This document shows, piece after piece, positions 1-64,000 of a DNA stretch of 64,000 nt. A model generated the notes under the pieces. The model saw only the letters and a list, made by a program, of their open reading frames with translations. It was not told the origin of the DNA and did no database searches. The stretch is from Cytophaga hutchinsonii ATCC 33406 (lineage in GTDB: Bacteria; Bacteroidota; Bacteroidia; Cytophagales; Cytophagaceae). The DNA lies in the NCBI RefSeq assembly GCF_000014145.1, contig NC_008255.1, positions 249,501 through 313,500 on the forward strand. The letters are read 5' to 3'. The position numbers and the translations under genes are program-made. Each line of letters begins with the position of its first letter. Position 1 is the first letter of the stretch.

Positions 1-1
1 T

Positions 2-988
2 AATCCGATGGTTGGCTGTGTTGTGGTAAAAGACGGCCATATTATCGGAGAAGGTTATCATGAAAAATTTGGGCAGCCTCATGCTGAAGTGCACGCCATT
101 CAGTCTGTACCAGATAAATCTTTATTAGAAGGTTCTACCTTGTATGTAAATCTGGAGCCCTGTTCACATTACGGTAAAACACCTCCCTGCTCGCATTTGA
201 TCGTTGATTATAAAATAGCACGGGTTGTTTTCGCCAATATTGACCCAAATCCACTGGTTGCGGGGGCAGGCTTTGAATACCTGATGTCAAACGGTATTGA
301 AGTAATTCAAGGTGTACTGGAAGAAGAAGGGCGAGAATTGAACCGTCGTTTTTTTACCTATATTGAAAATAAGCGTCCATATATCATTTTAAAATGGGCT
401 GAAACAGCAGATGGTTTCATTGCAAAAGAAAATTTTGATTCTAAATGGATCAGCAATGAGCTGTCGCGAAAACTTGTACATAAATGGCGTACTGAAGAAG
501 ATGTTGTATTAATCGGCACCAATACGGCGCTGTATGATAACCCTAGGTTGAATGTACGTGACTGGACAGGCAGAAACCCTGTACGGGCATTTATTGATAA
601 GCAACTGCAAGTACCTGTTGGGGCGCATCTGTTAGACGGCAGCCAGGAAACAATTTGCTACAATTATCACGAACAGGATGTACGTAACCTGGTAGAATAT
701 GTAAAAGTAGATCCGTTGGATGATATGATTGATGTGATTGCAGAGGATATGTATGTGCGCAAACATCTGTCCATACTTGTTGAAGGCGGCACACAATTAT
801 TAAAATCATTTTTGAAAAAAGGATTGTGGGATGAGATTCGTATATTTCGTTCTCCGAATGAATTTGGTGCCGGTATAGAATCGCCGATTGTACGTGCGAA
901 AGCATTCAGTCAGGAAATGATTTTAGATGATACGCTGATTGTATATAGAAATAAAATTAAAGAGTATGACGCTAGTCTCCACACTTAG
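2..988 (+). CDS. ribD: RibD, riboflavin deaminase/reductase (5' end cut by window)
   Basis: Bifunctional diaminohydroxyphosphoribosylaminopyrimidine deaminase and 5-amino-6-(5-phosphoribosylamino)uracil reductase, two consecutive steps of riboflavin synthesis in the cytoplasm. The N-terminal deaminase shows the zinc site HAE (in PHAEVHAI) and PCSHYGKTPPC. The reductase domain starts near ILKWAETADGFIA. The frame is open to the window edge with N-P before the first visible ATG at 8. Family members normally carry an SPNPMVGCV motif here after some 20 further residues, so the true start lies outside the window. The 3' end overlaps the next gene by 23 nt, which suggests co-transcription. Confidence 0.96.
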   Translation, partial: NPMVGCVVVKDGHIIGEGYHEKFGQPHAEVHAIQSVPDKSLLEGSTLYVNLEPCSHYGKTPPCSHLIVDYKIARVVFANIDPNPLVAGAGFEYLMSNGIEVIQGVLEEEGRELNRRFFTYIENKRPYIILKWAETADGFIAKENFDSKWISNELSRKLVHKWRTEEDVVLIGTNTALYDNPRLNVRDWTGRNPVRAFIDKQLQVPVGAHLLDGSQETICYNYHEQDVRNLVEYVKVDPLDDMIDVIAEDMYVRKHLSILVEGGTQLLKSFLKKGLWDEIRIFRSPNEFGAGIESPIVRAKAFSQEMILDDTLIVYRNKIKEYDASLHT

Positions 989-1628
989 TTTTTTAAAAAA
1001 ATTAAATAAGAACAACAACAAAGAATGGTTCGACAAGAACCGTTCTGCATATGAAGAAGCGAAAAAAGAAGTAAAAGCATTGGTGCAGCTGGTCATTGAA
1101 AAGACGGCTGTATTTGACCCTTCAATTGCTTCGCTTGAGCCCAAAGACTGTATGTTCCGGATCAATCGGGATGTACGTTTTTCAAAAGATAAATCTCCTT
1201 ATAAAACCAATATGGGTTTTATGATTGCACCGGGCGGAAAAAAATCAATTAAAGGTTGTTACTATGTACACATAGAGCCAGGAAATTGCTTTATAGCCGG
1301 AGGGATCTGGATGCCGATGCCCGAACATTTAAAATTGATCCGTCAGGAAATCGATTACAATGGAGATGCGTTGAAGAAAATATTTTCTTCCAAAGATGTT
1401 AAAAAATATTTTTCAGATTTTGACGAGGAGTCGAAACTGATACGCATGCCTAAAGATTACGAAGAGACCCACCCATATGCCGAGTGGTTAAAATTAAAAA
1501 GCTTTACGGTTACCTTTCCGATTGATGAAGCAATCTTTTCAGATAAAAAAGTAGTGGAAGAAATTACCAAACCCTTTAAAGGTATTCATGCGCTGAACGC
1601 GTTTTTAAACGGTGCGCTGGATTCATGA
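966..1628 (+). CDS. DUF2461 (TIGR02453) family protein
   Basis: A 220-residue protein of the DUF2461/TIGR02453 family; the molecular function of the family is not known to me. Recognised by the N-terminal LSFLKKLNKNNNKEWFDKNR, a middle FRINRDVRFSKDKSPYKTN and GCYYVHIEP-type segment, and DEAIFSDKKVVEEI near the C-terminus. An in-frame ATG exists at 939, but family members begin close to the segment that follows the ATG at 966, so 966 is preferred. It overlaps the end of ribD, and its stop overlaps the ATG of the next gene, so the three look like one transcription unit. Confidence 0.88.
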   Translation: MTLVSTLSFLKKLNKNNNKEWFDKNRSAYEEAKKEVKALVQLVIEKTAVFDPSIASLEPKDCMFRINRDVRFSKDKSPYKTNMGFMIAPGGKKSIKGCYYVHIEPGNCFIAGGIWMPMPEHLKLIRQEIDYNGDALKKIFSSKDVKKYFSDFDEESKLIRMPKDYEETHPYAEWLKLKSFTVTFPIDEAIFSDKKVVEEITKPFKGIHALNAFLNGALDS

Positions 1629-2464
1629 AAGATAAAAAAACCATTTCTATTCTGGGCTGTGGCTGGCTTGGATTGCCCCTTGCCGAAGCATTCATTCAAT
1701 CGGGGTTTCGTGTAAAAGGTTCTACTACCCGCGAAGAACGGCTTTCTGTTATTGAGGCTGCCGGCGCTGAAGGTTATGTGCTGAAAGCGGATGGCGGAGC
1801 CTGGACAGGTGAACGCCTGAATGATTTTTTACGGTGCGACATTCTGTTGATTGCCATTCCTCCGGGTACCAAACGAAATGCAAACAGCACACATGCTGTT
1901 GAAATAGGGCAGTTGATGGACCACATAAAAAAATATTCAATTGCTATTAAACAGCTCATTTATATCAGTTCAACATCTGTTTATAAAAACATTAATTCTG
2001 TTGTTATTGAATCTGATACTGCCATACCATCCAATATTGGTAACCAGATCTTATTTCAGGCTGAAAAGCATGTACATGAAAGTGTGATCGAAAGAAAACT
2101 GATTTTACGCCTGGGAGGTTTAACTGGCTATGATCGGATGCTGGGACGTTTTTTTGCCGGTAAGCAAGAGCTGGCGGGAGGAAATGAGCCGGTAAACCTT
2201 GTGCATCGCGATGATGTAGTAGCATGTATCTTGTTTCTTCTGAAAAATGGCATCGGAGAGCAAGTGTTTAATATCTGTTCACCGCAGCATCCGTCAAGAA
2301 AGGAATTTTATACCCGTTTATGTGATCGGTTTAATTTGCCGGAACCACATTTTTCTGAAATATTGAAGACAGACTGGAAAGAAGTTTCCACTGAAAAAAT
2401 GAATCAATTCGGGTATAAATGGATATTTCCCGACCCGAATGATTATACGTATACAAAATCCTGA
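1625..2464 (+). CDS. NAD(P)-binding SDR-type epimerase/dehydratase-like protein
   Basis: A 279-residue Rossmann-fold protein resembling the YeeZ-like branch of extended short-chain dehydrogenases. The nucleotide-binding turn is ILGCGWLGLPLAEAF at residues 9-23. A later strand-turn (LIYISSTSVY) corresponds to the active-site Ser/Tyr region of NAD-dependent epimerases, although the usual YxxxK is not clear. Substrate unknown. The ATGA overlap with the DUF2461 stop indicates translational coupling. It could be a non-catalytic sugar-nucleotide epimerase homologue. Confidence 0.85.
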   Translation: MKDKKTISILGCGWLGLPLAEAFIQSGFRVKGSTTREERLSVIEAAGAEGYVLKADGGAWTGERLNDFLRCDILLIAIPPGTKRNANSTHAVEIGQLMDHIKKYSIAIKQLIYISSTSVYKNINSVVIESDTAIPSNIGNQILFQAEKHVHESVIERKLILRLGGLTGYDRMLGRFFAGKQELAGGNEPVNLVHRDDVVACILFLLKNGIGEQVFNICSPQHPSRKEFYTRLCDRFNLPEPHFSEILKTDWKEVSTEKMNQFGYKWIFPDPNDYTYTKS

Positions 2465-2476
2465 ATTTAATAAATA

Positions 2477-2680
2477 TCAATGATGATGATCGTCATCATA
2501 TTTAGACAGGTAGGGATTAATGACCAGGCCAAAGATGAATATGGCTACCCAGGTAGGATATAAATACACATAATGTTCTACCGTTTTGTCCAGCACCCAT
2601 AAAAGCCCTTGTGCTACCACGGTAAAGATGATGCCAACGATAGCAATTACTTGAAAAGAGTTCATGTTTTTCATATTCAC
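2477..2680 (-). CDS. Small two-helix membrane protein
   Basis: A 67-residue protein with two predicted membrane helices (about residues 10-30 and 38-58) and an acidic/histidine tail ending KYDDDHHH, which could bind metal. Methionines at residues 1, 3 and 6 are all possible starts. It lies convergent to the SDR gene and divergent from ilvA. No family recognised. The helix pattern and clean codon use make it more likely real than chance. Confidence 0.6.
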   Translation of the reverse strand: MNMKNMNSFQVIAIVGIIFTVVAQGLLWVLDKTVEHYVYLYPTWVAIFIFGLVINPYLSKYDDDHHH

Positions 2681-2704
2681 AAGTTAGATATAATAAATGG
2701 TTTT

Positions 2705-2736
2705 TTTGCTAGTTGCTTCCGTAGAATGTACTTTTG
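2705..2736 (+). promoter_or_regulatory. Bacteroidota-type promoter for ilvA
   Basis: TTTG at 2705-2708 is followed after exactly 20 nt by TACTTTTG at 2729-2736. This matches the -33 TTTG / -7 TAnnTTTG consensus known from Bacteroidota primary sigma factors. The ilvA ATG lies 54 nt downstream, and no other gene on this strand could use it. Confidence 0.7.
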
Positions 2737-2790
2737 CAAATAAAACAGCATGCAACTTTTTTGCATCAACGCCATTGTGGGTAATAATTT

Positions 2791-4044
2791 ATGAATAGTA
2801 AAGTGAAGGTTGAAGACATTGTTGAAGCGGCAAACCGTTTGAAAAATGTTGTGACGCATACGCCATTAACCAAAAATGAGCATCTTTCTCAGGAATATAA
2901 CTGCAACCTATGGTTAAAAAGGGAAGATCTGCAATTGGTTCGTTCCTATAAACTTCGTGGAGCATATAATTTTATGTGCAGTCAAAAACGCGAAGATATA
3001 GAAAAGGGTGTTGTATGTGCCAGTGCCGGAAACCATGCTCAGGGCGTTGCCTATTCCTGCCAGGCGTTGAAAATTAAAGGCCGGATCTATATGCCGAGCA
3101 CAACACCCAAACAAAAAGTTACGCAGGTAAAATTTTTTGGTAAAGAGTTTGTTGAAGTTGTTCTGACCGGCGATACGTTTGATGATTCGTACAAAGAGGC
3201 AATGAATTATTGCACAGAGAATAAATTATTATTTGTACATCCGTTCGATGATCCTAAAGTAATAGCCGGGCAAGGTACAGTAGGTTTTGAAATATTAAAT
3301 GATATTGTTGGAACCATTGATTATATCTTTGTGCCGATTGGCGGCGGCGGGCTTGCAGCAGGACTTTGTACCTACATAAAAGAATTGAGCCCGCATACAA
3401 AAATCATTGGGGTGGAGCCGTTAGGTGCGCCGGCAATGAAACGCTCACTGGAAGAAGGGAAAGTTGTTGTACTGGAAGAAATCGATAAGTTTGTGGATGG
3501 TGCTGCCGTGAAGCGGGTAGGCGATCTCAATTTTGATATCTGTTCAGAATATCTAGATGATGTACAGTTGGTACCGGAAGGGAAAACATGCAGCACGATC
3601 ATAAAGCTGTATAATGAAGAAGCCATTGTAGCAGAACCTGCAGGGGCATTAAGCATTAGTGTGCTGGATTATTATAAAGATGAAATAAAAGGGAAGAATG
3701 TTGTGTGTGTGATCAGCGGCAGTAACAACGATATCGACCGCATGCAGGAGATCAAGGAACGGTCGTTGTTGTATGAAGGGCTGAAACATTATTTCATAAT
3801 CCGCTTTAAGCAGCGTACAGGAGCACTCAGAGAGTTTCTGGATGAGGTTTTAGGGCCAAATGATGATATTACCTATTTTGAATATACAAAGAAAACAAAC
3901 CGTGAAAATGGCCCGGCAATGGTTGGTATTGAGGTTAAAATGAAAGAAGATTTTAATTTACTCATCGACCGTATGAACGCAAAAAATGTCGACTATACGT
4001 TAGTAAATTCAGATTCAAACTTATTTAGTTTTCTGATCATGTAA
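2791..4044 (+). CDS. ilvA: Threonine dehydratase (ammonia-lyase), biosynthetic type
   Basis: PLP-dependent conversion of threonine to 2-oxobutanoate, the first step of isoleucine synthesis. The PLP lysine is in RSYKLRGAYNF (about residues 51-61). The phosphate-binding glycine loop is PIGGGGLAAG. A C-terminal regulatory ACT-like domain starts around residue 325 (LKHYFIIRFKQRTGALREFL), so this is the feedback-regulated form with one regulatory repeat. Length 417 residues fits the short biosynthetic class. It stands alone, with a good promoter upstream and a bidirectional terminator downstream. Confidence 0.95.
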   Translation: MNSKVKVEDIVEAANRLKNVVTHTPLTKNEHLSQEYNCNLWLKREDLQLVRSYKLRGAYNFMCSQKREDIEKGVVCASAGNHAQGVAYSCQALKIKGRIYMPSTTPKQKVTQVKFFGKEFVEVVLTGDTFDDSYKEAMNYCTENKLLFVHPFDDPKVIAGQGTVGFEILNDIVGTIDYIFVPIGGGGLAAGLCTYIKELSPHTKIIGVEPLGAPAMKRSLEEGKVVVLEEIDKFVDGAAVKRVGDLNFDICSEYLDDVQLVPEGKTCSTIIKLYNEEAIVAEPAGALSISVLDYYKDEIKGKNVVCVISGSNNDIDRMQEIKERSLLYEGLKHYFIIRFKQRTGALREFLDEVLGPNDDITYFEYTKKTNRENGPAMVGIEVKMKEDFNLLIDRMNAKNVDYTLVNSDSNLFSFLIM

Positions 4045-4049
4045 AAGCA

Positions 4050-4085
4050 ATAAGGGCTTCAATCGGTGTTGACTGAAGCCCTTAT
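4050..4085. terminator. Bidirectional terminator between ilvA and the AsmA-like gene
   Basis: Perfect 12-bp inverted repeat (ATAAGGGCTTCA at 4050-4061 and its complement at 4074-4085) with a 12-nt loop, lying between the convergent stops at 4044 and 4088. T-rich flanks are short. Confidence 0.7.
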
Positions 4086-4087
4086 AC

Positions 4088-6580
4088 CTAGTCAAAATCG
4101 AAATATTCCTGTTCCTGGGTTTGTGTTTTTTTGATCTCTTCCTGGTCCTGCTCTTTCTTTTTAAACAGATTTTTTAATTCCTGTTTTTCTTTTTGCAGAT
4201 CGGATTTGATTTTCTCTCCTGTCTTTTTCTTGTCATAAGAAATTTTAAAATCAGAAGTAGTGCCCTGTACAATAAGGAATAATTTCATTTCACCTTTTGG
4301 ATCTGCACGTAAAGCGCCAAATGCAGCATCTGAATCAACTTTTTCTTTCTTTAAATTCCGGATCGGATAAGCAACATGATATTCAATATTTCCATTAAAA
4401 CTGTGTTTGCCGGAGAAACTTATTTTGCCTGCCGTGGAAGTGATTGTCATATCCGGAATCTGTATCTCCTCATTAAAAATTAAGAAATGATTTCTCATTT
4501 CAGAGAATTTAATATTATCTAAATTATCCGTATCCAGGAAACGTGCAATACGTTTCATTGTTTCAAAATTGTTCAGCTCGCCGTTTTGTACGGTTACATC
4601 TGCATCACAAATAATAGAGCTTGGTAGAATTGCTAGGTGATTGTCTACCTGCATCAGCAAGCTTACATCAGCGGAAATATCTCCTTTTAAATTTTTATTG
4701 GTTATAAAATTCTGGGAGAAGTTTTCAAACACATAAAACAAGCTGTCAATGTTCATGGCTCTGATACGTGCGTCGGCATTTATCTCTACTGTTTTCTCAT
4801 TCAGTATTCTCAATGCAGTTTTTCCGGAATAAAAACCATTACAGAAAATTAAATTCGAGTTTGTGAAATTTAAATAAGGGAAGTTCCATTCAATTTTGCT
4901 TGTGATTTTGGACGCGCGGAATTTCTGGTAATTCATGGAATTCGCTTTCAGGTTTAAATCAAGAATAAAATCTTTTAGCGCAGGCATGTAAAATTCCTGA
5001 TTCGAAGATTTATTCGAACGTGTATCAGACATTAAAATATCTTCCAGAAAAATATTGCCCATTGTCATATCTGCCTGTACATACACAAACTGGTTCGGAA
5101 AAAATATTTTACCAATTAAATTTCTGAAAATACCATTTAACACCACATCGTTTTTGCCTACGGACAGCTCCATATTATCTATGGAAATATCATTTTTGGT
5201 AAACAGGCAAACAGCTTCGGCAATGCGAATGGTGTGTGGATACGAAGTTATTTTTGCTTCAATATTTTTTAATGCCAGGTCGCCCGAGGTTTCAATGTTT
5301 GCATAACCCGCTTTTGTTTTCAGATCAGATGTGCGGCCTTTAAATTCAATATCAAAATCAATTTCTCCGGAAGCTTTTTCAAACGGGTGTTTAGGTACGA
5401 AGGCAAGAATTTTGCTTAGAATGACACTGCCTTTTAGGTGCGTATCAATATGCGGATCTTCAAAATTGTTCATGTAAAAATAGCCTGAGACAGGTTTATT
5501 GTCTATGGTTATTTTCAGGTCTGAAAGTTTTACAGAAGACGATGCCAGCGTATGCTGGTCGCCATTGGTATATGTACCGGTAAGGAACGCATCTGTAATT
5601 TGCTGTTTGGTACCCGGGTGATAGAACGTAGCGTGGTCAAATCCAAAGTTGATATTAATAGAAGGGCTGTGCGCATTACTTGCGGTACCTTTAATGGTTC
5701 CGTTAAAGTATACATTGCCTGTACTTTTATATTCCTGAATGCTTGCTGCATACGCTTTAGGCAGAATGGAAACAAAACTTTGAATATCGTTTTTGTCCGT
5801 TTTAAAGCGGAGATCCACAAACGATTTTTTTATATCATATAAACCCTCAACAGCATAGGCACCTGTATTAATGTGCAGGGTTGATGGAGTAATGCTGAAT
5901 ACTTCAGATTCGGTATTGTAGCGTATCTTGGAGGATAGTTTAATGTCTTTGTTCTGCAGGAAGTTATTTTCATTTATGCGTATACCATCCGTATGCATAT
6001 CGCCTGTGACATGAATGGTAAAGTCATTCCTGGCATGTACCAAAGAAGCCTCTGTTATTTTAATATCCGATTGGTATAAGTGATTGCTTGGTCTGAAGTC
6101 GTAAATAAAATCAATGTTCTTTAATTGTATGAATGAAATGGAAAAATCAGAATTGCTTTTTGCAGTACTTGTATCTTTTTTAAGGATCATGAAGTTGTGT
6201 ACACCATTTTCATCCGTTCTTAAATGAATGTGACCATCTTCCAGAAAAACTTTATCAATAATGTAGTTGCCATTCCAGACATCTTTGATATCAAAGGTTA
6301 TGAATAGATTTTTGACTGAAGCAAAAATTACAGGCTTTCCTGCTCCCGGTTCATAACATTTTACATCATGAAAGCCAATGGATAATTCCGGAAATTTCTC
6401 TAAGATGCTGATATCTATTTTTTTTGATACATCAACTTTTGTATTCAGCCGCTTATTTATTTGCATAGTTGCTAAATAAATAATATCATCTTTATAAATA
6501 TAAAGCAAAGCTGTAGCCAGTCCAACGAGCGCTACAAGGCTGATGAGGCTGTAAATCAGTATTTTTTTAAGAATTTTCAG
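4088..6580 (-). CDS. AsmA-like inner-membrane/periplasmic protein
   Basis: A large (about 830 residues) AsmA-family protein, a group that spans the periplasm and is linked to lipid transport and outer-membrane homeostasis. It has long beta-rich repeats, a late AsmA-type segment (residues ~640-760), and a charged, Gln/Glu/Lys-rich C-tail. The first ordinary start (TTG at 6508) would remove the obvious N-terminal membrane helix. The frame continues upstream to 6580 as LKILKKILIYSLISLVALVG, exactly what AsmA proteins start with, before an in-frame TAA. No ATG/GTG/TTG precedes this helix, so CTG at 6580 or ATT at 6574 is the likely start. Confidence 0.88.
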   Translation of the reverse strand: MKILKKILIYSLISLVALVGLATALLYIYKDDIIYLATMQINKRLNTKVDVSKKIDISILEKFPELSIGFHDVKCYEPGAGKPVIFASVKNLFITFDIKDVWNGNYIIDKVFLEDGHIHLRTDENGVHNFMILKKDTSTAKSNSDFSISFIQLKNIDFIYDFRPSNHLYQSDIKITEASLVHARNDFTIHVTGDMHTDGIRINENNFLQNKDIKLSSKIRYNTESEVFSITPSTLHINTGAYAVEGLYDIKKSFVDLRFKTDKNDIQSFVSILPKAYAASIQEYKSTGNVYFNGTIKGTASNAHSPSININFGFDHATFYHPGTKQQITDAFLTGTYTNGDQHTLASSSVKLSDLKITIDNKPVSGYFYMNNFEDPHIDTHLKGSVILSKILAFVPKHPFEKASGEIDFDIEFKGRTSDLKTKAGYANIETSGDLALKNIEAKITSYPHTIRIAEAVCLFTKNDISIDNMELSVGKNDVVLNGIFRNLIGKIFFPNQFVYVQADMTMGNIFLEDILMSDTRSNKSSNQEFYMPALKDFILDLNLKANSMNYQKFRASKITSKIEWNFPYLNFTNSNLIFCNGFYSGKTALRILNEKTVEINADARIRAMNIDSLFYVFENFSQNFITNKNLKGDISADVSLLMQVDNHLAILPSSIICDADVTVQNGELNNFETMKRIARFLDTDNLDNIKFSEMRNHFLIFNEEIQIPDMTITSTAGKISFSGKHSFNGNIEYHVAYPIRNLKKEKVDSDAAFGALRADPKGEMKLFLIVQGTTSDFKISYDKKKTGEKIKSDLQKEKQELKNLFKKKEQDQEEIKKTQTQEQEYFDFD

Positions 6581-6673
6581 AGAATTTTATTCGGTTAAAT
6601 ATTTGTATGTGAAGCACGTAAAATAAATTCATATATACAACGAAGAAATTTTACGAATATTTTTTTGTAAAGT

Positions 6674-6704
6674 TTTGCAAATAAAAAAAAAGGTCGTATG
6701 TTTG
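6674..6704 (+). promoter_or_regulatory. Promoter of tRNA-Val
   Basis: TTTG at 6674-6677, 19-nt spacer, TATGTTTG at 6697-6704: an exact match to the Bacteroidota -33/-7 consensus. The mature tRNA 5' end is at 6742. Confidence 0.75.
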
Positions 6705-6741
6705 TGCTCCCAAACGACGAGAGATTGTCAGAAAGGAAAAA

Positions 6742-6819
6742 GGGAGATTAGCTCAGCTGGTTCAGAGCACCTGCCTTACAAGCAGGGGGTCACTGGTTCG
6801 AACCCAGTATCTCCCACCA
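6742..6819 (+). tRNA. tRNA-Val (UAC anticodon), CCA encoded
   Basis: Complete cloverleaf. Acceptor GGGAGAT pairs with ATCTCCC (6809-6815). The D arm is GCTC..GAGC. The anticodon arm is CCTGC-CTTACAA-GCAGG with anticodon TAC at 6777-6779. The T arm is ACTGG-TTCGAAC-CCAGT. Discriminator A at 6816 and CCA at 6817-6819 are encoded. It is preceded by a consensus promoter and followed by degenerate copies of itself. Confidence 0.96.
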
Positions 6820-7006
6820 ACAGAAAGCCTTACAGAGATGTGAGGCTTTTTTGTTTTAAGGTTTTCAAGAGTATTGAGATTAGCTCAGATGCTCAGAGCA
6901 CCCCTTACAAGCAAGGGGCAGCGGACACTGCTGTATCTCACCAACAGAAAGCCTTATAGAGATGTTTTTTTTAGATTTTTAAATTTATGTTTTTCATATA
7001 CATTAT
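6800..7006 (+). repeat. Direct repeat, copy 1 (tRNA 3' end plus pseudo-tRNA block)
   Basis: From the tRNA T-arm (GAACCC at 6800) this ~205-bp block is repeated 501 bp downstream (7301-7506). The two copies are nearly identical to about 6963 and then diverge slightly through an AT-rich tail. The block holds the tRNA 3' end, a spacer containing AGAAAGCCTTACAGAGATGTG and its T-rich follow-up, and a decayed tRNA. Confidence 0.93.
6876..6943 (+). pseudogene. Degenerate tRNA-Val-like copy B1
   Basis: GAGAT (6876-6880) and ATCTC (6935-6939) keep an acceptor stem. TAGCTCAG and AGAGCACC keep the D arm. TTACAAGCA keeps the valine anticodon region. The T arm has been replaced by CAGCGGACACTGCTG, which can still fold but lacks TTCGAAC. 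It ends in ACCA. Not a functional tRNA by sequence. Confidence 0.8.
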
Positions 7007-7232
7007 TTTTTCTGCAAAAGTTTGTCGGAAATACATTGGACAAACTGAAGATTTAGCATTAAGATTGGAGCAACACAATTCTAATTTTTACAAATCTTAT
7101 ACAAATAATAAAGGGCCATGGGTATTAATTCATTTTGAGTGCTATGAAACTCGTTCAGAAGCCTTACGGAGAGAGAAATATTTAAAATCAGGAGCAGGTA
7201 GAGATTGGATAAAGCTGACATATTCTGTTTGA
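6987..7232 (+). CDS. Small GIY-YIG nuclease-domain protein
   Basis: An 81-residue single-domain GIY-YIG protein (UvrC N-terminal/UPF0213 type). The eponymous strands are FIYIIF (residues 3-8) and KYIGQTEDLALRLEQHN (14-30), with Arg at the usual catalytic position. FETRSEA-like CYETRSEALRREKYLKSG carries the conserved Glu/Arg helix. The family cuts DNA and is common as lone small genes in Bacteroidota. Its ATG lies inside the AT tail of repeat copy 1, and its stop touches a decayed tRNA copy. The gene is therefore bracketed by tRNA-derived sequence, as expected of a homing-type module. Cellular role unknown. Confidence 0.9.
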   Translation: MFFIYIIFSAKVCRKYIGQTEDLALRLEQHNSNFYKSYTNNKGPWVLIHFECYETRSEALRREKYLKSGAGRDWIKLTYSV

Positions 7233-7320
7233 GGAATTTGTAATTCAGCTGGTTCAGAACACCTGACTTACAAGCAGGGGCACTGTCCGCCGCGGCGGAC
7301 GAACCCAGTATCTCCCACCA
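7233..7320 (+). pseudogene. Degenerate tRNA-Val-like copy C with palindrome insert
   Basis: AATTCAGCTGGTTCAGAACACC, then TTACAAGCAGGGG, then CGAACCCAGTATCTCCCACCA reproduce the Val tRNA. The acceptor 5' strand has decayed. The T arm is interrupted: the bases between CACTG and CGAACCCAG are replaced by the palindrome TCCGCCGCGGCGGA (7286-7299). It starts directly after the GIY-YIG stop codon. Confidence 0.8.
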
Positions 7321-7506
7321 ACAGAAAGCCTTACAGAGATGTGAGGCTTTTTTGTTTTAAGGTTTTCAAGAGTATTGAGATTAGCTCAGATGCTCAGAGC
7401 ACCCCTTACAAGCAAGGGGCAGCGGACACTGCTGTATCTCACCAACAGAAAGCCTTATAGAGATATTTTTTTTATATTTTTAAATTTATGTTTTCGTATA
7501 CATTAA
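7301..7506 (+). repeat. Direct repeat, copy 2
   Basis: Second copy of the block at 6800-7006, offset by 501 bp, again running from the T-arm GAACCC through the pseudo-tRNA into an AT-rich tail ending ATACATTA. Near-identity points to recent duplication or gene conversion. Confidence 0.93.
7377..7444 (+). pseudogene. Degenerate tRNA-Val-like copy B2
   Basis: Same sequence as the copy at 6876-6943, carried within the second direct repeat. It keeps the same acceptor stem, valine anticodon region and altered T arm. Confidence 0.8.
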
Positions 7507-7878
7507 ATATTTTCTCTATAGATATTTGATCTCATGGAGATGTTTTTTTTCATATACTACATAAATGGTTAGATCTGACTATTTCATCTTTTTTAAGTGG
7601 TTGAATAATTTTAATGAATAACAAACCCGATACCGGTCATAGGTGTTTTTAGTTAACAATCGCTAAACAACATCGAACTTGCAGATCTTACGTATTAGTA
7701 TCTAAGGCGGGATGCAAGAAAGCGGCATGAATGTTATATGCTGTTCTTGGGCTATTAATCGCATCCAGAGAACCTTTATCACGGAAACTTATAATTTAGT
7801 ACTTGTGCTGGAAATAGCTATTTTGACCAATAATTATTACTTTTTAAAAATAATCTGTTGGCAAATCTTCAGGGCAGC
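7507..7878. other. Non-coding gap after the tRNA module
   Basis: About 370 bp of AT-rich DNA before the first PAS kinase. I see no ORF, RNA or strong repeat in it. It presumably carries the promoter of the kinase, but no clean consensus stands out. Confidence 0.5.
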
Positions 7879-9432
7879 ATGAATTTCCCATACGCCGAAA
7901 CCCCAATTGTAATGGAAGACGAATTAGAAAAATATAAAAGAGAAAATGCGGATTTAAAAAAGGAGATTGAACGGTTAAAAAATTCATCTGCATCAAATAC
8001 GTATAAAGTAATTTTTGAGGCATCTCCGGACATTCTTATTCAGCTGAATGCAGACTATAAAATCATTGTTATTCATATTCCCAATATTGAAGAGGAAAGA
8101 GTCAATACAGTTGTCGGCAAGGATATTTTTGATGTAACGCCTGAATATACTCACGTGAAAATGAAAAATGCGTTAACGTCTGTTTTTCGCGACGGAGAAG
8201 TTGTTAAATATTTTTCTGAAGGAGAAACAATGGGTTCGTACAGGTATTACGACAACTATTTATCTCCGATAAAAGATGCGGAGGGAAACATCACGACGGT
8301 TTATTTTAGGAGCAGGGATATAACAGCCCAAAAAATTGCCGAAAAAGTTTTACTGGATAATGAACGGAAATTAAAAACTGTTTACGAAAATTCCATTCAA
8401 TTTCTGACGGTATTGGATCTTGACCGTAAGTTCATCTGGTTTAATAAAAATGCCAGAGACAGAAGTCCTGCGGTTTTTGGTAAGGATCTTATTGTCGGAG
8501 AAGTGGCAGAAAGCTATATCGCAAAAGAATACAGGACAGGCTTTGTTGAAAATTTTAATAAAGCAGTAGCCGGTGAAACGATTACCTATACCAGAAAATA
8601 TGCCTTGAATAATGCTCCGTTCTTTTTAGAGTTGTCGCTTGCACCGGTTTATAATAACGACAATACCGTTGTAGGGGTAGCATTGACAGGAATCAATGTA
8701 ACGAAACACAAAGAGTATGAGGATTATTTAAAACGCATTAATCTGGAGCTGGTGCAGCAGAATGAAAAGTTAAATCAGTATTCCTACATTATATCACACA
8801 ATCTTAGAGGGCCTATAGCGACTCTGATGGGGCTTGTGCAGGTATTTGAACAGTGCAGGCATGAATCGGACCAGCTTGATGAGATTATGCGGCATGTATA
8901 CAAGTCTGCCGTGAATCTGGATTCGATTATAAAGGATCTGAATACGGTTGTTACGAATTCCGGACAGGAAGGAAATCTTAAAACTACCATCGATTTAAAA
9001 GAAGAGTGCGATGGAATCATTTTTCTGTTAGCGTCGCAGATAGAAAAAGCCAGCGCTGAATTTATTATTGACTTTGACCAATACCCGATACTTTTTTCTA
9101 TTAAAAGCTATATTCATAGCATATTGTATAATTTAATTTATAATGCTATAAAATACAGAAGGACACATGTTACACCTGTGATCCGCATTCAGAGTTATAT
9201 TGAAAATGATGGCATGCTATGCATTGAATGTACTGATAATGGCCTTGGCATAGATCTGGACAAATTCGGCAGCCGCCTGTTTGGATTTTATAAACGTTTT
9301 CACACACACGTTGAAGGAAAAGGCTTGGGTCTGCATCTGGTAAAAAAACAAGTTGAATTGCTCGGCGGCCGAATTGAAGTACAAAGTGTTGTTGATGAAG
9401 GTTCGACGTTTAGAATATTTTTACCTAAATAA
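7879..9432 (+). CDS. PAS-domain sensor histidine kinase (paralogue 1)
   Basis: Cytoplasmic sensor kinase of about 517 residues. A short coiled coil (EDELEKYKRENADLKKEIER) is followed by two PAS domains (about 40-150 and 165-285), then a HisKA dimerisation domain with phospho-acceptor His in YIISHNLRGPIATL. The HATPase has N-box YNLIYNAIKYR, G1 DNGLGID and G2 GKGLGLHLVKKQ. No receiver domain or membrane segment is present. ATG at 7879 has a purine-rich AGGG upstream; TTG at 7858 and ATG at 7912 are alternatives. No response regulator is adjacent. It is clearly paralogous to the kinase at 10968. Confidence 0.93.
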   Translation: MNFPYAETPIVMEDELEKYKRENADLKKEIERLKNSSASNTYKVIFEASPDILIQLNADYKIIVIHIPNIEEERVNTVVGKDIFDVTPEYTHVKMKNALTSVFRDGEVVKYFSEGETMGSYRYYDNYLSPIKDAEGNITTVYFRSRDITAQKIAEKVLLDNERKLKTVYENSIQFLTVLDLDRKFIWFNKNARDRSPAVFGKDLIVGEVAESYIAKEYRTGFVENFNKAVAGETITYTRKYALNNAPFFLELSLAPVYNNDNTVVGVALTGINVTKHKEYEDYLKRINLELVQQNEKLNQYSYIISHNLRGPIATLMGLVQVFEQCRHESDQLDEIMRHVYKSAVNLDSIIKDLNTVVTNSGQEGNLKTTIDLKEECDGIIFLLASQIEKASAEFIIDFDQYPILFSIKSYIHSILYNLIYNAIKYRRTHVTPVIRIQSYIENDGMLCIECTDNGLGIDLDKFGSRLFGFYKRFHTHVEGKGLGLHLVKKQVELLGGRIEVQSVVDEGSTFRIFLPK

Positions 9433-9472
9433 AATTTCGTTAAATTGATAATAAACTTAACCGATAAGCTCT

Positions 9473-9823
9473 ATGAAAAAGACATTACTTCTATCTCTTC
9501 TTATTACATTATTTCTTTCATCTTTTACCGCACAGATGATTCCGACAAGTTTGAAAATATCTGTCCGTAATGAACTTGGTACGATAGAGAGCGGCGTTTC
9601 AGTCAAATTGTATGCAAGTAAAGAAGATTATGAAAAAAGTGCGAACCCGGTTGCCGCCGGAAAAACAGATGCCAAAGGAAATATATTCTTTCAGGATCTT
9701 AAGCAAACAACCTTTTATATTTCTGCAGAAAAAGGAGATAGAAATAATTTTGGGGCAGGCGAAAAAATAGAAAATCTGGAACTTAATAAAGTAAATAAGG
9801 TTACACTGATTATTTCAGAATAA
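9473..9823 (+). CDS. Small secreted protein with carboxypeptidase-regulatory-like fold
   Basis: A 116-residue protein with a Sec signal peptide (KKTLLLSLLITLFLSSFTAQ) followed by a ~95-residue beta domain of the prealbumin/CarboxypepD_reg type (VRNELGTIESGVSVKLYAS...GKTDAKGNIFFQDL). Likely periplasmic or surface-exposed; function unknown. It lies 40 bp behind the kinase and may share its transcript, ending at the long hairpin downstream. Confidence 0.8.
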   Translation: MKKTLLLSLLITLFLSSFTAQMIPTSLKISVRNELGTIESGVSVKLYASKEDYEKSANPVAAGKTDAKGNIFFQDLKQTTFYISAEKGDRNNFGAGEKIENLELNKVNKVTLIISE

Positions 9824-9828
9824 GAAAG

Positions 9829-9903
9829 TATTGCTATATATGCAAAACGGGTGCTTTATATGAATACATCATATAAAGCACCCGTTTTGCATATATAGCA
9901 ATA
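9829..9903. terminator. Very long perfect hairpin between convergent genes
   Basis: Arms of 35 bp (9829-9863 and 9869-9903) are exact complements around a 5-nt loop (ATACA). It starts 6 bp after one stop (9823) and ends 11 bp before the other (9915), so a bidirectional terminator is the simplest reading. The arms are much longer than other terminators in this window. Confidence 0.8.
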
Positions 9904-9914
9904 TAATTTATCAG

Positions 9915-10667
9915 CTACATTTTTAACACTGAATACAGCTGATAAAAAAAGTACAGGAAAGTGATGTCATAAACCAATGTAACAAGCGTACGTAAGCTTT
10001 GTGATAGTTTATGGTCAGCAAATCCGGTACGTAAACGTTTAGCATAAAAAAATAACAGCTTTGCAAGATTATAAAGCAGGTATGCTACATACAAATATCC
10101 TGCAATAGTTGGCAGGGGACCTATTTTTTCATTCGTCGGAAAATGTGTTAAATAATGCAGGCAGCCCAATAAATAAATGTAGCCTAAGGGTATTGTCACT
10201 AATGGCACAAATTGAAACAGCATAAAGTCTGTCCGTTTTAGTTGCCGGTAAGCTTCTCTGTATTTAATTGAATTATATATAAACATACAGGTGAAATAAC
10301 TTATAACTAAAAGCAATAGTTTATTGATAAGAATAAGTGAAGAAATTTCGTTGGGCTGAGGTGTGGAAACAACTGCTGTAGCAGCTGTTTCTGATGTGCT
10401 GGGATAGCCCCAGAACAGACAATAGGCACCAAATAAAATGGTTGCCAGGATTAAAACTTCGGTAAGTACAAACAAATACAAAAAGAATAAATAGACATAA
10501 GATTTCCTGCCCAGATCAAGGCCTCTTTCGCCTGTTATTTTTTCCGCAGCCATTGCCGGAAAAATAATGATCAATAGTATAATTCCGTCGCCAAAAATCA
10601 GATAGGGAAGCAAAAACGTTGCAACTGAAATGGCTGCGCAAATTTCAAATACTGTTAGCGGTGTCAT
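9915..10667 (-). CDS. Multi-pass membrane protein, unknown
   Basis: A 250-residue hydrophobic protein with about six or seven predicted membrane helices (for example residues 8-38, 58-88, 110-135, 150-170, 185-205 and 225-245). I do not recognise a family and see no catalytic motif. It is convergent with the small secreted protein and faces away from the second PAS kinase. Confidence 0.8.
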   Translation of the reverse strand: MTPLTVFEICAAISVATFLLPYLIFGDGIILLIIIFPAMAAEKITGERGLDLGRKSYVYLFFLYLFVLTEVLILATILFGAYCLFWGYPSTSETAATAVVSTPQPNEISSLILINKLLLLVISYFTCMFIYNSIKYREAYRQLKRTDFMLFQFVPLVTIPLGYIYLLGCLHYLTHFPTNEKIGPLPTIAGYLYVAYLLYNLAKLLFFYAKRLRTGFADHKLSQSLRTLVTLVYDITFLYFFYQLYSVLKM

Positions 10668-10967
10668 GAATAGCTATTCTGTTTAATAAATAATACATGT
10701 TGAATATACTACAAATAATTTCTTTGGCAAGTGAGGTGTTTATGCTACACGTGATTTTTTACAAAATATCAATATTGGAAAAAAAAGAAGTGTTCAAATA
10801 ATTTCATTTTATGTATTTGTATCAGGCAGTAATTCCGTATACCTAGATAATAACGTTTAATAGCTTAATATGATATTCAGGCTGTTTAATATTTGAATGA
10901 AACTTACAGCAGCACCTTTAAAAATCGAATAATTTTATATATTTGATTGTTTACCAGCGGATTCGAT

Positions 10968-12482
10968 ATGGATTTAAATACGGAAGATCTACATAAGGAA
11001 ATAGCAAGATTAAAAGAAGAAATAGAGCAGTTGAAAAAACCTGCTCAGGCGAATTCTTATAAATTGCTTTTGGAATATTCTCCGGATATCATTGTTCAGG
11101 TAAATAGAGATTATAAAGTTGTTATAGCGCATTTACCTGCTTATTCTGTAGAACAGCTGGATGCATTCAGAGGACAGGATGTTTTTGCACTGACACCGCC
11201 ATCCGTACATCATAAAATCCGTGAAGCACTGAGGAAAGTTTTTGAAACAGGAGAGGTAGTTGTCTACGAATCGGATGGAGAGATAAGAGGTTTACACAGA
11301 CATTATATTAATCACGTTTCTGCCATTAAAAATGAACAAGGAGAAATAACAAGTGCATATTTTGTTTGCAGGGAAGCTACGCTTCAAAAATTAGCTGCCA
11401 TGCAGAGTATTGATAGTGAACAAAAGCTTTCTGCATTGTTTGAGGGGTCTTCACAAATCATTTCATTGTTTGACAGAGATAGTAGATTTGTATGGTACAA
11501 CAAAGCTGCATATGATAAAAGTATTTTTCTGTTTGGTAAGTTTCTATGTGTAGGCGAACGTTTTGATTCGTATTTGAAGGAACAGTATCGTGAAGGTTTC
11601 AACGCAAATTTCGAACGTGTACTTAAAGGTGAAATTGTTTCTTATACACGCGAGTATACATATCAGGATAAACCATTTTTTCTGGAAATTATGTTACAGC
11701 CCGTTTATCAGAAGGATGAATTGGTAGGCGTTTCATTGATTGGAAATAACCATACAGAAAGAAAAGAATATGAAGATCAGCTTGAAAAAGCAAACAAAGA
11801 ATTGATTCAGCAAAATGATCAATTGAATCAATATTCGTATATCATTTCCCATAACTTGCGGGCGCCTATTGTAACATTGCTGGGCTTGATTACGATTTTT
11901 AATCAGGAGAAAAATAATCCGGCAGAAACAGAAGCAATTATTTCGCATATCACAAAATCAGCAAACCATTTAGATACGGTTATTAAAGACCTGAACAATG
12001 TATTAACAGTTACAGACAGACGATCTGTAATGGCTGAGGTATATCTGGATGTTGAATTTGATATTGTACGGTTTTTATTAAAAAATGAAATTGAAACAGC
12101 GCATGCAGTAATTAAATCTGATTTCTCTCAGTTGCCGGCAATACATTCTATCAAAAGCTATATTCACAATATTTTATATAATTTATTGTCAAACGCTATC
12201 AAATACAGGAAGCAGAATAAAGCCCCCGTTATTTCGGTTAAAAGTTATAAAGATGCTTCGGGTATGGTTTGTATTGAATTTACAGACGATGGAATTGGCG
12301 TAGATCTGGATAAATTCAGAGATAAACTGTTTGGCTTTTACAAGCGATTCCATTCACATGTGGAAGGAAAAGGGCTTGGGCTTCATTTAATAAAAAAACA
12401 AATTGATGCGCTGGAAGGGCGCATTGAAGTAGAGAGTATCGTTGGGCAGGGAACTACCTTTAAAGTACTGTTGCCTGAGTAA
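10968..12482 (+). CDS. PAS-domain sensor histidine kinase (paralogue 2)
   Basis: A cytoplasmic kinase of about 504 residues with the same plan as the kinase at 7879: N-terminal coiled coil (DLHKEIARLKEEIEQLKK), two PAS domains, HisKA with His in YIISHNLRAPIVTL, and HATPase (N-box YNLLSNAIKYR, G1 DDGIGVD, G2 GKGLGLHLIKKQ). The two are similar along their full length, so a gene duplication followed by insertion of two genes between them is likely. ATG at 10968 is preferred over the in-frame TTG at 10947. No adjacent response regulator. Confidence 0.93.
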   Translation: MDLNTEDLHKEIARLKEEIEQLKKPAQANSYKLLLEYSPDIIVQVNRDYKVVIAHLPAYSVEQLDAFRGQDVFALTPPSVHHKIREALRKVFETGEVVVYESDGEIRGLHRHYINHVSAIKNEQGEITSAYFVCREATLQKLAAMQSIDSEQKLSALFEGSSQIISLFDRDSRFVWYNKAAYDKSIFLFGKFLCVGERFDSYLKEQYREGFNANFERVLKGEIVSYTREYTYQDKPFFLEIMLQPVYQKDELVGVSLIGNNHTERKEYEDQLEKANKELIQQNDQLNQYSYIISHNLRAPIVTLLGLITIFNQEKNNPAETEAIISHITKSANHLDTVIKDLNNVLTVTDRRSVMAEVYLDVEFDIVRFLLKNEIETAHAVIKSDFSQLPAIHSIKSYIHNILYNLLSNAIKYRKQNKAPVISVKSYKDASGMVCIEFTDDGIGVDLDKFRDKLFGFYKRFHSHVEGKGLGLHLIKKQIDALEGRIEVESIVGQGTTFKVLLPE

Positions 12483-12517
12483 TAAAAAAGATCCTTCATA
12501 AGAAAGGATCTTTTTTA
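12483..12517. terminator. Bidirectional terminator
   Basis: 14-bp perfect stem TAAAAAAGATCCTT / AAGGATCTTTTTTA with a 7-nt loop. A-run on one side and T-run on the other, directly after the kinase stop and before the convergent lipoprotein stop. Confidence 0.9.
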
Positions 12518-12534
12518 TTACAGGATTAAAATGA

Positions 12535-13257
12535 TTATTTCTTTTTGTGGTGTTTTTTATCTTTCCATACAATGGCTGTTACTTCCATTGTGTCAATTTG
12601 TTCTTCTGTAACTTCGTTTCCTTGATCTTTAGCATCCAGCAGGTACATAATATTTGATTGGTCATCATATAAAAAAATCTGCCCGTTTTTAACCATATGC
12701 TTAAGTTGTTTACGCAGTTTTTTCACCTCTTTGCCACTCATGCCAGCCTGCACGTCATATATGTCTTTATATTTTTTGTTACTGAAAATAATGTGCTCAA
12801 CATCTCCATTAGCATTACTTACTACTACGAATGACTCTTTTGCAACACCCTTTTTATTATATGCAACAACCGTCTGGGTTTCTTCAAGTGGTATAGCGAG
12901 TGCTGTGATATCAACAGATTCAACGGTATTGTAACCAATACCAGTTAACAATGAATCTATTTGTTTTTTGGAAACTGTTTTATTCGGTAGTGCTGAAGCT
13001 GCTTTTTCAGCCGGTTCTTTTGTGCCAAGTGTTTTTGCTCCCGCCTTTGGCGACTCAGTTGATAAGTGAAGCTCATTTATTTTGTCTTCTGAAATAATCC
13101 AGATTTCCTCTTCTATAACTACCGTATCCTCTACAGCAGCGGTAGGTAAAGAATCCTTTGTTGCTTCATTTTGTGCGGCTCTGTCACCGCAGCTAATATA
13201 TAATACCAGAGTTGCAGCAAGCATCCATACCGGTATGATTGTTTTTAAATTTTTCAT
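12535..13257 (-). CDS. Lipoprotein of unknown function
   Basis: A 240-residue protein starting MKNLKTIIPVWMLAATLVLY with lipobox YISC followed by GDRAAQ, so probably a lipidated envelope protein. The remainder has a low-complexity Thr/Glu/Ala stretch, a globular region (VVSNANGDVEHIIFSNKKYK) and a basic tail KKHHKKK. ATG at 13302 is in frame, but the signal peptide clearly starts at 13257. No family recognised. Confidence 0.78.
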   Translation of the reverse strand: MKNLKTIIPVWMLAATLVLYISCGDRAAQNEATKDSLPTAAVEDTVVIEEEIWIISEDKINELHLSTESPKAGAKTLGTKEPAEKAASALPNKTVSKKQIDSLLTGIGYNTVESVDITALAIPLEETQTVVAYNKKGVAKESFVVVSNANGDVEHIIFSNKKYKDIYDVQAGMSGKEVKKLRKQLKHMVKNGQIFLYDDQSNIMYLLDAKDQGNEVTEEQIDTMEVTAIVWKDKKHHKKK

Positions 13258-13432
13258 TTTAGCAGGTTGTTTTCTGAAAGTTGTTAAAAATATAAGAATC
13301 AAAAGATTAAAGGCTCAAATTATGTGTTATTCGGCAACTTTACAAATTTTATGAAGTCAAATCAAGAGTGGAAATACAAGAGTGGAATAAATGAAGCGAA
13401 AAATAAGCAGCAGAAGAAGAAACGCATCAAAA

Positions 13433-13469
13433 AAATATGCTGCATGTAATTTGTTCACGCAGCATATTT
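13433..13469 (-). terminator. Terminator of the 73-residue gene
   Basis: 11-bp perfect stem (AAATATGCTGC at 13433-13443, complement 13459-13469). On the minus strand it is followed by seven T, placed 27 nt after the stop of the small gene at 13496. It supports that gene being transcribed. Confidence 0.75.
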
Positions 13470-13495
13470 ATATATGTATATACATGTATTTACTC

Positions 13496-13717
13496 TTAAT
13501 TGTTATAAGGCGCAGACCATTCAAAGCAACGCACTATTTTGTTTTTTTTATAATCCTGAATCAGGATATCCGGATTTAAATTTAACAGATCAAACGTTGA
13601 GTCTGATTTTGAAAAGAAACTAATTAAATAGTTGTTATCTTTTAGCTCTTCTACAATTTGTTTCTGAAGTTTCTTGTCGTCTTCCTGAACAAATACTTTG
13701 TACACAGATTTTTTCAT
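13496..13717 (-). CDS. Short receiver-like protein (73 residues)
   Basis: The sequence follows the start of a response-regulator receiver domain: KVFVQEDDKKLQKQIVEEL (acidic pair after strand 1), NNYLISFFSKS (helix 1 to strand 2), then NPDILIQDY, where the Asp sits at the phospho-acceptor position. It stops there, at about half a normal 120-residue receiver. A rho-independent terminator follows directly. It could be a decayed receiver or a genuine mini-protein. Confidence 0.6.
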   Translation of the reverse strand: MKKSVYKVFVQEDDKKLQKQIVEELKDNNYLISFFSKSDSTFDLLNLNPDILIQDYKKNKIVRCFEWSAPYNN

Positions 13718-13972
13718 AGCCTTAAATTTTACGGTTATAGGATATACAAAGATATTGCATTGCAGCTGGTGAAAGATTATATGATTTTATGCATTTGTTA
13801 TATTTAACCCATTTGTGAATTTATATAACTATTTGAATGGGGAAATTTTCACCAGTTATTTTTTCAGTTATTTGTCTGAAATGAAATTTTGCAACTCTTA
13901 CGCATTTTTATGTAATGCTTTTTTGTTTGAATAAGAAGAGTTTTGCATAGCGAAACAATAAATCGCATGTTC

Positions 13973-15982
13973 ATGAAACGAAGTACAATTATCTTTATTC
14001 TTTTATCCATCTCTTTTGGTGGCTTCTCTCAACAAGTTCAATGGGCATTTAATGTGCTGGAGCATTCCAGTCAACGTGGCTCAAGAGATTACGCTGCAGT
14101 ACAGGCAGTAGGGGTACCCAACGCATTGCCGACCTTAGGTGAAAGTGTACGTGCGTGGGAGCCGAAACAAAATGAAAAAGAAAGTTATATTAAAGTAGGC
14201 TTTTTAAAGCCAATGATCCCCAAACAGGTTATTATCAGGGAATCCTTTAATCCCGGACACATCACCGCAGTTTATGCCTACGATGCAGCAGGAAAGGAAT
14301 TCCTTTTAGCAGAGACATCAACCGGATACCTTTCGCCAAATGGTTTATATCATATTTCAACGAAAGAAATAACATTTAATGTTCTTGCAGTTAAAGTTGT
14401 ACTTGCAGGTAAAGGAGATGTTATCGGAATAGATGCCATTGGTATGACTACAACAGACAAACATTTTGTGATTAAGCAAAATGAAAATGATCTTATTAAA
14501 TCAAACATGGTTGCTACAAAAATGAGTGACAGTGTAAATTCCAATTACATGGAAATTGGTCCGCTGGTTTCACCGGACGGGCAGACATTGTATTTCAGCC
14601 GCAGCGGTGACCCCGCAGATATGGGAGGCAAAAAGGATATAGAAGACATTTGGTATTCACGCTGGGATGCTTCTACCAAAAGCTGGGGAAAAGCTCATAA
14701 CATGGGCTGTCCGCTAAATAACGAAGAACCCAATTTTATTAATTCAATTTCGCCGGATGGGAATACCGTTTTGCTAGGCAACTCATATTATGAGGATGGA
14801 ACCATGTCTGACGGTGTTTCAATCACTCACAAAACAGCCACCGGATGGAGCAAGCCTGAACGGTTGATCATTGAAGATGAAGATCGTAATAAAAGTGAGA
14901 TGGTGAGTTATTTTATGTCTAACAGCCAAAAGATCTTAATGATCTCAAATAATCGCAAGGGAGACAGTTACGGAAAAAATGATTTGTATGTGAGTTTTTT
15001 AAAAGCTGACAATACCTGGACAAAGCCTTTGAATCTGGGAAACAAAATTAATACAGATGTAATTGAAGATGCACCTTTTTTAGCATCGGATGATAAAACA
15101 CTCTACTTTACTTCTCAGGGCCATGGCGGTTACGGTGGTTCAGATATATACATGAGTAAACGTCTGGATGATACCTGGCAAAACTGGACAACACCTGAAA
15201 ACTTAGGACCTGTTGTAAATAGTGCGCATGATGAATCTTTTTTCAGCTTAAGCGCATCCGGCAAACAGGTATTCTTTACTTCTCAGGTAGCAGCAGATTC
15301 AAGAGATGTAGACATGTATGTACTGGAATTGCCTCCGATGTTAAGCCCGGAACCTGTTTTGCTGGTTCATGGACATGTATATGATAGCAAAACAAAACAG
15401 CCGGTAAAAGGCGTTAGAGTTACATTTGAAAATTTAACAACAGCAAAAGAGGTTGGTATAGCAAGTTCCAATTATGATTCGGCTACTTATAAAATAGTAT
15501 TGCCTGCAGGTGCTAAGTACGGTTATCTGGCAGAGAAAGAAGGGTATGTTTCGATTAATGAAAACATAGACCTTACGGATATGAAAGCATATAAAGAATA
15601 CGAAAAAGACTTATATATTACTCCGATTGAAACCGGTCAGGTAGTAGTTCTTAACAATGTTTTCTTTGATTTTAATAAATATGAATTGAAATCAGAATCC
15701 TACCCGGAACTGGATAGATTAGTAACATTGTTAAAAAACAACAATGCCATGAAAATTGAAATTTCAGGCTACACCGATTCAATCGGTACGAAATCATATA
15801 ATGACAAACTATCTGGAAGACGTGCACAGGCAGTTGCTACGTATCTGATCACAAAATCGGCCATTGATAAAAGCAGAATCACTGTAAAAGCTTTTGGCGA
15901 AGAGAATCCGGTTACTTCTAACAAAACTGCGAAAGGCAGGGAATTAAACCGAAGAGTAGAATTTAAAATCACTAATAAATAA
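13973..15982 (+). CDS. OmpA-family protein with PD40 beta-propeller repeats
   Basis: About 669 residues with a signal peptide (KRSTIIFILLSISFGGFSQQ). A ~150-residue beta domain is followed by PD40/WD40-like propeller repeats (for example VSPDGQTLYFSRSG, ISPDGNTVLLG, LASDDKTLYFTSQG; about 180-440). A CarboxypepD-like domain comes next (~445-540). The C-terminal OmpA peptidoglycan-binding domain has FFDFNKYELKSES, GYTDSIGTKSYN and NRRVEFKI. Such proteins in Bacteroidota anchor the outer membrane to peptidoglycan; some relate to gliding or T9SS. ATG at 13967 is an alternative start. Confidence 0.93.
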   Translation: MKRSTIIFILLSISFGGFSQQVQWAFNVLEHSSQRGSRDYAAVQAVGVPNALPTLGESVRAWEPKQNEKESYIKVGFLKPMIPKQVIIRESFNPGHITAVYAYDAAGKEFLLAETSTGYLSPNGLYHISTKEITFNVLAVKVVLAGKGDVIGIDAIGMTTTDKHFVIKQNENDLIKSNMVATKMSDSVNSNYMEIGPLVSPDGQTLYFSRSGDPADMGGKKDIEDIWYSRWDASTKSWGKAHNMGCPLNNEEPNFINSISPDGNTVLLGNSYYEDGTMSDGVSITHKTATGWSKPERLIIEDEDRNKSEMVSYFMSNSQKILMISNNRKGDSYGKNDLYVSFLKADNTWTKPLNLGNKINTDVIEDAPFLASDDKTLYFTSQGHGGYGGSDIYMSKRLDDTWQNWTTPENLGPVVNSAHDESFFSLSASGKQVFFTSQVAADSRDVDMYVLELPPMLSPEPVLLVHGHVYDSKTKQPVKGVRVTFENLTTAKEVGIASSNYDSATYKIVLPAGAKYGYLAEKEGYVSINENIDLTDMKAYKEYEKDLYITPIETGQVVVLNNVFFDFNKYELKSESYPELDRLVTLLKNNNAMKIEISGYTDSIGTKSYNDKLSGRRAQAVATYLITKSAIDKSRITVKAFGEENPVTSNKTAKGRELNRRVEFKITNK

Positions 15983-16013
15983 CAGATAAAAATTTTTAGT
16001 TTATTTTCACACA

Positions 16014-16051
16014 AAAAGCGGGTTCGGATGTAATTATCTGAATCCGCTTTT
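16014..16051. terminator. Terminator after the OmpA-family gene
   Basis: 16-bp stem (16014-16029 with 16036-16051) with two G-U pairs and a T-rich 3' side, 31 nt after the stop. Confidence 0.8.
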
Positions 16052-16234
16052 GTTTTCAGCAGTTGTAAATGCGGGATCAGAGATCTATCTTTGTATTGTC
16101 TGATTATTCACCGACAGATCTTTGCAATTCTAATCACTGCACAAACCTATATGTAATACATAATTTCTTTTAGAAAACTCATTGCGTCGTATGTTAATAT
16201 ACGCTGTCTGTATTCACTTTTAAAGAAAGAAATT

Positions 16235-17824
16235 ATGCTCGTTCTTCAGAACATTACATATATACATTCCAATAAAGATGTGTTGTTTGCCAACATATAT
16301 CTTACACTTAACAAACACGAACATATTGCATTGATTGGCAATAACGGGGTTGGCAAATCAACATTGCTTCAACTAATGGCGGGACAACTTGAGCCTTGTG
16401 AAGGCAGCATTGTGTCTGATTTTACACCGTATTACATTCCGCAAATTACCGGACAGTTTAATGCATGCACCATAGCAGAAGCATTACAGGTGAACGATAA
16501 ATTAGATGCGTTAAAATGTATACTTGCCGGTGAAGGAACGGAAGAGCAGCTAAATATCCTGGCAGACGATTGGGTAATCGAAGAACGTTGCCTGGAAGCA
16601 TTACGCTACTGGGGGCTTGAAAAGTTTGATTTTACGCAGAAAATGGAAACGCTTAGCGGCGGGGAGAAAACAAAAGTTTTTCTTGCAGGGATTATGATAC
16701 ATAAGCCGGATATTATTCTGATGGATGAACCCAGCAATCACCTGGATATAGAAAGCCGTGAGAAATTATATGCATTTATTGAGTCGACGAGCAGCGCATT
16801 AGCCATTGTTAGCCATGATCGCATGTTATTGAATTTATTGAATACCATTTGTGAATTGCATAAAGATGGGATAACTGTATACGGTGGTAATTATGGTTTT
16901 TATACAGAACAAAAAAGAATTGAAAACACTGCATTGAATCTGGATATAAAAAATAAAGAACGTACGCTGCGGAAAGCAAAAGAAGTAGAAAGAGAAACCA
17001 TGGAGCGCCAGCAGAAACTTGATGCGCGTGGAAAAAAGAAACAAGAGAAATCAGGGTTGCCAACCATATCCATGAAAACTTTTAAAAACAATGCAGAAAA
17101 AAGTACCGCACGTACAAAAGACATACATGCTGAAAAGATACAATCCGTTTCAACCGAATTAAGCCAGCTGCGGAATGAATTGCCCGATGCGGATAAAATG
17201 AAATTTTGTTTTGATCAGTCCTGGTTGCATAAAGGGAAGGTGCTGATTTCGGCCAAAGGAATAAATGTATGCTTTGAAGCACAGCTGCTTTGGAAGGATG
17301 CGGCGAATGTAGAACTACTTAGCGGAGAAAGAGTAGTGATTAAAGGACGCAACGGATCCGGCAAAACAACGTTGGTTAAAATTCTTTTAGGTGAAATGCA
17401 GCCGTATGCAGGAACAGTAAAAACGATAATCGGGAAAGCGATTTATATTGATCAGGAATATTCACTTATTAACAATTCCATGAATGTGTATGAACAGGCA
17501 CAGGCTTTTAATGACACAGGTTTACAGGAGCATGAAATTAAAACACGCCTGAACCGGTTTTTGTTTACAAAAAACTATTGGGATAAAACATGCAGCGCAT
17601 TGAGCGGCGGAGAAAAAATGCGGTTGTTACTTTGTTGTTTAACCATACTTAATCAGGCACCGGATATTATTGTATTAGATGAACCAACGAATAATTTAGA
17701 TATTCAGAACATAGAGATTTTAACGCAGGCAATCAATGCATACGAAGGTTCATTGCTGGTTATTTCACACGATATCTATTTCATGGAACAGATACGTGTG
17801 GAACGTACTATTGAATTGATCTAG
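16235..17824 (+). CDS. ABC-F family ATP-binding protein
   Basis: 529 residues with two ABC cassettes on one chain and no membrane segments, the layout of ABC-F proteins, which act on the ribosome (translation factors or antibiotic protection). First cassette: Walker A GNNGVGKSTLL, signature LSGGEKTKVFLAG, Walker B ILMDEPSNHLD. Second cassette: GRNGSGKTTLVK, LSGGEKMRLLL, IVLDEPTNNLD. A charged linker of about 80 residues (residues ~230-310, rich in Lys/Arg/Glu) lies between them. Whether it is a housekeeping or resistance type cannot be told from sequence. Confidence 0.94.
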   Translation: MLVLQNITYIHSNKDVLFANIYLTLNKHEHIALIGNNGVGKSTLLQLMAGQLEPCEGSIVSDFTPYYIPQITGQFNACTIAEALQVNDKLDALKCILAGEGTEEQLNILADDWVIEERCLEALRYWGLEKFDFTQKMETLSGGEKTKVFLAGIMIHKPDIILMDEPSNHLDIESREKLYAFIESTSSALAIVSHDRMLLNLLNTICELHKDGITVYGGNYGFYTEQKRIENTALNLDIKNKERTLRKAKEVERETMERQQKLDARGKKKQEKSGLPTISMKTFKNNAEKSTARTKDIHAEKIQSVSTELSQLRNELPDADKMKFCFDQSWLHKGKVLISAKGINVCFEAQLLWKDAANVELLSGERVVIKGRNGSGKTTLVKILLGEMQPYAGTVKTIIGKAIYIDQEYSLINNSMNVYEQAQAFNDTGLQEHEIKTRLNRFLFTKNYWDKTCSALSGGEKMRLLLCCLTILNQAPDIIVLDEPTNNLDIQNIEILTQAINAYEGSLLVISHDIYFMEQIRVERTIELI

Positions 17825-17833
17825 ACGCTTAGC

Positions 17834-18412
17834 TTACATCAATCCGTGTATGCGTAAATGATACAGCAGTGTAATCGTTTTTGCATCTTTTATTTTGCCT
17901 TGTGCAATAAGATGCAATGCTTCTTCGTAAGCAACTTCTTCAATGGCAATATATTCCTGTTCTTCTTTCAAACCGCCACCTGAGCTTGTTTTCATGTCCG
18001 GTGTGTAAGGTGCTGTAAACAGATATATCCGTTCTGTGCATCCCGCGGGCGAAACATATATGTCACCTGCAGGATATATATCTTTTACTACATATCCCGT
18101 TTCTTCTGTAATCTCTCTGCGTGCACACGTTTCAGGCGTTTCGCCGTCAAGCATACCCGCACATATTTCTTTTAACATGCCATTAGGATTGCCATTTAAA
18201 AATGTGGGCAAACGGAATTGATTTACTAGTACAACCATTCCCGTAGTCTGATTATATAATACTGCAGCAGCTGCATCTCCGCGTTCATATACTTCGCGCG
18301 TGGTTGTATGTTTTTCTCCATTCGGCTCGGTATATGTTACAGTAACTTCTTTCAACAGGTATCGGTTATCGGATAAAATGGTGCTTTTTATAATGTGTGG
18401 AGAATTGCTCAT
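17834..18412 (-). CDS. nudK: Nudix hydrolase, NudK (GDP-mannose pyrophosphatase)-like
   Basis: A 192-residue Nudix protein. The Nudix box helix is visible as REITEETGY with the preceding CAGMLDGETPETCAR. The layout (KEVTVTYTEPNGEK start, VVLVNQFRLPTFLNGNP, GCTERIYLFTAPY) matches NudK, which hydrolyses GDP-mannose and related nucleotide sugars. The substrate is inferred by family only. It is convergent with the ABC-F gene, 9 bp apart. Confidence 0.88.
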   Translation of the reverse strand: MSNSPHIIKSTILSDNRYLLKEVTVTYTEPNGEKHTTTREVYERGDAAAAVLYNQTTGMVVLVNQFRLPTFLNGNPNGMLKEICAGMLDGETPETCARREITEETGYVVKDIYPAGDIYVSPAGCTERIYLFTAPYTPDMKTSSGGGLKEEQEYIAIEEVAYEEALHLIAQGKIKDAKTITLLYHLRIHGLM

Positions 18413-18646
18413 TGCTGTGTTCTATTAAAATCAGAATAAGTTAATAAAATATATGCTGAATACAGAAACTCTTTCTTAGGAGAAATGCTAAAACGGCCTA
18501 ATTTGTTGATTTTTAGCTTTAACGATATTGTGATTTAGGTTAAAGTAACTTATCTTCACAGCTCAATTTTACATGCCGCCATGTTGTTTTTTTATAGCGC
18601 AGCGGTATGATTTAAAAAAGTAAATTTTAACCTGATTCTAAATTTT

Positions 18647-21493
18647 ATGCTCAAACTTTTACGTTATGCCTATGTGCTTATATTTTTAGCATGTATGCCA
18701 ATCTTAGCCAACGCACAATGCACCGTTAATGCCGGCGGCAACTTTAACCACTGTATGTATTCAAATGACCCGCTGCTGTTGCAGGCATCTGTTGCCGGTA
18801 ATTTTACCACGTATAGCTGGACAACCACAGGGACCGGTACGTTTTCAAGCAGTACCATACTGACGCCACGATATACATTCTCCCCGGCAGATGTTGCAAG
18901 CGGGTCGGTAACATTAACGCTTACAGCATCCGGAGGTACCTGCGGATCTGTTACAGCCCAGTCTGCTATACTTATATACAGCAGACCCTCGGTTGTTCTC
19001 CAGGATGAATTTACCGTGTGCGGCTCACAGATAGCACTCACTTCCACTACAGCAGGTGTTGCTACCTATGAGTGGATCAATATGTTTAATACAGGTGGTG
19101 TTTTCTCCACAACCACAGCACCCAACACAACTTACACAGCATCAGCTGCAGATCTGGCAACGGGTTTTATTATGTTTCGTTTGCGCGCCATAAGCAGTCC
19201 GGGAGGATGTACAAATGAAGATACCGTTCGTGTAAACTTTGCAACAGCTCCTTCTGTGAGTGCCGGCGTTAATGCTGTAGTATGTTCGGTTCCGAATGGT
19301 TCAACTGTTGTAGTAAACAATGCAATAGCAGTAGGCGGCTTCACTTCCTATGTATGGACAACATCCGGAACGGGTACATTTACGAATCCGGCAGCTCTAA
19401 ATTCCATTTATACATTATCAGCGGCAGATGTTGCCGCAGGAAGTGTTGTATTGACCATCACAGGAAACAGTACAACATGCGGTTCATCCACCAGTTCACG
19501 TACAGTTACGGTGAGCGCTACACCGGTTGTTTCTGCAGGTGCGGATAAAACTATTTGTACACCCACAGTACTGCTTAGCGGAACGGTTACTCCGGAATCC
19601 GGTACTATTATTCAGTGGGAAAGTGCCTATTCATCCGGCGGAACATTCAATGGCGCAACAACACTAACACCTGTTTATATACTGTCTGATGCAGATACAT
19701 CCAGAGGGTATGCCTTGTTGAGATTGCGCGCTACATCCCTTGCAGGTTGTACAAACGAAGATACAATACGGGTGAATAAACTTACCCGGCCATTTGTTTA
19801 CGCAGGCGAAGACATTGTTGCATGCAGCGGCAATGTAAGACTTTCTGCTTCGGCACTGTATGCTGCAACTAAAACATGGACAACAGCAGGTAGCGGAACA
19901 TTTTTATATCCTCATGATGATACGGCTACTTATGTACCTTCAGCTACAGATAGAACCTCAGGCATGGTTACACTAACGTATACCGGAACAAACGCCTGTT
20001 CAACCATCAGCAGCACCGTTAAGGTAAATTTTACAGCAACAGGAACTGCTCAGGTGAATGCCGGTGCAGATGCATCTGTTTGCGGAACAGATACTATTCG
20101 TTTAGCAGGTACCATTTCGAACGCAACAGGGGGAACCTGGACAGCAAATGGCAGCGGACGTTTTCTTTATCCTGCATCATCGTTAGTAAATGCTTATGAA
20201 TTTTCCGGCGCAGATAAAACTGCAGGCAGCGTTACATTTACATTAACATCATACAACAATGGCGGATGTACTGCGGGATCGGATCAACTGATTGCAACGA
20301 TAAAGGCTGGATCAGCTACAACAGTATATGCCGGACCAGATCAGGTATCGTCAGCGATGATACAGTTGAATGCAAGTGTTACAAATGCAACAGGCCAGAT
20401 TTGGGAAACATCCGGAAGCGGCTTGTTTACTCCAAATCCCACATCTCTAAATGCATTTTACATTCCTTCAGCACTGGATATTACTGTGGGTAGTGTAGAA
20501 CTTACATTAAAGGCCACAGGTACCTGCGGCATTGTATCCGATGCGTTAACACTATTTACATCTGTTCCGTCTTCTATCAGCGGAACGGTAAACGCAGGTA
20601 CTAATACATTAGATCGTGGTATTGTTTATTTATATGTTTTTGATGCGGTTGAAGGTAAAAAAATAGCAGGTATAGATACCATTTATCAAACAGACAATGG
20701 CGTTTATGAATTTGATGCAGTATCTAATGGTACATATACAATTTATGCAGTGCCATTAAACCCAACTGTATACGCTGCATCGTATCTGGCTACATATTAT
20801 GGAAACGCATCACCAACAGAGTGGGCATCGGCAGAACAGACGCTTGTACAAAACGGTTCTGTAAATGTATTTGATATTCAATTGGCAGCATATACAAGTG
20901 CTTTGCCAAACTGGAATACAGGTAATGATGTAATTGCAGGAACGGTGTTTTTAAATATTCCGGCTGCAAATGCGCGTTTAGCCGGGCCAAATGATGTGCC
21001 GTTGTCCGGTGCGGTTGTATATTTAACAACCGTTTCAGGTGATGTGATTACATATACGGTAACAGATAAAAATGGCATGTATAGATTTGATCATGTACGC
21101 ACAGGAAATTATCTTATTTCTACTGAATATGTTTCTACAGAAACAGAAGACAAACCGGTTACTGTAGATGGTAATCCACAAACGGTAGAAGATGGCAATG
21201 CTTTTGCAAGTAGAGTGAGCAGTACAACAGGCGTGGTTTCATCTGTAAAATCTGTATCTGTAACAGCGTATCCAAATCCGGCAACGGATAATGTTTCCAT
21301 CCGATTAACTAAAACAGGGAACTGTTCTATTAAAATATTAGATGAAACGGGAAAACTTCATGCAGAACAGCAGACAACGATTCAGGCAGATAACATTGCA
21401 AACGTTTCGCTTGAAGGTATGCAAAAAGGCTTGTATATTATTCAGGTTGTTTTTTCAGAAGAAGTATATACGACAAAAGTAGTTAAGTTCTAA
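18647..21493 (+). CDS. Large secreted repeat protein with T9SS sorting domain
   Basis: 948 residues with a signal peptide (LLRYAYVLIFLACMPILANAQ). About seven Ig-like repeats of ~90 residues share the signature xYxxSxADxxxGxVxLTxxA (TYTFSPADVASGSVTLTLTA, IYTLSAADVAAGSVVLTITG, AYEFSGADKTAGSVTFTLTS and others). Two SdrD-B/CNA-like domains follow (about 640-730 and 765-855). The C-terminal T9SS type A sorting signal has AYPNPATDNVSIRL and GLYIIQVVF...KVVKF. Predicted to be exported and attached to the cell surface, perhaps as an adhesin. Cys residues are regularly placed in the repeats. Confidence 0.92.
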   Translation: MLKLLRYAYVLIFLACMPILANAQCTVNAGGNFNHCMYSNDPLLLQASVAGNFTTYSWTTTGTGTFSSSTILTPRYTFSPADVASGSVTLTLTASGGTCGSVTAQSAILIYSRPSVVLQDEFTVCGSQIALTSTTAGVATYEWINMFNTGGVFSTTTAPNTTYTASAADLATGFIMFRLRAISSPGGCTNEDTVRVNFATAPSVSAGVNAVVCSVPNGSTVVVNNAIAVGGFTSYVWTTSGTGTFTNPAALNSIYTLSAADVAAGSVVLTITGNSTTCGSSTSSRTVTVSATPVVSAGADKTICTPTVLLSGTVTPESGTIIQWESAYSSGGTFNGATTLTPVYILSDADTSRGYALLRLRATSLAGCTNEDTIRVNKLTRPFVYAGEDIVACSGNVRLSASALYAATKTWTTAGSGTFLYPHDDTATYVPSATDRTSGMVTLTYTGTNACSTISSTVKVNFTATGTAQVNAGADASVCGTDTIRLAGTISNATGGTWTANGSGRFLYPASSLVNAYEFSGADKTAGSVTFTLTSYNNGGCTAGSDQLIATIKAGSATTVYAGPDQVSSAMIQLNASVTNATGQIWETSGSGLFTPNPTSLNAFYIPSALDITVGSVELTLKATGTCGIVSDALTLFTSVPSSISGTVNAGTNTLDRGIVYLYVFDAVEGKKIAGIDTIYQTDNGVYEFDAVSNGTYTIYAVPLNPTVYAASYLATYYGNASPTEWASAEQTLVQNGSVNVFDIQLAAYTSALPNWNTGNDVIAGTVFLNIPAANARLAGPNDVPLSGAVVYLTTVSGDVITYTVTDKNGMYRFDHVRTGNYLISTEYVSTETEDKPVTVDGNPQTVEDGNAFASRVSSTTGVVSSVKSVSVTAYPNPATDNVSIRLTKTGNCSIKILDETGKLHAEQQTTIQADNIANVSLEGMQKGLYIIQVVFSEEVYTTKVVKF

Positions 21494-21513
21494 TCAGAGA
21501 AATCGTTTCATAT

Positions 21514-21549
21514 AAAAAGCTCCTGTATTTTATGATACAGGAGCTTTTT
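21514..21549 (+). terminator. Terminator after the T9SS repeat protein
   Basis: 15-bp perfect stem (AAAAAGCTCCTGTAT and its complement) with a 6-nt loop, followed by T residues, 20 nt downstream of the stop. Confidence 0.92.
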
Positions 21550-21614
21550 TATTTATTATAACAGATACAAACCCTGTTGGCCTATGTACCCGTTTTCTTA
21601 AATGGAAATCTGCA

Positions 21615-21869
21615 TTAGTTTTTCATTCGCACATGAACATCATTGTCTATGTTAACGGGTTTGCCTTTACGTGTTGCAGGAAGTAACGGATTGTTCTTAT
21701 AAATGGCCTTGATAAAATCTATATAAACAGCCGGACAGCTCCATTCCAGATTTTCATTCTGATGAACGTTTTTAATATGGCCGGTTGATGTTACAATAAA
21801 CGTGGCGGAACAGACTAAATAAAAAGGATCATTGTGAGAGATTGCAAATTTATCTCCTGAATTTTCCTT
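21615..21869 (-). pseudogene. Gene remnant, TonB-C-like fragment
   Basis: An 84-codon open stretch on the minus strand with coding-like composition but no ATG/GTG/TTG near its upstream stop. The translation includes SATFIVTSTGHIKNV, NPLLPATRKGKPVNIDND and ends VHVRMKN. The beta-strand-with-Gly and xxGKPVxV pattern resembles a TonB C-terminal (TonB_C) domain. It is probably the 3' end of a lost gene. Family assignment is tentative. Confidence 0.5.
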
Positions 21870-21938
21870 TTATATTGAGAACGTTGTTCATAAAGCCTGA
21901 CCACCTTTAATTATATGAGTTAAATTAATAATCTGTTG

Positions 21939-22730
21939 TTACCGCATCAATTCTTTCTGAACCAGTTCAAAGCTTTCTGGGGAGATAGCGATTTCTCCTA
22001 CATATGGATTATCCATCATAACAATCAGAAAGATCATGGTGCCAATAAAAAAAGCACATAAAGCCGTTAACGTCATATGTATTTTATAATCTTCCATGCT
22101 CAGGAACCAGCAAAACGAAATACAGATAAGTGCCCCGATAATTGAAACAAGCCATATTGCATTTGGTAATCCATTTCCAATGCTCATCATCCGAAGCCTT
22201 CTAAGCATAACCAACTCATTGAATTTACCGACCGCTTCAGTCAATAAAATTTCCTGTGATTTAGTTGTTGGCTGAAATGTATACAGCATCTGCTGAATGG
22301 TGTATAAATGATTAAGCGTAACTGATGGCGTTGCCCCCTTTTGCTGTAATGGCCAGTCTTTAGTGATCACGTCCTGTGTATAGTTTTTTAATGAAAGCTG
22401 AATGTTTGACCTGAAGGGTTCGGGTAATGCACTTACATCTCTGTACAGTGCGCCCAGTGTTGCAGCTTCGTTAGCAACTTTATCCTGTACCGATTCGAAA
22501 TTCTCCCAGGTACCTACAGCCACAAGGCCTAACGTAATACCATAAAAAACTCCAAGAATAGACATGAAAAAAGCAACCTGATCGTTACGGTCCTGGCTGT
22601 ACGTACGGTTTTTATAAAACGTTTTTCTGGATACGTATAATCCAAGCAAGCCAAAAAGAGGAAAGAAACCTGTAATAAATATAAATGCAATAAAACCAGG
22701 CATATTATAAAACCAGTAAAGTATCATCAT
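21939..22730 (-). CDS. DUF4239-type membrane protein
   Basis: A 263-residue protein with four membrane helices (about 8-28, 48-70, 185-208 and 215-240) and a ~110-residue soluble middle part. The segment FFMSILGVFYGITLGLVAVG followed by TWENFESVQDKVANEAATLGALYRD is typical of DUF4239, a bestrophin-like family of unknown function. It stands behind the 7TMR-DISM kinase on the same strand with a 163-bp gap. Confidence 0.85.
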   Translation of the reverse strand: MMILYWFYNMPGFIAFIFITGFFPLFGLLGLYVSRKTFYKNRTYSQDRNDQVAFFMSILGVFYGITLGLVAVGTWENFESVQDKVANEAATLGALYRDVSALPEPFRSNIQLSLKNYTQDVITKDWPLQQKGATPSVTLNHLYTIQQMLYTFQPTTKSQEILLTEAVGKFNELVMLRRLRMMSIGNGLPNAIWLVSIIGALICISFCWFLSMEDYKIHMTLTALCAFFIGTMIFLIVMMDNPYVGEIAISPESFELVQKELMR

Positions 22731-22893
22731 TTTATATAATATAGTTCGCAGACGAATATACTAGAAAAAATAAATAGTACGAGCCGACGCTATTTTTTTT
22801 CAGCTATTTGAAAAATAGCCTGAGGTCTTTTAAACCGGCAGGAGCGGCTATAAGAGTTTAAAGATCTGTATCGGACATGCGGAGAGATACTGA

Positions 22894-24861
22894 TTATCTG
22901 GGTAAGCGGATCGTAAACCGCGTAAATTCATGTTCTTTAGAAGCAATATCTATGTGCCCCTTTAAGCGGTCAATATGCTGTTTTACTATATAAAGCCCAA
23001 GCCCCACACCGGCAGGATTTACATTGTTTGCACGGTAAAACATTTGAAAAATGTTTTTCAGATACACTTCGTTAATTCCAATTCCGTTGTCTTCAAAAAT
23101 TAACGTATGTTCAGTGGCAGATTGATTAAAACTTATAGATACATGATTTTCTGCTTTCGACTTGTCCATGTACTTAATCGCATTCTCAATAATGTTTTGT
23201 ATGATAGAAAGTAAGGTGAACCGTTCGGAGTTGATCACCGCATCTTCCGGAACATCTATCTTAAAGGTGATTTTTTTGATATCCGGATAAGCAACCAGGT
23301 TTTCCTGTACGCATTCCTGTATTAACGTACGAATATAAACAGGTTCTTTTTTAACTTCAGAACGATTGTGTTCTGCAATCTGCAAAAGGGCATTCAAAAT
23401 ATTCTGCAGTCTTTTTGAAACAAGATCAATATGTTCGAAATAAATATTTTTATTCTCATTGTCGCGCTGGCCCAGATCGCATAAGCCGTTAATTGATTTC
23501 AGGGGACCTTTGATATCGTGAGAAGCTCTGTATAAAAGCATATCCAGGTCATTTGTTTTTTCCTTGATTAATTCTTCCTGATATTTAATCATGCGGCTGT
23601 TTTCAATAACTTTCTCTTCCAGCATTTTTTTATTCAGTGCATCAGCCTTTAGTTTATTGAGGCGGTAGGCATTCGCAATGGCAAGCAGCAACGATTGGAT
23701 GATAATGGTATAGTAAAGCGAATAGAATACATCCGTTGTACAATCGATGATATTGGCATGCCACAATACATTAATCAGATATCCGATACATATGGCAAAA
23801 AAACCAATGCTGAATAAGGATGCAGTTTTGTTTTTTTCAAAACGTGAAATGATAGAAAATAAAAAAACAATTACCGGCGCCGCCAGATCAAACCACATAA
23901 GCGCAAGCGGATAATTGTGATATATACATACAAACGGGAAACGGATAACGACAAATGCAACTGTAAGTATGTTATACCACTTGAAGCTATTCAGTTCAAG
24001 GAAGAAGCGTCCATATAGTAAAGAAGAAAATGATAGCAGAAAGAATAAAATATTTAATGTATAATCAATAAGCCAGGGCGAATCGGTAAATAAGTTTACC
24101 AATGCTGTAGAATCCCGGTAACTCATATAAAGCCCCTGAAATATAATATAGATAGAATAAAAAATATAGGCTTTGTCTTTTAAACTAAAATAAACGCTGA
24201 TGTGGTAAAAAGCCATCATGATCAGTCCGCCATAAAAGAGACCGAAAAGATAAAATTCAAAAACGCTTTTTGAAAAAAGATCTTTATGTTCTACAAGGGC
24301 AAAGTCATATTGTGTCGCGTTTTTATTTTTTAATTTAATATATACGGTTAACGTATCATTTTTTGAGACAGGAAAATCAACGGTGAAATTTTTATGACGA
24401 ATTTCTTTTGTGGTTTCGTTTGGAGAACCAAAGCGGTATTTTTTATGGAACTGCAGCGTTGATTTTTTGAATGCAAAAATGTCGAGGGAATCAATACTGT
24501 AATTATAAGAAATAAAAAACCAGTGATTGTTAATGGATGAATTATCTGTAAGAATGAATTTTCCCCAATAAGTAGAAGAAGGGTTTGGTGTTGAAAAGAA
24601 ATAAGAATTTGCCGGTCGGAATGTTTTTGTTTGAACACTTTCAACAGAAGTACAGCTGTTGTCTGTATCTTCAAACACGTGGATCAAGCCGCTTCTTAAT
24701 GGGTAAGATAAGGGCGCATCTTTAAGCTCCAATGAATTCTGCGCGTATGTATAGATGCTTGAAACAAAAATAAATAAAGCAGATAAAAAGATTTTTGGTA
24801 TTAAGTTTTTCTTAATATAATAGAAGAATTGGTTACGGCAGCTGGTATGTATTTTTTTCAT
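22894..24861 (-). CDS. 7TMR-DISM sensor histidine kinase
   Basis: 655 residues: signal segment, an extracytoplasmic 7TMR-DISMED2 beta domain (about 50-190; contains SYPLRSGLIHVFED), a seven-helix 7TMR-DISM module (about 200-395), a short coiled coil, HisKA with His in LLYRASHDIKGPLKSI, and a HATPase with N-box IIENAIKYM, G1 EDNGIGI and G2 GVGLGLYIVKQH. Such kinases are thought to sense small extracellular ligands. No partner regulator is adjacent. Confidence 0.92.
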   Translation of the reverse strand: MKKIHTSCRNQFFYYIKKNLIPKIFLSALFIFVSSIYTYAQNSLELKDAPLSYPLRSGLIHVFEDTDNSCTSVESVQTKTFRPANSYFFSTPNPSSTYWGKFILTDNSSINNHWFFISYNYSIDSLDIFAFKKSTLQFHKKYRFGSPNETTKEIRHKNFTVDFPVSKNDTLTVYIKLKNKNATQYDFALVEHKDLFSKSVFEFYLFGLFYGGLIMMAFYHISVYFSLKDKAYIFYSIYIIFQGLYMSYRDSTALVNLFTDSPWLIDYTLNILFFLLSFSSLLYGRFFLELNSFKWYNILTVAFVVIRFPFVCIYHNYPLALMWFDLAAPVIVFLFSIISRFEKNKTASLFSIGFFAICIGYLINVLWHANIIDCTTDVFYSLYYTIIIQSLLLAIANAYRLNKLKADALNKKMLEEKVIENSRMIKYQEELIKEKTNDLDMLLYRASHDIKGPLKSINGLCDLGQRDNENKNIYFEHIDLVSKRLQNILNALLQIAEHNRSEVKKEPVYIRTLIQECVQENLVAYPDIKKITFKIDVPEDAVINSERFTLLSIIQNIIENAIKYMDKSKAENHVSISFNQSATEHTLIFEDNGIGINEVYLKNIFQMFYRANNVNPAGVGLGLYIVKQHIDRLKGHIDIASKEHEFTRFTIRLPR

Positions 24862-25465
24862 AACACGGTCAATGCTAGTAATATAATCAATATTTGGCTA
24901 AAACAGAATATTGAATCGGTAAAAGCTGAAGCTCAGAATTATTTCACCGCAGCATGGGGAGCGCAGTGTATCGGACAGTTTGTTTTTTACGTATTAAAAC
25001 AGTTTTTGTTTCAACAGAGAAACGCAAGATGCATATATATAATGAAGAGCCGGCTCGTGTTATATACGGGAACGTTTTTAAAAGTAACTTCTGAAAATTA
25101 CGTCACGTTAATGAACGCGCATTCTATATGTAATACATGATTAAAAAAATATAGTATTGAAATATTCAATCATGTTGTTTGTGCTGCTTGTTATGATCGC
25201 CGGACATATGGAGGTTATACATCTTTTCGATAAAAATTTTAAGACAGAATTTCCTGAGCAATTGGTTCAGTTGTGATGTCAATCAGGATAATAAAATACA
25301 CGTAAGCAAGGATGAAAAAGTATTGCATAGAACAGTCGACTACTCATGTTTGCGTATCTGATATTCCTAAAGCTATATTGCAAAAATGAAAGAAGAATGA
25401 AAGAGTTATGTGGAGCAAACGTGCGGCAAGTAATATCCTTAAATTATTCGTTTCAGATATAGTAT
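24862..25465. other. 600-bp gap without a convincing gene
   Basis: Upstream region of the 7TMR-DISM kinase. Small open frames exist on the + strand (for example 25172-25276, 34 codons), but none shows family resemblance or a good translation signal. No RNA or repeat is evident. Confidence 0.5.
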
Positions 25466-25468
25466 TTA

Positions 25469-25514
25469 AAAAAGGAGACACCAGCTTTTGGTATAATCAG
25501 ACTGGTGCCTGTAA
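25469..25514 (-). terminator. Terminator of the DUF4386 gene
   Basis: Read on the minus strand: GGCACCAG, 17-nt loop, CTGGTGTC, then CCTTTTTTT. It begins 19 nt after the stop at 25533. Confidence 0.7.
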
Positions 25515-25532
25515 AAAATCAATCCACTTTTT

Positions 25533-26234
25533 CTACTGTATTTTGTTTCGTTGTATAAAGAATATTCCTACGATTAATAACCATATGAGCCAAAGTGTAC
25601 TGCCGATGAATCCTGCCATTTCCCATACAGGAAAGCCAGAGATCACCGTTGCAAATAACTCTGCCTGTGCCAGCAAATAAATTCCAGCACTTAGACAGCC
25701 TGATATAGGTATCCATTTCGGAAACTGCTGCATTTTATAAAAAGCAGCAGAGATCAGAACCGTCCATGCTATGGTAAATAATTGACCCATGTGTTCACCA
25801 AGCAATACGCCTGCAAATTGATGCATGATTTTAAAAGACATCACTGCAGATACTTGTGTTGCATTGTCTGCAGCATGCACAAATGTATCTGCAAGTATGG
25901 GTACTACAAATGTCCAGCGCAGCAAGCCGATCATCTGTACAATTAAACCAACAAGCCCGATGTTTGTAGCTATCCGGATCCATGTTGCAGTACGTTCAAG
26001 TTTTTGTCCCAGCAGAATATAGGCGGGTATGAGAGGTGTTCCGGTAATGGCAAATGCAAACCATATACAGATCAATGAGCTGCCGCCTGCATGGAATTTT
26101 GTTAATACTACAGCCGTATCCTGCCTCAGTACATCCGGATATTCAAACACAATGGTAAGTATGGTATAGGAAATAAGTAAAGAGATACTCGCTGCAAGCA
26201 GCAGGTATCCGATTGTTTTGTCTGTGCACATCAT
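25533..26234 (-). CDS. DUF4386 family membrane protein
   Basis: 233 residues with six predicted helices and the pattern of DUF4386 (GYLLLAASISLLISY start, HAGGSSLICIWFAFAITG, LPVWEMAGF-like GFPVWEMAGFIGSTLWLIWL end). Function unknown. It is 8 bp behind the small outer-membrane protein gene and probably co-transcribed with it, downstream of a Crp/Fnr regulator gene in the same orientation. Confidence 0.82.
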   Translation of the reverse strand: MMCTDKTIGYLLLAASISLLISYTILTIVFEYPDVLRQDTAVVLTKFHAGGSSLICIWFAFAITGTPLIPAYILLGQKLERTATWIRIATNIGLVGLIVQMIGLLRWTFVVPILADTFVHAADNATQVSAVMSFKIMHQFAGVLLGEHMGQLFTIAWTVLISAAFYKMQQFPKWIPISGCLSAGIYLLAQAELFATVISGFPVWEMAGFIGSTLWLIWLLIVGIFFIQRNKIQ

Positions 26235-26242
26235 CGGTTTAA

Positions 26243-26701
26243 TTATTTTATAAAAAAGGAATAACTGATACCGGGAGTGGGATTTATTTTTAAGCTTTCC
26301 CCGGTTGCTGCAACCGCAATTACGCCAATACGTAGGTTGAGGCCTTTCCAGACCATCCAGCGGAAACCCGTTTCAATACCCAGTGCATTTTTATCTTTAT
26401 AGTCACGGTCAAGTCCGCGAAGATATGATGCTCCGGCATAAAACGATGAGGGATTTGTCCGCTTGCCAACCGATAGAAACCAGGTTGTAAATCCTGTTTT
26501 AATAAAACCTGTATTTTCACCGGATTTAAAAGCCGTTGGATAATAACCTGCATGAACAGATACATGCTTGTAACGGTATTCTGCACCTACGGAAGGATTC
26601 CGGAAACCATTGATACTGAATTCATGTGTTGAAAAATATGTCTGTGCCTGTGTGCCGGAAACAGCAAGCAATAAGAAGATAGAGATACCTAATTGTTTCA
26701 T
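26243..26701 (-). CDS. Small outer-membrane beta-barrel-like protein
   Basis: 152 residues with a signal peptide (KQLGISIFLLLAVSGTQAQ) and alternating-residue strands (YRYKHVSVHAGYYPTAF, GFRWMVWKGLNLRIGVIAVA) ending SYSFFIK with an aromatic near the C-terminus, typical of barrel proteins. Function unknown. Middle gene of a likely three-gene unit with the Crp/Fnr regulator and DUF4386. Confidence 0.78.
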   Translation of the reverse strand: MKQLGISIFLLLAVSGTQAQTYFSTHEFSINGFRNPSVGAEYRYKHVSVHAGYYPTAFKSGENTGFIKTGFTTWFLSVGKRTNPSSFYAGASYLRGLDRDYKDKNALGIETGFRWMVWKGLNLRIGVIAVAATGESLKINPTPGISYSFFIK

Positions 26702-26780
26702 ATAGACCTTTGTTTAAGATGATGATGCAAAGGTCTGGTATTGAAAAAAGGTTCTGTTGGACAAATGTCCAAAAAGGAAT

Positions 26781-27344
26781 TTAACGGATTTTATTGCGGA
26801 TACGGCTCAAATGACGAGGCGTTATACCTAGCATAGACGCTAAATATTGCAAGGGAATTTGTTGCAGCAGATGCGGTTCCTGCTGCAGCATTTTTTCATA
26901 ACGCTGTTCGCCGGACAGAACAATCAGATCATGACGGGTTGCGTCTATGCTGCAGATAGAGGCTTCAAGCAATTTGATGTAAAAATTTTTAAAGGCAGGC
27001 ATTTCCTGTACAAGTTTTTCTAAATGCACTTTGCTGATCAGAAAAATGCTTCCGGCTGTTAATGCACGTATATTCTCCATCGCCGGAACACCACTTAAAA
27101 AACTCAGCAGCGAAACAATAAAAGTATTTTCAATAGATATATAAGACGTTTTTTCTTCACCGTCTTTCAGCACATAATACTGAAACATGCCGCTGTCAAC
27201 AAAACCAAGATATTTACTTGTTTTTCCATATTCAACAAACAATTCGTTTTTTTCAAACGTACGCAACGTAAAGGCCTGTATGATCCTGGCTGTATCTGCA
27301 TCGTCAAAACCCGCAGAAGTGAAATACAATTTCAGTTTTTCCAT
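26781..27344 (-). CDS. Crp/Fnr family transcriptional regulator
   Basis: 187 residues: a cNMP-binding-type beta-roll (LFVEYGKTSKYLGFVDSGMF...FIVSLLSFLSG) and a C-terminal helix-turn-helix (QIPLQYLASMLGITPRHLSR). No Cys cluster for an Fe-S centre is present, so it is not a classical oxygen sensor. The effector is unknown. It probably regulates the two genes downstream, given the order and 79-bp gap. Confidence 0.9.
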   Translation of the reverse strand: MEKLKLYFTSAGFDDADTARIIQAFTLRTFEKNELFVEYGKTSKYLGFVDSGMFQYYVLKDGEEKTSYISIENTFIVSLLSFLSGVPAMENIRALTAGSIFLISKVHLEKLVQEMPAFKNFYIKLLEASICSIDATRHDLIVLSGEQRYEKMLQQEPHLLQQIPLQYLASMLGITPRHLSRIRNKIR

Positions 27345-27440
27345 GATTGAAGATGCTGAAAAAAATAAATATTGAAAAATAATTGTTTGTGTTTTATGGC
27401 TGTATTGCTGTTAATACCAGTACATCCAGCCATCAGTAAT

Positions 27441-28199
27441 TCAAATATGCTTTTCTGTTAAATGTTTCCAATACCGTTTCGGAACATGCTGCACGTGTAG
27501 TTTGGTGTTTTTGCGTTCTGTAATATTTACGTGTTTAAAATAATCTTTCCATAATGTCTGATACAGCGTTTCATCTGCATGGAATATTTCCGTATGTTTT
27601 TGAAACGTGTTTTGAGAAAGATTAATTTCAATTTCTTCTACGGTATGCAGGTCGTAATAAATACCATAGTGTCTTGTGATGTCATAAATGAGCCAGCGCT
27701 GATCTGCATAGCGGTTTTTAAAATGTCTCAGCAATAAAGGGATCACATTGAAGTCCGGTTCAATGCCGGCATAAAACAAACCATCCTGTGTGAGTTGAAA
27801 ACGGATGAATGCTTCCATACGGTGTTTCTCGCGGTGCACCATCTTATTAGTCTGAGCAATGCGCAATACAGCCGGGTTTGCGTAATCTCCTTCCGGCGAA
27901 GCCTTGCGTGTAAAAATCAATTGTATATAGGTGCAGATCGTTTGTCCAATGTCCGGAATTTCAGAAAGGAAAGAAGCGTACAATTGTTGTGTTGTTTCAG
28001 CAGAGACATATTTTTTCAGCCCTTTCCATACACGCAGGGCTTTTGCTTCATCCGTGTATACCGTTAAGGGCGTGCGGAACATAGAAGGCTGATGCAGTTG
28101 CTGCGACTCAACCAGCACATCGCTGAGCTTACGTTCGTAGATTTCAAATACAACGCTAAGTAAACCATTCCAGCTGCCGTCATAGAGAAGTGTTACCAT
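27441..28199 (-). CDS. TIGR03915/DUF4130 DNA-metabolism protein
   Basis: 252 residues. Begins VTLLYDGSWNGLLSVVFEIYERK, typical of the TIGR03915 family, and contains VHREKHRMEAFIRF and ADQRWLIYDITRHYGIYYD, its conserved core. The family is described as a probable DNA-metabolism protein and co-occurs with the radical SAM protein encoded just upstream (1-nt gap). Together they are thought to act in DNA repair or modification with a uracil-DNA-glycosylase-like component; the reaction is not established. Confidence 0.92.
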   Translation of the reverse strand: MVTLLYDGSWNGLLSVVFEIYERKLSDVLVESQQLHQPSMFRTPLTVYTDEAKALRVWKGLKKYVSAETTQQLYASFLSEIPDIGQTICTYIQLIFTRKASPEGDYANPAVLRIAQTNKMVHREKHRMEAFIRFQLTQDGLFYAGIEPDFNVIPLLLRHFKNRYADQRWLIYDITRHYGIYYDLHTVEEIEINLSQNTFQKHTEIFHADETLYQTLWKDYFKHVNITERKNTKLHVQHVPKRYWKHLTEKHI

Positions 28200-28200
28200 T

Positions 28201-29454
28201 TCAGAAAAGGACTAATTGCTGGCTGGCAGTTTTTAAATATTTGGAACTTGAACCCGACAATATAAACTGTTTGATGCGTGCCTCCGTTAAATCCCTGCGC
28301 TCAAACTCGCTGCTGCTGCAGGTAATAAAATACTTTGCACGGTTTACCGCAATACCGATCTTCTTCAGATGTTCCCAATTTAATTTCTGAAACTTTCGCG
28401 CTGCAGTAATTTTTTGTGCAGATTGAAGGCCTATGCCCGGTACACGAAGGATTAGCTGAATGTCGGCCTTGTTTATATCAATAGGAAAAACATTTAGGTT
28501 GCGCAGTGCCCAGCTTAATTTCGGATCAATATCCAGATCCAGATTCGGATGCTGATCGTTTACAATTTCATCTACCTTAAAGCCATAGAAGCGCAGCAGC
28601 CAATCCGTCTGGTATAGTCTGTTTTCACGTACCATAGGCACGGCACTGCCAATGCCCGGTAATCGTCCGTCGTTACTGATCGGTACATAGCCGGAATAGT
28701 ACACCCTTTTCAGATTAAAGTTTTTATAAAAGCTTGCAGAAAGCTGCATAATATCTTTATCTGATTCTTTCGCAGCACCGATAATCATTTGCGTACTTTG
28801 TCCGGCAGGAGCAAACACAGGCGCTTTCTTAAATAGTTTTTTTTCATCTTGCTTCAGGATGATTTCATTTTTCAGATACGTCATCGGCTGAATCATATCG
28901 GTTCTGTTCTTGTCGGGAGCCAGTAATTTCAAGCCCGTTTCAGTAGGGATCTCAATGTTAATGCTTAAGCGGTCCGCGTAGAGGCCTGCTTCATGCATGA
29001 TTTCGTCGCTGGCCCCGGGAATGGATTTAAGGTGAATGTATCCGTTGAACCTATGTTCGGTGCGTAGTTTCTTTGCGATCAGTACCAGGCGTTCCATGGT
29101 ATAATCGGCATTTTTAAAAATACCTGAACTTAAAAATAATCCTTCAATATAATTGCGCCGGTAAAAATTGATGGTGAGATCAACGACTTCCTGCACGGTA
29201 AAAGCTGCGCGCTGTATATCGTTGCTTTTGCGGGTAACACAATAAGCACAATCGTAGATACATACATTTGTAAGCAGGATCTTTAACAACGATACGCAGC
29301 GTCCGTCTTCGGTATATGTATGGCAGATACCATTGCCCGTATCGCCTAAGCCTTTGTTGTGATTTTTGCGTTTGCTGCCACTTGAAGAGCAGGATACGTC
29401 GTATTTCGCTGCATCTGCAAGTATCTGAAGTTTTTCCTGGATGCTGTCTGACAT
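28201..29454 (-). CDS. TIGR03916 radical SAM protein, putative DNA repair/modification
   Basis: 417 residues. The radical SAM [4Fe-4S] motif is CIYDCAYC (about residues 68-75), followed by the SAM-binding core. The C-terminal helix-hairpin-helix (VPGIGLQSAQKITAARKF) supports DNA binding. The early segment CSSSGSKRKNHNKGLGD and GICHTYTEDGRC are family hallmarks. First gene of a two-gene operon with TIGR03915. Confidence 0.94.
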   Translation of the reverse strand: MSDSIQEKLQILADAAKYDVSCSSSGSKRKNHNKGLGDTGNGICHTYTEDGRCVSLLKILLTNVCIYDCAYCVTRKSNDIQRAAFTVQEVVDLTINFYRRNYIEGLFLSSGIFKNADYTMERLVLIAKKLRTEHRFNGYIHLKSIPGASDEIMHEAGLYADRLSINIEIPTETGLKLLAPDKNRTDMIQPMTYLKNEIILKQDEKKLFKKAPVFAPAGQSTQMIIGAAKESDKDIMQLSASFYKNFNLKRVYYSGYVPISNDGRLPGIGSAVPMVRENRLYQTDWLLRFYGFKVDEIVNDQHPNLDLDIDPKLSWALRNLNVFPIDINKADIQLILRVPGIGLQSAQKITAARKFQKLNWEHLKKIGIAVNRAKYFITCSSSEFERRDLTEARIKQFILSGSSSKYLKTASQQLVLF

Positions 29455-29764
29455 ACTATAAATTTACTAAATATATTAGCAAATCTATAGATTTTGATAA
29501 AAATATTGGCAATTTATGGATTTGTAAATGCTTATTTTTCAGTATATAATAAAAAAAGTGTTTATAGTGCTTTTATAGGGAATGTTGACACTTATTTATT
29601 CATTAATTGTCTATCCAGATTTGAAACAGCCTAAACAGGTATTTTATAACAAAATCCGGTGGAGATGTAACATATCCTGATTCATTGAATTCTAATTTTA
29701 ATTAAACAAAAACGTTTATAATAGAACGTTTGAATGTTAGATATATCACATAAATAATACAGCT
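29455..29764. other. Divergent intergenic region
   Basis: 310 bp, very AT-rich, between the radical SAM operon and the TerB-like gene, which diverge from it. It must hold both promoters. No confident -33/-7 pair, RNA or repeat seen. Confidence 0.5.
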
Positions 29765-30502
29765 ATGAATGAGACTGGATTACTGGATGCATATGGAACA
29801 GAAGAAAAAGAAGCCTACATAGGCGTTATTGCTTCTATAGCAACAGCAGACCGCGTTGCCACGGAAGACGAACTGGAATATCTTAACGCCTTATCTGAAG
29901 CAGTTGGTATTAACCCTGATGTTGCAGAAGCGGCAGCAAAAGATCGTTCCGATGAATCATTGTCAAAATATTTGAATGCATTAAAAGGCAGTGATCTGCG
30001 CTTTTCACTCATTACGGATATTGTCAGCTTTGCCCGATCAGATGGGCGATATACAGCCGATGAAGAAGAAAAAATAAAAAACAGCTGCCGGTACTTGGGT
30101 ATTACAGATGAACAAGTAACTGTGCTGGAAGAATTGGTAGAAAAAAGTAACATTCTTATTACCATTCCTGAAGAAGCAACGGATGAAGGTTTTTTTGAAA
30201 AAAATGGTTTTTCGCAAATGCTTAAAAAAGCAAATATTCCGCTTATCAGTATAGTGAAAGGCTTGCTTGGTCTGGCAGCTCCTTTTGTTCTTTCTAAAAT
30301 GGTTCGCAGCAGATCTCTTTCCGGAAGTCCTGCAGCAGGCGGTTTAGGCGGTCAGCTGGGCGGCACGGTGCTAGGCACATTTCAGGCAGGACGTATTGGG
30401 GGCTTAGGCTCAATACTGGCAAACCTGAATGGAATCAGAGGATATGCAGATATCGGAACGATCCTTAAAAAAGCGATTGATAAAAAAGAAATCAATAGTT
30501 GA
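29765..30502 (+). CDS. TerB-like domain protein
   Basis: 245 residues. Residues ~8-140 form a helical TerB-like (tellurite resistance B/DjlA N-domain) unit: two repeats built around acidic helices (ATADRVATEDELEYLNAL and ARSDGRYTADEEEKIK). The C-terminal half holds a hydrophobic stretch (IVKGLLGLAAPFVLSKMV) and a Gly-rich region. Stress-related or membrane-associated function possible; not known. Confidence 0.75.
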   Translation: MNETGLLDAYGTEEKEAYIGVIASIATADRVATEDELEYLNALSEAVGINPDVAEAAAKDRSDESLSKYLNALKGSDLRFSLITDIVSFARSDGRYTADEEEKIKNSCRYLGITDEQVTVLEELVEKSNILITIPEEATDEGFFEKNGFSQMLKKANIPLISIVKGLLGLAAPFVLSKMVRSRSLSGSPAAGGLGGQLGGTVLGTFQAGRIGGLGSILANLNGIRGYADIGTILKKAIDKKEINS

Positions 30503-30617
30503 GTTTTCGAATTCCCTATTGTATCAAAAATGTATGCAGCCGGATGGCTTTCCTGCAATCATTCATATTGGAAACTCATTCATACATAAGCAACGCAAAA
30601 AAACACGGTGAAAATGG

Positions 30618-30660
30618 AAACTGCGGGACGGTTATAATACATATAACCTTCCCGCAGTTT
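30618..30660 (+). terminator. Terminator after the TerB-like gene
   Basis: 19-bp stem with one mismatch (AAACTGCGGGA.. at 30618, complement ending CCCGCAGTTT at 30660) and a short loop. Lies just before the 3' end of the convergent propeller remnant. Confidence 0.75.
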
Positions 30661-30682
30661 TAGTGTGATTTTTAGGTTAGTA

Positions 30683-31318
30683 TTATTCTACCGTAACAGC
30701 ATTGATTAATTGTCCTGATAAATAAGTAGTCCAGTTTGTACCATCAAATTTGCTGATACCACCTTGTGTTGCTACCCATAAATTTTCTTCAGAGTCAAAA
30801 CATAAAGACGTTACATTGGATGAAACAAGATTACTATTGAGTGCTGTATAGGTAGTCACAGTTTTTCCGTCATATTTAGCAACTCCACCAAAATTTAAAC
30901 CTAACCATACAATTCCTTTTGAGTCAGTAACGATAGACGTTACATAACCTGAGGTTTTTAATCCGCTATTATTTGAGTTTAGATACGTCCAATCCACATC
31001 ATTAAATATGTATACTCCCGCACCTGAATTTGCACCAAACCATTTTGTTCCATTGGATTCAACAGCAATTGATTTTATTGTTTGGTAATTATATCCGATG
31101 AGTGACAAATTCATTTCATTATATTCTGACCACGTTGAAGTGCCATCAAATTTTGAAATTCCGTAATTTGTTCCAAACCAGCCATTGCCAGCGTTATCAA
31201 AAGTGATAGCAAACACATTTTTGTATGGAGTATGGTTCGCATTGTGTTTTTTCCATGTTGTTCCATCATAGCTATTTGTTCCATTATCCGTTCCAAACCA
31301 TATATTACCTTTGTTATT
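30683..31318 (-). pseudogene. Truncated two-component-regulator propeller (Reg_prop) gene
   Basis: Five Reg_prop blades can be read: NIWFGTDNGTNSYDGTTW, GWFGTNYGISKFDGTSTW, KWFGANSGAGVYIFND, VWLGLNFGGVAKYDGKT and LWVATQGGISKFDGTNW. The frame opens directly after an in-frame TAA at 31319-31321, with no signal peptide or ATG. The first usable codon is GTG at 31216, mid-blade. Most likely the 3' part of a larger secreted propeller protein whose 5' part is lost. Confidence 0.65.
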
Positions 31319-31468
31319 TTATTTGTCTGGATTGGCAATATTATTATATAAATTAACTGCCGCCGCCGCCCTGGGTGATAGTGCCGAAGGAAGAACCATA
31401 CGCGATGAGTTGCAGCAACCGGACTAGCACCTCATATGAATATTTATTCTTTAGACGGGTTGATGATT

Positions 31469-32224
31469 TTATAACGGTAATAGCCCTGTATCAATAAGAA
31501 CAGGAAATACGTTTGCTTTAATATCGTTTTTCAAACAGTTTTTAATTACCTCTTCCCGGTTATGTTCGGTTAAAGGAGGTTCCAGGCCTGGAGCATCGCC
31601 AATTAATAAAATCATCCGTTTGCTGCTGGATTTCCATTTCAATTCGTTCGTGGTTTTATACAAGGCATCGTAGGCTGATTCAGGCGTGTCGCCGCCACCG
31701 TTTACATATATTGAATGAATAAATTTTCTTGTTGTTTCCAGGTCAGGGGTTAACTCTGTTCGCTTATACCAAGCACTACCATCACTATTCTTGTCGCCGT
31801 ACAGTGCTACTGCAACCCTTACATGCTGTAGCGTTTTTAACAGGTCAATCAGTTTGTTTAAATTTTTCTTAACATTCTCAATGTCGTCTGTCATACTTCC
31901 GGTATTGTCAATTAAGAAAACAATATCAGCATCCTGTGTGGCGTGATTTTTTATAACATTCGTTATTACAGAATAAACACTGTCTTTGGTTTGAGAAAAA
32001 TATATTTTTCCGCCCGTTTTTATACCGATTGTATAGAAAGAACTAACCGCAAGTTTGTCAAACCTGGTAGTATCGAAGGGCGGAGGCAGCGTATCATGAA
32101 TGGTTGTAACAACAGATACAAGACTGTCATTTTTGAGTGCATCATCACTTACAATATCTGTATTGCGCATGGTGCATGCAGAAAGAAATAATATAAATAA
32201 AAAGAAGGATGCCTGTTTTTTCAT
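31469..32224 (-). CDS. von Willebrand factor A-domain lipoprotein
   Basis: 251 residues with lipoprotein signal (KKQASFFLFILFLSAC). A vWA domain from about residue 95 has the MIDAS motif DNTGSM and a downstream GDTPES loop. The C-terminus ends abruptly as LIDTGLLPL. Another frame from the same point reads QGYYRYKIINPSKE before a stop at 31444-31446, so a single-base indel near 31490 may have altered the tail. Role unknown; vWA proteins bind partner proteins through metal. Confidence 0.85.
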   Translation of the reverse strand: MKKQASFFLFILFLSACTMRNTDIVSDDALKNDSLVSVVTTIHDTLPPPFDTTRFDKLAVSSFYTIGIKTGGKIYFSQTKDSVYSVITNVIKNHATQDADIVFLIDNTGSMTDDIENVKKNLNKLIDLLKTLQHVRVAVALYGDKNSDGSAWYKRTELTPDLETTRKFIHSIYVNGGGDTPESAYDALYKTTNELKWKSSSKRMILLIGDAPGLEPPLTEHNREEVIKNCLKNDIKANVFPVLIDTGLLPL

Positions 32225-32736
32225 ATCGTAGATAGAAATTTAACTATCTGAATTGATGCCGTAATGTATAAAATATACTCTGAAGTGGCTTCCGCTAAAA
32301 TGCGCTAAGTAAGGAGTATGTTATTCTTCATGCTTAAAATTAATGAAATTAAATGCATATAAAAATGGTGTATTACCTGGGTCGCGTAGAAGTTTCCGAG
32401 GGCTAGGGTTGATTGTAAAAGATATCAGATAGTATGTTAATAGTATATGATAGTAAAATGAAACATCCGGAGAAAGCCTGATTTTCTTGTATGAATGCAG
32501 TCAAAGACTGTAGAATAGCCATCAATCTGAAGACTGTTGACAGATAAACCATATTAGTGCAATAGTATTTATCAGATTTTTAAGCCCTCTCACACCCGTT
32601 AAACCATGTTTGTGGTAATAGTATAACGAATAGCTTCAGATCTGTAACCGTATTGCTTAATACTTGACGACCTTGTCCTCCATGGAAACACTTCCATATT
32701 GGTCCGCCCTTGCGGAAACTAACCCACAAAACCCAC
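32225..32736. other. 500-bp gap without a convincing gene
   Basis: Lies between divergent lipoprotein genes. No coding stretch with family resemblance, no RNA and no obvious repeats beyond short inverted words near 32700 (GGTCCGCCCTTGCGGAAAC). Confidence 0.5.
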
Positions 32737-33816
32737 ATGAAATTTTCAAATCTACTAGTAAGCCTGGCAATGGGCACTGTGTTTTTTATGTCTGCCTGTA
32801 AAAAGGAAAAAAATGACCCGGCTCCGGCAAACAATACGCCGCCAACGGTTTCATCTACCAATATCAGCAACCAGACAACCGGCGTACCCACAAACAAAGA
32901 TATAACCGTAACGTTCAGTGAACAGATGGATGCAGCAAGTATTACACCCGCTACTTTTGTGGTTAAAAAGGGAACTGCAGTTATTCCGGGTACAGTTAGT
33001 TATACCGGTACAACAGCAACGTTCAATCCATCGGTTGTACTGGATGCAAATACGGTGTATACAGCAACCGTTACTACAGGTATTAAAGATGCAGCCGGTG
33101 CTGCGCTTCCCTCGAACGTTACATGGAGTTTTACCACTGGCGCTAATGCATCAGTACTCGCTGTAGTTAATTTGCGCACGGCAGTAAATTATGTATTGCT
33201 GGCAAAAACTGCTATTAATAATAATCCAACGTCGGCTGTTACCGGTGCTATTGGATTAAGCCCGGCTGCTACTTCTTATATTACCGGGTTTTCATTAACG
33301 AATGCAACAGGGTATGCAACGTCTTCTCAGGTAACCGGACATATCTTTGCAGCAGATATGGTTTCTCCGACATCTTCAAATCTTACAACAGCGATTAATG
33401 ATATGCAGACTGCGTATACAGATGCTGCGGGAAGAAAGACACCGGATTATGTAGAATTAGGTACAGGCAATATCGGCGGAAAAACATTACAGCCTGGTCT
33501 GTATAAATGGACCAGCAGTGTAAGTGTTCCTTCTGATGTAACTATTTCAGGTGGCGCAAATGATGTGTGGATCTTTCAGATCTCCGGCAATCTTTCATTG
33601 AGCGCAGGTGCTAAAATAACATTAAGCGGCGGTGCGCAGGCTAAAAATATCTTCTGGCAGGTTGCCGGTACGGTAACAGCAGGTACTACGTCTCATATTG
33701 AAGGTGTGATACTTTCTAAAACCGGTATTACGTTTAATACCGGTGCAAGCTTAAAAGGACGTGCGTTGGCTCAGACAGCGATTATTCTGGATGGCAATAC
33801 CGTAACACAACCATAA
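32737..33816 (+). CDS. Ice-binding-like DUF3494 lipoprotein
   Basis: About 359 residues: lipobox MSAC followed by KKEK, an N-terminal Big_5 Ig-like domain (PTVSSTNISNQTTGVPTNKD...FTTGANA, about 35-140), then a DUF3494 ice-binding-type beta-solenoid (TAVTGAIGLSP, HIFAADMVSP, TLQPGLYKWTSSVSV, ANDVWIFQISGNLSLSAGAKI, NIFWQVAGTVTAGTTSHIEG). DUF3494 contains proven antifreeze proteins, but many members are adhesin-like with no shown ice activity. An in-frame ATG at 32710 lies upstream; 32737 begins the signal peptide. Confidence 0.92.
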   Translation: MKFSNLLVSLAMGTVFFMSACKKEKNDPAPANNTPPTVSSTNISNQTTGVPTNKDITVTFSEQMDAASITPATFVVKKGTAVIPGTVSYTGTTATFNPSVVLDANTVYTATVTTGIKDAAGAALPSNVTWSFTTGANASVLAVVNLRTAVNYVLLAKTAINNNPTSAVTGAIGLSPAATSYITGFSLTNATGYATSSQVTGHIFAADMVSPTSSNLTTAINDMQTAYTDAAGRKTPDYVELGTGNIGGKTLQPGLYKWTSSVSVPSDVTISGGANDVWIFQISGNLSLSAGAKITLSGGAQAKNIFWQVAGTVTAGTTSHIEGVILSKTGITFNTGASLKGRALAQTAIILDGNTVTQP

Positions 33817-33832
33817 TATAAAAGTGCATGCA

Positions 33833-33876
33833 AAAACGCATCCGGCAGAAATATTTATTCCTGCCGGATGCGTTTT
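33833..33876. terminator. Bidirectional terminator
   Basis: 16-bp perfect stem (AAAACGCATCCGGCAG, complement at 33861-33876) with a 12-nt loop, flanked by A and T runs, between the convergent DUF3494 and hsp20 genes. Confidence 0.92.
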
Positions 33877-33904
33877 ATTTTTTTTAAGTCATAACGGATT
33901 TGAA

Positions 33905-34342
33905 TCAGACAACTTCTACAAGCCTTGATTCTTTCACTTTCTCTTTTTCCTTTTTAGGAATCAGTACATGCAATACACCATCTTCATATTTAGCCTCGAT
34001 CTTATCCGTGTCAGCTATATCTTTCGGAAGATTAAATGTTCTTACAAAAGACTGGTAACTGAATTCGCGGGTAGTATATTTTTCATTATTCGCATCTTCT
34101 TTTTCGGTTGTTTTTTCTGAACGGATAGTCAAGACATTACCATCCACCTGCACATTAAAATCTTTTTTATTCATGCCAGGTGCAGCCACTTCAATCACAA
34201 AATTTTCAGCAGATTCTTTTATATTCACGGCAGGAATTGTTGTATTTGTATTTGAATAGTCTGCCATGCCCCGATTATACTGACGGTTAAAGAAGTCGTC
34301 AAAAATAAATGGGAAGTGTCCGTTTCTTTTTACAATAGTCAT
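33905..34342 (-). CDS. Hsp20/alpha-crystallin small heat-shock protein
   Basis: 145 residues with the alpha-crystallin core: AVNIKESAENFVIEVAAPGM, NVQVDGNVLTIRSEK, YQSFVRTFNLPKDIADTDKI and EDGVLHVLIPKKEK. It works as an ATP-independent holdase that keeps unfolded proteins soluble. It has an unusually strong Shine-Dalgarno for this genome, suggesting high translation under stress. Confidence 0.95.
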   Translation of the reverse strand: MTIVKRNGHFPFIFDDFFNRQYNRGMADYSNTNTTIPAVNIKESAENFVIEVAAPGMNKKDFNVQVDGNVLTIRSEKTTEKEDANNEKYTTREFSYQSFVRTFNLPKDIADTDKIEAKYEDGVLHVLIPKKEKEKVKESRLVEVV

Positions 34343-34346
34343 AATT

Positions 34347-34354
34347 ACCTCCTT
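34347..34354 (-). promoter_or_regulatory. Strong Shine-Dalgarno of hsp20
   Basis: On the minus strand GGAGGT lies 4 nt before the ATG at 34342. Most genes in this window have no clear Shine-Dalgarno, so this one fixes the start and implies strong translation. Confidence 0.7.
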
Positions 34355-34462
34355 TTTTTATTGTTAATTTTTATATGAGGCATGAAACAAATAAAATACC
34401 AATGCAAAAAAAAGATTCAGAACATGAAAAATTTTCAGCATGATACTGTATTATTTAAAAAA

Positions 34463-34504
34463 AAACTGAAAAAATGTCTGTATGAAAAGACATTTTTTCA
34501 GTTT
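34463..34504. terminator. Long perfect hairpin upstream of hsp20
   Basis: 17-bp perfect arms (34463-34479 and 34488-34504) with an 8-nt loop, flanked by A and T runs. It lies about 120 bp upstream of hsp20 and 180 bp beyond the stop of the gene at 34683, so it could end that transcript or be part of a leader. Confidence 0.6.
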
Positions 34505-34682
34505 GCTATTGTACTAACGGCTTAGATCCGGTAAGAAGAGGGCAGGATTTTGTTTGCTGTAAACGACATTTATCCTGTCTCAGCAGGATGATGCTGTGTT
34601 TTAAAAATATTGTTTGCTGTAACGTTGAGCCGGTTGTATGGATAGGCAGTTGGTGTGCGCCGCGGCGAAGGCAGTTAGTTGT

Positions 34683-35039
34683 TTATTCATATACACTGAA
34701 AAAAATCTGTACAGGAACCAGCAGCATTTGCAGGATGAGAATATTCAGCAAAGAGGCACTGAAATATTTTTCACTGTATGTGCCTTCTCTTGCCGGGATA
34801 AGCGCAGTGAGCAGGCCAAGTCCGAAGCCTGCTGCAAGGCTTCCGCCTACCAGTATTTTTAATCCGATAAAAAGCGTGTGACTGATATCGCCTTCCTCTT
34901 TTGAAAAGAGTACAAACAGAATAATATTTACAAGCATCAGGCCTGCGATAAACAAGCCATAGCGTCTTCTTTTCATGGTGGCAGCTATCTCTATATTAAG
35001 CGGCTTCATTTCGTTGTCAGGTAACTTTTCTACGTTCAT
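34683..35039 (-). CDS. Small membrane protein, unknown
   Basis: 118 residues from the ATG at 35039 (MNVEKLPDNEMKPLNIE). Three predicted helices (about 32-52, 62-85 and 98-116). No family recognised. The 35066 ATG would add nine unlikely residues. Isolated gene upstream of hsp20 on the same strand. Confidence 0.7.
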   Translation of the reverse strand: MNVEKLPDNEMKPLNIEIAATMKRRRYGLFIAGLMLVNIILFVLFSKEEGDISHTLFIGLKILVGGSLAAGFGLGLLTALIPAREGTYSEKYFSASLLNILILQMLLVPVQIFFSVYE

Positions 35040-35451
35040 AAGAATGGTGGTACGGATGTATATCAATATACCATTATTTCATCACAATTGCATATTGTCT
35101 GCTTCTGGTGGATTTCCTTCCCAATGATTGTTGGTTAGCTTCCTGCCGCCAGTCTGAGCGGACCGTTGAGGTTACCAACCCAGGCCAAAATTAACGACAG
35201 TAAAAGTAATGAAGCACGCAAAGCCTTCATCGCCTGTCTGATATTTTGAACGCAGAGCTAAAAGTGTTAGGATGAAATTCAAAAATAAATATTGATAAAA
35301 AAGGGTGTGCGTATTTCTTCACCCGTGTTAACTTTAGTTTCTATGGTGCGAAGACTGGCCCCAGGTGAATTATCTGATATATAAAATCATTCCAAAGTGG
35401 GAAATATGCATTGTTTTTTAATATATTGAAAATTGAATCAACTGTAACGTT
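35040..35451. other. Intergenic region with a possible mini-ORF
   Basis: About 410 bp between divergent genes. A 31-codon open frame on the minus strand (35135-35230, MKALRASLLLLSLILAWVG) looks like a signal peptide alone. It may be a remnant or chance. Nothing else seen. Confidence 0.4.
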
Positions 35452-36222
35452 ATGAAAAAAGCATTCATATTTAATCCTGTGGTGTGGGGAATGTATGTTC
35501 TGATACTATTTTTATCCTGTATAAAAGACAAAGAAACGATTATGCCCTCTAGTCAAAAACAATCTACGCCGGAAGACCTGCAGGAGAACCTGAGCGGGAA
35601 GTGGATTGTAAACAAGGATCCCTTACCTAATACAAGGGAAATATCTACATTTACATTTTTTGAATTTTCGGCTGAAAAAAAATTTATTGTTTTTACGCAG
35701 GATACAATTTATTTCGGGACATATAGTATCAATAGCAGTCTTGATACAATTACATTGCCGGGTTTAGGTATTCTCGCTATTCACACATTAGATGCAGCTG
35801 TTTTTAATTTTTCCTTAAAACAGGAAGGTGAAGATAATTTCAATAAACTTTTTACGACGTTTGAAGATCCAACAATTCCTTCTTCTGTGCAAACGGATTT
35901 ATTGTGTAAAAAAATGTGGACGATTAACTGGCAATATAAAGATGTACCGGATCGTGATACAATTTATTTTGACGGCAGCAATTGGCTGACAAGTATAGAT
36001 ATTTATTTTTCGAGAAACGGAACATATTTTCTGCATAATGTAGTAGAGGGCGGAAATAATATAAATTCGATAAAAACATGGAGCTGGCAGGATGTTAGCG
36101 AAACAGCTATTTTAGCAGGCAGTCCGGAACCTATAAGAGTAATGAAGTTAACAGATACAGAATTTTACTATTCATTTAAAGATGGTGCAGGCGATACCTA
36201 TTATGCATCAGCCAGCAGATGA
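35452..36222 (+). CDS. Lipocalin-like lipoprotein, unknown
   Basis: 256 residues with a lipoprotein signal (VVWGMYVLILFLSC, then IKDKET). The mature part reads as two successive beta-rich halves, each opening with a Trp-containing motif (LSGKWIVNK and CKKMWTINWQYK), resembling paired lipocalin-like domains common in Bacteroidota lipoproteins. No catalytic signature. Function unknown. Confidence 0.78.
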   Translation: MKKAFIFNPVVWGMYVLILFLSCIKDKETIMPSSQKQSTPEDLQENLSGKWIVNKDPLPNTREISTFTFFEFSAEKKFIVFTQDTIYFGTYSINSSLDTITLPGLGILAIHTLDAAVFNFSLKQEGEDNFNKLFTTFEDPTIPSSVQTDLLCKKMWTINWQYKDVPDRDTIYFDGSNWLTSIDIYFSRNGTYFLHNVVEGGNNINSIKTWSWQDVSETAILAGSPEPIRVMKLTDTEFYYSFKDGAGDTYYASASR

Positions 36223-36307
36223 TTGACTGGCATGGTATTATTGTCTGTATGTAACGATGGCGTTTTTAATTCCGGGTACCATGTAACTGGTACTGGCGCC
36301 AGGTGGA

Positions 36308-36769
36308 TCAATCCATCCATTCAAACAAATTCTTTGGATTATATTCAAGCTCAAACTTTTGAATGAATTCCAGATATTCTTCTTTGAATGTTCTTTTCTT
36401 ATGGTGTTCCTTTTGATTCATGATGTAAGCGATTACCTGATTCAGGTTAGAATGGCTGTACGAAAAAGCACCATAACCTTCCTGCCATTGAAATGCATAC
36501 GGGGATAATTTCTTATCCTTTATAAATGATGAAGAAGATTTTTTTAACTCTCTGATTAAATCAGAGAGGCAACACGATGGTTTCATCCCGATTAGAATAT
36601 GTATGTGATCAGGCATACCATTTATTGCCAAAAGTTTTTGTCCGTTATTCTGAATAAATCCTGTCATGTATTTGTGCAATTCATTTTCCCATGAGGGATG
36701 AATAAGACTATTTCTTCCTTTAACTGCAAAAACAATCTGAATATACATTTGCGAAAAAGTACCCGGCAT
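36308..36769 (-). CDS. REP-associated/IS200-type tyrosine transposase (RAYT, Y1_Tnp)
   Basis: 153 residues with the HUH nuclease motif DHIHIL (about residue 54), the opening YIQIVFAVKGRNSLI, and the C-terminal helix with the nucleophile Tyr region QVIAYIMNQKEHHKKRTF. Family proteins nick and join single-stranded DNA hairpins. Lone genes of this type in Bacteroidota usually lack IS200 ends. Two REP-like palindromes lie upstream, consistent with a RAYT. Length is normal and the gene seems intact. Confidence 0.93.
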   Translation of the reverse strand: MPGTFSQMYIQIVFAVKGRNSLIHPSWENELHKYMTGFIQNNGQKLLAINGMPDHIHILIGMKPSCCLSDLIRELKKSSSSFIKDKKLSPYAFQWQEGYGAFSYSHSNLNQVIAYIMNQKEHHKKRTFKEEYLEFIQKFELEYNPKNLFEWMD

Positions 36770-36890
36770 ATATGAAAAATTAAAATGTAAAAAATAATGT
36801 GTTGTGATTGTAAAGATATGAAAAAATATTTATTGCGCTCTTCGAGCGCGCGCGTATGTGTTGGTTGGTTATTTGTTGCTATAAATATTT

Positions 36891-36920
36891 GACCCCTGCC
36901 GGGGTCAGTACGAAGATGGA
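36891..36920 (+). repeat. REP-like palindrome, copy 1
   Basis: GACCCCTGCCGGGGTC forms a 6-bp GC hairpin, followed by AGTACGAAGATGGA. 27 of 30 positions match the copy 160 bp downstream. It lies about 120 bp upstream of the RAYT gene. A further small hairpin, GCGCTCTTCGAGCGC, is at 36835-36849. Confidence 0.75.
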
Positions 36921-37050
36921 AGGTTTCGTTGTAATTAATATGTTGCAGCTATATTGGTAACATGTAATAACATTAATTTTTGTTGAATACGACACACGCA
37001 TATATATGATCGGATTTTCTATCCATCACCACTTTTTATTATTGCGTCAT

Positions 37051-37080
37051 GACCCCTGCCGGGGTCAGTGCGGAGATCGA
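37051..37080 (+). repeat. REP-like palindrome, copy 2
   Basis: Same palindrome followed by AGTGCGGAGATCGA, in direct orientation to copy 1. The remaining intergenic DNA (36770-37253) holds no gene I can support. Confidence 0.75.
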
Positions 37081-37253
37081 AATCTATTGCTCAATTCGAT
37101 TCATTTGTATGGGTAGAGTGGGTGGTTGGCCGATGGCACAACAGCGAGGTGAGTGGGTGGTTAGGTGAGAAGTGATGAACGTCAACAGCAGTGAAAAGTA
37201 CTGAAAGCTAACATGGGGAAATACCGGAGGATATTACCAACTGGGCAAGACAA

Positions 37254-37886
37254 TTAAGTTAGACTTCTATGTGTTTGTTCAGGTAAACGATGCAAATGAA
37301 AGGATAATTTTAAAATAAAAAGGTAATACCCAAATTGACCTAAAATTGAAACTCTATTTTCACTTAATTCATTTTTCATTTCAGCTAGTTCTTCAACATA
37401 TATTGTACTTACATCATCTAAGTAGGCTATATATTCTTCACCATCTTCACCAGGCAAATAAAAGAGATTGGTATAATGCTGGCTTTTTACAGCTTTTATT
37501 AATTGATCAACCTCTTTAACAATTGCAGTATCTATACATTCTATGAATGCTGAAAGCTTTATGACTTTAGCGACCATTACCTTCTTTGGAATATCTCTAG
37601 TGTTATTATCGTCCATATCACATGTGTTGGATAACAAAATGACATCATAATAAACCTTTTCGAATTCAGCTGTTTTGTCGTTCCAATCTGGAAATCTTAT
37701 TTCCCTTACTAAGTCTCCTTGAAGAAAATATTCATGCGGACTTGCTGTATAAAAATCAGTATAAATTTTATCTGAATTTTCACCGGTAAATTGTTTAAGG
37801 GCGTTAACTAACCTATTTTTTCCTTGTTCAGTTAGTTCCTTAGGAAGAAGTGCATGAATATCATCTAATTTAAAATTCTCCATCAA
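37254..37886 (-). CDS. Unknown protein, third gene of the TIGR04255 operon
   Basis: 210 residues, soluble, acidic. The most striking segment is YYDVILLSNTCDMDDNNTRD, in which a hydrophobic strand leads to S-x-T-C-D. Similar hydrophobic-(S)xxCD motifs occur in several phage- and island-borne proteins of unknown function, but I cannot name a family. A helical start (IHALLPKELTEQGKNRLVNALKQF) and a Tyr-rich middle are present. It starts 3 nt after the stop of the gene before it. Confidence 0.75.
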   Translation of the reverse strand: MMENFKLDDIHALLPKELTEQGKNRLVNALKQFTGENSDKIYTDFYTASPHEYFLQGDLVREIRFPDWNDKTAEFEKVYYDVILLSNTCDMDDNNTRDIPKKVMVAKVIKLSAFIECIDTAIVKEVDQLIKAVKSQHYTNLFYLPGEDGEEYIAYLDDVSTIYVEELAEMKNELSENRVSILGQFGYYLFILKLSFHLHRLPEQTHRSLT

Positions 37887-37889
37887 AAA

Positions 37890-38267
37890 TTATCTGCGAT
37901 TTTTTAATGTTGGAGTTTTTTTACCACTTAATTTTAATGCCATATGTAATGCTCTTAAAGGTTCTCCTGAAAGTGGTTCGGACCCTTTGAAAATGTTATT
38001 AGAAATCGAAATGATTATTGGATTATTAACTCCTATATTAAATCTAGATGCATAATAACCCTTATCAAAATTTATCAAAATTGCATTGTTTCCAATTACA
38101 GTATAATTTTTGCCAGCATCTGATAAAATAAAATATGATGAACTATCTACCATGCTACTAGATGTAATTTGCATAGCATTCATATGTAACGTCAAACTTG
38201 GCGTAGGATTTTCTCTAATGGTTAATTTAGGAATAGTCAAAGATCCATATTCTATACATGTTCCCAT
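37890..38267 (-). CDS. Unknown protein, second gene of the TIGR04255 operon
   Basis: 125 residues, beta-rich, Ser/Asn/Ile-rich, no signal peptide or membrane segment. Contains SSSMVDSSSYFILSD and ALHMALKLSGKKTPTLKNRR (basic C-tail). No family recognised. It begins 2 nt after the TIGR04255 gene and ends 3 nt before the next, so translation is probably coupled. Confidence 0.75.
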   Translation of the reverse strand: MGTCIEYGSLTIPKLTIRENPTPSLTLHMNAMQITSSSMVDSSSYFILSDAGKNYTVIGNNAILINFDKGYYASRFNIGVNNPIIISISNNIFKGSEPLSGEPLRALHMALKLSGKKTPTLKNRR

Positions 38268-38269
38268 AG

Positions 38270-39004
38270 TTATTTGATTTTTGCTTTGAATGAATCTGAA
38301 GCTATTTTAATAAATGCATTTCTAGCACTATCATGTGCTTCTTGAATTAAATCTGTCAATTTAATACTACTATCAATATTAGAAGCTAAACAATTACTTT
38401 CGACAATTACTTTTTTTGAACTATCTGCTATATTATTATTCAAAATAGTTTTCAAAGAAAGTTGCTTATTAGGTTTAATAAGATAATTACTATTAAATAC
38501 ATGTGATATTTCCTGCCCTTGTCCGAAGTCTTTCATTTGAGGTAAAAACACTAAATAATCTGACAAAGCCTCTCCTTCTTCTATGTCAAAATTATTTATA
38601 AATATCATTTGCGCACTTATTAATCCTTTACCTAAGCCCATCTCCAAATAAGGATTGATACAATCTTCAATAACTTTAGGTAAAAATATATCCCAACCTA
38701 AATAATGATTTAATGAGTGAAATGAAATATAATTTTGCGCCATTAATATGGCATATTTTTGATCTTTGGTTTTAAAAACCATCTGAGTTTCTCCAGGCAA
38801 TACTTCTGATTTATTTAGCCCTTCTTTAACATTAATATTGAAATTCAGTTGGAACGGTTTGATTTCTTGTTTTATCTCATAACCATTTGTTTTTATAGCG
38901 TTATAATACTCTGCAAAAAAAGTTAAATCCCATGGAGTGTTCTGTTCGGGATCAAATCTAAAAGCACAAACGGCTTCAGTAATTTTATGATTTTGAAATT
39001 CCAT
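38270..39004 (-). CDS. TIGR04255 family protein
   Basis: 244 residues matching the pattern of TIGR04255, a sporadically distributed family: opening KITEAVCAFRFDPEQNTPWD, a central TKDQKYAILMAQNYISFHSL, then GWDIFLPKVIEDCINPYLE. The role of the family is unknown. Its patchy occurrence and neighbours point to mobile-island functions. First gene of a three-gene operon next to a RAYT and REP-like repeats, in notably AT-rich DNA. Confidence 0.85.
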   Translation of the reverse strand: MEFQNHKITEAVCAFRFDPEQNTPWDLTFFAEYYNAIKTNGYEIKQEIKPFQLNFNINVKEGLNKSEVLPGETQMVFKTKDQKYAILMAQNYISFHSLNHYLGWDIFLPKVIEDCINPYLEMGLGKGLISAQMIFINNFDIEEGEALSDYLVFLPQMKDFGQGQEISHVFNSNYLIKPNKQLSLKTILNNNIADSSKKVIVESNCLASNIDSSIKLTDLIQEAHDSARNAFIKIASDSFKAKIK

Positions 39005-39600
39005 TGTATGGAAATGACTTCTATTTAAATTATGAGATATAAATCACTAATATTTGAGCAATTCTAAACTTAGTGAGCATTCTTGTTTTAATAATTATAC
39101 GACAAGTTGCTAAAATTGTTATCTAATCCAAAATATTACACATTATCTTTATCAATAATTATTGATAAACGAATTTAGACTTGACTTTATAAAAACATCG
39201 ATTTAGAGATAAAATAACGGATTTATTTTTTTAAAATATTGGTAATTTACCATTTAAGAGTGTTTTATGTCCCAATGGAATTAGGTTTTAGGTAAGATAT
39301 TTTTTAAATTATGTTAATAAAATATTATTAACTTACATAATAAAAAAATAATCAATTATAAGATTATGAACTATAAGTTTACAATGTTAATAATGATAAA
39401 TTTCTCTGTAATTATAAAAACTTCAATTAATAGATGTGTATTACCTATTTAATTATGTGAAAATTTGCATAAATCCTAACTTTAAGAGGTATGGGTAAGC
39501 AATCATCAATTTATTTATTCAGTTATTTAATACTTTGATAACTTATAAACTTGCTTATAAATTATGGTCGAACCTTCCCCCTAGGATTTCTCCCAAAATT
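39005..39600. other. Very AT-rich gap upstream of the TIGR04255 operon
   Basis: About 600 bp of strongly A+T-rich DNA with many homopolymer words and no ORF of note. 39353-39386 resembles the repeat arm at 50714-50739 (ATTATAAGATTATGAACTAT against ATTATAAATTATGAGCTATA). It holds the promoters of the TIGR04255 operon and of the thi operon. Confidence 0.55.
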
Positions 39601-39624
39601 TCCGTTAATTGTACTTAATACGCA

Positions 39625-39722
39625 CACGCTTTAGGGGTGTCACGGTGAATACCATTTAATCGCGACTGAGATCATACCCTTTGAACCTGATCAGGCTGAT
39701 ACCTGCGAAAGGAAAAAGTACA
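39625..39722 (+). promoter_or_regulatory. TPP riboswitch (THI element)
   Basis: Conserved elements in order: GGGGTG (39634-39639), GACTGAGATCATACCC (39664-39679), TTTGAACCTGATCAGG (39680-39695) and GATACCTGCGAAAGGA, the hallmark of the thiamine pyrophosphate aptamer. It lies about 100 nt before thiS. Downstream, GAACAC (39723-39728) and GTGTTC (39748-39753) can pair and may form part of the expression platform. High TPP is expected to lower expression of the whole operon. Confidence 0.96.
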
Positions 39723-39818
39723 GAACACCTATCCATTACAGTCCATAGTGTGTTCCTCTCAATCGCCGTTCCCCGTCCCGTTAAGGCTTGTTGCTTTATA
39801 ACTTAATTATTCAGTGTA

Positions 39819-40022
39819 ATGAACGTTATTGTCAACAACAAAACCGTAGAGCTGCCCGATGCCGCCGGCATCAACGCTTTACTGGCTCAGCTCAACATTA
39901 CTTCTCCGCAGGGAATTGCCATTGCTATTAACGAGCAGGTACTTCCGAAATCGGAGTGGGAAAGCTGTACGTTGAAAAACAATGACGCGGTATTACTTAT
40001 TCGTGCTACTCAAGGAGGATAA
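39819..40022 (+). CDS. thiS: Sulfur carrier protein ThiS
   Basis: 67-residue ubiquitin-like carrier ending in the required Gly-Gly (ATQGG). ThiF adenylates the terminal carboxylate, and sulfur is then loaded as thiocarboxylate for ThiG. It contains GIAIAINEQVLPKSEW and NNDAVLLIRATQGG. The last codons overlap the GGAGG used by thiC, giving tight coupling (3-nt gap). Confidence 0.96.
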   Translation: MNVIVNNKTVELPDAAGINALLAQLNITSPQGIAIAINEQVLPKSEWESCTLKNNDAVLLIRATQGG

Positions 40023-41918
<1,896 letters not shown>

Positions 41919-42093
41919 GCGGAAGGCGTAAAGCCTAAGGCTAAACGCTACACCGTGGTCTGTGGCACACAGAACACATTAGTTAGGATGATGGCCTGTG
42001 AGCCACGGGCCATGGTGACACTGGCGTCAGATAGTTAGATTTAAGAAACGATAAAAGCTTTAGGCGTTCAGCCTTTAGCGTTAAGCAAAAAAG
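41919..42093 (+). repeat. Intercistronic inverted-repeat element (thiC-thiD)
   Basis: Left arm 41919-41949 begins directly after the thiC stop and is built of AAGCC/CTAA words. Right arm 42055-42086 is its degenerate inverse (18 of 24 positions complementary in the best stretch), ending 7 nt before the thiD ATG. Inside lies a second, 22-bp imperfect inverted repeat (41951-41972 with 41996-42017) differing mainly by G-U-compatible changes. The spacer could fold into one large hairpin. Confidence 0.75.
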
Positions 42094-42843
42094 ATGTACG
42101 CACCTTTAGAAAAACCATACGTTCTCTCCATCGCCGGCCTGGATCCGACAGCAGGCGCGGGTATTCTTGCGGATGTGAAAACATTTACGGCAACGGGGAG
42201 TTACGGCTTTGCTGTAGCAACCTGTTTAACGGCGCAGACAGAAGATACCTGTGAGCATGTACAATGGTTTTCTGTAAAGGAGATTACAACGCAGTTGAAA
42301 CCGCTGCTTGAAAATTATCCGATCGCAGTAACCAAACTGGGTGCCATGAAAGATCTGGTAATGACTGAAGCGCTGATTGATTTTGTGCTTGAGTATAATC
42401 CGGACATGAAGTTTGTGCTGGATCCGATCTTAAGTACGTCTTCAGGAAAAGAGTTTATGAAACTGAATGCGGATATTAAAGAACTGCTTTCAAAAGTTTA
42501 TCTGCTTACGCCGAACTATCCGGAAATACAGATGCTGACAGAAAATCAGAATGCGCTGGAAGCGGCCATGGTTTTATCCATGCATACAAATGTGTATCTG
42601 AAGGGCGGTCATTCCAACGAAGAGATTCTGGTGGATCGGTTGTTTGTAGAAGGCGTTATGACGGAATTTCCGAAGCAGCGTAATGCAATTGCAAAAAAAC
42701 ACGGCAGCGGTTGTGTACTTTCTTCTTCAATAGCATCATTTCTTGCACAGGGAAAATCATTAGCTGAAGCAAGTGAAGAAGCAGCCAAATACATGTGCGG
42801 CTTTTTCAGTTCTACAGAAACAAAATTAGGAATACATCAATAA
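42094..42843 (+). CDS. thiD: Hydroxymethylpyrimidine (phosphate) kinase ThiD
   Basis: 249-residue ribokinase-fold kinase phosphorylating HMP-P to HMP-PP. Substrate loop: SIAGLDPTAGAGILADVKTF. Anion-hole/catalytic motif: KHGSGCVLSSSIASFLAQG, with Cys next to the catalytic loop. Standard length. It reads on 6 nt into thiE. Confidence 0.95.
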   Translation: MYAPLEKPYVLSIAGLDPTAGAGILADVKTFTATGSYGFAVATCLTAQTEDTCEHVQWFSVKEITTQLKPLLENYPIAVTKLGAMKDLVMTEALIDFVLEYNPDMKFVLDPILSTSSGKEFMKLNADIKELLSKVYLLTPNYPEIQMLTENQNALEAAMVLSMHTNVYLKGGHSNEEILVDRLFVEGVMTEFPKQRNAIAKKHGSGCVLSSSIASFLAQGKSLAEASEEAAKYMCGFFSSTETKLGIHQ

Positions 42844-42849
42844 AAACGA

Positions 42850-43461
42850 ATGAATATTTCAAACCTACATTATATTACGGATACCACACAAGGACTGGAA
42901 CCTTTATTAAAGGCAGGCCTGAACTGGGTGCAGCTGCGTGTGAAAAACCGTAACGAAAAAGAAATGTACAACCTGGCAGATTCGTTTGTTGCGCTGTGCG
43001 AAAAATACAAAGCGTATTCCATCATCAACGATTATCCGAAACTGGCCAGACGTGTGGGCGCCGATGGCGTACACCTGGGTAAAGAAGATATGTCGCCGGC
43101 CGAAGCGCGTGCGTTGCTCGGTAAAGATTTTATCATTGGAGGAACAGCAAACACGTTCGAAGATGTTGAAGGATTGTACGAAGCGGGTGTAGACTACGTA
43201 GGACTGGGTCCGCTGCGTTTCACAGAAACAAAAAAGAATTTAAGTCCGGTGCTGGGCTTAGAAGGATATAACGAAATTATGCAAAGCTGTCAGGCAAACA
43301 GCATCCGTACTCCGATCATTGCAATCGGCGGCATTGCAGTGGAAGACCTTGCAGCGCTGTATGATATGGGTTTGCACGGAGTAGCAGTATCCGCGGCGAT
43401 ACGGAAAGCGCAGAATCCGGCAGCGGCGGTGAAGGCTTTTCTGGCGGTGAATGCGTTGTAG
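42850..43461 (+). CDS. thiE: Thiamine-phosphate synthase ThiE
   Basis: 203-residue TIM barrel joining HMP-PP and thiazole phosphate. Visible motifs: WVQLRVKNRN (substrate diphosphate), INDYPKLARRVGADGVHLGKEDM, GLGPLRFTETK and AIGGIAVEDL, all in the usual order. Preceded 6 nt upstream by the thiD stop. Confidence 0.95.
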   Translation: MNISNLHYITDTTQGLEPLLKAGLNWVQLRVKNRNEKEMYNLADSFVALCEKYKAYSIINDYPKLARRVGADGVHLGKEDMSPAEARALLGKDFIIGGTANTFEDVEGLYEAGVDYVGLGPLRFTETKKNLSPVLGLEGYNEIMQSCQANSIRTPIIAIGGIAVEDLAALYDMGLHGVAVSAAIRKAQNPAAAVKAFLAVNAL

Positions 43462-43623
43462 ATTGCTTAAGGCCTAAAGCCTAATGCCAAAAGCTTTTGG
43501 CTGTAACCGTAATTTGTAATACTAAAATATAGATACTTAAAAGTAGTTTCTATTTGCATCATATGCTGATTTAGTGCTCAAAAGCCTTGCACTTTAAGCC
43601 TTCTGCCTTAAGCCAAAAAAACT
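43462..43623 (+). repeat. Intercistronic inverted-repeat element (thiE-thiG)
   Basis: Left arm 43464-43497 (TTAAGGCCTAAAGCCTAATG) starts 2 nt after the thiE stop. The inverse right arm 43582-43614 (ACTTTAAGCCTTCTGCCTTA) ends 9 nt before the thiG ATG. About 22 of 32 positions are complementary. The ~85-bp centre is unlike that of the thiC-thiD element. Confidence 0.72.
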
Positions 43624-44400
43624 ATGAGTGATCAATTAAAAATAGCCGACAAAACATTCACCTCCCGCTTATTTACCGGAACCGGTAAGTTTGCTACGGG
43701 AGAAGAAATGTTTCATGCGCTGCAGGCCTCCGGCTCCGAGCTGGTGACGGTTGCACTGCGCAGAATAGATATAGATGGCCAGGAAGATGATATTCTGAAA
43801 TGGCTGAAAAAAGGGAATTTCAATTTATTGCCGAATACGTCCGGCGCGCGTAATGCCAAGGAAGCGGTGTTTGCGGCAACCCTTGCGCGTGAAGCGTTAG
43901 GAACAAACTGGTTGAAATTAGAGATTCATCCCGATCCGAAATATTTAATGCCGGATCCGATTGAAACATTGAAGGCGGCAGAAGAACTGGTGAAAGCAGG
44001 CTTTGTGGTGCTGCCTTATATACATGCCGATCCGGTATTGTGTAAACGTCTGGAAGAAGTTGGCTGTGCAGCAGTGATGCCGCTTGGTTCGCCTATCGGT
44101 AGCAACAAAGGATTGCGCACACGCGATTTTCTGGAAATAATTATTGAACAAAGCAATGTGCCTGTTATTGTGGATGCCGGAATCGGCGCGCCTTCACAGG
44201 CTGCCGAAGCAATGGAGCTCGGTGCAGCGGCGGTGCTTGTTAACACAGCAATGGCTGTTGCCGGCGACACCAAAGCCATGGGTAAAGCCTTTGGTATGGC
44301 TGTTGAAGCCGGACGTATGGCGCATCTGGCGAAACTTGCTCCGGTAAGCAATGCAGCACATGCAAGCAGTCCGCTGTTATCCTTTCTGAACGATTTATAA
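43624..44400 (+). CDS. thiG: Thiazole synthase ThiG
   Basis: 258-residue TIM-barrel enzyme forming thiazole phosphate from DXP, dehydroglycine and ThiS thiocarboxylate. Contains [16 protein letters not shown], the [14 protein letters not shown] segment, [25 protein letters not shown] and [20 protein letters not shown]. It ends 2 nt before thiH. Confidence 0.96.
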
Positions 44401-44402
44401 AA

Positions 44403-45518
44403 ATGTCACAGTTTAAAGAAATCTTTGATCAGTATTCCTGGGATGAAGTATATGCTTCTATCTACGCTAAAAAAGCGCTGGATGTAGAACGTGCCTTGTC
44501 TAAAGAGAATCTGGATCTGGAAGATTTCAAAGCATTGGTTTCTCCCGCTGCCGCTGCGTATTTGCCTGCTATGGCCGAACGCAGTCATCAGCGTACCTTA
44601 CAGCGCTTCGGTAAAACGATGCAGATGTATGTGCCTTTGTATCTTTCGAACGAGTGCCAGAACATTTGTACTTACTGTGGTTTCAGCATGGATAATAAAC
44701 TGCTGCGTAAAACCTTAAAGGACGAAGAGATTATCCGTGAAGCAAAAGCCATTAAAGAAATGGGTTTTGATCACGTGCTGCTGGTAACGGGTGAAGCGAA
44801 TCAGATGGTTGGCGTGCCGTATTTAAAACATGCGATTGAACTATTGCGTCCATACTTTGCACAGATCTCGATTGAAGTGCAGCCGCTGGATGAAGATGAA
44901 TATAAAACACTGATTGATGCCGGAGCTTACGCCGTATTGGTGTATCAGGAAACGTATCATCAGGAAGAATATAAAACACATCATCCAAAAGGAAAGAAAT
45001 CAAATTTCTATTACCGTCTGGATACGCCGGACCGTGCGGCACGCGCAGGTGTAGATAAGTTGGGCCTGGGTGTATTAATCGGTCTGGAAGACTGGCGGGT
45101 AGATAGTTTCTTTACAGCACTTCACTTGAATTACTTAGAGAAACAATACTGGCAAACGAAATATTCCCTGTCGTTTCCCCGCTTGCGTCCGTATGTGGGT
45201 AACACCGAACCGAAAGTAATTATGAACGATCGCGAACTGGTGCAATTGATTTGCGCGTACCGTTTGTTCGATCAGGAATTAGAACTATCCATTTCGACAC
45301 GCGAAACCGAAGCGTTCCGGAATCACATTATAAAATTAGGCATCACGTCCATAAGCGCTGGCTCAAAAACAAATCCGGGCGGCTATGTGGTAGAGAAAGA
45401 ATCGCTTGAACAGTTCGAGATCTCCGACGACCGCACTCCACAACAGATAGCAACAATGCTGAAAGGCGCGGGCTACGAACCGGTGTGGAAGGATTGGGCC
45501 CAGGCGTATGATGTGTAA
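44403..45518 (+). CDS. thiH: Dehydroglycine synthase ThiH (radical SAM)
   Basis: 371-residue radical SAM tyrosine lyase that supplies dehydroglycine to ThiG. The Fe-S motif is CQNICTYC (about residues 82-89). It contains GFDHVLLVTGEA and SFPRLRPY, typical of ThiH. Presence of ThiH instead of ThiO indicates the tyrosine-dependent, oxygen-sensitive route. Confidence 0.95.
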   Translation: MSQFKEIFDQYSWDEVYASIYAKKALDVERALSKENLDLEDFKALVSPAAAAYLPAMAERSHQRTLQRFGKTMQMYVPLYLSNECQNICTYCGFSMDNKLLRKTLKDEEIIREAKAIKEMGFDHVLLVTGEANQMVGVPYLKHAIELLRPYFAQISIEVQPLDEDEYKTLIDAGAYAVLVYQETYHQEEYKTHHPKGKKSNFYYRLDTPDRAARAGVDKLGLGVLIGLEDWRVDSFFTALHLNYLEKQYWQTKYSLSFPRLRPYVGNTEPKVIMNDRELVQLICAYRLFDQELELSISTRETEAFRNHIIKLGITSISAGSKTNPGGYVVEKESLEQFEISDDRTPQQIATMLKGAGYEPVWKDWAQAYDV

Positions 45519-45791
45519 TTGAAGGTTCGACGGAGAAACGCTTAAAGCGTAAAGCTAAATGCTTAAAGCTTTTAGCAGCAGAGATAAACTTTCGCACGGG
45601 TACTTGTGTTAACTTAACCATCACATAAATGTGGCGGACCGCGCAGCCTATCTGATAATTAACATCTGCCGCGCTTCCCGCCACAGCGGGACCGTTGGCT
45701 TTAGCCAATGGATGGCAAGATTAAAATTACAATTACAGATTAGATATTTCACGCCTTAAGCTTTCCGCATTAGGCTTTAAGCTTTTAAAAA
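45519..45791 (+). repeat. Intercistronic inverted-repeat element (thiH-thiF)
   Basis: Left arm 45538-45574 (CTTAAAGCGTAAAGCTAAAT) and inverse right arm 45751-45786 (CCTTAAGCTTTCCGCATTAG), the latter 5 nt before the thiF ATG. The centre holds a smaller inverted repeat, GTGGCGG (45631-45637) with CCGCCAC (45678-45684). Longest of the three elements in the operon. Confidence 0.72.
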
Positions 45792-46829
45792 ATGAGCAGA
45801 TATTCCCGTCAAACCATCCTTCCCGAAGTTGGCATCGAAGGCCAGCAAAAACTAACCAACGCATCTGTGCTTGTTGTAGGTGCTGGTGGATTGGGTTGCC
45901 CGGTGTTGCTCTACCTGGCTGCAGCTGGTGTGGGACGGTTGGGAATTATTGATGCGGACAAAGTGGATATCACAAATCTGCAACGTCAGGTGTTGTATGT
46001 AACGGAAGATGAAGGAAAGTCAAAAGCGGAAACAGCGGCGAAACGTTTGAGTGCATTGAATCCCGAGATTAATATTGATGTGTATCCGGTTTGGCTTTCC
46101 AAAGAAAACGCGCTTGAAATTTTTTCTTCCTATGATATAATAGTTGATGGCTCGGATAATTTTGCGACACGCTATCTGGTGAGCGATGCCTGTGTGATTT
46201 TAAATAAGCCGCTTGTATTTGGTTCGATCTTTAAATTCGAAGGACAGGTGAGTGTATTTAATTATAAAGGTGGGCCTACTTACAGATGCCTGTTTCCGGA
46301 ACCGCCTGCTGCAGGCGAAGTGCCCAACTGCTCTGAGATTGGCGTGATCGGTGTGCTGCCGGGAATCATTGGTACGTTGCAGGCCAATGAAGTGATCAAG
46401 ATTATTCTGAAGAAAGGTGATGTGATGAGCGGTGTGTTATACATGTATGATGCGTTGAGCAACATGGTTCAGCAATTAAAAGTATTCAGAGATCCTGTGG
46501 CAAGTGTTGTTACTGAATTAGGCACGTACGAAGAAGTATGTGAGACATCACCGGATATTGATAAAAGGACCTTTGATGTGTGGAAAGAAAAAAATGTTGT
46601 TTACCAGCTGATCGATGTGCGCGAACCGCATGAATTTGAAAATAAAAATATCGGCGGAGAATTAATCCCGATGAATACCGTTAAAGACAATCTGAATCGC
46701 ATACGTGAAGACATTCCTGTAATCGTGCACTGCCAGATGGGTGGCCGCAGCAGAAAGATTGTCGACTTTTTGTATGAGAAAGGATTTAAGAACGTGTATA
46801 ATCTGAAGGGTGGATTGAGAGAGTTTTAA
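45792..46829 (+). CDS. thiF: ThiF/MoeB-type adenylyltransferase fused to rhodanese domain
   Basis: 345 residues. The N-terminal E1-like domain has the ATP motif VVGAGGLGCPVLLYLAAAG and DADKVDITNLQRQVLY, and YRCLFPEPPAAGEVPNCSEIG where the first Cys pair lies. The C-terminal rhodanese domain (about 255-345) has the catalytic loop HCQMGGRSRK. It activates ThiS by adenylation, and the rhodanese part plausibly passes the sulfur, replacing ThiI. The distal CxxC zinc pair of many MoeB proteins is not evident. MoeB for molybdopterin is an alternative; operon context favours ThiF. Confidence 0.92.
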   Translation: MSRYSRQTILPEVGIEGQQKLTNASVLVVGAGGLGCPVLLYLAAAGVGRLGIIDADKVDITNLQRQVLYVTEDEGKSKAETAAKRLSALNPEINIDVYPVWLSKENALEIFSSYDIIVDGSDNFATRYLVSDACVILNKPLVFGSIFKFEGQVSVFNYKGGPTYRCLFPEPPAAGEVPNCSEIGVIGVLPGIIGTLQANEVIKIILKKGDVMSGVLYMYDALSNMVQQLKVFRDPVASVVTELGTYEEVCETSPDIDKRTFDVWKEKNVVYQLIDVREPHEFENKNIGGELIPMNTVKDNLNRIREDIPVIVHCQMGGRSRKIVDFLYEKGFKNVYNLKGGLREF

Positions 46830-46855
46830 TTTTTCTTATCAGATTAAAAAAAACA

Positions 46856-47005
46856 AAACACAAAAAACAAATTACAAAATGCTTTACAGTAAACCGTCGA
46901 TCATTCTAAGATAGTTTATAAAATATTATTTCGTTCGTTTGGGTTTTGTTATTTGATTTTTGGATTTTCTACTCTGTCGCAGTTTGGAATTTGTTTTTTG
47001 TGTTT
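46856..47005. repeat. Bracketing inverted repeat (ACAAAAAACAAAT type)
   Basis: An 18-bp perfect inverted pair, AAACACAAAAAACAAATT at 46856-46873 and its complement at 46988-47005, embedded in longer, similarly worded A- or T-rich arms. It spans the gap between the thiF and TenI-like genes, 27 and 10 nt from their stop codons. Confidence 0.7.
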
Positions 47006-47014
47006 TGGAATTTT

Positions 47015-47602
47015 TTATATCATAGAAGCTATTCGTCCAAATGCCGCTAACGGATCGCTCTGCACCCACACCGCACCTAACAGCGCCGCTCCGTCGAACC
47101 CGCTCTTTTTAACCAAATCAATGTTCGCTTCGTAGATACCGCCCAATCCGATGATGGGAATGCCTGTTTGTTCTTTTAATTCCGAAACTGTTTTTTTTAA
47201 GTCTGCAAGGGAATTGTTGGTACCATAGTTTTCTTTTGAAATACTTTGAAACAATGGACTGTAAAAAATATATTCAAACGGATGAGACAGATTGCCCGCA
47301 TCTGCGATGGAATGAATAGATGTTGAGATGATTTTTATGTCCGGATGCACTTGTGCAGGGTTTATTCTGTCCAGCTCTTTCAGGTGTACGCCCATTACCG
47401 GAAACTCTTTTGCTAAAGAATGATGTTCATGCAGAACAAAATGTGATAAAAGTTGGTTATGATCATGCAGATATTTTTTATATTGGTCAGCGGTAAAACG
47501 TGGTTTCCGGATATGGATGGTGCAGTTATAGATTGAAACAAGTGCAGATAGAATTCCCCCTTCTTTAGGGTGGTTTGTCTCCGGAGTAATGACTTTAATC
47601 AT
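47015..47602 (-). CDS. TenI/ThiE-like thiamine-phosphate-synthase-family protein
   Basis: 195 residues from MIKVITPE (ATG 47602). A TIM-barrel ThiE homologue with YIFYSPLFQSISKENYG (diphosphate loop region) and IPIIGLGGIYEANIDL. It lacks clear equivalents of the LRxKN and NDxxxLA(x)xxxAxGVHLG motifs of true ThiE; here they are HIRKP and MGVHLKELDR. TenI-type aromatase or thiazole-tautomerase activity is therefore more likely than synthase. Convergent with the thi operon. Confidence 0.85.
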   Translation of the reverse strand: MIKVITPETNHPKEGGILSALVSIYNCTIHIRKPRFTADQYKKYLHDHNQLLSHFVLHEHHSLAKEFPVMGVHLKELDRINPAQVHPDIKIISTSIHSIADAGNLSHPFEYIFYSPLFQSISKENYGTNNSLADLKKTVSELKEQTGIPIIGLGGIYEANIDLVKKSGFDGAALLGAVWVQSDPLAAFGRIASMI

Positions 47603-47688
47603 AAACATAAATTAAATGTACAATCAAAGATTGATTAATGGAAATTGTTCGATAGATTATATAAATCAAATTTAAAACACTAACTGAA

Positions 47689-48396
47689 ATGAAAAAAATC
47701 GTTTTTCTTGTTTGTATGCTTGCATCAAGTTTTCTTTCTCAAGCAGAAGATTCTATCCGCATTATGCGTTCTTTAAGCTTTGGATATCAGTATACAGAGT
47801 TTTCAGGTTTGTCGTCTCAGATGCAAACAAAGTATGATGGCGGCGCATTTGTGTTGAGTGCAAATGAATTTACTATTTGCCACCGTTTGATGTTTGGCGG
47901 AGAATTGGGTGGGCTTAAAAGTACGCCAGCAGAAGATGAATTCATGTCGGCTAAAGTAATGCAGGGCTTCGGTTACTTTAATTTCGGTTATTTGGTCGTG
48001 GATAAATCATCATTGATGTTGTATCCATATGCAGGAATCGGCGCCGTATACAGTGGTGTAACGCTGAAAAATAAAACTGCTGTAGATTTTGTTGATCCAG
48101 ATTACATAATAAAATCCGGACAGAAAGGCTATTTCTCCAATGCAGCACTAAGCTTTAATGTAGGATTGGGATTGCGCAGAAATATTACTTGTTCTAAAAC
48201 AGATCATATCCTTCAGCTGGGGCTGGATGTTGGGGCTCATATAACGCCAACGAAAAAAGATTTTATCTACAACGGTACGAGAGAATCAGTTGAGTCATTT
48301 GGTTCTGCAACGAATGTTGGATATTATGCTAAGTTCACTATCGGAGGATTGATGAGTATGGCTTGCCCGAAGATGATGGGTTGTAAAATGAAATAA
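47689..48396 (+). CDS. Outer-membrane barrel-like protein (tandem paralogue 1)
   Basis: 235 residues with signal peptide (KKIVFLVCMLASSFLSQAE). Barrel-like strands (MRSLSFGYQYTEFSGLSSQM, GYFNFGYLVVDKSSLMLYPY, VGYYAKFTIGGLMS). Strongly similar along its length to the next gene. Function unknown. The upstream sequence TTAATGGAAATTGTT (47635-47649) is shared with the paralogue. Confidence 0.82.
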   Translation: MKKIVFLVCMLASSFLSQAEDSIRIMRSLSFGYQYTEFSGLSSQMQTKYDGGAFVLSANEFTICHRLMFGGELGGLKSTPAEDEFMSAKVMQGFGYFNFGYLVVDKSSLMLYPYAGIGAVYSGVTLKNKTAVDFVDPDYIIKSGQKGYFSNAALSFNVGLGLRRNITCSKTDHILQLGLDVGAHITPTKKDFIYNGTRESVESFGSATNVGYYAKFTIGGLMSMACPKMMGCKMK

Positions 48397-48421
48397 ATAA
48401 TTTATTGTTGGTTTGCACTTG

Positions 48422-48453
48422 AAGGTTTGGTTGATTTATTTCAATCAAACCTT
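48422..48453 (+). terminator. Terminator between the tandem paralogues
   Basis: 13-bp stem (AAGGTTTGGTTGA, 48422-48434, with 48441-48453, one G-U pair), followed by TTTT, 26 nt after the first stop. Shows that the two paralogues are separate units. Confidence 0.85.
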
Positions 48454-48636
48454 TTTTGTTTTTAATGTATTACATAATTGAATCTTCTTTTATCATACTT
48501 CCCATACACGCTCTTTTATTTTCTATAACATGCATATTTTGATCGTAATATCAGAATCACAAAGATGTATTAATGAAAATTGTTTCTTAATTTATGTATA
48601 CATAAAAAATGATCAGCTAACCAAAAAGTTATTACA

Positions 48637-49359
48637 ATGAAAAAAGTATTATTTATTACTGCACTGCTATTTGCCGGGCTTGCATCCCAGGCGCAGATTG
48701 ATTCAGCACGTTTTATGCATTCTATCGGATTTGGCTATCAATATACCCAGTTTGATGGGTTGTCCAATCAGATGCAGAATACTTATGGCAACAACTACAA
48801 TTTAGATGCAGGTGCCTTTACCATGAATTTTGCCTGCAATAGTATTTATAAAAGATTTATGTTCGGCGGAGAATTCGGTGGCTTACGACGTAAAGTTAAC
48901 AACGATGATTCCATGTCGTCAACGGTTTCACAAGGCTTTGGATATTTCAATTTTGGATATTTGATTATTGATAAACCGGGTTGTATGGTATATCCGTTTG
49001 TAGGTATCGGCGGTGTTTACAGCGGATTGGTATTAAAAAATAAAACTGCTTCCGATTGGACAGATCCTGATTTTGTGATCAAAGCAGATGAGAGAGGCAA
49101 CTTCTCTTCTGTCGGCGCCAGTATTAATGCCGGACTTTCATTCAAAAAAATATGTAACCATACACACGAAGGAAAACAGCTGCAGTTAGGCTTAGATCTT
49201 GGCGTACATATAACACCCGGTAAAAGAGACTGGATCTACAAAGGATCCGATGAAAAGGTTGAATCATTTGGAACGGCTGAAAACATTGGTTACTATGCAC
49301 GGTTCACTATCGGCGGACTTATGACACGTGTGTTCGACAGAAGTGAATATATGAGATAG
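48637..49359 (+). CDS. Outer-membrane barrel-like protein (tandem paralogue 2)
   Basis: 240 residues with signal peptide (KKVLFITALLFAGLASQAQ). Same layout as the preceding gene: MHSIGFGYQYTQFDGLSNQM, GYFNFGYLIIDKPGCMVYPF, IGYYARFTIGGLMT. It arose by tandem duplication, and the upstream sequence TTAATGAAAATTGTT (48570-48584) is conserved too. Function unknown. Confidence 0.84.
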   Translation: MKKVLFITALLFAGLASQAQIDSARFMHSIGFGYQYTQFDGLSNQMQNTYGNNYNLDAGAFTMNFACNSIYKRFMFGGEFGGLRRKVNNDDSMSSTVSQGFGYFNFGYLIIDKPGCMVYPFVGIGGVYSGLVLKNKTASDWTDPDFVIKADERGNFSSVGASINAGLSFKKICNHTHEGKQLQLGLDLGVHITPGKRDWIYKGSDEKVESFGTAENIGYYARFTIGGLMTRVFDRSEYMR

Positions 49360-49364
49360 TAGTA

Positions 49365-49400
49365 AAAAAAATGCCGGAAATGAATTTCCGGCATTTTTTT
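49365..49400. terminator. Bidirectional terminator
   Basis: 16-bp perfect stem (AAAAAAATGCCGGAAA and its complement, 49385-49400) with a TGAA tetraloop, flanked by A and T runs, between convergent stops. It overlaps the last codon of the minus-strand gene. Confidence 0.93.
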
Positions 49401-50388
49401 AATATTTCAAATCAATCGTTTCTTTAAACCGTTTGGTTGTATAACCATTGGGCCAGTAACAAAACATTTTTTTTATGTAAGCAATATCCTGAAGGATCAG
49501 TACCTGTGCTTCCCCTGTAATAATAGAACCTTCGTGCCGGTTAAAATAATCATTCATATATTGATCCAGCTCTTCTTCCGTTAATCCGGGATGTGAAATA
49601 TAGTATTTGTACATTTCTTCAGAAATAAAAAAGCTTCTTTTTCCTAAAGCCGTTTTATACCCTTTTTCCTGCGTAAACTTTTGTTTGTATTTTTTATTTG
49701 CAAGATCCGTTCCTATAAAATCGAAATCAATTTCTTTAAGAGAATCCGGACATTTTAACGCAATGTAATTTTTTGTAAAAGCAAGAATTGTATAAACATG
49801 TGAATTAAGTGTGATGGTTTTTCCTATATCCGCTTTTGTAATGGCTGTAACAATAAAATCTTTCGGAGCGATGATTTCATATTCAACAATACCTTTATAT
49901 GTTTTGGCTGGTATAAAAGGTGTAAATCGTATGTTAAATGTATAACGTACAGCATCATTATTCCGGTAGTACTGGCCTGTGTAGAAATAAAATTTTTCAT
50001 TGCGCAGCTGCACTTGTTCACCTTTTTCATTTACAAGATTATAGGAGACCAGTTTTGAAGTAAAAAGATTACAATCCTGTTGCGGGATACCTTTAGGAAA
50101 TAGCCCATACAAAGAAAAATTTTCAGAAGATTTTTCACTTTTCATTGTTGCGTGTATGGAATCTATAATGGAAGAACTATTTTTAAATGTTTGTCCTTGC
50201 CAGGGAAATGCTGTTTCCGGATCAATTGTTTTAGAGATCAATGAATCGGGCACATACAATTTCTGATAAATACTTTTTCTCAAATATTTAAGAAACGTGA
50301 TGTCGCTTTTGGAAAAATCCTGCGCCTGCGTAGTTGTATAACTGAATACTAAAAAAATATTCAGGAGGAGTAATGCTGTTTTTTTCAT
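49399..50388 (-). CDS. Secreted protein of unknown function
   Basis: 329 residues with signal peptide (KKTALLLLNIFLVFSYTTTQAQ). The mature part has a helical beginning and a beta-rich centre (FYFYTGQYYRNNDAVRYTFNIRF, GIVEYEIIAPKDF), with a helical C-terminal third (EELDQYMNDYFNRHEG). No family recognised and no lipobox. Confidence 0.78.
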   Translation of the reverse strand: MKKTALLLLNIFLVFSYTTTQAQDFSKSDITFLKYLRKSIYQKLYVPDSLISKTIDPETAFPWQGQTFKNSSSIIDSIHATMKSEKSSENFSLYGLFPKGIPQQDCNLFTSKLVSYNLVNEKGEQVQLRNEKFYFYTGQYYRNNDAVRYTFNIRFTPFIPAKTYKGIVEYEIIAPKDFIVTAITKADIGKTITLNSHVYTILAFTKNYIALKCPDSLKEIDFDFIGTDLANKKYKQKFTQEKGYKTALGKRSFFISEEMYKYYISHPGLTEEELDQYMNDYFNRHEGSIITGEAQVLILQDIAYIKKMFCYWPNGYTTKRFKETIDLKY

Positions 50389-50471
50389 TAGCCAATCTGG
50401 TAACGTTCATATAAAAATAAGCATTTAATCTTTTCAGTATTTATACCGCAAAAGAATATCTATACAAAACA

Positions 50472-50591
50472 TCGAATTTTATATATGATGGAGATTTACT
50501 GGCTACAGTGACAGCTAATCCGTGTGCATACTTATATAACAATCCGGCGTTGGGTATGCATAACATCGTTGTTGGAGTATCAGATGATTGA
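50472..50591 (+). pseudogene. Remnant of an Ig-like domain gene
   Basis: 40 codons reading SNFIYDGDLLATVTANPCAY, then LYNNPALGMHNIVVGVSDD and a stop. This matches the last half of bacterial Ig-like modules that occur in tandem in secreted glycoside hydrolases and adhesins (pattern fYdGxxLLaTVTaxPYxYxWNNxxxGxHxIxVxatD). No start, no neighbouring module: a fossil of a larger gene. Confidence 0.5.
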
Positions 50592-50713
50592 AAGCTGAAC
50601 GGTTATATATCCCTGGCAAGATTGATTCTGAACTGGCATTCGGACAATATATTGTTCTGCTGGTGGCAGGAAGAGAAACGGTGTGTAATAAAAATTGAAA
50701 AGAAATAAAAGAA

Positions 50714-50839
50714 ATTATAAATTATGAGCTATAAATTATCAATGAATTCTTATAAGTTTTTCATATCAATGGGTTAATATGATTTACTGCGAAGAAATAA
50801 TATATGTCAATCCATAATTTATAGCATATAATTTATAAT
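50714..50839. repeat. Bracketing inverted repeat (ATTATAAATTATG type)
   Basis: 26-bp inverted pair, 50714-50739 and 50814-50839, with two mismatches in the centre of the arms. It lies in the 500-bp gap upstream of the NADH dehydrogenase. A related single arm is at 39353-39386. Confidence 0.75.
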
Positions 50840-50898
50840 TATATACTTTTCATTGATAGATACCGAAAATAGTTTTAGATTCATCATGTAAATGATAC

Positions 50899-52155
50899 AT
50901 GATTATGGAGAACAAAAAAAATGTAGTTGTTATCGGCGGCGGTTTTGCAGGTGTGCAATTCATTAAAAAGCTGGATCAGAAATTATTCAATGTTACACTT
51001 TTAGATAAGATCAATCATCATCAGTTTCAACCCTTGTTCTATCAGGTTGCAACGTCTCAGTTAGAGCCTTCAAGCATTTCGTTTCCCTTCCGGAAAATTT
51101 TCCAGGAAAATGAAAATGTTCAGATCCGTCTGGCAGAAGTAACAGGCATTAATCCGCAAGCGAACACTGTCCATACATCCATCGGTGATTTCAATTACGA
51201 TTATGTAGTTATTGCTGCTGGTTGTAAAACAAATTTCTTCGGAAATAAAGTAATCGAAGAAAATTCCTATACATTGAAATCAACCAGCGATTCCATTGCA
51301 CTTCGCAATCATGTATTGATCAATTTTGAAAAGATTATATCTGCGCCAAAAGAGGAACAGGAAGCGTTGTTTAACATTGTAATTGTAGGAGGAGGGCCGA
51401 CAGGTGTTGAGCTTGCAGGTGCATTTGCGGAGATTAAAAGAAATATTCTTCCGAAAGATTATCCGGGCATTGACTTTACAAAATTACGGATCATGCTTAT
51501 TGAAGGAAGTAAAAATACCTTAAACAGCATGAGCGAACTGGCGCACAAGGCATCCAGAATGTATCTGGAAAAAATGGGTGTAGAAATTCAGACGGAATTA
51601 TTTGTTAAAAATTACGATGGTAAGATTGCTGAATTAAGTAACGGCGAACGTATTCCTACAGCGAGCCTCATCTGGGCCGCAGGTGTTACCACCAATACAT
51701 TTGATGGGTTGGAAGATTCAGTATATGGTCCGGCAAAACGCATAAAAGTAGACCGCACCAGTTTGGTTTCCGGGTATGCAAATGTGTATGCTGTAGGTGA
51801 TATTGCGTATATGGAGACACCAAAGTATCCGAAAGGCCATCCGCAGCTGGCAAACGTTGCCATCAACCAGGCAAAGAATCTGGCCAGTAATTTAAAAGCT
51901 ATTCAGAAAAATAAAACATTAACGGAGTTTGAATATAAAGATCTTGGCTCAATGGCCACGATTGGAAAAAACAAAGCCGTGGTAGATTTGCCTTTTATAA
52001 AATTCAAAGGTTTTTTTGCCTGGCTAACCTGGATGTTTGTACACTTGATGCTGATCTTAAGTGTGAAAAATAAATTGATTATTTTCATCAACTGGGCATG
52101 GGCCTATATTACTAAGGATACGTCTTTACGCTTAATATTGACACAGAAGGGGCCA

Positions 52156-52170
<15 letters not shown>
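50899..52170 (+). CDS. ndh: Type II NADH dehydrogenase (NDH-2)
   Basis: 423 residues. FAD site VVIGGGFAGVQFIKKL at the N-terminus, NADH site IVIVGGGPTGVELAGAF, and the AVGDIAYM FAD motif. The C-terminal amphipathic/membrane segments (FFAWLTWMFVHLMLILSV and LIIFINWAWAYI) attach it to the inner face of the cytoplasmic membrane. It transfers electrons from NADH to quinone without pumping protons. ATG 50905 is an alternative start. Transcript ends at the hairpin at 52198. Confidence 0.94.
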
Positions 52171-53286
<1,116 letters not shown>

Positions 53287-53342
53287 TTAATAGTAAATCT
53301 GATTACTGTTTTAATTCTGTTCTTGCTGAATCCTGTTTATTG

Positions 53343-53358
53343 TGTACTATTTAGTACA
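53343..53358. promoter_or_regulatory. Palindromic operator upstream of gapA
   Basis: TGTACT-ATTT-AGTACA, a perfect 6-bp palindrome with a 4-nt spacer, 75 bp before the gapA ATG. It matches the operator upstream of tetR in both arms and spacing. Confidence 0.65.
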
Positions 53359-53375
53359 TAATTAGATAAAAAAAA

Positions 53376-53960
53376 CTACTGAAGAATTTCCAATTGTTTT
53401 TCGATCAAAGGAATCAGTACTTTTTTGTTTGAATACACACGCACCGAAATATTTAAACCGTTCCACACGGAAAGTAAATATTTTGCCAGCATCTCCGGCT
53501 TTTCTTTTGTTTTAAGTGTACCATTAGCCTGGCATTCCTTTATCACTTTCAGGAACACCTGTTCAAGTTTTAGTAGAAGCGAAGCTGCAACATCTGTAAG
53601 ACCGCTCTCCCGATTGGAAAGCTCTGCTATGGTGTTACCCAGCAAACAGCCATTCTTATGTCGCACTGATTTTGTATCAGCTATACTATAGAAAAGCGAT
53701 TTTAAATGGTCGATTTTATTCCCTGCTTCTTTAAATCCCTTTTCCAGGCTTTCTACAGCAAGTCGGCTCCGTTGCTGCATTGCGCGTTCAAACAGTTCGC
53801 GCTTTCCGCCTTTAAATTCCAGGTAAAAACTGCTCTTGCCAATGCCCATTGCTTCCAGCAGTATTTCGGTTGAAGAAGCTTCATAGCCATATTTCCAAAA
53901 CACGTCAATAGCTTTGTTTATAACTTCTTCTTCATTAAATATTTTAGGCCTGCCGGACAT
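53376..53960 (-). CDS. TetR/AcrR family transcriptional regulator
   Basis: 194 residues. The N-terminal DNA-binding part GRPKIFNEEEVINKAIDVFW, with KYGYEASSTEILLEAMGIGK and SSFYLEFKGGKRELFERA, is the classic TetR helix-turn-helix. The C-terminal ligand domain carries a Cys in HKNGCLLGNT, a feature of a subgroup responding to electrophiles or organic compounds. Ligand unknown. It probably represses itself and perhaps gapA via the two matching palindromes. Confidence 0.93.
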   Translation of the reverse strand: MSGRPKIFNEEEVINKAIDVFWKYGYEASSTEILLEAMGIGKSSFYLEFKGGKRELFERAMQQRSRLAVESLEKGFKEAGNKIDHLKSLFYSIADTKSVRHKNGCLLGNTIAELSNRESGLTDVAASLLLKLEQVFLKVIKECQANGTLKTKEKPEMLAKYLLSVWNGLNISVRVYSNKKVLIPLIEKQLEILQ

Positions 53961-53993
53961 CTGTGCTGTTGCTTACATATCAAATAACGTAAA

Positions 53994-54011
53994 TTGTACT
54001 GAATAGTACAA
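53994..54011. promoter_or_regulatory. Palindromic operator upstream of tetR
   Basis: TTGTACT-GAAT-AGTACAA: 7-bp perfect arms with a 4-nt spacer, 34 bp before the tetR ATG. Same arms and spacing as the site upstream of gapA, which makes autoregulation likely. Confidence 0.7.
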
Positions 54012-54058
54012 AATAAACCTGTGTTTTTTTAGTTCGCTGCATAAAACCCTTAAAAAAA

Positions 54059-54088
54059 GAAAAGCAGCCGTTTTAGGGGCTGCTTTTC
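54059..54088 (-). terminator. Terminator of the M6-type protease gene
   Basis: GAAAAGCAGCC (54059-54069) pairs with GGCTGCTTTTC (54078-54088). On the minus strand it is followed by CTTTTTTT. 40 bp after the stop. Confidence 0.9.
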
Positions 54089-54127
54089 AAGGAACGTAAA
54101 AAAATGTTGAAAGGTTTAATAAAGCAA

Positions 54128-56785
54128 TTAGTGCGCTTTAATGATTTGGATCGTTTCTGTTTTATAGTCCGATGCAATTTTCACCAGGTACAAACCTGCA
54201 GCATACTGATCGCCTAACGTAAATGATTTGCTTGCTATTTTTGTTTCAACAACAATACCGCTTGCGTTCAATACGGTAATTGTTGCTTCGCCAAATGCAT
54301 CCGGAATAGAAACAGTTGTTTGTTCCGTAAACGGATTTGGTGCAGAAACAACAGAAGAAATTTCTACAGACGATGTGGATGTTGTAGAAGTAAAATCATC
54401 CGAAGCAGTTCTTGCAGCGGGTGGTGTGTTTGTAAAGATCACAGCATAAGCACCCGATTGATTTACCAATACCAGATCATTCGTGTTATATGTATTTGCA
54501 AAGAAGAAACCGCTGAAACCAGGGAAGTCCATTGAACCATCAATGTATATCTTAGGTGATGAAGCACCAAAACTATTAAATCCGTATGAAGGGATATTTG
54601 TATACCAGCGTGGTGCACCATTATTTGTCTGTAAGGAGAACTGCCACAGACCATTGTTAGGAAGATCCCAGTTGATAACAGCAAGCGATACGTTGCTTAA
54701 ATTCGGTCCGCCTGAGCCAACAGAATATACATACTTGAAGTTTTTTATTGTTGTGGGCAGAGGCGCGTTACGTGGTATTCCAAAGCGTGTAAATAAATTT
54801 TCTGCCACAGCAGATTTTGTAACTTTTACATAGTCAAATGTTACAATCGTATTTAACTGATCACTGCCGACACCTGCACATAAACCCACATAAATAGAAG
54901 AACCCATATTGATGGTAGAACCACCAACGTATACCCAGTTAATAGTATCATTTGAACAGTAACTTTTGAAACTGTTTCCTTCGCGTGTTATTTTTAACCA
55001 TTTGTATGCATTATAGAAATGCAGATTTTTTATGTCATCCGGATTGTTAACAGATGAACCACCGGTTGCGGATCTTAATTGAGTTGCAACTGCATTCTGT
55101 GGTGTGTGCACAATCATCAGATGTTTTGAATCTGCGCTCAATGTCTCACGCATCATGATACCTGCTTTCGACCAGCCAGCCGCTTTGTTCATATCTTTAA
55201 TGTGTGCTACAATCTGCCCGTCTCCCTGTAACGATTGATACACGTAATTCAAACCATCGCTTTCGTTCCAGATATCATAGCTGCCGGATTCAATTCCGAA
55301 TACGCCGTTTCTGTATCCGGCAACGCCTGGTCTTCTTGTTGTTCCGATTTCCTGTTTAGCCCAGGGAGCAGGTATTGCATCAATAGTTGTATCACGTTTG
55401 AATGTTGCACGCAGTGCATGTGCACCGCTCATTCCGGTAAACCCATAGTGCTGCGGCGTACCAATCGGAGCACCATCAAAATATACCTGATCGATAACAT
55501 AACCTACGTTTGGTGTAATGGCAAAATTTATTGTCTGGTAGATGCTGTATTCAACTAAACCGCTTGGATAGATACTGCCGCCGTTTACAGCATTGGTCTG
55601 TACGCTGACCGTATTAGGATTTCTTGCCTGAACAGTAAACTGCATGGTTGGTCCCACAGCACTGATGTTTGTAATTGTAAGACCTGTTTCATTTCCGTTT
55701 TTCCATCTGAATGGATGTGTGAAAGATGAAAAGACACTTGAATTATTATCGAACAGATCATATGAATCACCCCGTACATCCGGGCTTCCTTCTGTTTGCA
55801 ATTCATCCTGGCCATCAGCCTGAATCAGATGCACAAGCGGCGGATAACCGTTTGGTGTAGTTGTGTTGCCATCAATACCGCCATCTTCATCCACATAATA
55901 AATACCCAAGCCCTGATCCGGGCCTTTAGCTGCCTGGTAATACCCGCCATACATGTGCGCGGCAATAATTAAATATTCTTTTGGATTGTTTGGGTTTGTG
56001 TATTTAAAAACCTGATTGTAACTGTTTGAAGTAACGGTATACGTCTGCGTTGTTGTAGCTGAAATTGCGTTGTTTTCGTTTGTCCAGCCTTTGATGTAAC
56101 GCAACGCAGGATTGACAGGCATTGGAGTTTCTGTTCCGGCACTGGCCATTACACAGAAGTCTCCAAGGTTACTTACATTCGTTCTGTAATAATCTGTCCA
56201 GCCAAATACACTGTGGCCAACTTCATGACAAATAGTATTTACGGTTGGTTTTTCTATACCGGTAACATTATACACGTTCAGGCCGCCGATCTGCAGCTGC
56301 TGATTGTTGTTTTTTACAAACGAACCATCCGTGCCATATGCAACACCGATGCCTCTTGAGCCGCGGCTGATGATATTAAAATGATGCAGTCTTGCTGTTT
56401 CCGGATGCAGACTTAAATTCTGAAACCCATTCGGATATTTAGCTGCAATCTGGCTTGCAATGTGTGGTATAAAGTTTCCACTGGTAGCATCATCATCGTG
56501 ATAGTAATGGAAACTCTGAGGCAAGGATACTTCAATTACCGTACTGTTAAGGCTTACTTTACTGTTGCTTTGAACATAGTAAAAATCTTTCACTGAACCA
56601 TGGCAATTCCAGGAATTAAAGCCAGGCTGATTCATCAGCATAGCAATTGAATCTGTTGGAATGCCAAGTGAATAATCGGAATAGTTTACTATTACGGTTA
56701 ATCCGTTGATTACGGAAGTTTGTGCAGCTGCCCACTGGAAGAAAGATCCAAGGACTACGCCAAGCAGTAGTATCGCTTTTTTCAT
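54128..56785 (-). CDS. Secreted M6-type metalloprotease-domain protein with T9SS sorting domain
   Basis: 885 residues. Signal peptide (KKAILLLGVVLGSFFQWAAAQ). M6/immune-inhibitor-A-like protease domain (~25-390) with zinc motif HEVGHSVFGWTDYY and the later YVDEDGG region. A repeat-like beta domain (~395-470). A DUF1349/concanavalin-like domain (~475-665, GQIVAHIKDMNKAAGWSKAG). C-terminal T9SS type A signal (APNPFTEQTTVSI, GLYLVKIASD). Likely exported protease, cell-surface bound or released. Confidence 0.93.
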   Translation of the reverse strand: MKKAILLLGVVLGSFFQWAAAQTSVINGLTVIVNYSDYSLGIPTDSIAMLMNQPGFNSWNCHGSVKDFYYVQSNSKVSLNSTVIEVSLPQSFHYYHDDDATSGNFIPHIASQIAAKYPNGFQNLSLHPETARLHHFNIISRGSRGIGVAYGTDGSFVKNNNQQLQIGGLNVYNVTGIEKPTVNTICHEVGHSVFGWTDYYRTNVSNLGDFCVMASAGTETPMPVNPALRYIKGWTNENNAISATTTQTYTVTSNSYNQVFKYTNPNNPKEYLIIAAHMYGGYYQAAKGPDQGLGIYYVDEDGGIDGNTTTPNGYPPLVHLIQADGQDELQTEGSPDVRGDSYDLFDNNSSVFSSFTHPFRWKNGNETGLTITNISAVGPTMQFTVQARNPNTVSVQTNAVNGGSIYPSGLVEYSIYQTINFAITPNVGYVIDQVYFDGAPIGTPQHYGFTGMSGAHALRATFKRDTTIDAIPAPWAKQEIGTTRRPGVAGYRNGVFGIESGSYDIWNESDGLNYVYQSLQGDGQIVAHIKDMNKAAGWSKAGIMMRETLSADSKHLMIVHTPQNAVATQLRSATGGSSVNNPDDIKNLHFYNAYKWLKITREGNSFKSYCSNDTINWVYVGGSTINMGSSIYVGLCAGVGSDQLNTIVTFDYVKVTKSAVAENLFTRFGIPRNAPLPTTIKNFKYVYSVGSGGPNLSNVSLAVINWDLPNNGLWQFSLQTNNGAPRWYTNIPSYGFNSFGASSPKIYIDGSMDFPGFSGFFFANTYNTNDLVLVNQSGAYAVIFTNTPPAARTASDDFTSTTSTSSVEISSVVSAPNPFTEQTTVSIPDAFGEATITVLNASGIVVETKIASKSFTLGDQYAAGLYLVKIASDYKTETIQIIKAH

Positions 56786-56896
56786 AAAAGTTGAATAGGT
56801 TAAAATATAGAGAAATGTATTCTGAAAGGATAAAAATATTCAACCCGACCGTTAAAAATAGATCTAATGAGTGAACGGTTTTGTTTGAAGGATAAA

Positions 56897-56926
56897 CGGC
56901 ATCCTTTAGTTAGTTAAAGGATGCCG
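56897..56926 (-). terminator. Terminator of the LytTR regulator gene
   Basis: 12-bp perfect stem (CGGCATCCTTTA and its complement at 56915-56926) with a 6-nt loop, 26 nt after the stop; short T-run only. Confidence 0.65.
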
Positions 56927-56951
56927 CTAGTATATTTCACAATTCAATGTT

Positions 56952-57707
56952 TTATAGATTGAATTGTTTTAAAAACGCGTCTTTATTTCTTCTGGATACT
57001 TCGATCTCAGAATTGTCTGTCATAACAACATTGCCGCCGCCATCTCCCTTTACATATTTTTTTAAATGTTTAAGATTGATCAGGTGTGATTTATGAATGC
57101 GCCAGAAATTATTCTGACCTAAAATATGTTCAAATTCTTTCAGCGTTTTGCTGGCAAGTTGTCTGGTGCCATTTTTCAGATGTACCATGGTATAATTACC
57201 ATCTGCTTCGCAGCGTATAATGTCTTCTATATCGGTAAAAATATATCCCTCGCGTACATTTAATATAATCTGAGTAATTTCTGAGGCATCCTTTGATTCA
57301 TTTTTTAATAAAAAGGACATGCGCTCATTTACGTTTTCTTTATCCAGCTTAATGAATTTTTCTACGGCTTCTATTAACTCCGTTTTATCAACGGGCTTTA
57401 ACAGGTAATCCAGCGCGCTGTGTTTAATTGCCTTGAGTGCATAATGATGATGTGCCGTTACAAAAATTACTTCAAAGGTAATTTCCTTCAGCCTTTTTAA
57501 TAACGAAAACCCATTCATTCCGGGCATGTCAATATCCAGAAAAACCAGTTCCGGATTCAGGTCCTGTATCATAGATAAACCTTCTTCACCGGAACACGAC
57601 TGTCCGAGTACATCTATCTGAGGGCAATATATTTTAATCAGAGAATGAAGAACTGTTCTCCCGTCAGGTTCATCATCAATAATAATTGCTTTGATTTTAT
57701 TATTCAT
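56952..57707 (-). CDS. LytTR-family response regulator
   Basis: 251 residues. The receiver domain has the acidic pair IIIDDEPDGR, phospho-acceptor Asp in LVFLDIDMPGMNG and Lys in LLKPVDKTEL. The LytTR DNA-binding domain (~150-250) contains IRCEADGNYTMVHLKNG and FWRIHKSHLINLKHLKKY. Partner of the kinase just upstream (8-nt overlap of reading frames). Target genes unknown. Confidence 0.95.
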   Translation of the reverse strand: MNNKIKAIIIDDEPDGRTVLHSLIKIYCPQIDVLGQSCSGEEGLSMIQDLNPELVFLDIDMPGMNGFSLLKRLKEITFEVIFVTAHHHYALKAIKHSALDYLLKPVDKTELIEAVEKFIKLDKENVNERMSFLLKNESKDASEITQIILNVREGYIFTDIEDIIRCEADGNYTMVHLKNGTRQLASKTLKEFEHILGQNNFWRIHKSHLINLKHLKKYVKGDGGGNVVMTDNSEIEVSRRNKDAFLKQFNL

Positions 57708-59595
57708 GACCGGTTTCTATTTTAATGTGTATCATTGTTCCGCTAGCTTGATTTAAGTCGTTGTATAGATCTGTTAGTATAAGTTCTGTTTTTAATTTAT
57801 AGGTAAACTGAATAAGTGAGAGCCGTTCACGAACCAACGTGATCCCTTTTGATTCATGTGTTTCTGTTTGTTTTTTTTGTGCAGCTTTTCTTCCAACACC
57901 ATTATCCATAATCTGAACGTGCAGAATATTATTGTGATGATAGATTTTTAAATGGATGGTTTTGTTTCCGGATTTGGGCCTAAGCCCGTGCCAGATGGCA
58001 TTCTCAATAAAAGGCTGTAGGATAAACGACGGAAATTCATAATCATCTGTATGGATATCTGCAGCAACATCTATTGTATAACAAAAAGAATTGCCCAGAC
58101 GCATTTGTTCCAACAATAAATAATTTTCAATAAATACAATTTCTTCAGAAAGCGGAACAAATATCTGATCCGAATAATGCAACGTGTTTCGTATCAGTTT
58201 TGAAAACCGCATCAGAAAATCAACAGCCTGTTCTTTTTTATCACTGAGTATGCGTTCAAGAATTGAATTTAATGCATTGAAAATAAAATGCGGATTCATT
58301 TGCCGTTTCAATTCAATCAATCGCATGGACGTGTTTTTTTCAGTTGTTGTAATAAGCTCCAGCGTTGTTTTTTGTTTTTCACGTTCTGAATCTTTAATCG
58401 ATTCTGTTATACTGATGGATAGAAAAATGAACTGTACAATAACACCAATATTGAGTGCATATACCGTAAATATGGAAGATGGCAGCCAGTTAATGTATTC
58501 CAGCCAGAAGATTAAAAAGAATAAATTTAAAAACACAAACGCGAATACAAACCACAGCGCACTTTTAAGACCTTTTTTATATCGGTTGTATCCAACCCAG
58601 AAAAATATCTGTATAAACAAAATATTAAATATGGTAAAGATCGGTGTTGAGCAGATTATACCGTGAAGCACAATGCCAATAACCTGGAGGCATATAATGC
58701 ACTGGAAAAGTTTGTATAGATGTAGTTGCTGTTTCTTGATCTGAAGAAACTCCATTGTAAACAGGGATAAGAAAATAATACTTACCGTTAGGCTTAACGA
58801 ATCAATATGGCTGTTTATCTGTGGAAAATCAGGCCACAGATATTGAAATCCTGTTCCATTCTTACTCATGAGATAAATCAGTATTCCGATTGCGTAGATT
58901 ACATAATAGAGATAATGAGTTACCCGAAGGATTAAAAATGAAATAAAGTTATATAAAATAATAAGCAGCATAAATCCATAAAAAACACCTAACAGCACAT
59001 ATTCCTTCAGGCTGTATGCATAAAACTGTTCATGTGTTTTAATAACTGGCTCAAACACATTTATGGAGGATGAGTATAAACGCATGTATACTTCTGTTGT
59101 GTCAGCCAGCGGAATAGAAAGCTTAAAACAAATATTTTTGTGCGCAAAATCTCTCGTGTCAAAAGGGAAGTCCAGCCCCGATTTTTTTTCAATAAAACTT
59201 CCTTTTGAATCTTTAATGTACAGATCTACTTCATTGATGTCATAATCATACATTTCAATAATAAAATCTGTTAAGTCAGGCGTATGATTTACCACATAAA
59301 AATGCAGCCAGTAAGCAGATGTGAGGTTGTTATTGGTAAAATCCAGATCTTTTTCAGAAATTTTTTTAAAGGGTACCTTTCCGGCAATTTCAGTTATTTT
59401 TTTTCCGCGCTGCTGATCTTCATAATATTCCGCGTATTTTCTAACCACATAATATTCTTTGCTTGTATTAGTTAAAACAATCGGTACAGGAGCTGCATAT
59501 GCCGATGCAGACAGTAATATTGTTACTGCGCTGATCAGTACTTTTTTTATAAGAGCTGGAGTATCCAAAAAAGGAAAAAAGAATTTTGAAAACAT
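57700..59595 (-). CDS. LytS-type sensor kinase with 7TMR-DISM domain
   Basis: 631 residues. Signal segment, extracytoplasmic 7TMR-DISMED2 domain (~40-180, NNNLTSAYWLHFYVVNH), seven membrane helices (~185-395), then His_kinase (PF06580) with His in MNPHFIFNALNSIL and a HATPase (LQPFIENAIWHGLRP, MDNGVGRKA). The stop overlaps the regulator start, so the two proteins are made together. Confidence 0.94.
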   Translation of the reverse strand: MFSKFFFPFLDTPALIKKVLISAVTILLSASAYAAPVPIVLTNTSKEYYVVRKYAEYYEDQQRGKKITEIAGKVPFKKISEKDLDFTNNNLTSAYWLHFYVVNHTPDLTDFIIEMYDYDINEVDLYIKDSKGSFIEKKSGLDFPFDTRDFAHKNICFKLSIPLADTTEVYMRLYSSSINVFEPVIKTHEQFYAYSLKEYVLLGVFYGFMLLIILYNFISFLILRVTHYLYYVIYAIGILIYLMSKNGTGFQYLWPDFPQINSHIDSLSLTVSIIFLSLFTMEFLQIKKQQLHLYKLFQCIICLQVIGIVLHGIICSTPIFTIFNILFIQIFFWVGYNRYKKGLKSALWFVFAFVFLNLFFLIFWLEYINWLPSSIFTVYALNIGVIVQFIFLSISITESIKDSEREKQKTTLELITTTEKNTSMRLIELKRQMNPHFIFNALNSILERILSDKKEQAVDFLMRFSKLIRNTLHYSDQIFVPLSEEIVFIENYLLLEQMRLGNSFCYTIDVAADIHTDDYEFPSFILQPFIENAIWHGLRPKSGNKTIHLKIYHHNNILHVQIMDNGVGRKAAQKKQTETHESKGITLVRERLSLIQFTYKLKTELILTDLYNDLNQASGTMIHIKIETGHE

Positions 59596-59698
59596 GAGTT
59601 AAAATGAAGAAGCGGTTATTCTTCAATACGTTTAACTACTAAAATACAGGATATTTTAATAAATAGAAATAAAAATAATCTGTAAAAAAGAGAATATG

Positions 59699-59739
59699 CT
59701 GACTAAGCCCTGTTTAAGCGGTTAGCAGGGCTTAGTCAG
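59699..59739. terminator. Hairpin after the outer-membrane receptor gene
   Basis: 14-bp perfect stem (CTGACTAAGCCCTG and its complement at 59726-59739), beginning 4 nt after the minus-strand stop. On that strand the T-run follows 20 nt later, so it is an imperfect terminator. Confidence 0.7.
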
Positions 59740-59743
59740 TTTT

Positions 59744-62143
59744 TTATTTTTTTCTACCACCGCCATCTCCCATAGGCATTTTATTAGAATTCAGTACAGA
59801 AGCAATGCGTTTTCCAAATCGGTACGTTAAGGAGAACATCAGTACGCGGTTGTCCCATTTGAAACTATCCGATGTTTTAATATCTCCGAACGTACCACTG
59901 CCTACATAAACATACTTCCAGAATATATCTGTGACAGAAAGTTTTAGGGAGACTGTTTCATGCATCATTTTTTTCTGAACACCGGCAGATAATTGCCATA
60001 CTTCTCTGTACAGAATTGTTCCGAAATAATTCGGGGATTCATAATTGAATGACAGTTCTGCTGAAATGCTGTGCGGAAATTTGAACGTATGCGTTGCGTT
60101 TACCATCCACGCAGGGCGGCTTACAGTCTGCATACCAAAACCTACATCACCGGTAAGTGAATTGTTGTAAAAATAAACATAATTGTTCATGGACCACCAG
60201 TGTTTGATTGTTGAATTCACAGAAAAGGATACCCCTAAATTTTTCTGGTTAGATAAATTTCGTGATGTGTAAGTTGTTGCCAATGAATTCGGATCTATTT
60301 TAAACCCTTCGGCTAAGGGCTGTAGTGTATAGGAATAATTAAGTGTTGCTAAGAAGACTCCATTCCATTTTGATGTCGTCAGTTCGGCCTGGTGTGTATA
60401 TTCAGGCAGCAAATACGGGTTTCCTGAATAGGAATTGTACGGATCGCTGTAATATATAAACGGATTCAAATCATGATAGGAAGGACGTTGTATACGTTTT
60501 GAATACAATACTGTATACGATGTTTTTTCAGTGGGCTGATAGGAAACAGCTGCGCTCGGGAAAAAGTTTGTATAGTTTCTGTTAAAGGTACTGTCGAGCG
60601 TTTTCTGTTCTCCTTTACTCAACGTATGTTCCACACGTACACCGCCGGATAGTTTCCATTTATTCAGCTGCTTGTTAAGTATAGCATAGGCTGCCTGAAT
60701 ATGCTCGGTATAAATGAAAGTATTTTCGGCTACATAAGAACTTGTAACATTGGCATTGGTTTTTACACCCATGTATTTTACTCCGGCTTCCAGTTTAATT
60801 TTATAAACCAGTGTTTTTGTAAAGTCAGCTTTTGCACCCCATTGATCTACGTTAACAGGTATGTATGATTTGTAGGAAGTAGATGGTTGCGTTGTAGTTC
60901 CGTTGGCATCATAATAATCGGTTGTAAACACCTGATCAGACTTGCTGTTATTCTTCTTGTATTCTCCTTGAAAAAATAATTCAGAACCAACAGTGTCCAT
61001 CAGGTATTTATAACCGATGCTTGAATTTATATTGTAATATTCAGATGTAGATTGATCGTTTGTTAAAAAATAGGAAGAACGGTTGCCGGAAGGTGTGTAT
61101 AAGTTTGATTCTGTATTTCCCTTCCAGGTTGAATGTTGATAAAGTGCTGTGCCATCCCATAGCAAGGTACTTTTAGCACTAAGATCGTAACTTCCGTTTA
61201 ATAAAACGTTCTGTGTGTTTTTTGGATGTGCGTATTCGGTTGATGTATAATACGAAGAATCCTGGAAGCTTGTGTAAGCTCTGTTAACGGAAGAACGCTG
61301 CAGATCTTTTTTATAGCTGTACTGGTACCCGCCGCCTAAGGTAAGTTTCTTTTTTTTGTAAGACAGATTTATACCGATGAGTGCTTTCGGATATACGCCT
61401 TTGGCAATGGAGCTGTTAACCGAACCATTAAGCCCTTCATATGCACCTTTTTTTAATTTTATGTTTATGATACCTGCATTGCCTGCTGCATCGTATTTTG
61501 CAGAAGGGCTGGTAATGATTTCCATTTCTTTGATTTGATCTGCAGGAATGGATTTCAGTAAGGCACCAACCTGCGCATCATCCATGTAAAGCGGTTTACC
61601 ATCCAGTAAAACAAGTACACCGCCTTTGCCTTTTAATTTTACAATGCCATCTTTATCTACCGTTGCTCCCGGGGTACGTTGTAGCACATCTGCAGCCGTT
61701 AAGCCGGCGTTTAAAATTCCTGCTTCAACATTTACTACAGTTATGCCCGCCTCCTGGCGGATGAATGGTTCCTGTGCCGTAATAAGTATTTCTTCGCTTG
61801 CGTCATGCTCTGATACAACTGCATCGAACTGTTGTTTGTTATGGTCTTTCGTTAATGTAAAAGACGGCAGGTACGTATCGGTGTAGCCAATGGTAGAAAC
61901 AATAACAAAATAGTTTCCGTAAGAGATGTTTTCAAAACTGTAATAGCCGCTTGTATCCGATAGCGTTCCTGTAACTGCAGACGAGTCGGGAAGGCTGTGT
62001 AAACGTACGGTGGCGAATTCTATTGGGATTCCTTCAGCGTCTTTTATAAACCCTTCAACCTTTCCTTTTGTCTGCCCAAAAGAAACCTGTAACGTTAGAA
62101 GGAATGATAAGGTACTGAGGAATAATAATCTACTTGTATTCAT
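59744..62143 (-). CDS. TonB-dependent receptor-like outer-membrane protein (OMP_b-brl_3 type)
   Basis: About 799 residues from ATG 62143 (MNTSRLLFLSTLSFLLTLQV signal peptide); the upstream ATG at 62185 adds unlikely residues. N-terminal CarboxypepD_reg domain (~22-100, VEGFIKDAEGIPIEFATVRL). Plug-like domain (~125-220, GVLVLLDGKPLYMDDAQVGA and SPSAKYDAAGNAGIINI). C-terminal beta barrel of OMP_b-brl_3 type ending SLTYRFGKR with a His/Lys-rich tail. Predicted to import a ferric complex or similar with TonB energy; substrate inferred only from neighbours. Confidence 0.9.
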   Translation of the reverse strand: MNTSRLLFLSTLSFLLTLQVSFGQTKGKVEGFIKDAEGIPIEFATVRLHSLPDSSAVTGTLSDTSGYYSFENISYGNYFVIVSTIGYTDTYLPSFTLTKDHNKQQFDAVVSEHDASEEILITAQEPFIRQEAGITVVNVEAGILNAGLTAADVLQRTPGATVDKDGIVKLKGKGGVLVLLDGKPLYMDDAQVGALLKSIPADQIKEMEIITSPSAKYDAAGNAGIINIKLKKGAYEGLNGSVNSSIAKGVYPKALIGINLSYKKKKLTLGGGYQYSYKKDLQRSSVNRAYTSFQDSSYYTSTEYAHPKNTQNVLLNGSYDLSAKSTLLWDGTALYQHSTWKGNTESNLYTPSGNRSSYFLTNDQSTSEYYNINSSIGYKYLMDTVGSELFFQGEYKKNNSKSDQVFTTDYYDANGTTTQPSTSYKSYIPVNVDQWGAKADFTKTLVYKIKLEAGVKYMGVKTNANVTSSYVAENTFIYTEHIQAAYAILNKQLNKWKLSGGVRVEHTLSKGEQKTLDSTFNRNYTNFFPSAAVSYQPTEKTSYTVLYSKRIQRPSYHDLNPFIYYSDPYNSYSGNPYLLPEYTHQAELTTSKWNGVFLATLNYSYTLQPLAEGFKIDPNSLATTYTSRNLSNQKNLGVSFSVNSTIKHWWSMNNYVYFYNNSLTGDVGFGMQTVSRPAWMVNATHTFKFPHSISAELSFNYESPNYFGTILYREVWQLSAGVQKKMMHETVSLKLSVTDIFWKYVYVGSGTFGDIKTSDSFKWDNRVLMFSLTYRFGKRIASVLNSNKMPMGDGGGRKK

Positions 62144-62228
62144 GAATAGGAGTGTATTAAAGCTGGTAATATAGCAATAACACATTAAATAATTGTGTCT
62201 GTTTTTACAACAGGTTTGTGCTGCATGT

Positions 62229-63461
62229 TTATTTTAACGGTAGCAGCAGTATTTTTTCCGGAAAGATTTTTGAAGCGGTATTTTTCTCCGGTTTATCTTT
62301 TTTTCTTCTGCCCAACCAGATGTATACGCCGGTTACAGGTAACGATGCACCGGTTAAGCTTGCAAGAAATGCAATACATTTCCCAGGCAAGCCCAATATT
62401 TCACCAACATGAATGCCGTAATACATGCGTTCCATAATGTCTGCTGCCTTCGCGTCTTTGTATTTCAGTGATTTTTTTGACGGAACTTCTTCTCCGGAAT
62501 ACTGATCAAAGTTGTATTGCTCATACTGAAAGCCACCGAATTTTTTGGGTGTAACGAAGAATGCAATAGTACCGCCGGCTTCGTCATGATGCGGGTAATC
62601 CATATACACATTTAACGGATCGGGTATCTCTGCCCATACTTTTAACCATGCCTTGTCTAAATTAGTTGTAACGGTAACGTTTGCAGGTATATGTAACGTA
62701 TCAGAAAATAATTCAACACGATCGTGTTTTGTTTCTCCTCCGGAAGCTATCCAGTGTAGTGAATGGTTAAACCATTTTAAGCCCCACTGCATACCGGTTA
62801 ATGCGATGAGTAACAAAAAAATCATGGCATAGAAACCAAGAATATTGTGCAAGTCATAGTTTTTACGTTTCCATTTAGTAGTATCTTTCCACTTAAATGA
62901 AAAACGCTGTTTAGCTGCTGATTTATTTTTTGGCCACCATAAAATGATACCCGTAATGAGTAATACAACAAATGTAAGTGTGGCATAGTTAACAATTGGT
63001 CTTCCGATTTTCCATGGCAGCCATAAAAAACGATGGCCGTTTAAAACAAACCTGAAAAAATCAAAGGAGTCTTTTTTGTAATCGGCAATATGTAAGACTT
63101 TGCCGGAATAGGGATGAAGAAATAAATTGTAGTTGTATTCTTTTTCATGTGAAATATGTACACAGATAGTTTTGCCTTCGTAGTAATTAAACCCATGGAT
63201 TTCTTTTCCCGGAAATTGCTGCACGGTAATTTGATTTACTTGTGATGGAAGCAGCAAAGGTTTGTTTTCAGGAGTAATATTGTTCCATGGTTCTGTTAAT
63301 GCGGTTATCTCTTCCTGAAATACCCAGATGCACCCTGTTATACAAACAATAAACATGATGGTACCTGAAATCAAACCCAGCCACAAGTGCAGCCAGCCGA
63401 TCACTTTTTTAAAGCCGCGGGTTTCTGTTGGTTGGGAAGATTTTTTTTTGCCTGTAATCAT
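62229..63461 (-). CDS. PepSY-domain membrane protein (XusC-like)
   Basis: 410 residues from MITGKKKSS (63461; an ATG at 63506 is in frame but precedes a non-typical segment). Four membrane helices (about 25-48, 185-205, 225-250 and 370-390) and large periplasmic PepSY loops. HLWLGLISG and the family's HNILGFYAM-type His residues match PepSY_TM proteins, which in iron-uptake clusters are thought to reduce ferric iron or process siderophores. 85 bp ahead of the receptor gene. Confidence 0.9.
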   Translation of the reverse strand: MITGKKKSSQPTETRGFKKVIGWLHLWLGLISGTIMFIVCITGCIWVFQEEITALTEPWNNITPENKPLLLPSQVNQITVQQFPGKEIHGFNYYEGKTICVHISHEKEYNYNLFLHPYSGKVLHIADYKKDSFDFFRFVLNGHRFLWLPWKIGRPIVNYATLTFVVLLITGIILWWPKNKSAAKQRFSFKWKDTTKWKRKNYDLHNILGFYAMIFLLLIALTGMQWGLKWFNHSLHWIASGGETKHDRVELFSDTLHIPANVTVTTNLDKAWLKVWAEIPDPLNVYMDYPHHDEAGGTIAFFVTPKKFGGFQYEQYNFDQYSGEEVPSKKSLKYKDAKAADIMERMYYGIHVGEILGLPGKCIAFLASLTGASLPVTGVYIWLGRRKKDKPEKNTASKIFPEKILLLPLK

Positions 63462-63491
63462 GTTTTGAAGTATTGGTCGGTTAATAAAAGG

Positions 63492-63525
63492 ACTGGTCAG
63501 CAGCATTGAAAATCTGCTGACCAGT
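63492..63525 (-). terminator. Intercistronic hairpin between DUF4374 and PepSY genes
   Basis: 12-bp perfect stem (ACTGGTCAGCAG and complement 63514-63525) with a 10-nt loop. On the minus strand CCTTTTATT follows. Partial terminator or mRNA-stability element inside the operon. Confidence 0.7.
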
Positions 63526-63544
63526 ATAAGTGTAAGAATTTAAT

Positions 63545-64000
63545 TTATCTTAATTTTTCAAGACGAAGAATGTAATCCAAACCGCCAACAAATTCAATTC
63601 CTTTTGTTAAGGCATCTGTTTTAGGGTCATATATCCATACGTAATCTCTATCAGAAGAATTTACAGCGATATAAGCTTTCCCATCTTCAATAACGACAGA
63701 CTGAACATAACGTTCGCCTTTATCCGCAGGCAAATCCAGTGTTTTGATAAACGCACCGGAGTGTACATCAACAATAGAGTAAGAGTGGTCTGCATCAATA
63801 GAAGTGCCGGCTACGCATGTACGTATAATAGCTTTTCCTTCGCCGATATACCAGATAGCCGCAGCCATTCCATTACTAACGGTTGAAGAAAAATTAAAAT
63901 CATACGTTGCATCTAATTCCGTTTCCCCGCTTTTAATTTTATAGATATAAGAAGGCTGTGTATAGTTATACCCATCTACAGGATCTGTAATAAAATACAG
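63545..64000 (-). CDS. DUF4374 lipoprotein (XusB-like), 5' part outside window
   Basis: The last 151 residues of a DUF4374 protein; the frame is open to the window edge (LYFITDPVDGYNYTQPSYIY is the start of the visible part). Propeller-like repeats (YIAVNSSDRDYVWIYDPKTD). In Bacteroides the DUF4374 lipoprotein XusB binds siderophores at the cell surface together with a TonB-dependent receptor (XusA) and a PepSY protein (XusC); here it lies upstream of the PepSY gene in the same direction. ATG at 63868 is internal, not the start. Confidence 0.9.
   Translation of the reverse strand: MYFITDPVDGYNYTQPSYIYKIKSGETELDATYDFNFSSTVSNGMAAAIWYIGEGKAIIRTCVAGTSIDADHSYSIVDVHSGAFIKTLDLPADKGERYVQSVVIEDGKAYIAVNSSDRDYVWIYDPKTDALTKGIEFVGGLDYILRLEKLR

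Follow-up and report, generated by a model that had tools for sequence, protein, structure and literature searches.

A single-domain GIY-YIG nuclease gene and partial tRNA copies beside a tRNA-Val gene of Cytophaga hutchinsonii: a probable member of a family of homing-like, tRNA-gene-specific elements in Bacteroidota

Introduction

SegB of phages T4 and T6 is a free-standing GIY-YIG homing endonuclease encoded in the phage tRNA cluster (PMC13096335, PMC2988022). Passages of the former source state that SegB cuts within tRNA genes, with the motif RAWTSGAAC, and that in T6 it is needed for tRNA amplification, a nuclease- and recombination-dependent process acting on a tRNA-plus-segB segment (PMC13096335). 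We read the reverse complement of this motif, GTTCSAWTY, as T-arm-like, and by eye the T arm of the tRNA-Val gene studied here matches it at 8 of 9 positions. Judged from those passages, SegB shares with the elements described below the GIY-YIG domain, the free-standing gene, the position beside tRNA genes of many isotypes and the segmental amplification of tRNA plus nuclease. Unlike phage-borne SegB, the present elements are chromosomal, encode a single domain of ∼80 aa, form isotype-tied lineages, carry pseudo-tRNAs with palindromic arms and are inserted at tRNA 3′ ends.

Integrative elements that target tRNA genes by a tyrosine recombinase insert at the 3′ end, restore the tRNA and leave a displaced 3′ repeat. 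These properties are shared by the elements described here, but the inserts are only a few hundred bp long and no integrase gene was present in the occupied inserts examined. Among GIY-YIG proteins, the closest solved relatives by sequence are the small UPF0213/COG2827 proteins, which are of similar size. The domain is also related to that of the structure-specific SLX1 nucleases (E 1.4e-8 with a 22-member profile), so cutting of hairpin or cruciform DNA is conceivable; SLX1 proteins are larger host repair enzymes and are not known to be tied to tRNA genes. REP palindromes are mobilised by RAYT transposases (PMC3733652). The likeness lies in a nuclease gene flanked by short palindromes and in the existence of solo copies; the difference is that the protein here is of the GIY-YIG type and that the palindromes are rare, many of them lying within tRNA copies. 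RAYTs are HUH enzymes.

In the 2006 survey of the GIY-YIG superfamily, the passages that mention tRNA are silent on tRNA-gene neighbourhood (PMC1564403). Among the literature matches listed, which covered few subscription papers, such chromosomal elements were not found described in titles or abstract openings, and the element provisionally appears to be undescribed.

Results

Organization of the tRNA-Val locus

The window analysed here is a stretch of 64,000 nucleotides of Cytophaga hutchinsonii ATCC 33406 (NC_008255.1, positions 249,501 to 313,500), whose genome is one contig of 4,433,218 bases. The features of the locus, in window coordinates, are as follows.

6674..6704, + strand: promoter-like sequence TTTG-N19-TATGTTTG 5′ of tRNA-Val, which we take to be the Bacteroidota-type promoter consensus (by eye; the sigma-70 scan covers another promoter type)
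6742..6819, + strand: intact tRNA-Val, anticodon TAC (tRNA call; Rfam tRNA, 71.6 bits)
6799..6993, + strand: direct repeat, copy 1, 195 nt, beginning at tRNA position 58 (repeat alignment)
6822..6851, + strand: intrinsic terminator-like hairpin 3′ of the intact tRNA-Val (terminator scan)
6874..6943, + strand: pseudo-tRNA B1, cloverleaf kept, stems altered yet paired, T loop changed
6987..7232, + strand: GIY-YIG nuclease gene, 81 aa, single domain (PF01541, E=3.4e-17)
7245..7320, + strand: pseudo-tRNA C, corresponding to tRNA positions 12–78, acceptor 5′ strand lost (alignment)
7285..7300, + strand: perfect 16-bp palindrome GTCCGCCGCGGCGGAC in the T arm of copy C
7300..7494, + strand: direct repeat, copy 2, 195 nt
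7323..7352, + strand: terminator-like hairpin, copy 2, 3′ of pseudo-tRNA C (terminator scan)
7375..7444, + strand: pseudo-tRNA B2, folded sequence the same as that of B1
about 7488..7506, + strand: remnant of another, deleted copy of the nuclease gene, start only (by eye)

The original prediction was of an intact tRNA-Val followed by a small GIY-YIG gene and three decayed tRNA copies. The tRNA, the gene and the places of B1 and B2 were confirmed. A ∼205-bp block (6800–7006, again at 7301–7506) starting in the T arm had also been described; the repeat and its start were recovered, but the far ends had been set slightly past the point where the ungapped match breaks down. The intervals 6799–6993 and 7300–7494 were 99% identical over 195 nt and were 501 bp apart from start to start. 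The first base of the repeat corresponds to tRNA position 58, within the T arm, and the repeat extends a few bases into the start of the nuclease gene. Because a nuclease-gene start follows B2, the block was read as two tandem copies of a 501-bp unit, the second of them truncated.

Decay was an adequate description of copy C, which was 78% identical to tRNA-Val positions 12–78 in the alignment and gave no cloverleaf in the folding test (z −1.7). It was too simple for B1 and B2, whose changed stems still pair: their fold was a cloverleaf of −25.3 kcal/mol (z −3.2), with pairing kept despite changes in the acceptor, anticodon and T stems. B1 and B2 thus look unlike products of random decay; being near-identical copies, they were counted as one instance and not two. 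The T arm of copy C was interrupted by GTCCGCCGCGGCGGAC, which had exact matches at two places only in the genome. Three points went beyond the original prediction: the palindromes, the cloverleaf kept by B1/B2, and the reading of the tandem copies as one repeating unit. A search for a group I intron with Rfam at E up to 1 found only tRNA in 6600–7600.

The tRNA-Val locus was compared in the 3 genomes of the window's genus. Besides the window nuclease, it contained what by eye is a decayed nuclease in G001; in G002, where two contigs had to be combined to read the locus, it contained a nuclease with 38% identity to that of the window, which grouped with Val-lineage proteins. The window genome carried a second nuclease gene with an internal stop (L003, G000:C1:2237426-2240596). 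It adjoined a tRNA-Pro/Arg/Pro/Ser cluster, in which both tRNA-Pro genes were identical.

Association with tRNA genes in other genomes

With the window protein alone as query, 24 of 59 genomes matched, the window's own included. At the 29 other loci found, two of which overlap, a tRNA was present in the flanks (up to 1.5 kb) in 20 cases, 18 of them on the same strand. The nine loci without tRNA include five relatives (L024–L028) that by eye looked like classical UPF0213 proteins and had a tRNA nearby in none of the five cases. A profile of 22 sequences (A1), mostly tRNA-adjacent but including L010 and L014 without tRNA nearby, matched 251 of 395 Bacteroidota genomes at E ≤ 1e-6, a count that includes genomes matching only via the classical-looking type without tRNA (G030 and G047, with L024 and L025). 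Some genome contained at least 14 matches, per-genome counts being lower bounds.

The association was examined at 120 loci, the window included, which were the best-scoring among the places listed and not a random draw. A tRNA was found within 500 bp at 104 of them, and the nearest one shared the strand of the nuclease gene at all 104. This favours the original prediction, which required an association of the subfamily with tRNA genes in other genomes. The tRNA-adjacent loci came from 70 genomes with 51 genus codes and 17 family codes. In a subset of 110 loci, 96 had a tRNA within 500 bp, which was on the same strand in every case (96/96), upstream in 75 and downstream in 21, with a median gap of 45 bp; tRNA density was 1.06/kb within 500 bp versus about 0.01/kb at 1–3 kb (4 tRNAs in about 311 kb). 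A nearest tRNA on the opposite strand was observed at L012 and L018, both outside the 120. Listed places that lay inside loci found before are additional to the 120: at G051 (within L011/L032) the tRNA was on the same strand, and at G046 (within L018) it was on the opposite one. Chance or assembly artefact was rejected, the same anatomy being found at more than 100 loci, several of them in single-contig genomes (G242, G289, G346).

Sixteen of the 120 loci had no tRNA. Nine of these were near a contig end (within 206 bp), and seven had none despite long enough flanks (L059, L095, L096, L097, L107, L119 with a 482-bp flank, and L256). At L095 (2450–3172) and L096 (2492–3214), from two genomes, the GIY-YIG gene was located 22 bp from an RNase P RNA gene on the same strand. 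rRNA neighbours at tRNA-less loci were discarded as a candidate, as Rfam gathering thresholds gave only RNase P RNA, in 2 of 15 sources. A related nuclease group (L097, L107, L111, L136, L014 and L010), of which several members end in LKTAWGKRYI, had no tRNA found nearby, the flanks of L111 and L136 being cut off by contig ends.

On named public contigs, a set that overlaps the profile-searched genomes, tRNA-Met was found on the same strand at 20 of 26 Met-lineage relatives with ≥56% identity, from Balneola, Gracilimonas, Niastella, Pedobacter, Alkaliflexus, Moheibacter and others. Twelve relatives were more distant: the six from Clostridia and Psychrobacillus had no tRNA, and a tRNA was present at three of the other six.

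Clustering of nuclease lineages by tRNA isotype

When 150 nuclease proteins were placed on a tree, which used 74 columns only and had many unresolved forks, the isotype of the adjacent tRNA required 32 changes, compared with a mean of 86.9 for shuffled labels. The same number of changes was obtained with one nuclease per locus (32, shuffled 76.5). Met and Cys formed one group each on the 150-protein tree, and the other isotypes needed 2 to 7 changes. The nearest relative from another genus had the same isotype in 74 of 107 cases, the null mean being 11.1 and the maximum 24 in 2000 shuffles. These results showed that nuclease lineages are clustered by tRNA isotype.

Occupied and empty tRNA-Ala loci

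The tRNA-Ala locus of one genome was searched in 150 congeners, of which 88 matched, and the best 30 loci were examined. Twelve of these, the query itself among them, were occupied and 18 were empty. In the occupied form an insert was present, with the tRNA-Ala 3′ end repeated directly on its two sides. Where the downstream copy was intact, the order was tRNA, terminator, nuclease, tRNA positions 17–27, palindrome and tRNA positions 45–75. A downstream tRNA fragment was found at 11 of the 12 occupied loci and at none of the 18 empty ones (Fisher p=2e-7), and a downstream repeat with positions 45/46–75 at 9 of 12 versus 0 of 18 (Fisher p=2e-5); at L174 the downstream tRNA copy was lost. Behind the pseudo-tRNA, a terminator of another kind, mostly the kind seen at empty loci, was present in 8 of the 12 occupied loci (by eye). 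At L171, L184 and L190 the first terminator was repeated there. The nuclease frame was split in two of the 12.

The original prediction implied that empty loci in relatives should not show the repeats without the nuclease. This held for the downstream repeat (0 of 18) but not for the upstream 5′ partial copies, which were present at 11 of 12 occupied and also at 4 of 18 empty loci. We read those at the empty loci as scars of past occupation.

Occupancy required 8 changes on a flanking-gene tree of the 30 loci, the mean for shuffled labels being 9.6; since its clustering was no greater than that of shuffled labels, gains were not separable from losses. The identity of the nucleases was about the same as that of the flanking genes in most tRNA-Ala pairs, with L190, where the nuclease identity was higher, as the main exception. 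This pointed mainly to vertical descent with repeated loss, and not to frequent transfer between species. It was also found that the intact tRNA-Ala was letter-for-letter identical across the two states (for example, 5 and 6 loci shared one allele), indicating that the presumed site was not removed from the functional tRNA-Ala, unlike in classical homing. The alteration of the site in the occupied allele, expected of a homing endonuclease, was absent within the tRNA gene, and the site might extend beyond the tRNA.

Partial tRNA copies, palindromes and tandem arrays

Partial copies of the adjacent tRNA (E up to 0.05) were detected at 93 of the 96 tRNA-adjacent loci of the 110-locus subset, with a fragment of at least 15 nt at 87 and of at least 20 nt at 59; none was detected at this threshold at L044, L108 and L125. 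The 54 distinct copy junctions were located in the T arm (23), the D arm (11), the anticodon arm (11), the span from anticodon to T arm (6) and elsewhere (2), with 1 unplaced, and at 37 of the 54 there was a hairpin whose stem measured 6 bp or more. Break points recurred within lineages: TTC^RA in the T loop at eight Ser loci, 57|61 in Asn, 51|60 in Asp, 38|57 in Cys, 27|45 in Ala and 21|22 in Arg. The copies were more than decayed tRNAs: an arm was often replaced or split by a palindrome, at places that were lineage-specific. A cut in the T arm, as originally suggested, would fit the window and many junctions at Ser, Asn and Asp loci, but the altered arm of other lineages was the D loop or the anticodon arm.

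Perfect GC-rich hairpins occurred at 5.45/kb between nuclease copies, at 1.96/kb within 300 bp (a value that includes natural terminators) and at 0.13–0.18/kb farther off. The palindrome sequences varied between lineages. For one palindrome pattern, 0–18 sites per genome were counted in 20 chosen genomes, five of which had any; a generic dispersed repeat was unsupported for this pattern in these genomes. Palindrome-armed pseudo-tRNAs with no nuclease in the examined stretch were observed beside tRNA-Glu, Arg, Asp and Ala-tgc, and the same pattern was also seen at seven places without a tRNA nearby. At L197 (1871–2558), 11 palindrome-bearing units derived from tRNA-Asn, with a period of about 67 bp, were located 5′ of an intact tRNA-Asn, and no nuclease gene was found within the 4.5 kb examined.

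At 31 of the 110 loci the nuclease matched in two or more places, each over at least 150 nt, i.e. in tandem arrays. The array unit was nuclease plus pseudo-tRNA, for example five 315-bp units at a tRNA-Asp, and the tandem units repeated almost exactly. Two tRNAs with the same anticodon were found nearby at four of the 110 loci. ARAGORN calls some pseudo-tRNAs tRNAs (the ‘Lys’ of L020 is a tRNA-Val copy by sequence).

Nuclease protein

Residues Y5, Y16, G18, R26, N31 and E63, which we assume to be the catalytic ones, were each conserved in at least 90% of 22 sequences. The 22-member profile, with the window protein first, gave UPF0213/COG2827-like structures as the best matches (PDB 1zg2, E 2.6e-14; 1ywl, E 1.1e-13), the similarity to UPF0213/COG2827 proteins spanning the whole domain. 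Among ten intact nuclease genes of the tRNA-Ala locus the median dN/dS was 0.07, with 18 of 45 pairs usable and the rest saturated; four pairs with dS <1 gave values of 0.01–0.07. The nuclease protein is under purifying selection.

The PHROG match of the nuclease to homing endonucleases was weak (E=3.5e-4). Pattern-based scans of viral contigs with two family members found no relative, a search of a phage collection gave six weak matches, all below 60% identity, and a search of plasmids yielded 11 matches that were weak and came from outside Bacteroidota. A phage origin was rejected, because the viral contig scans with the two members were empty and the phage-collection matches weak.

Discussion

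The nuclease genes lie on the same strand as the adjacent tRNA, cluster by isotype, form insertions bounded by tRNA repeats, build tandem arrays and encode a protein under selection. We consider it probable that the tRNA-Val locus belongs to a large family of Bacteroidota elements that are minimal, free-standing, homing-like and specific for tRNA genes, similar to SegB, with putative cleavage activity and mobility. The predicted tRNA-targeting homing module was partly supported, by the polymorphism of occupied and empty loci among other results, but the identical tRNA alleles, the mostly vertical descent, the palindrome-armed pseudo-tRNAs without nuclease, the seven loci that lack a tRNA despite long enough flanks and the two opposite-strand cases count against it.

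The unit of such an element would be a single-domain GIY-YIG gene plus a pseudo-tRNA that derives from the tRNA next to it and in which one arm is often palindromic. The nuclease would break its own tRNA gene, or a structure within that gene, and repair by recombination via short tRNA homologies would copy the unit in while one functional tRNA is kept. By analogy with SegB in phage T6, the same repair through tRNA homology may expand and contract the arrays. Recombination between the tRNA 3′ repeats would delete the unit and bring back an empty site, where 5′ pseudo-tRNAs would in some cases stay behind as scars. In the non-functional copy, the cut zone is probably marked or inactivated by the palindrome, which might be a cut site that has been disabled, a recognition site belonging to the element or an RNA structure.

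Much of this could in principle arise passively, from an old, vertically inherited host nuclease gene beside tRNA genes, with unequal crossing-over at short tRNA repeats as the source of tandem copies and deletions and no cutting by the nuclease. In most tRNA-Ala pairs nuclease and flank identities agree, loss of the insert is the expected product of recombination between tRNA 3′ repeats, and the intact tRNA alleles are the same in both states. We nevertheless regard this as unlikely, because isotype-preferring lineages at many tRNA genes across genera, a same-strand bias of 104/104, up to at least 14 matches per genome and recurrent break points are not readily explained by it. A pair of nuclease and pseudo-tRNA kept by selection as useful to the host, e.g. 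for tuning of tRNA dosage or as a decoy against tRNA-cleaving toxins, seemed to us decidedly unlikely. The occupancy is patchy within one genus, nuclease frames are split at 2 of the 12 occupied loci, and downstream pseudo-tRNAs generally lack the 5′ acceptor strand (23 selected loci, by eye). Such a use would agree, on the other hand, with a dN/dS of about 0.07, with the compensated stems in the cloverleaf of B1/B2 in the window, with the pseudo-tRNAs directly 5′ of the tRNA in several Ala loci and with the array of 11 tRNA-Asn-derived units without nuclease in the stretch examined.

It might also be imagined that what moves is the palindrome, mobilised by the GIY-YIG protein in the way that a RAYT mobilises REP, with tRNA arms as hairpin-like landing sites. 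The density of perfect GC-rich hairpins (5.45/kb between copies and 1.96/kb within 300 bp, compared with 0.13–0.18/kb farther off) and the solo palindrome-armed pseudo-tRNAs are in line with this idea, which is hypothetical as regards mobility and was judged very unlikely: the tested pattern was rare (0–18 sites per genome, 5 of 20 genomes) and formed no high-copy repeat, and palindrome sequences differ between lineages. That ordinary tRNA-targeting integrases left att-site scars which flank the nuclease gene by chance is hardly credible and was disfavoured. The direct repeats of tRNA 3′ ends do resemble att sites, but the inserts in the 12 occupied Ala loci consisted of terminator, nuclease and pseudo-tRNA only, once or twice; furthermore, palindromes and tRNA parts from the 5′ side or the interior do not resemble att sites, and the tandem units are almost exact.

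Within the reading of the locus as a SegB-like, homing-like element, we tentatively suggest, with slightly less than even confidence, a new class of minimal mobile element that would consist of a single-domain GIY-YIG gene and a palindrome-armed pseudo-tRNA within a few hundred bp. It would have one lineage per tRNA (once RNase P RNA), nuclease-bearing and solo forms and a presence in many Bacteroidota, and would undergo gain, amplification, decay and precise loss while the host tRNA is spared. If so, the swap of a tRNA arm for a palindrome would be a new kind of DNA rearrangement, and selfish tRNA-gene-specific nucleases, known from phage tRNA clusters, would extend to the chromosomes of many Bacteroidota. 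The odd partial tRNA copies there, and contig breaks at such loci, would be explained, and a large natural set of very small nucleases with distinct tRNA-gene preferences would be at hand. Whether a GIY-YIG protein of ∼80 residues reads tRNA-gene structure or sequence thereby becomes testable.

Two minor observations were made at the margins of these data. On a Patescibacteria-labelled contig (L248, 1501–1806), a related nuclease match ended about 11 bp before a tRNA-Asn. In the window, 3′ of the tRNA-Val locus, two similar sensor-kinase-like genes (7858–9432 and 10947–12482) were present, which by eye are apparently paralogues.
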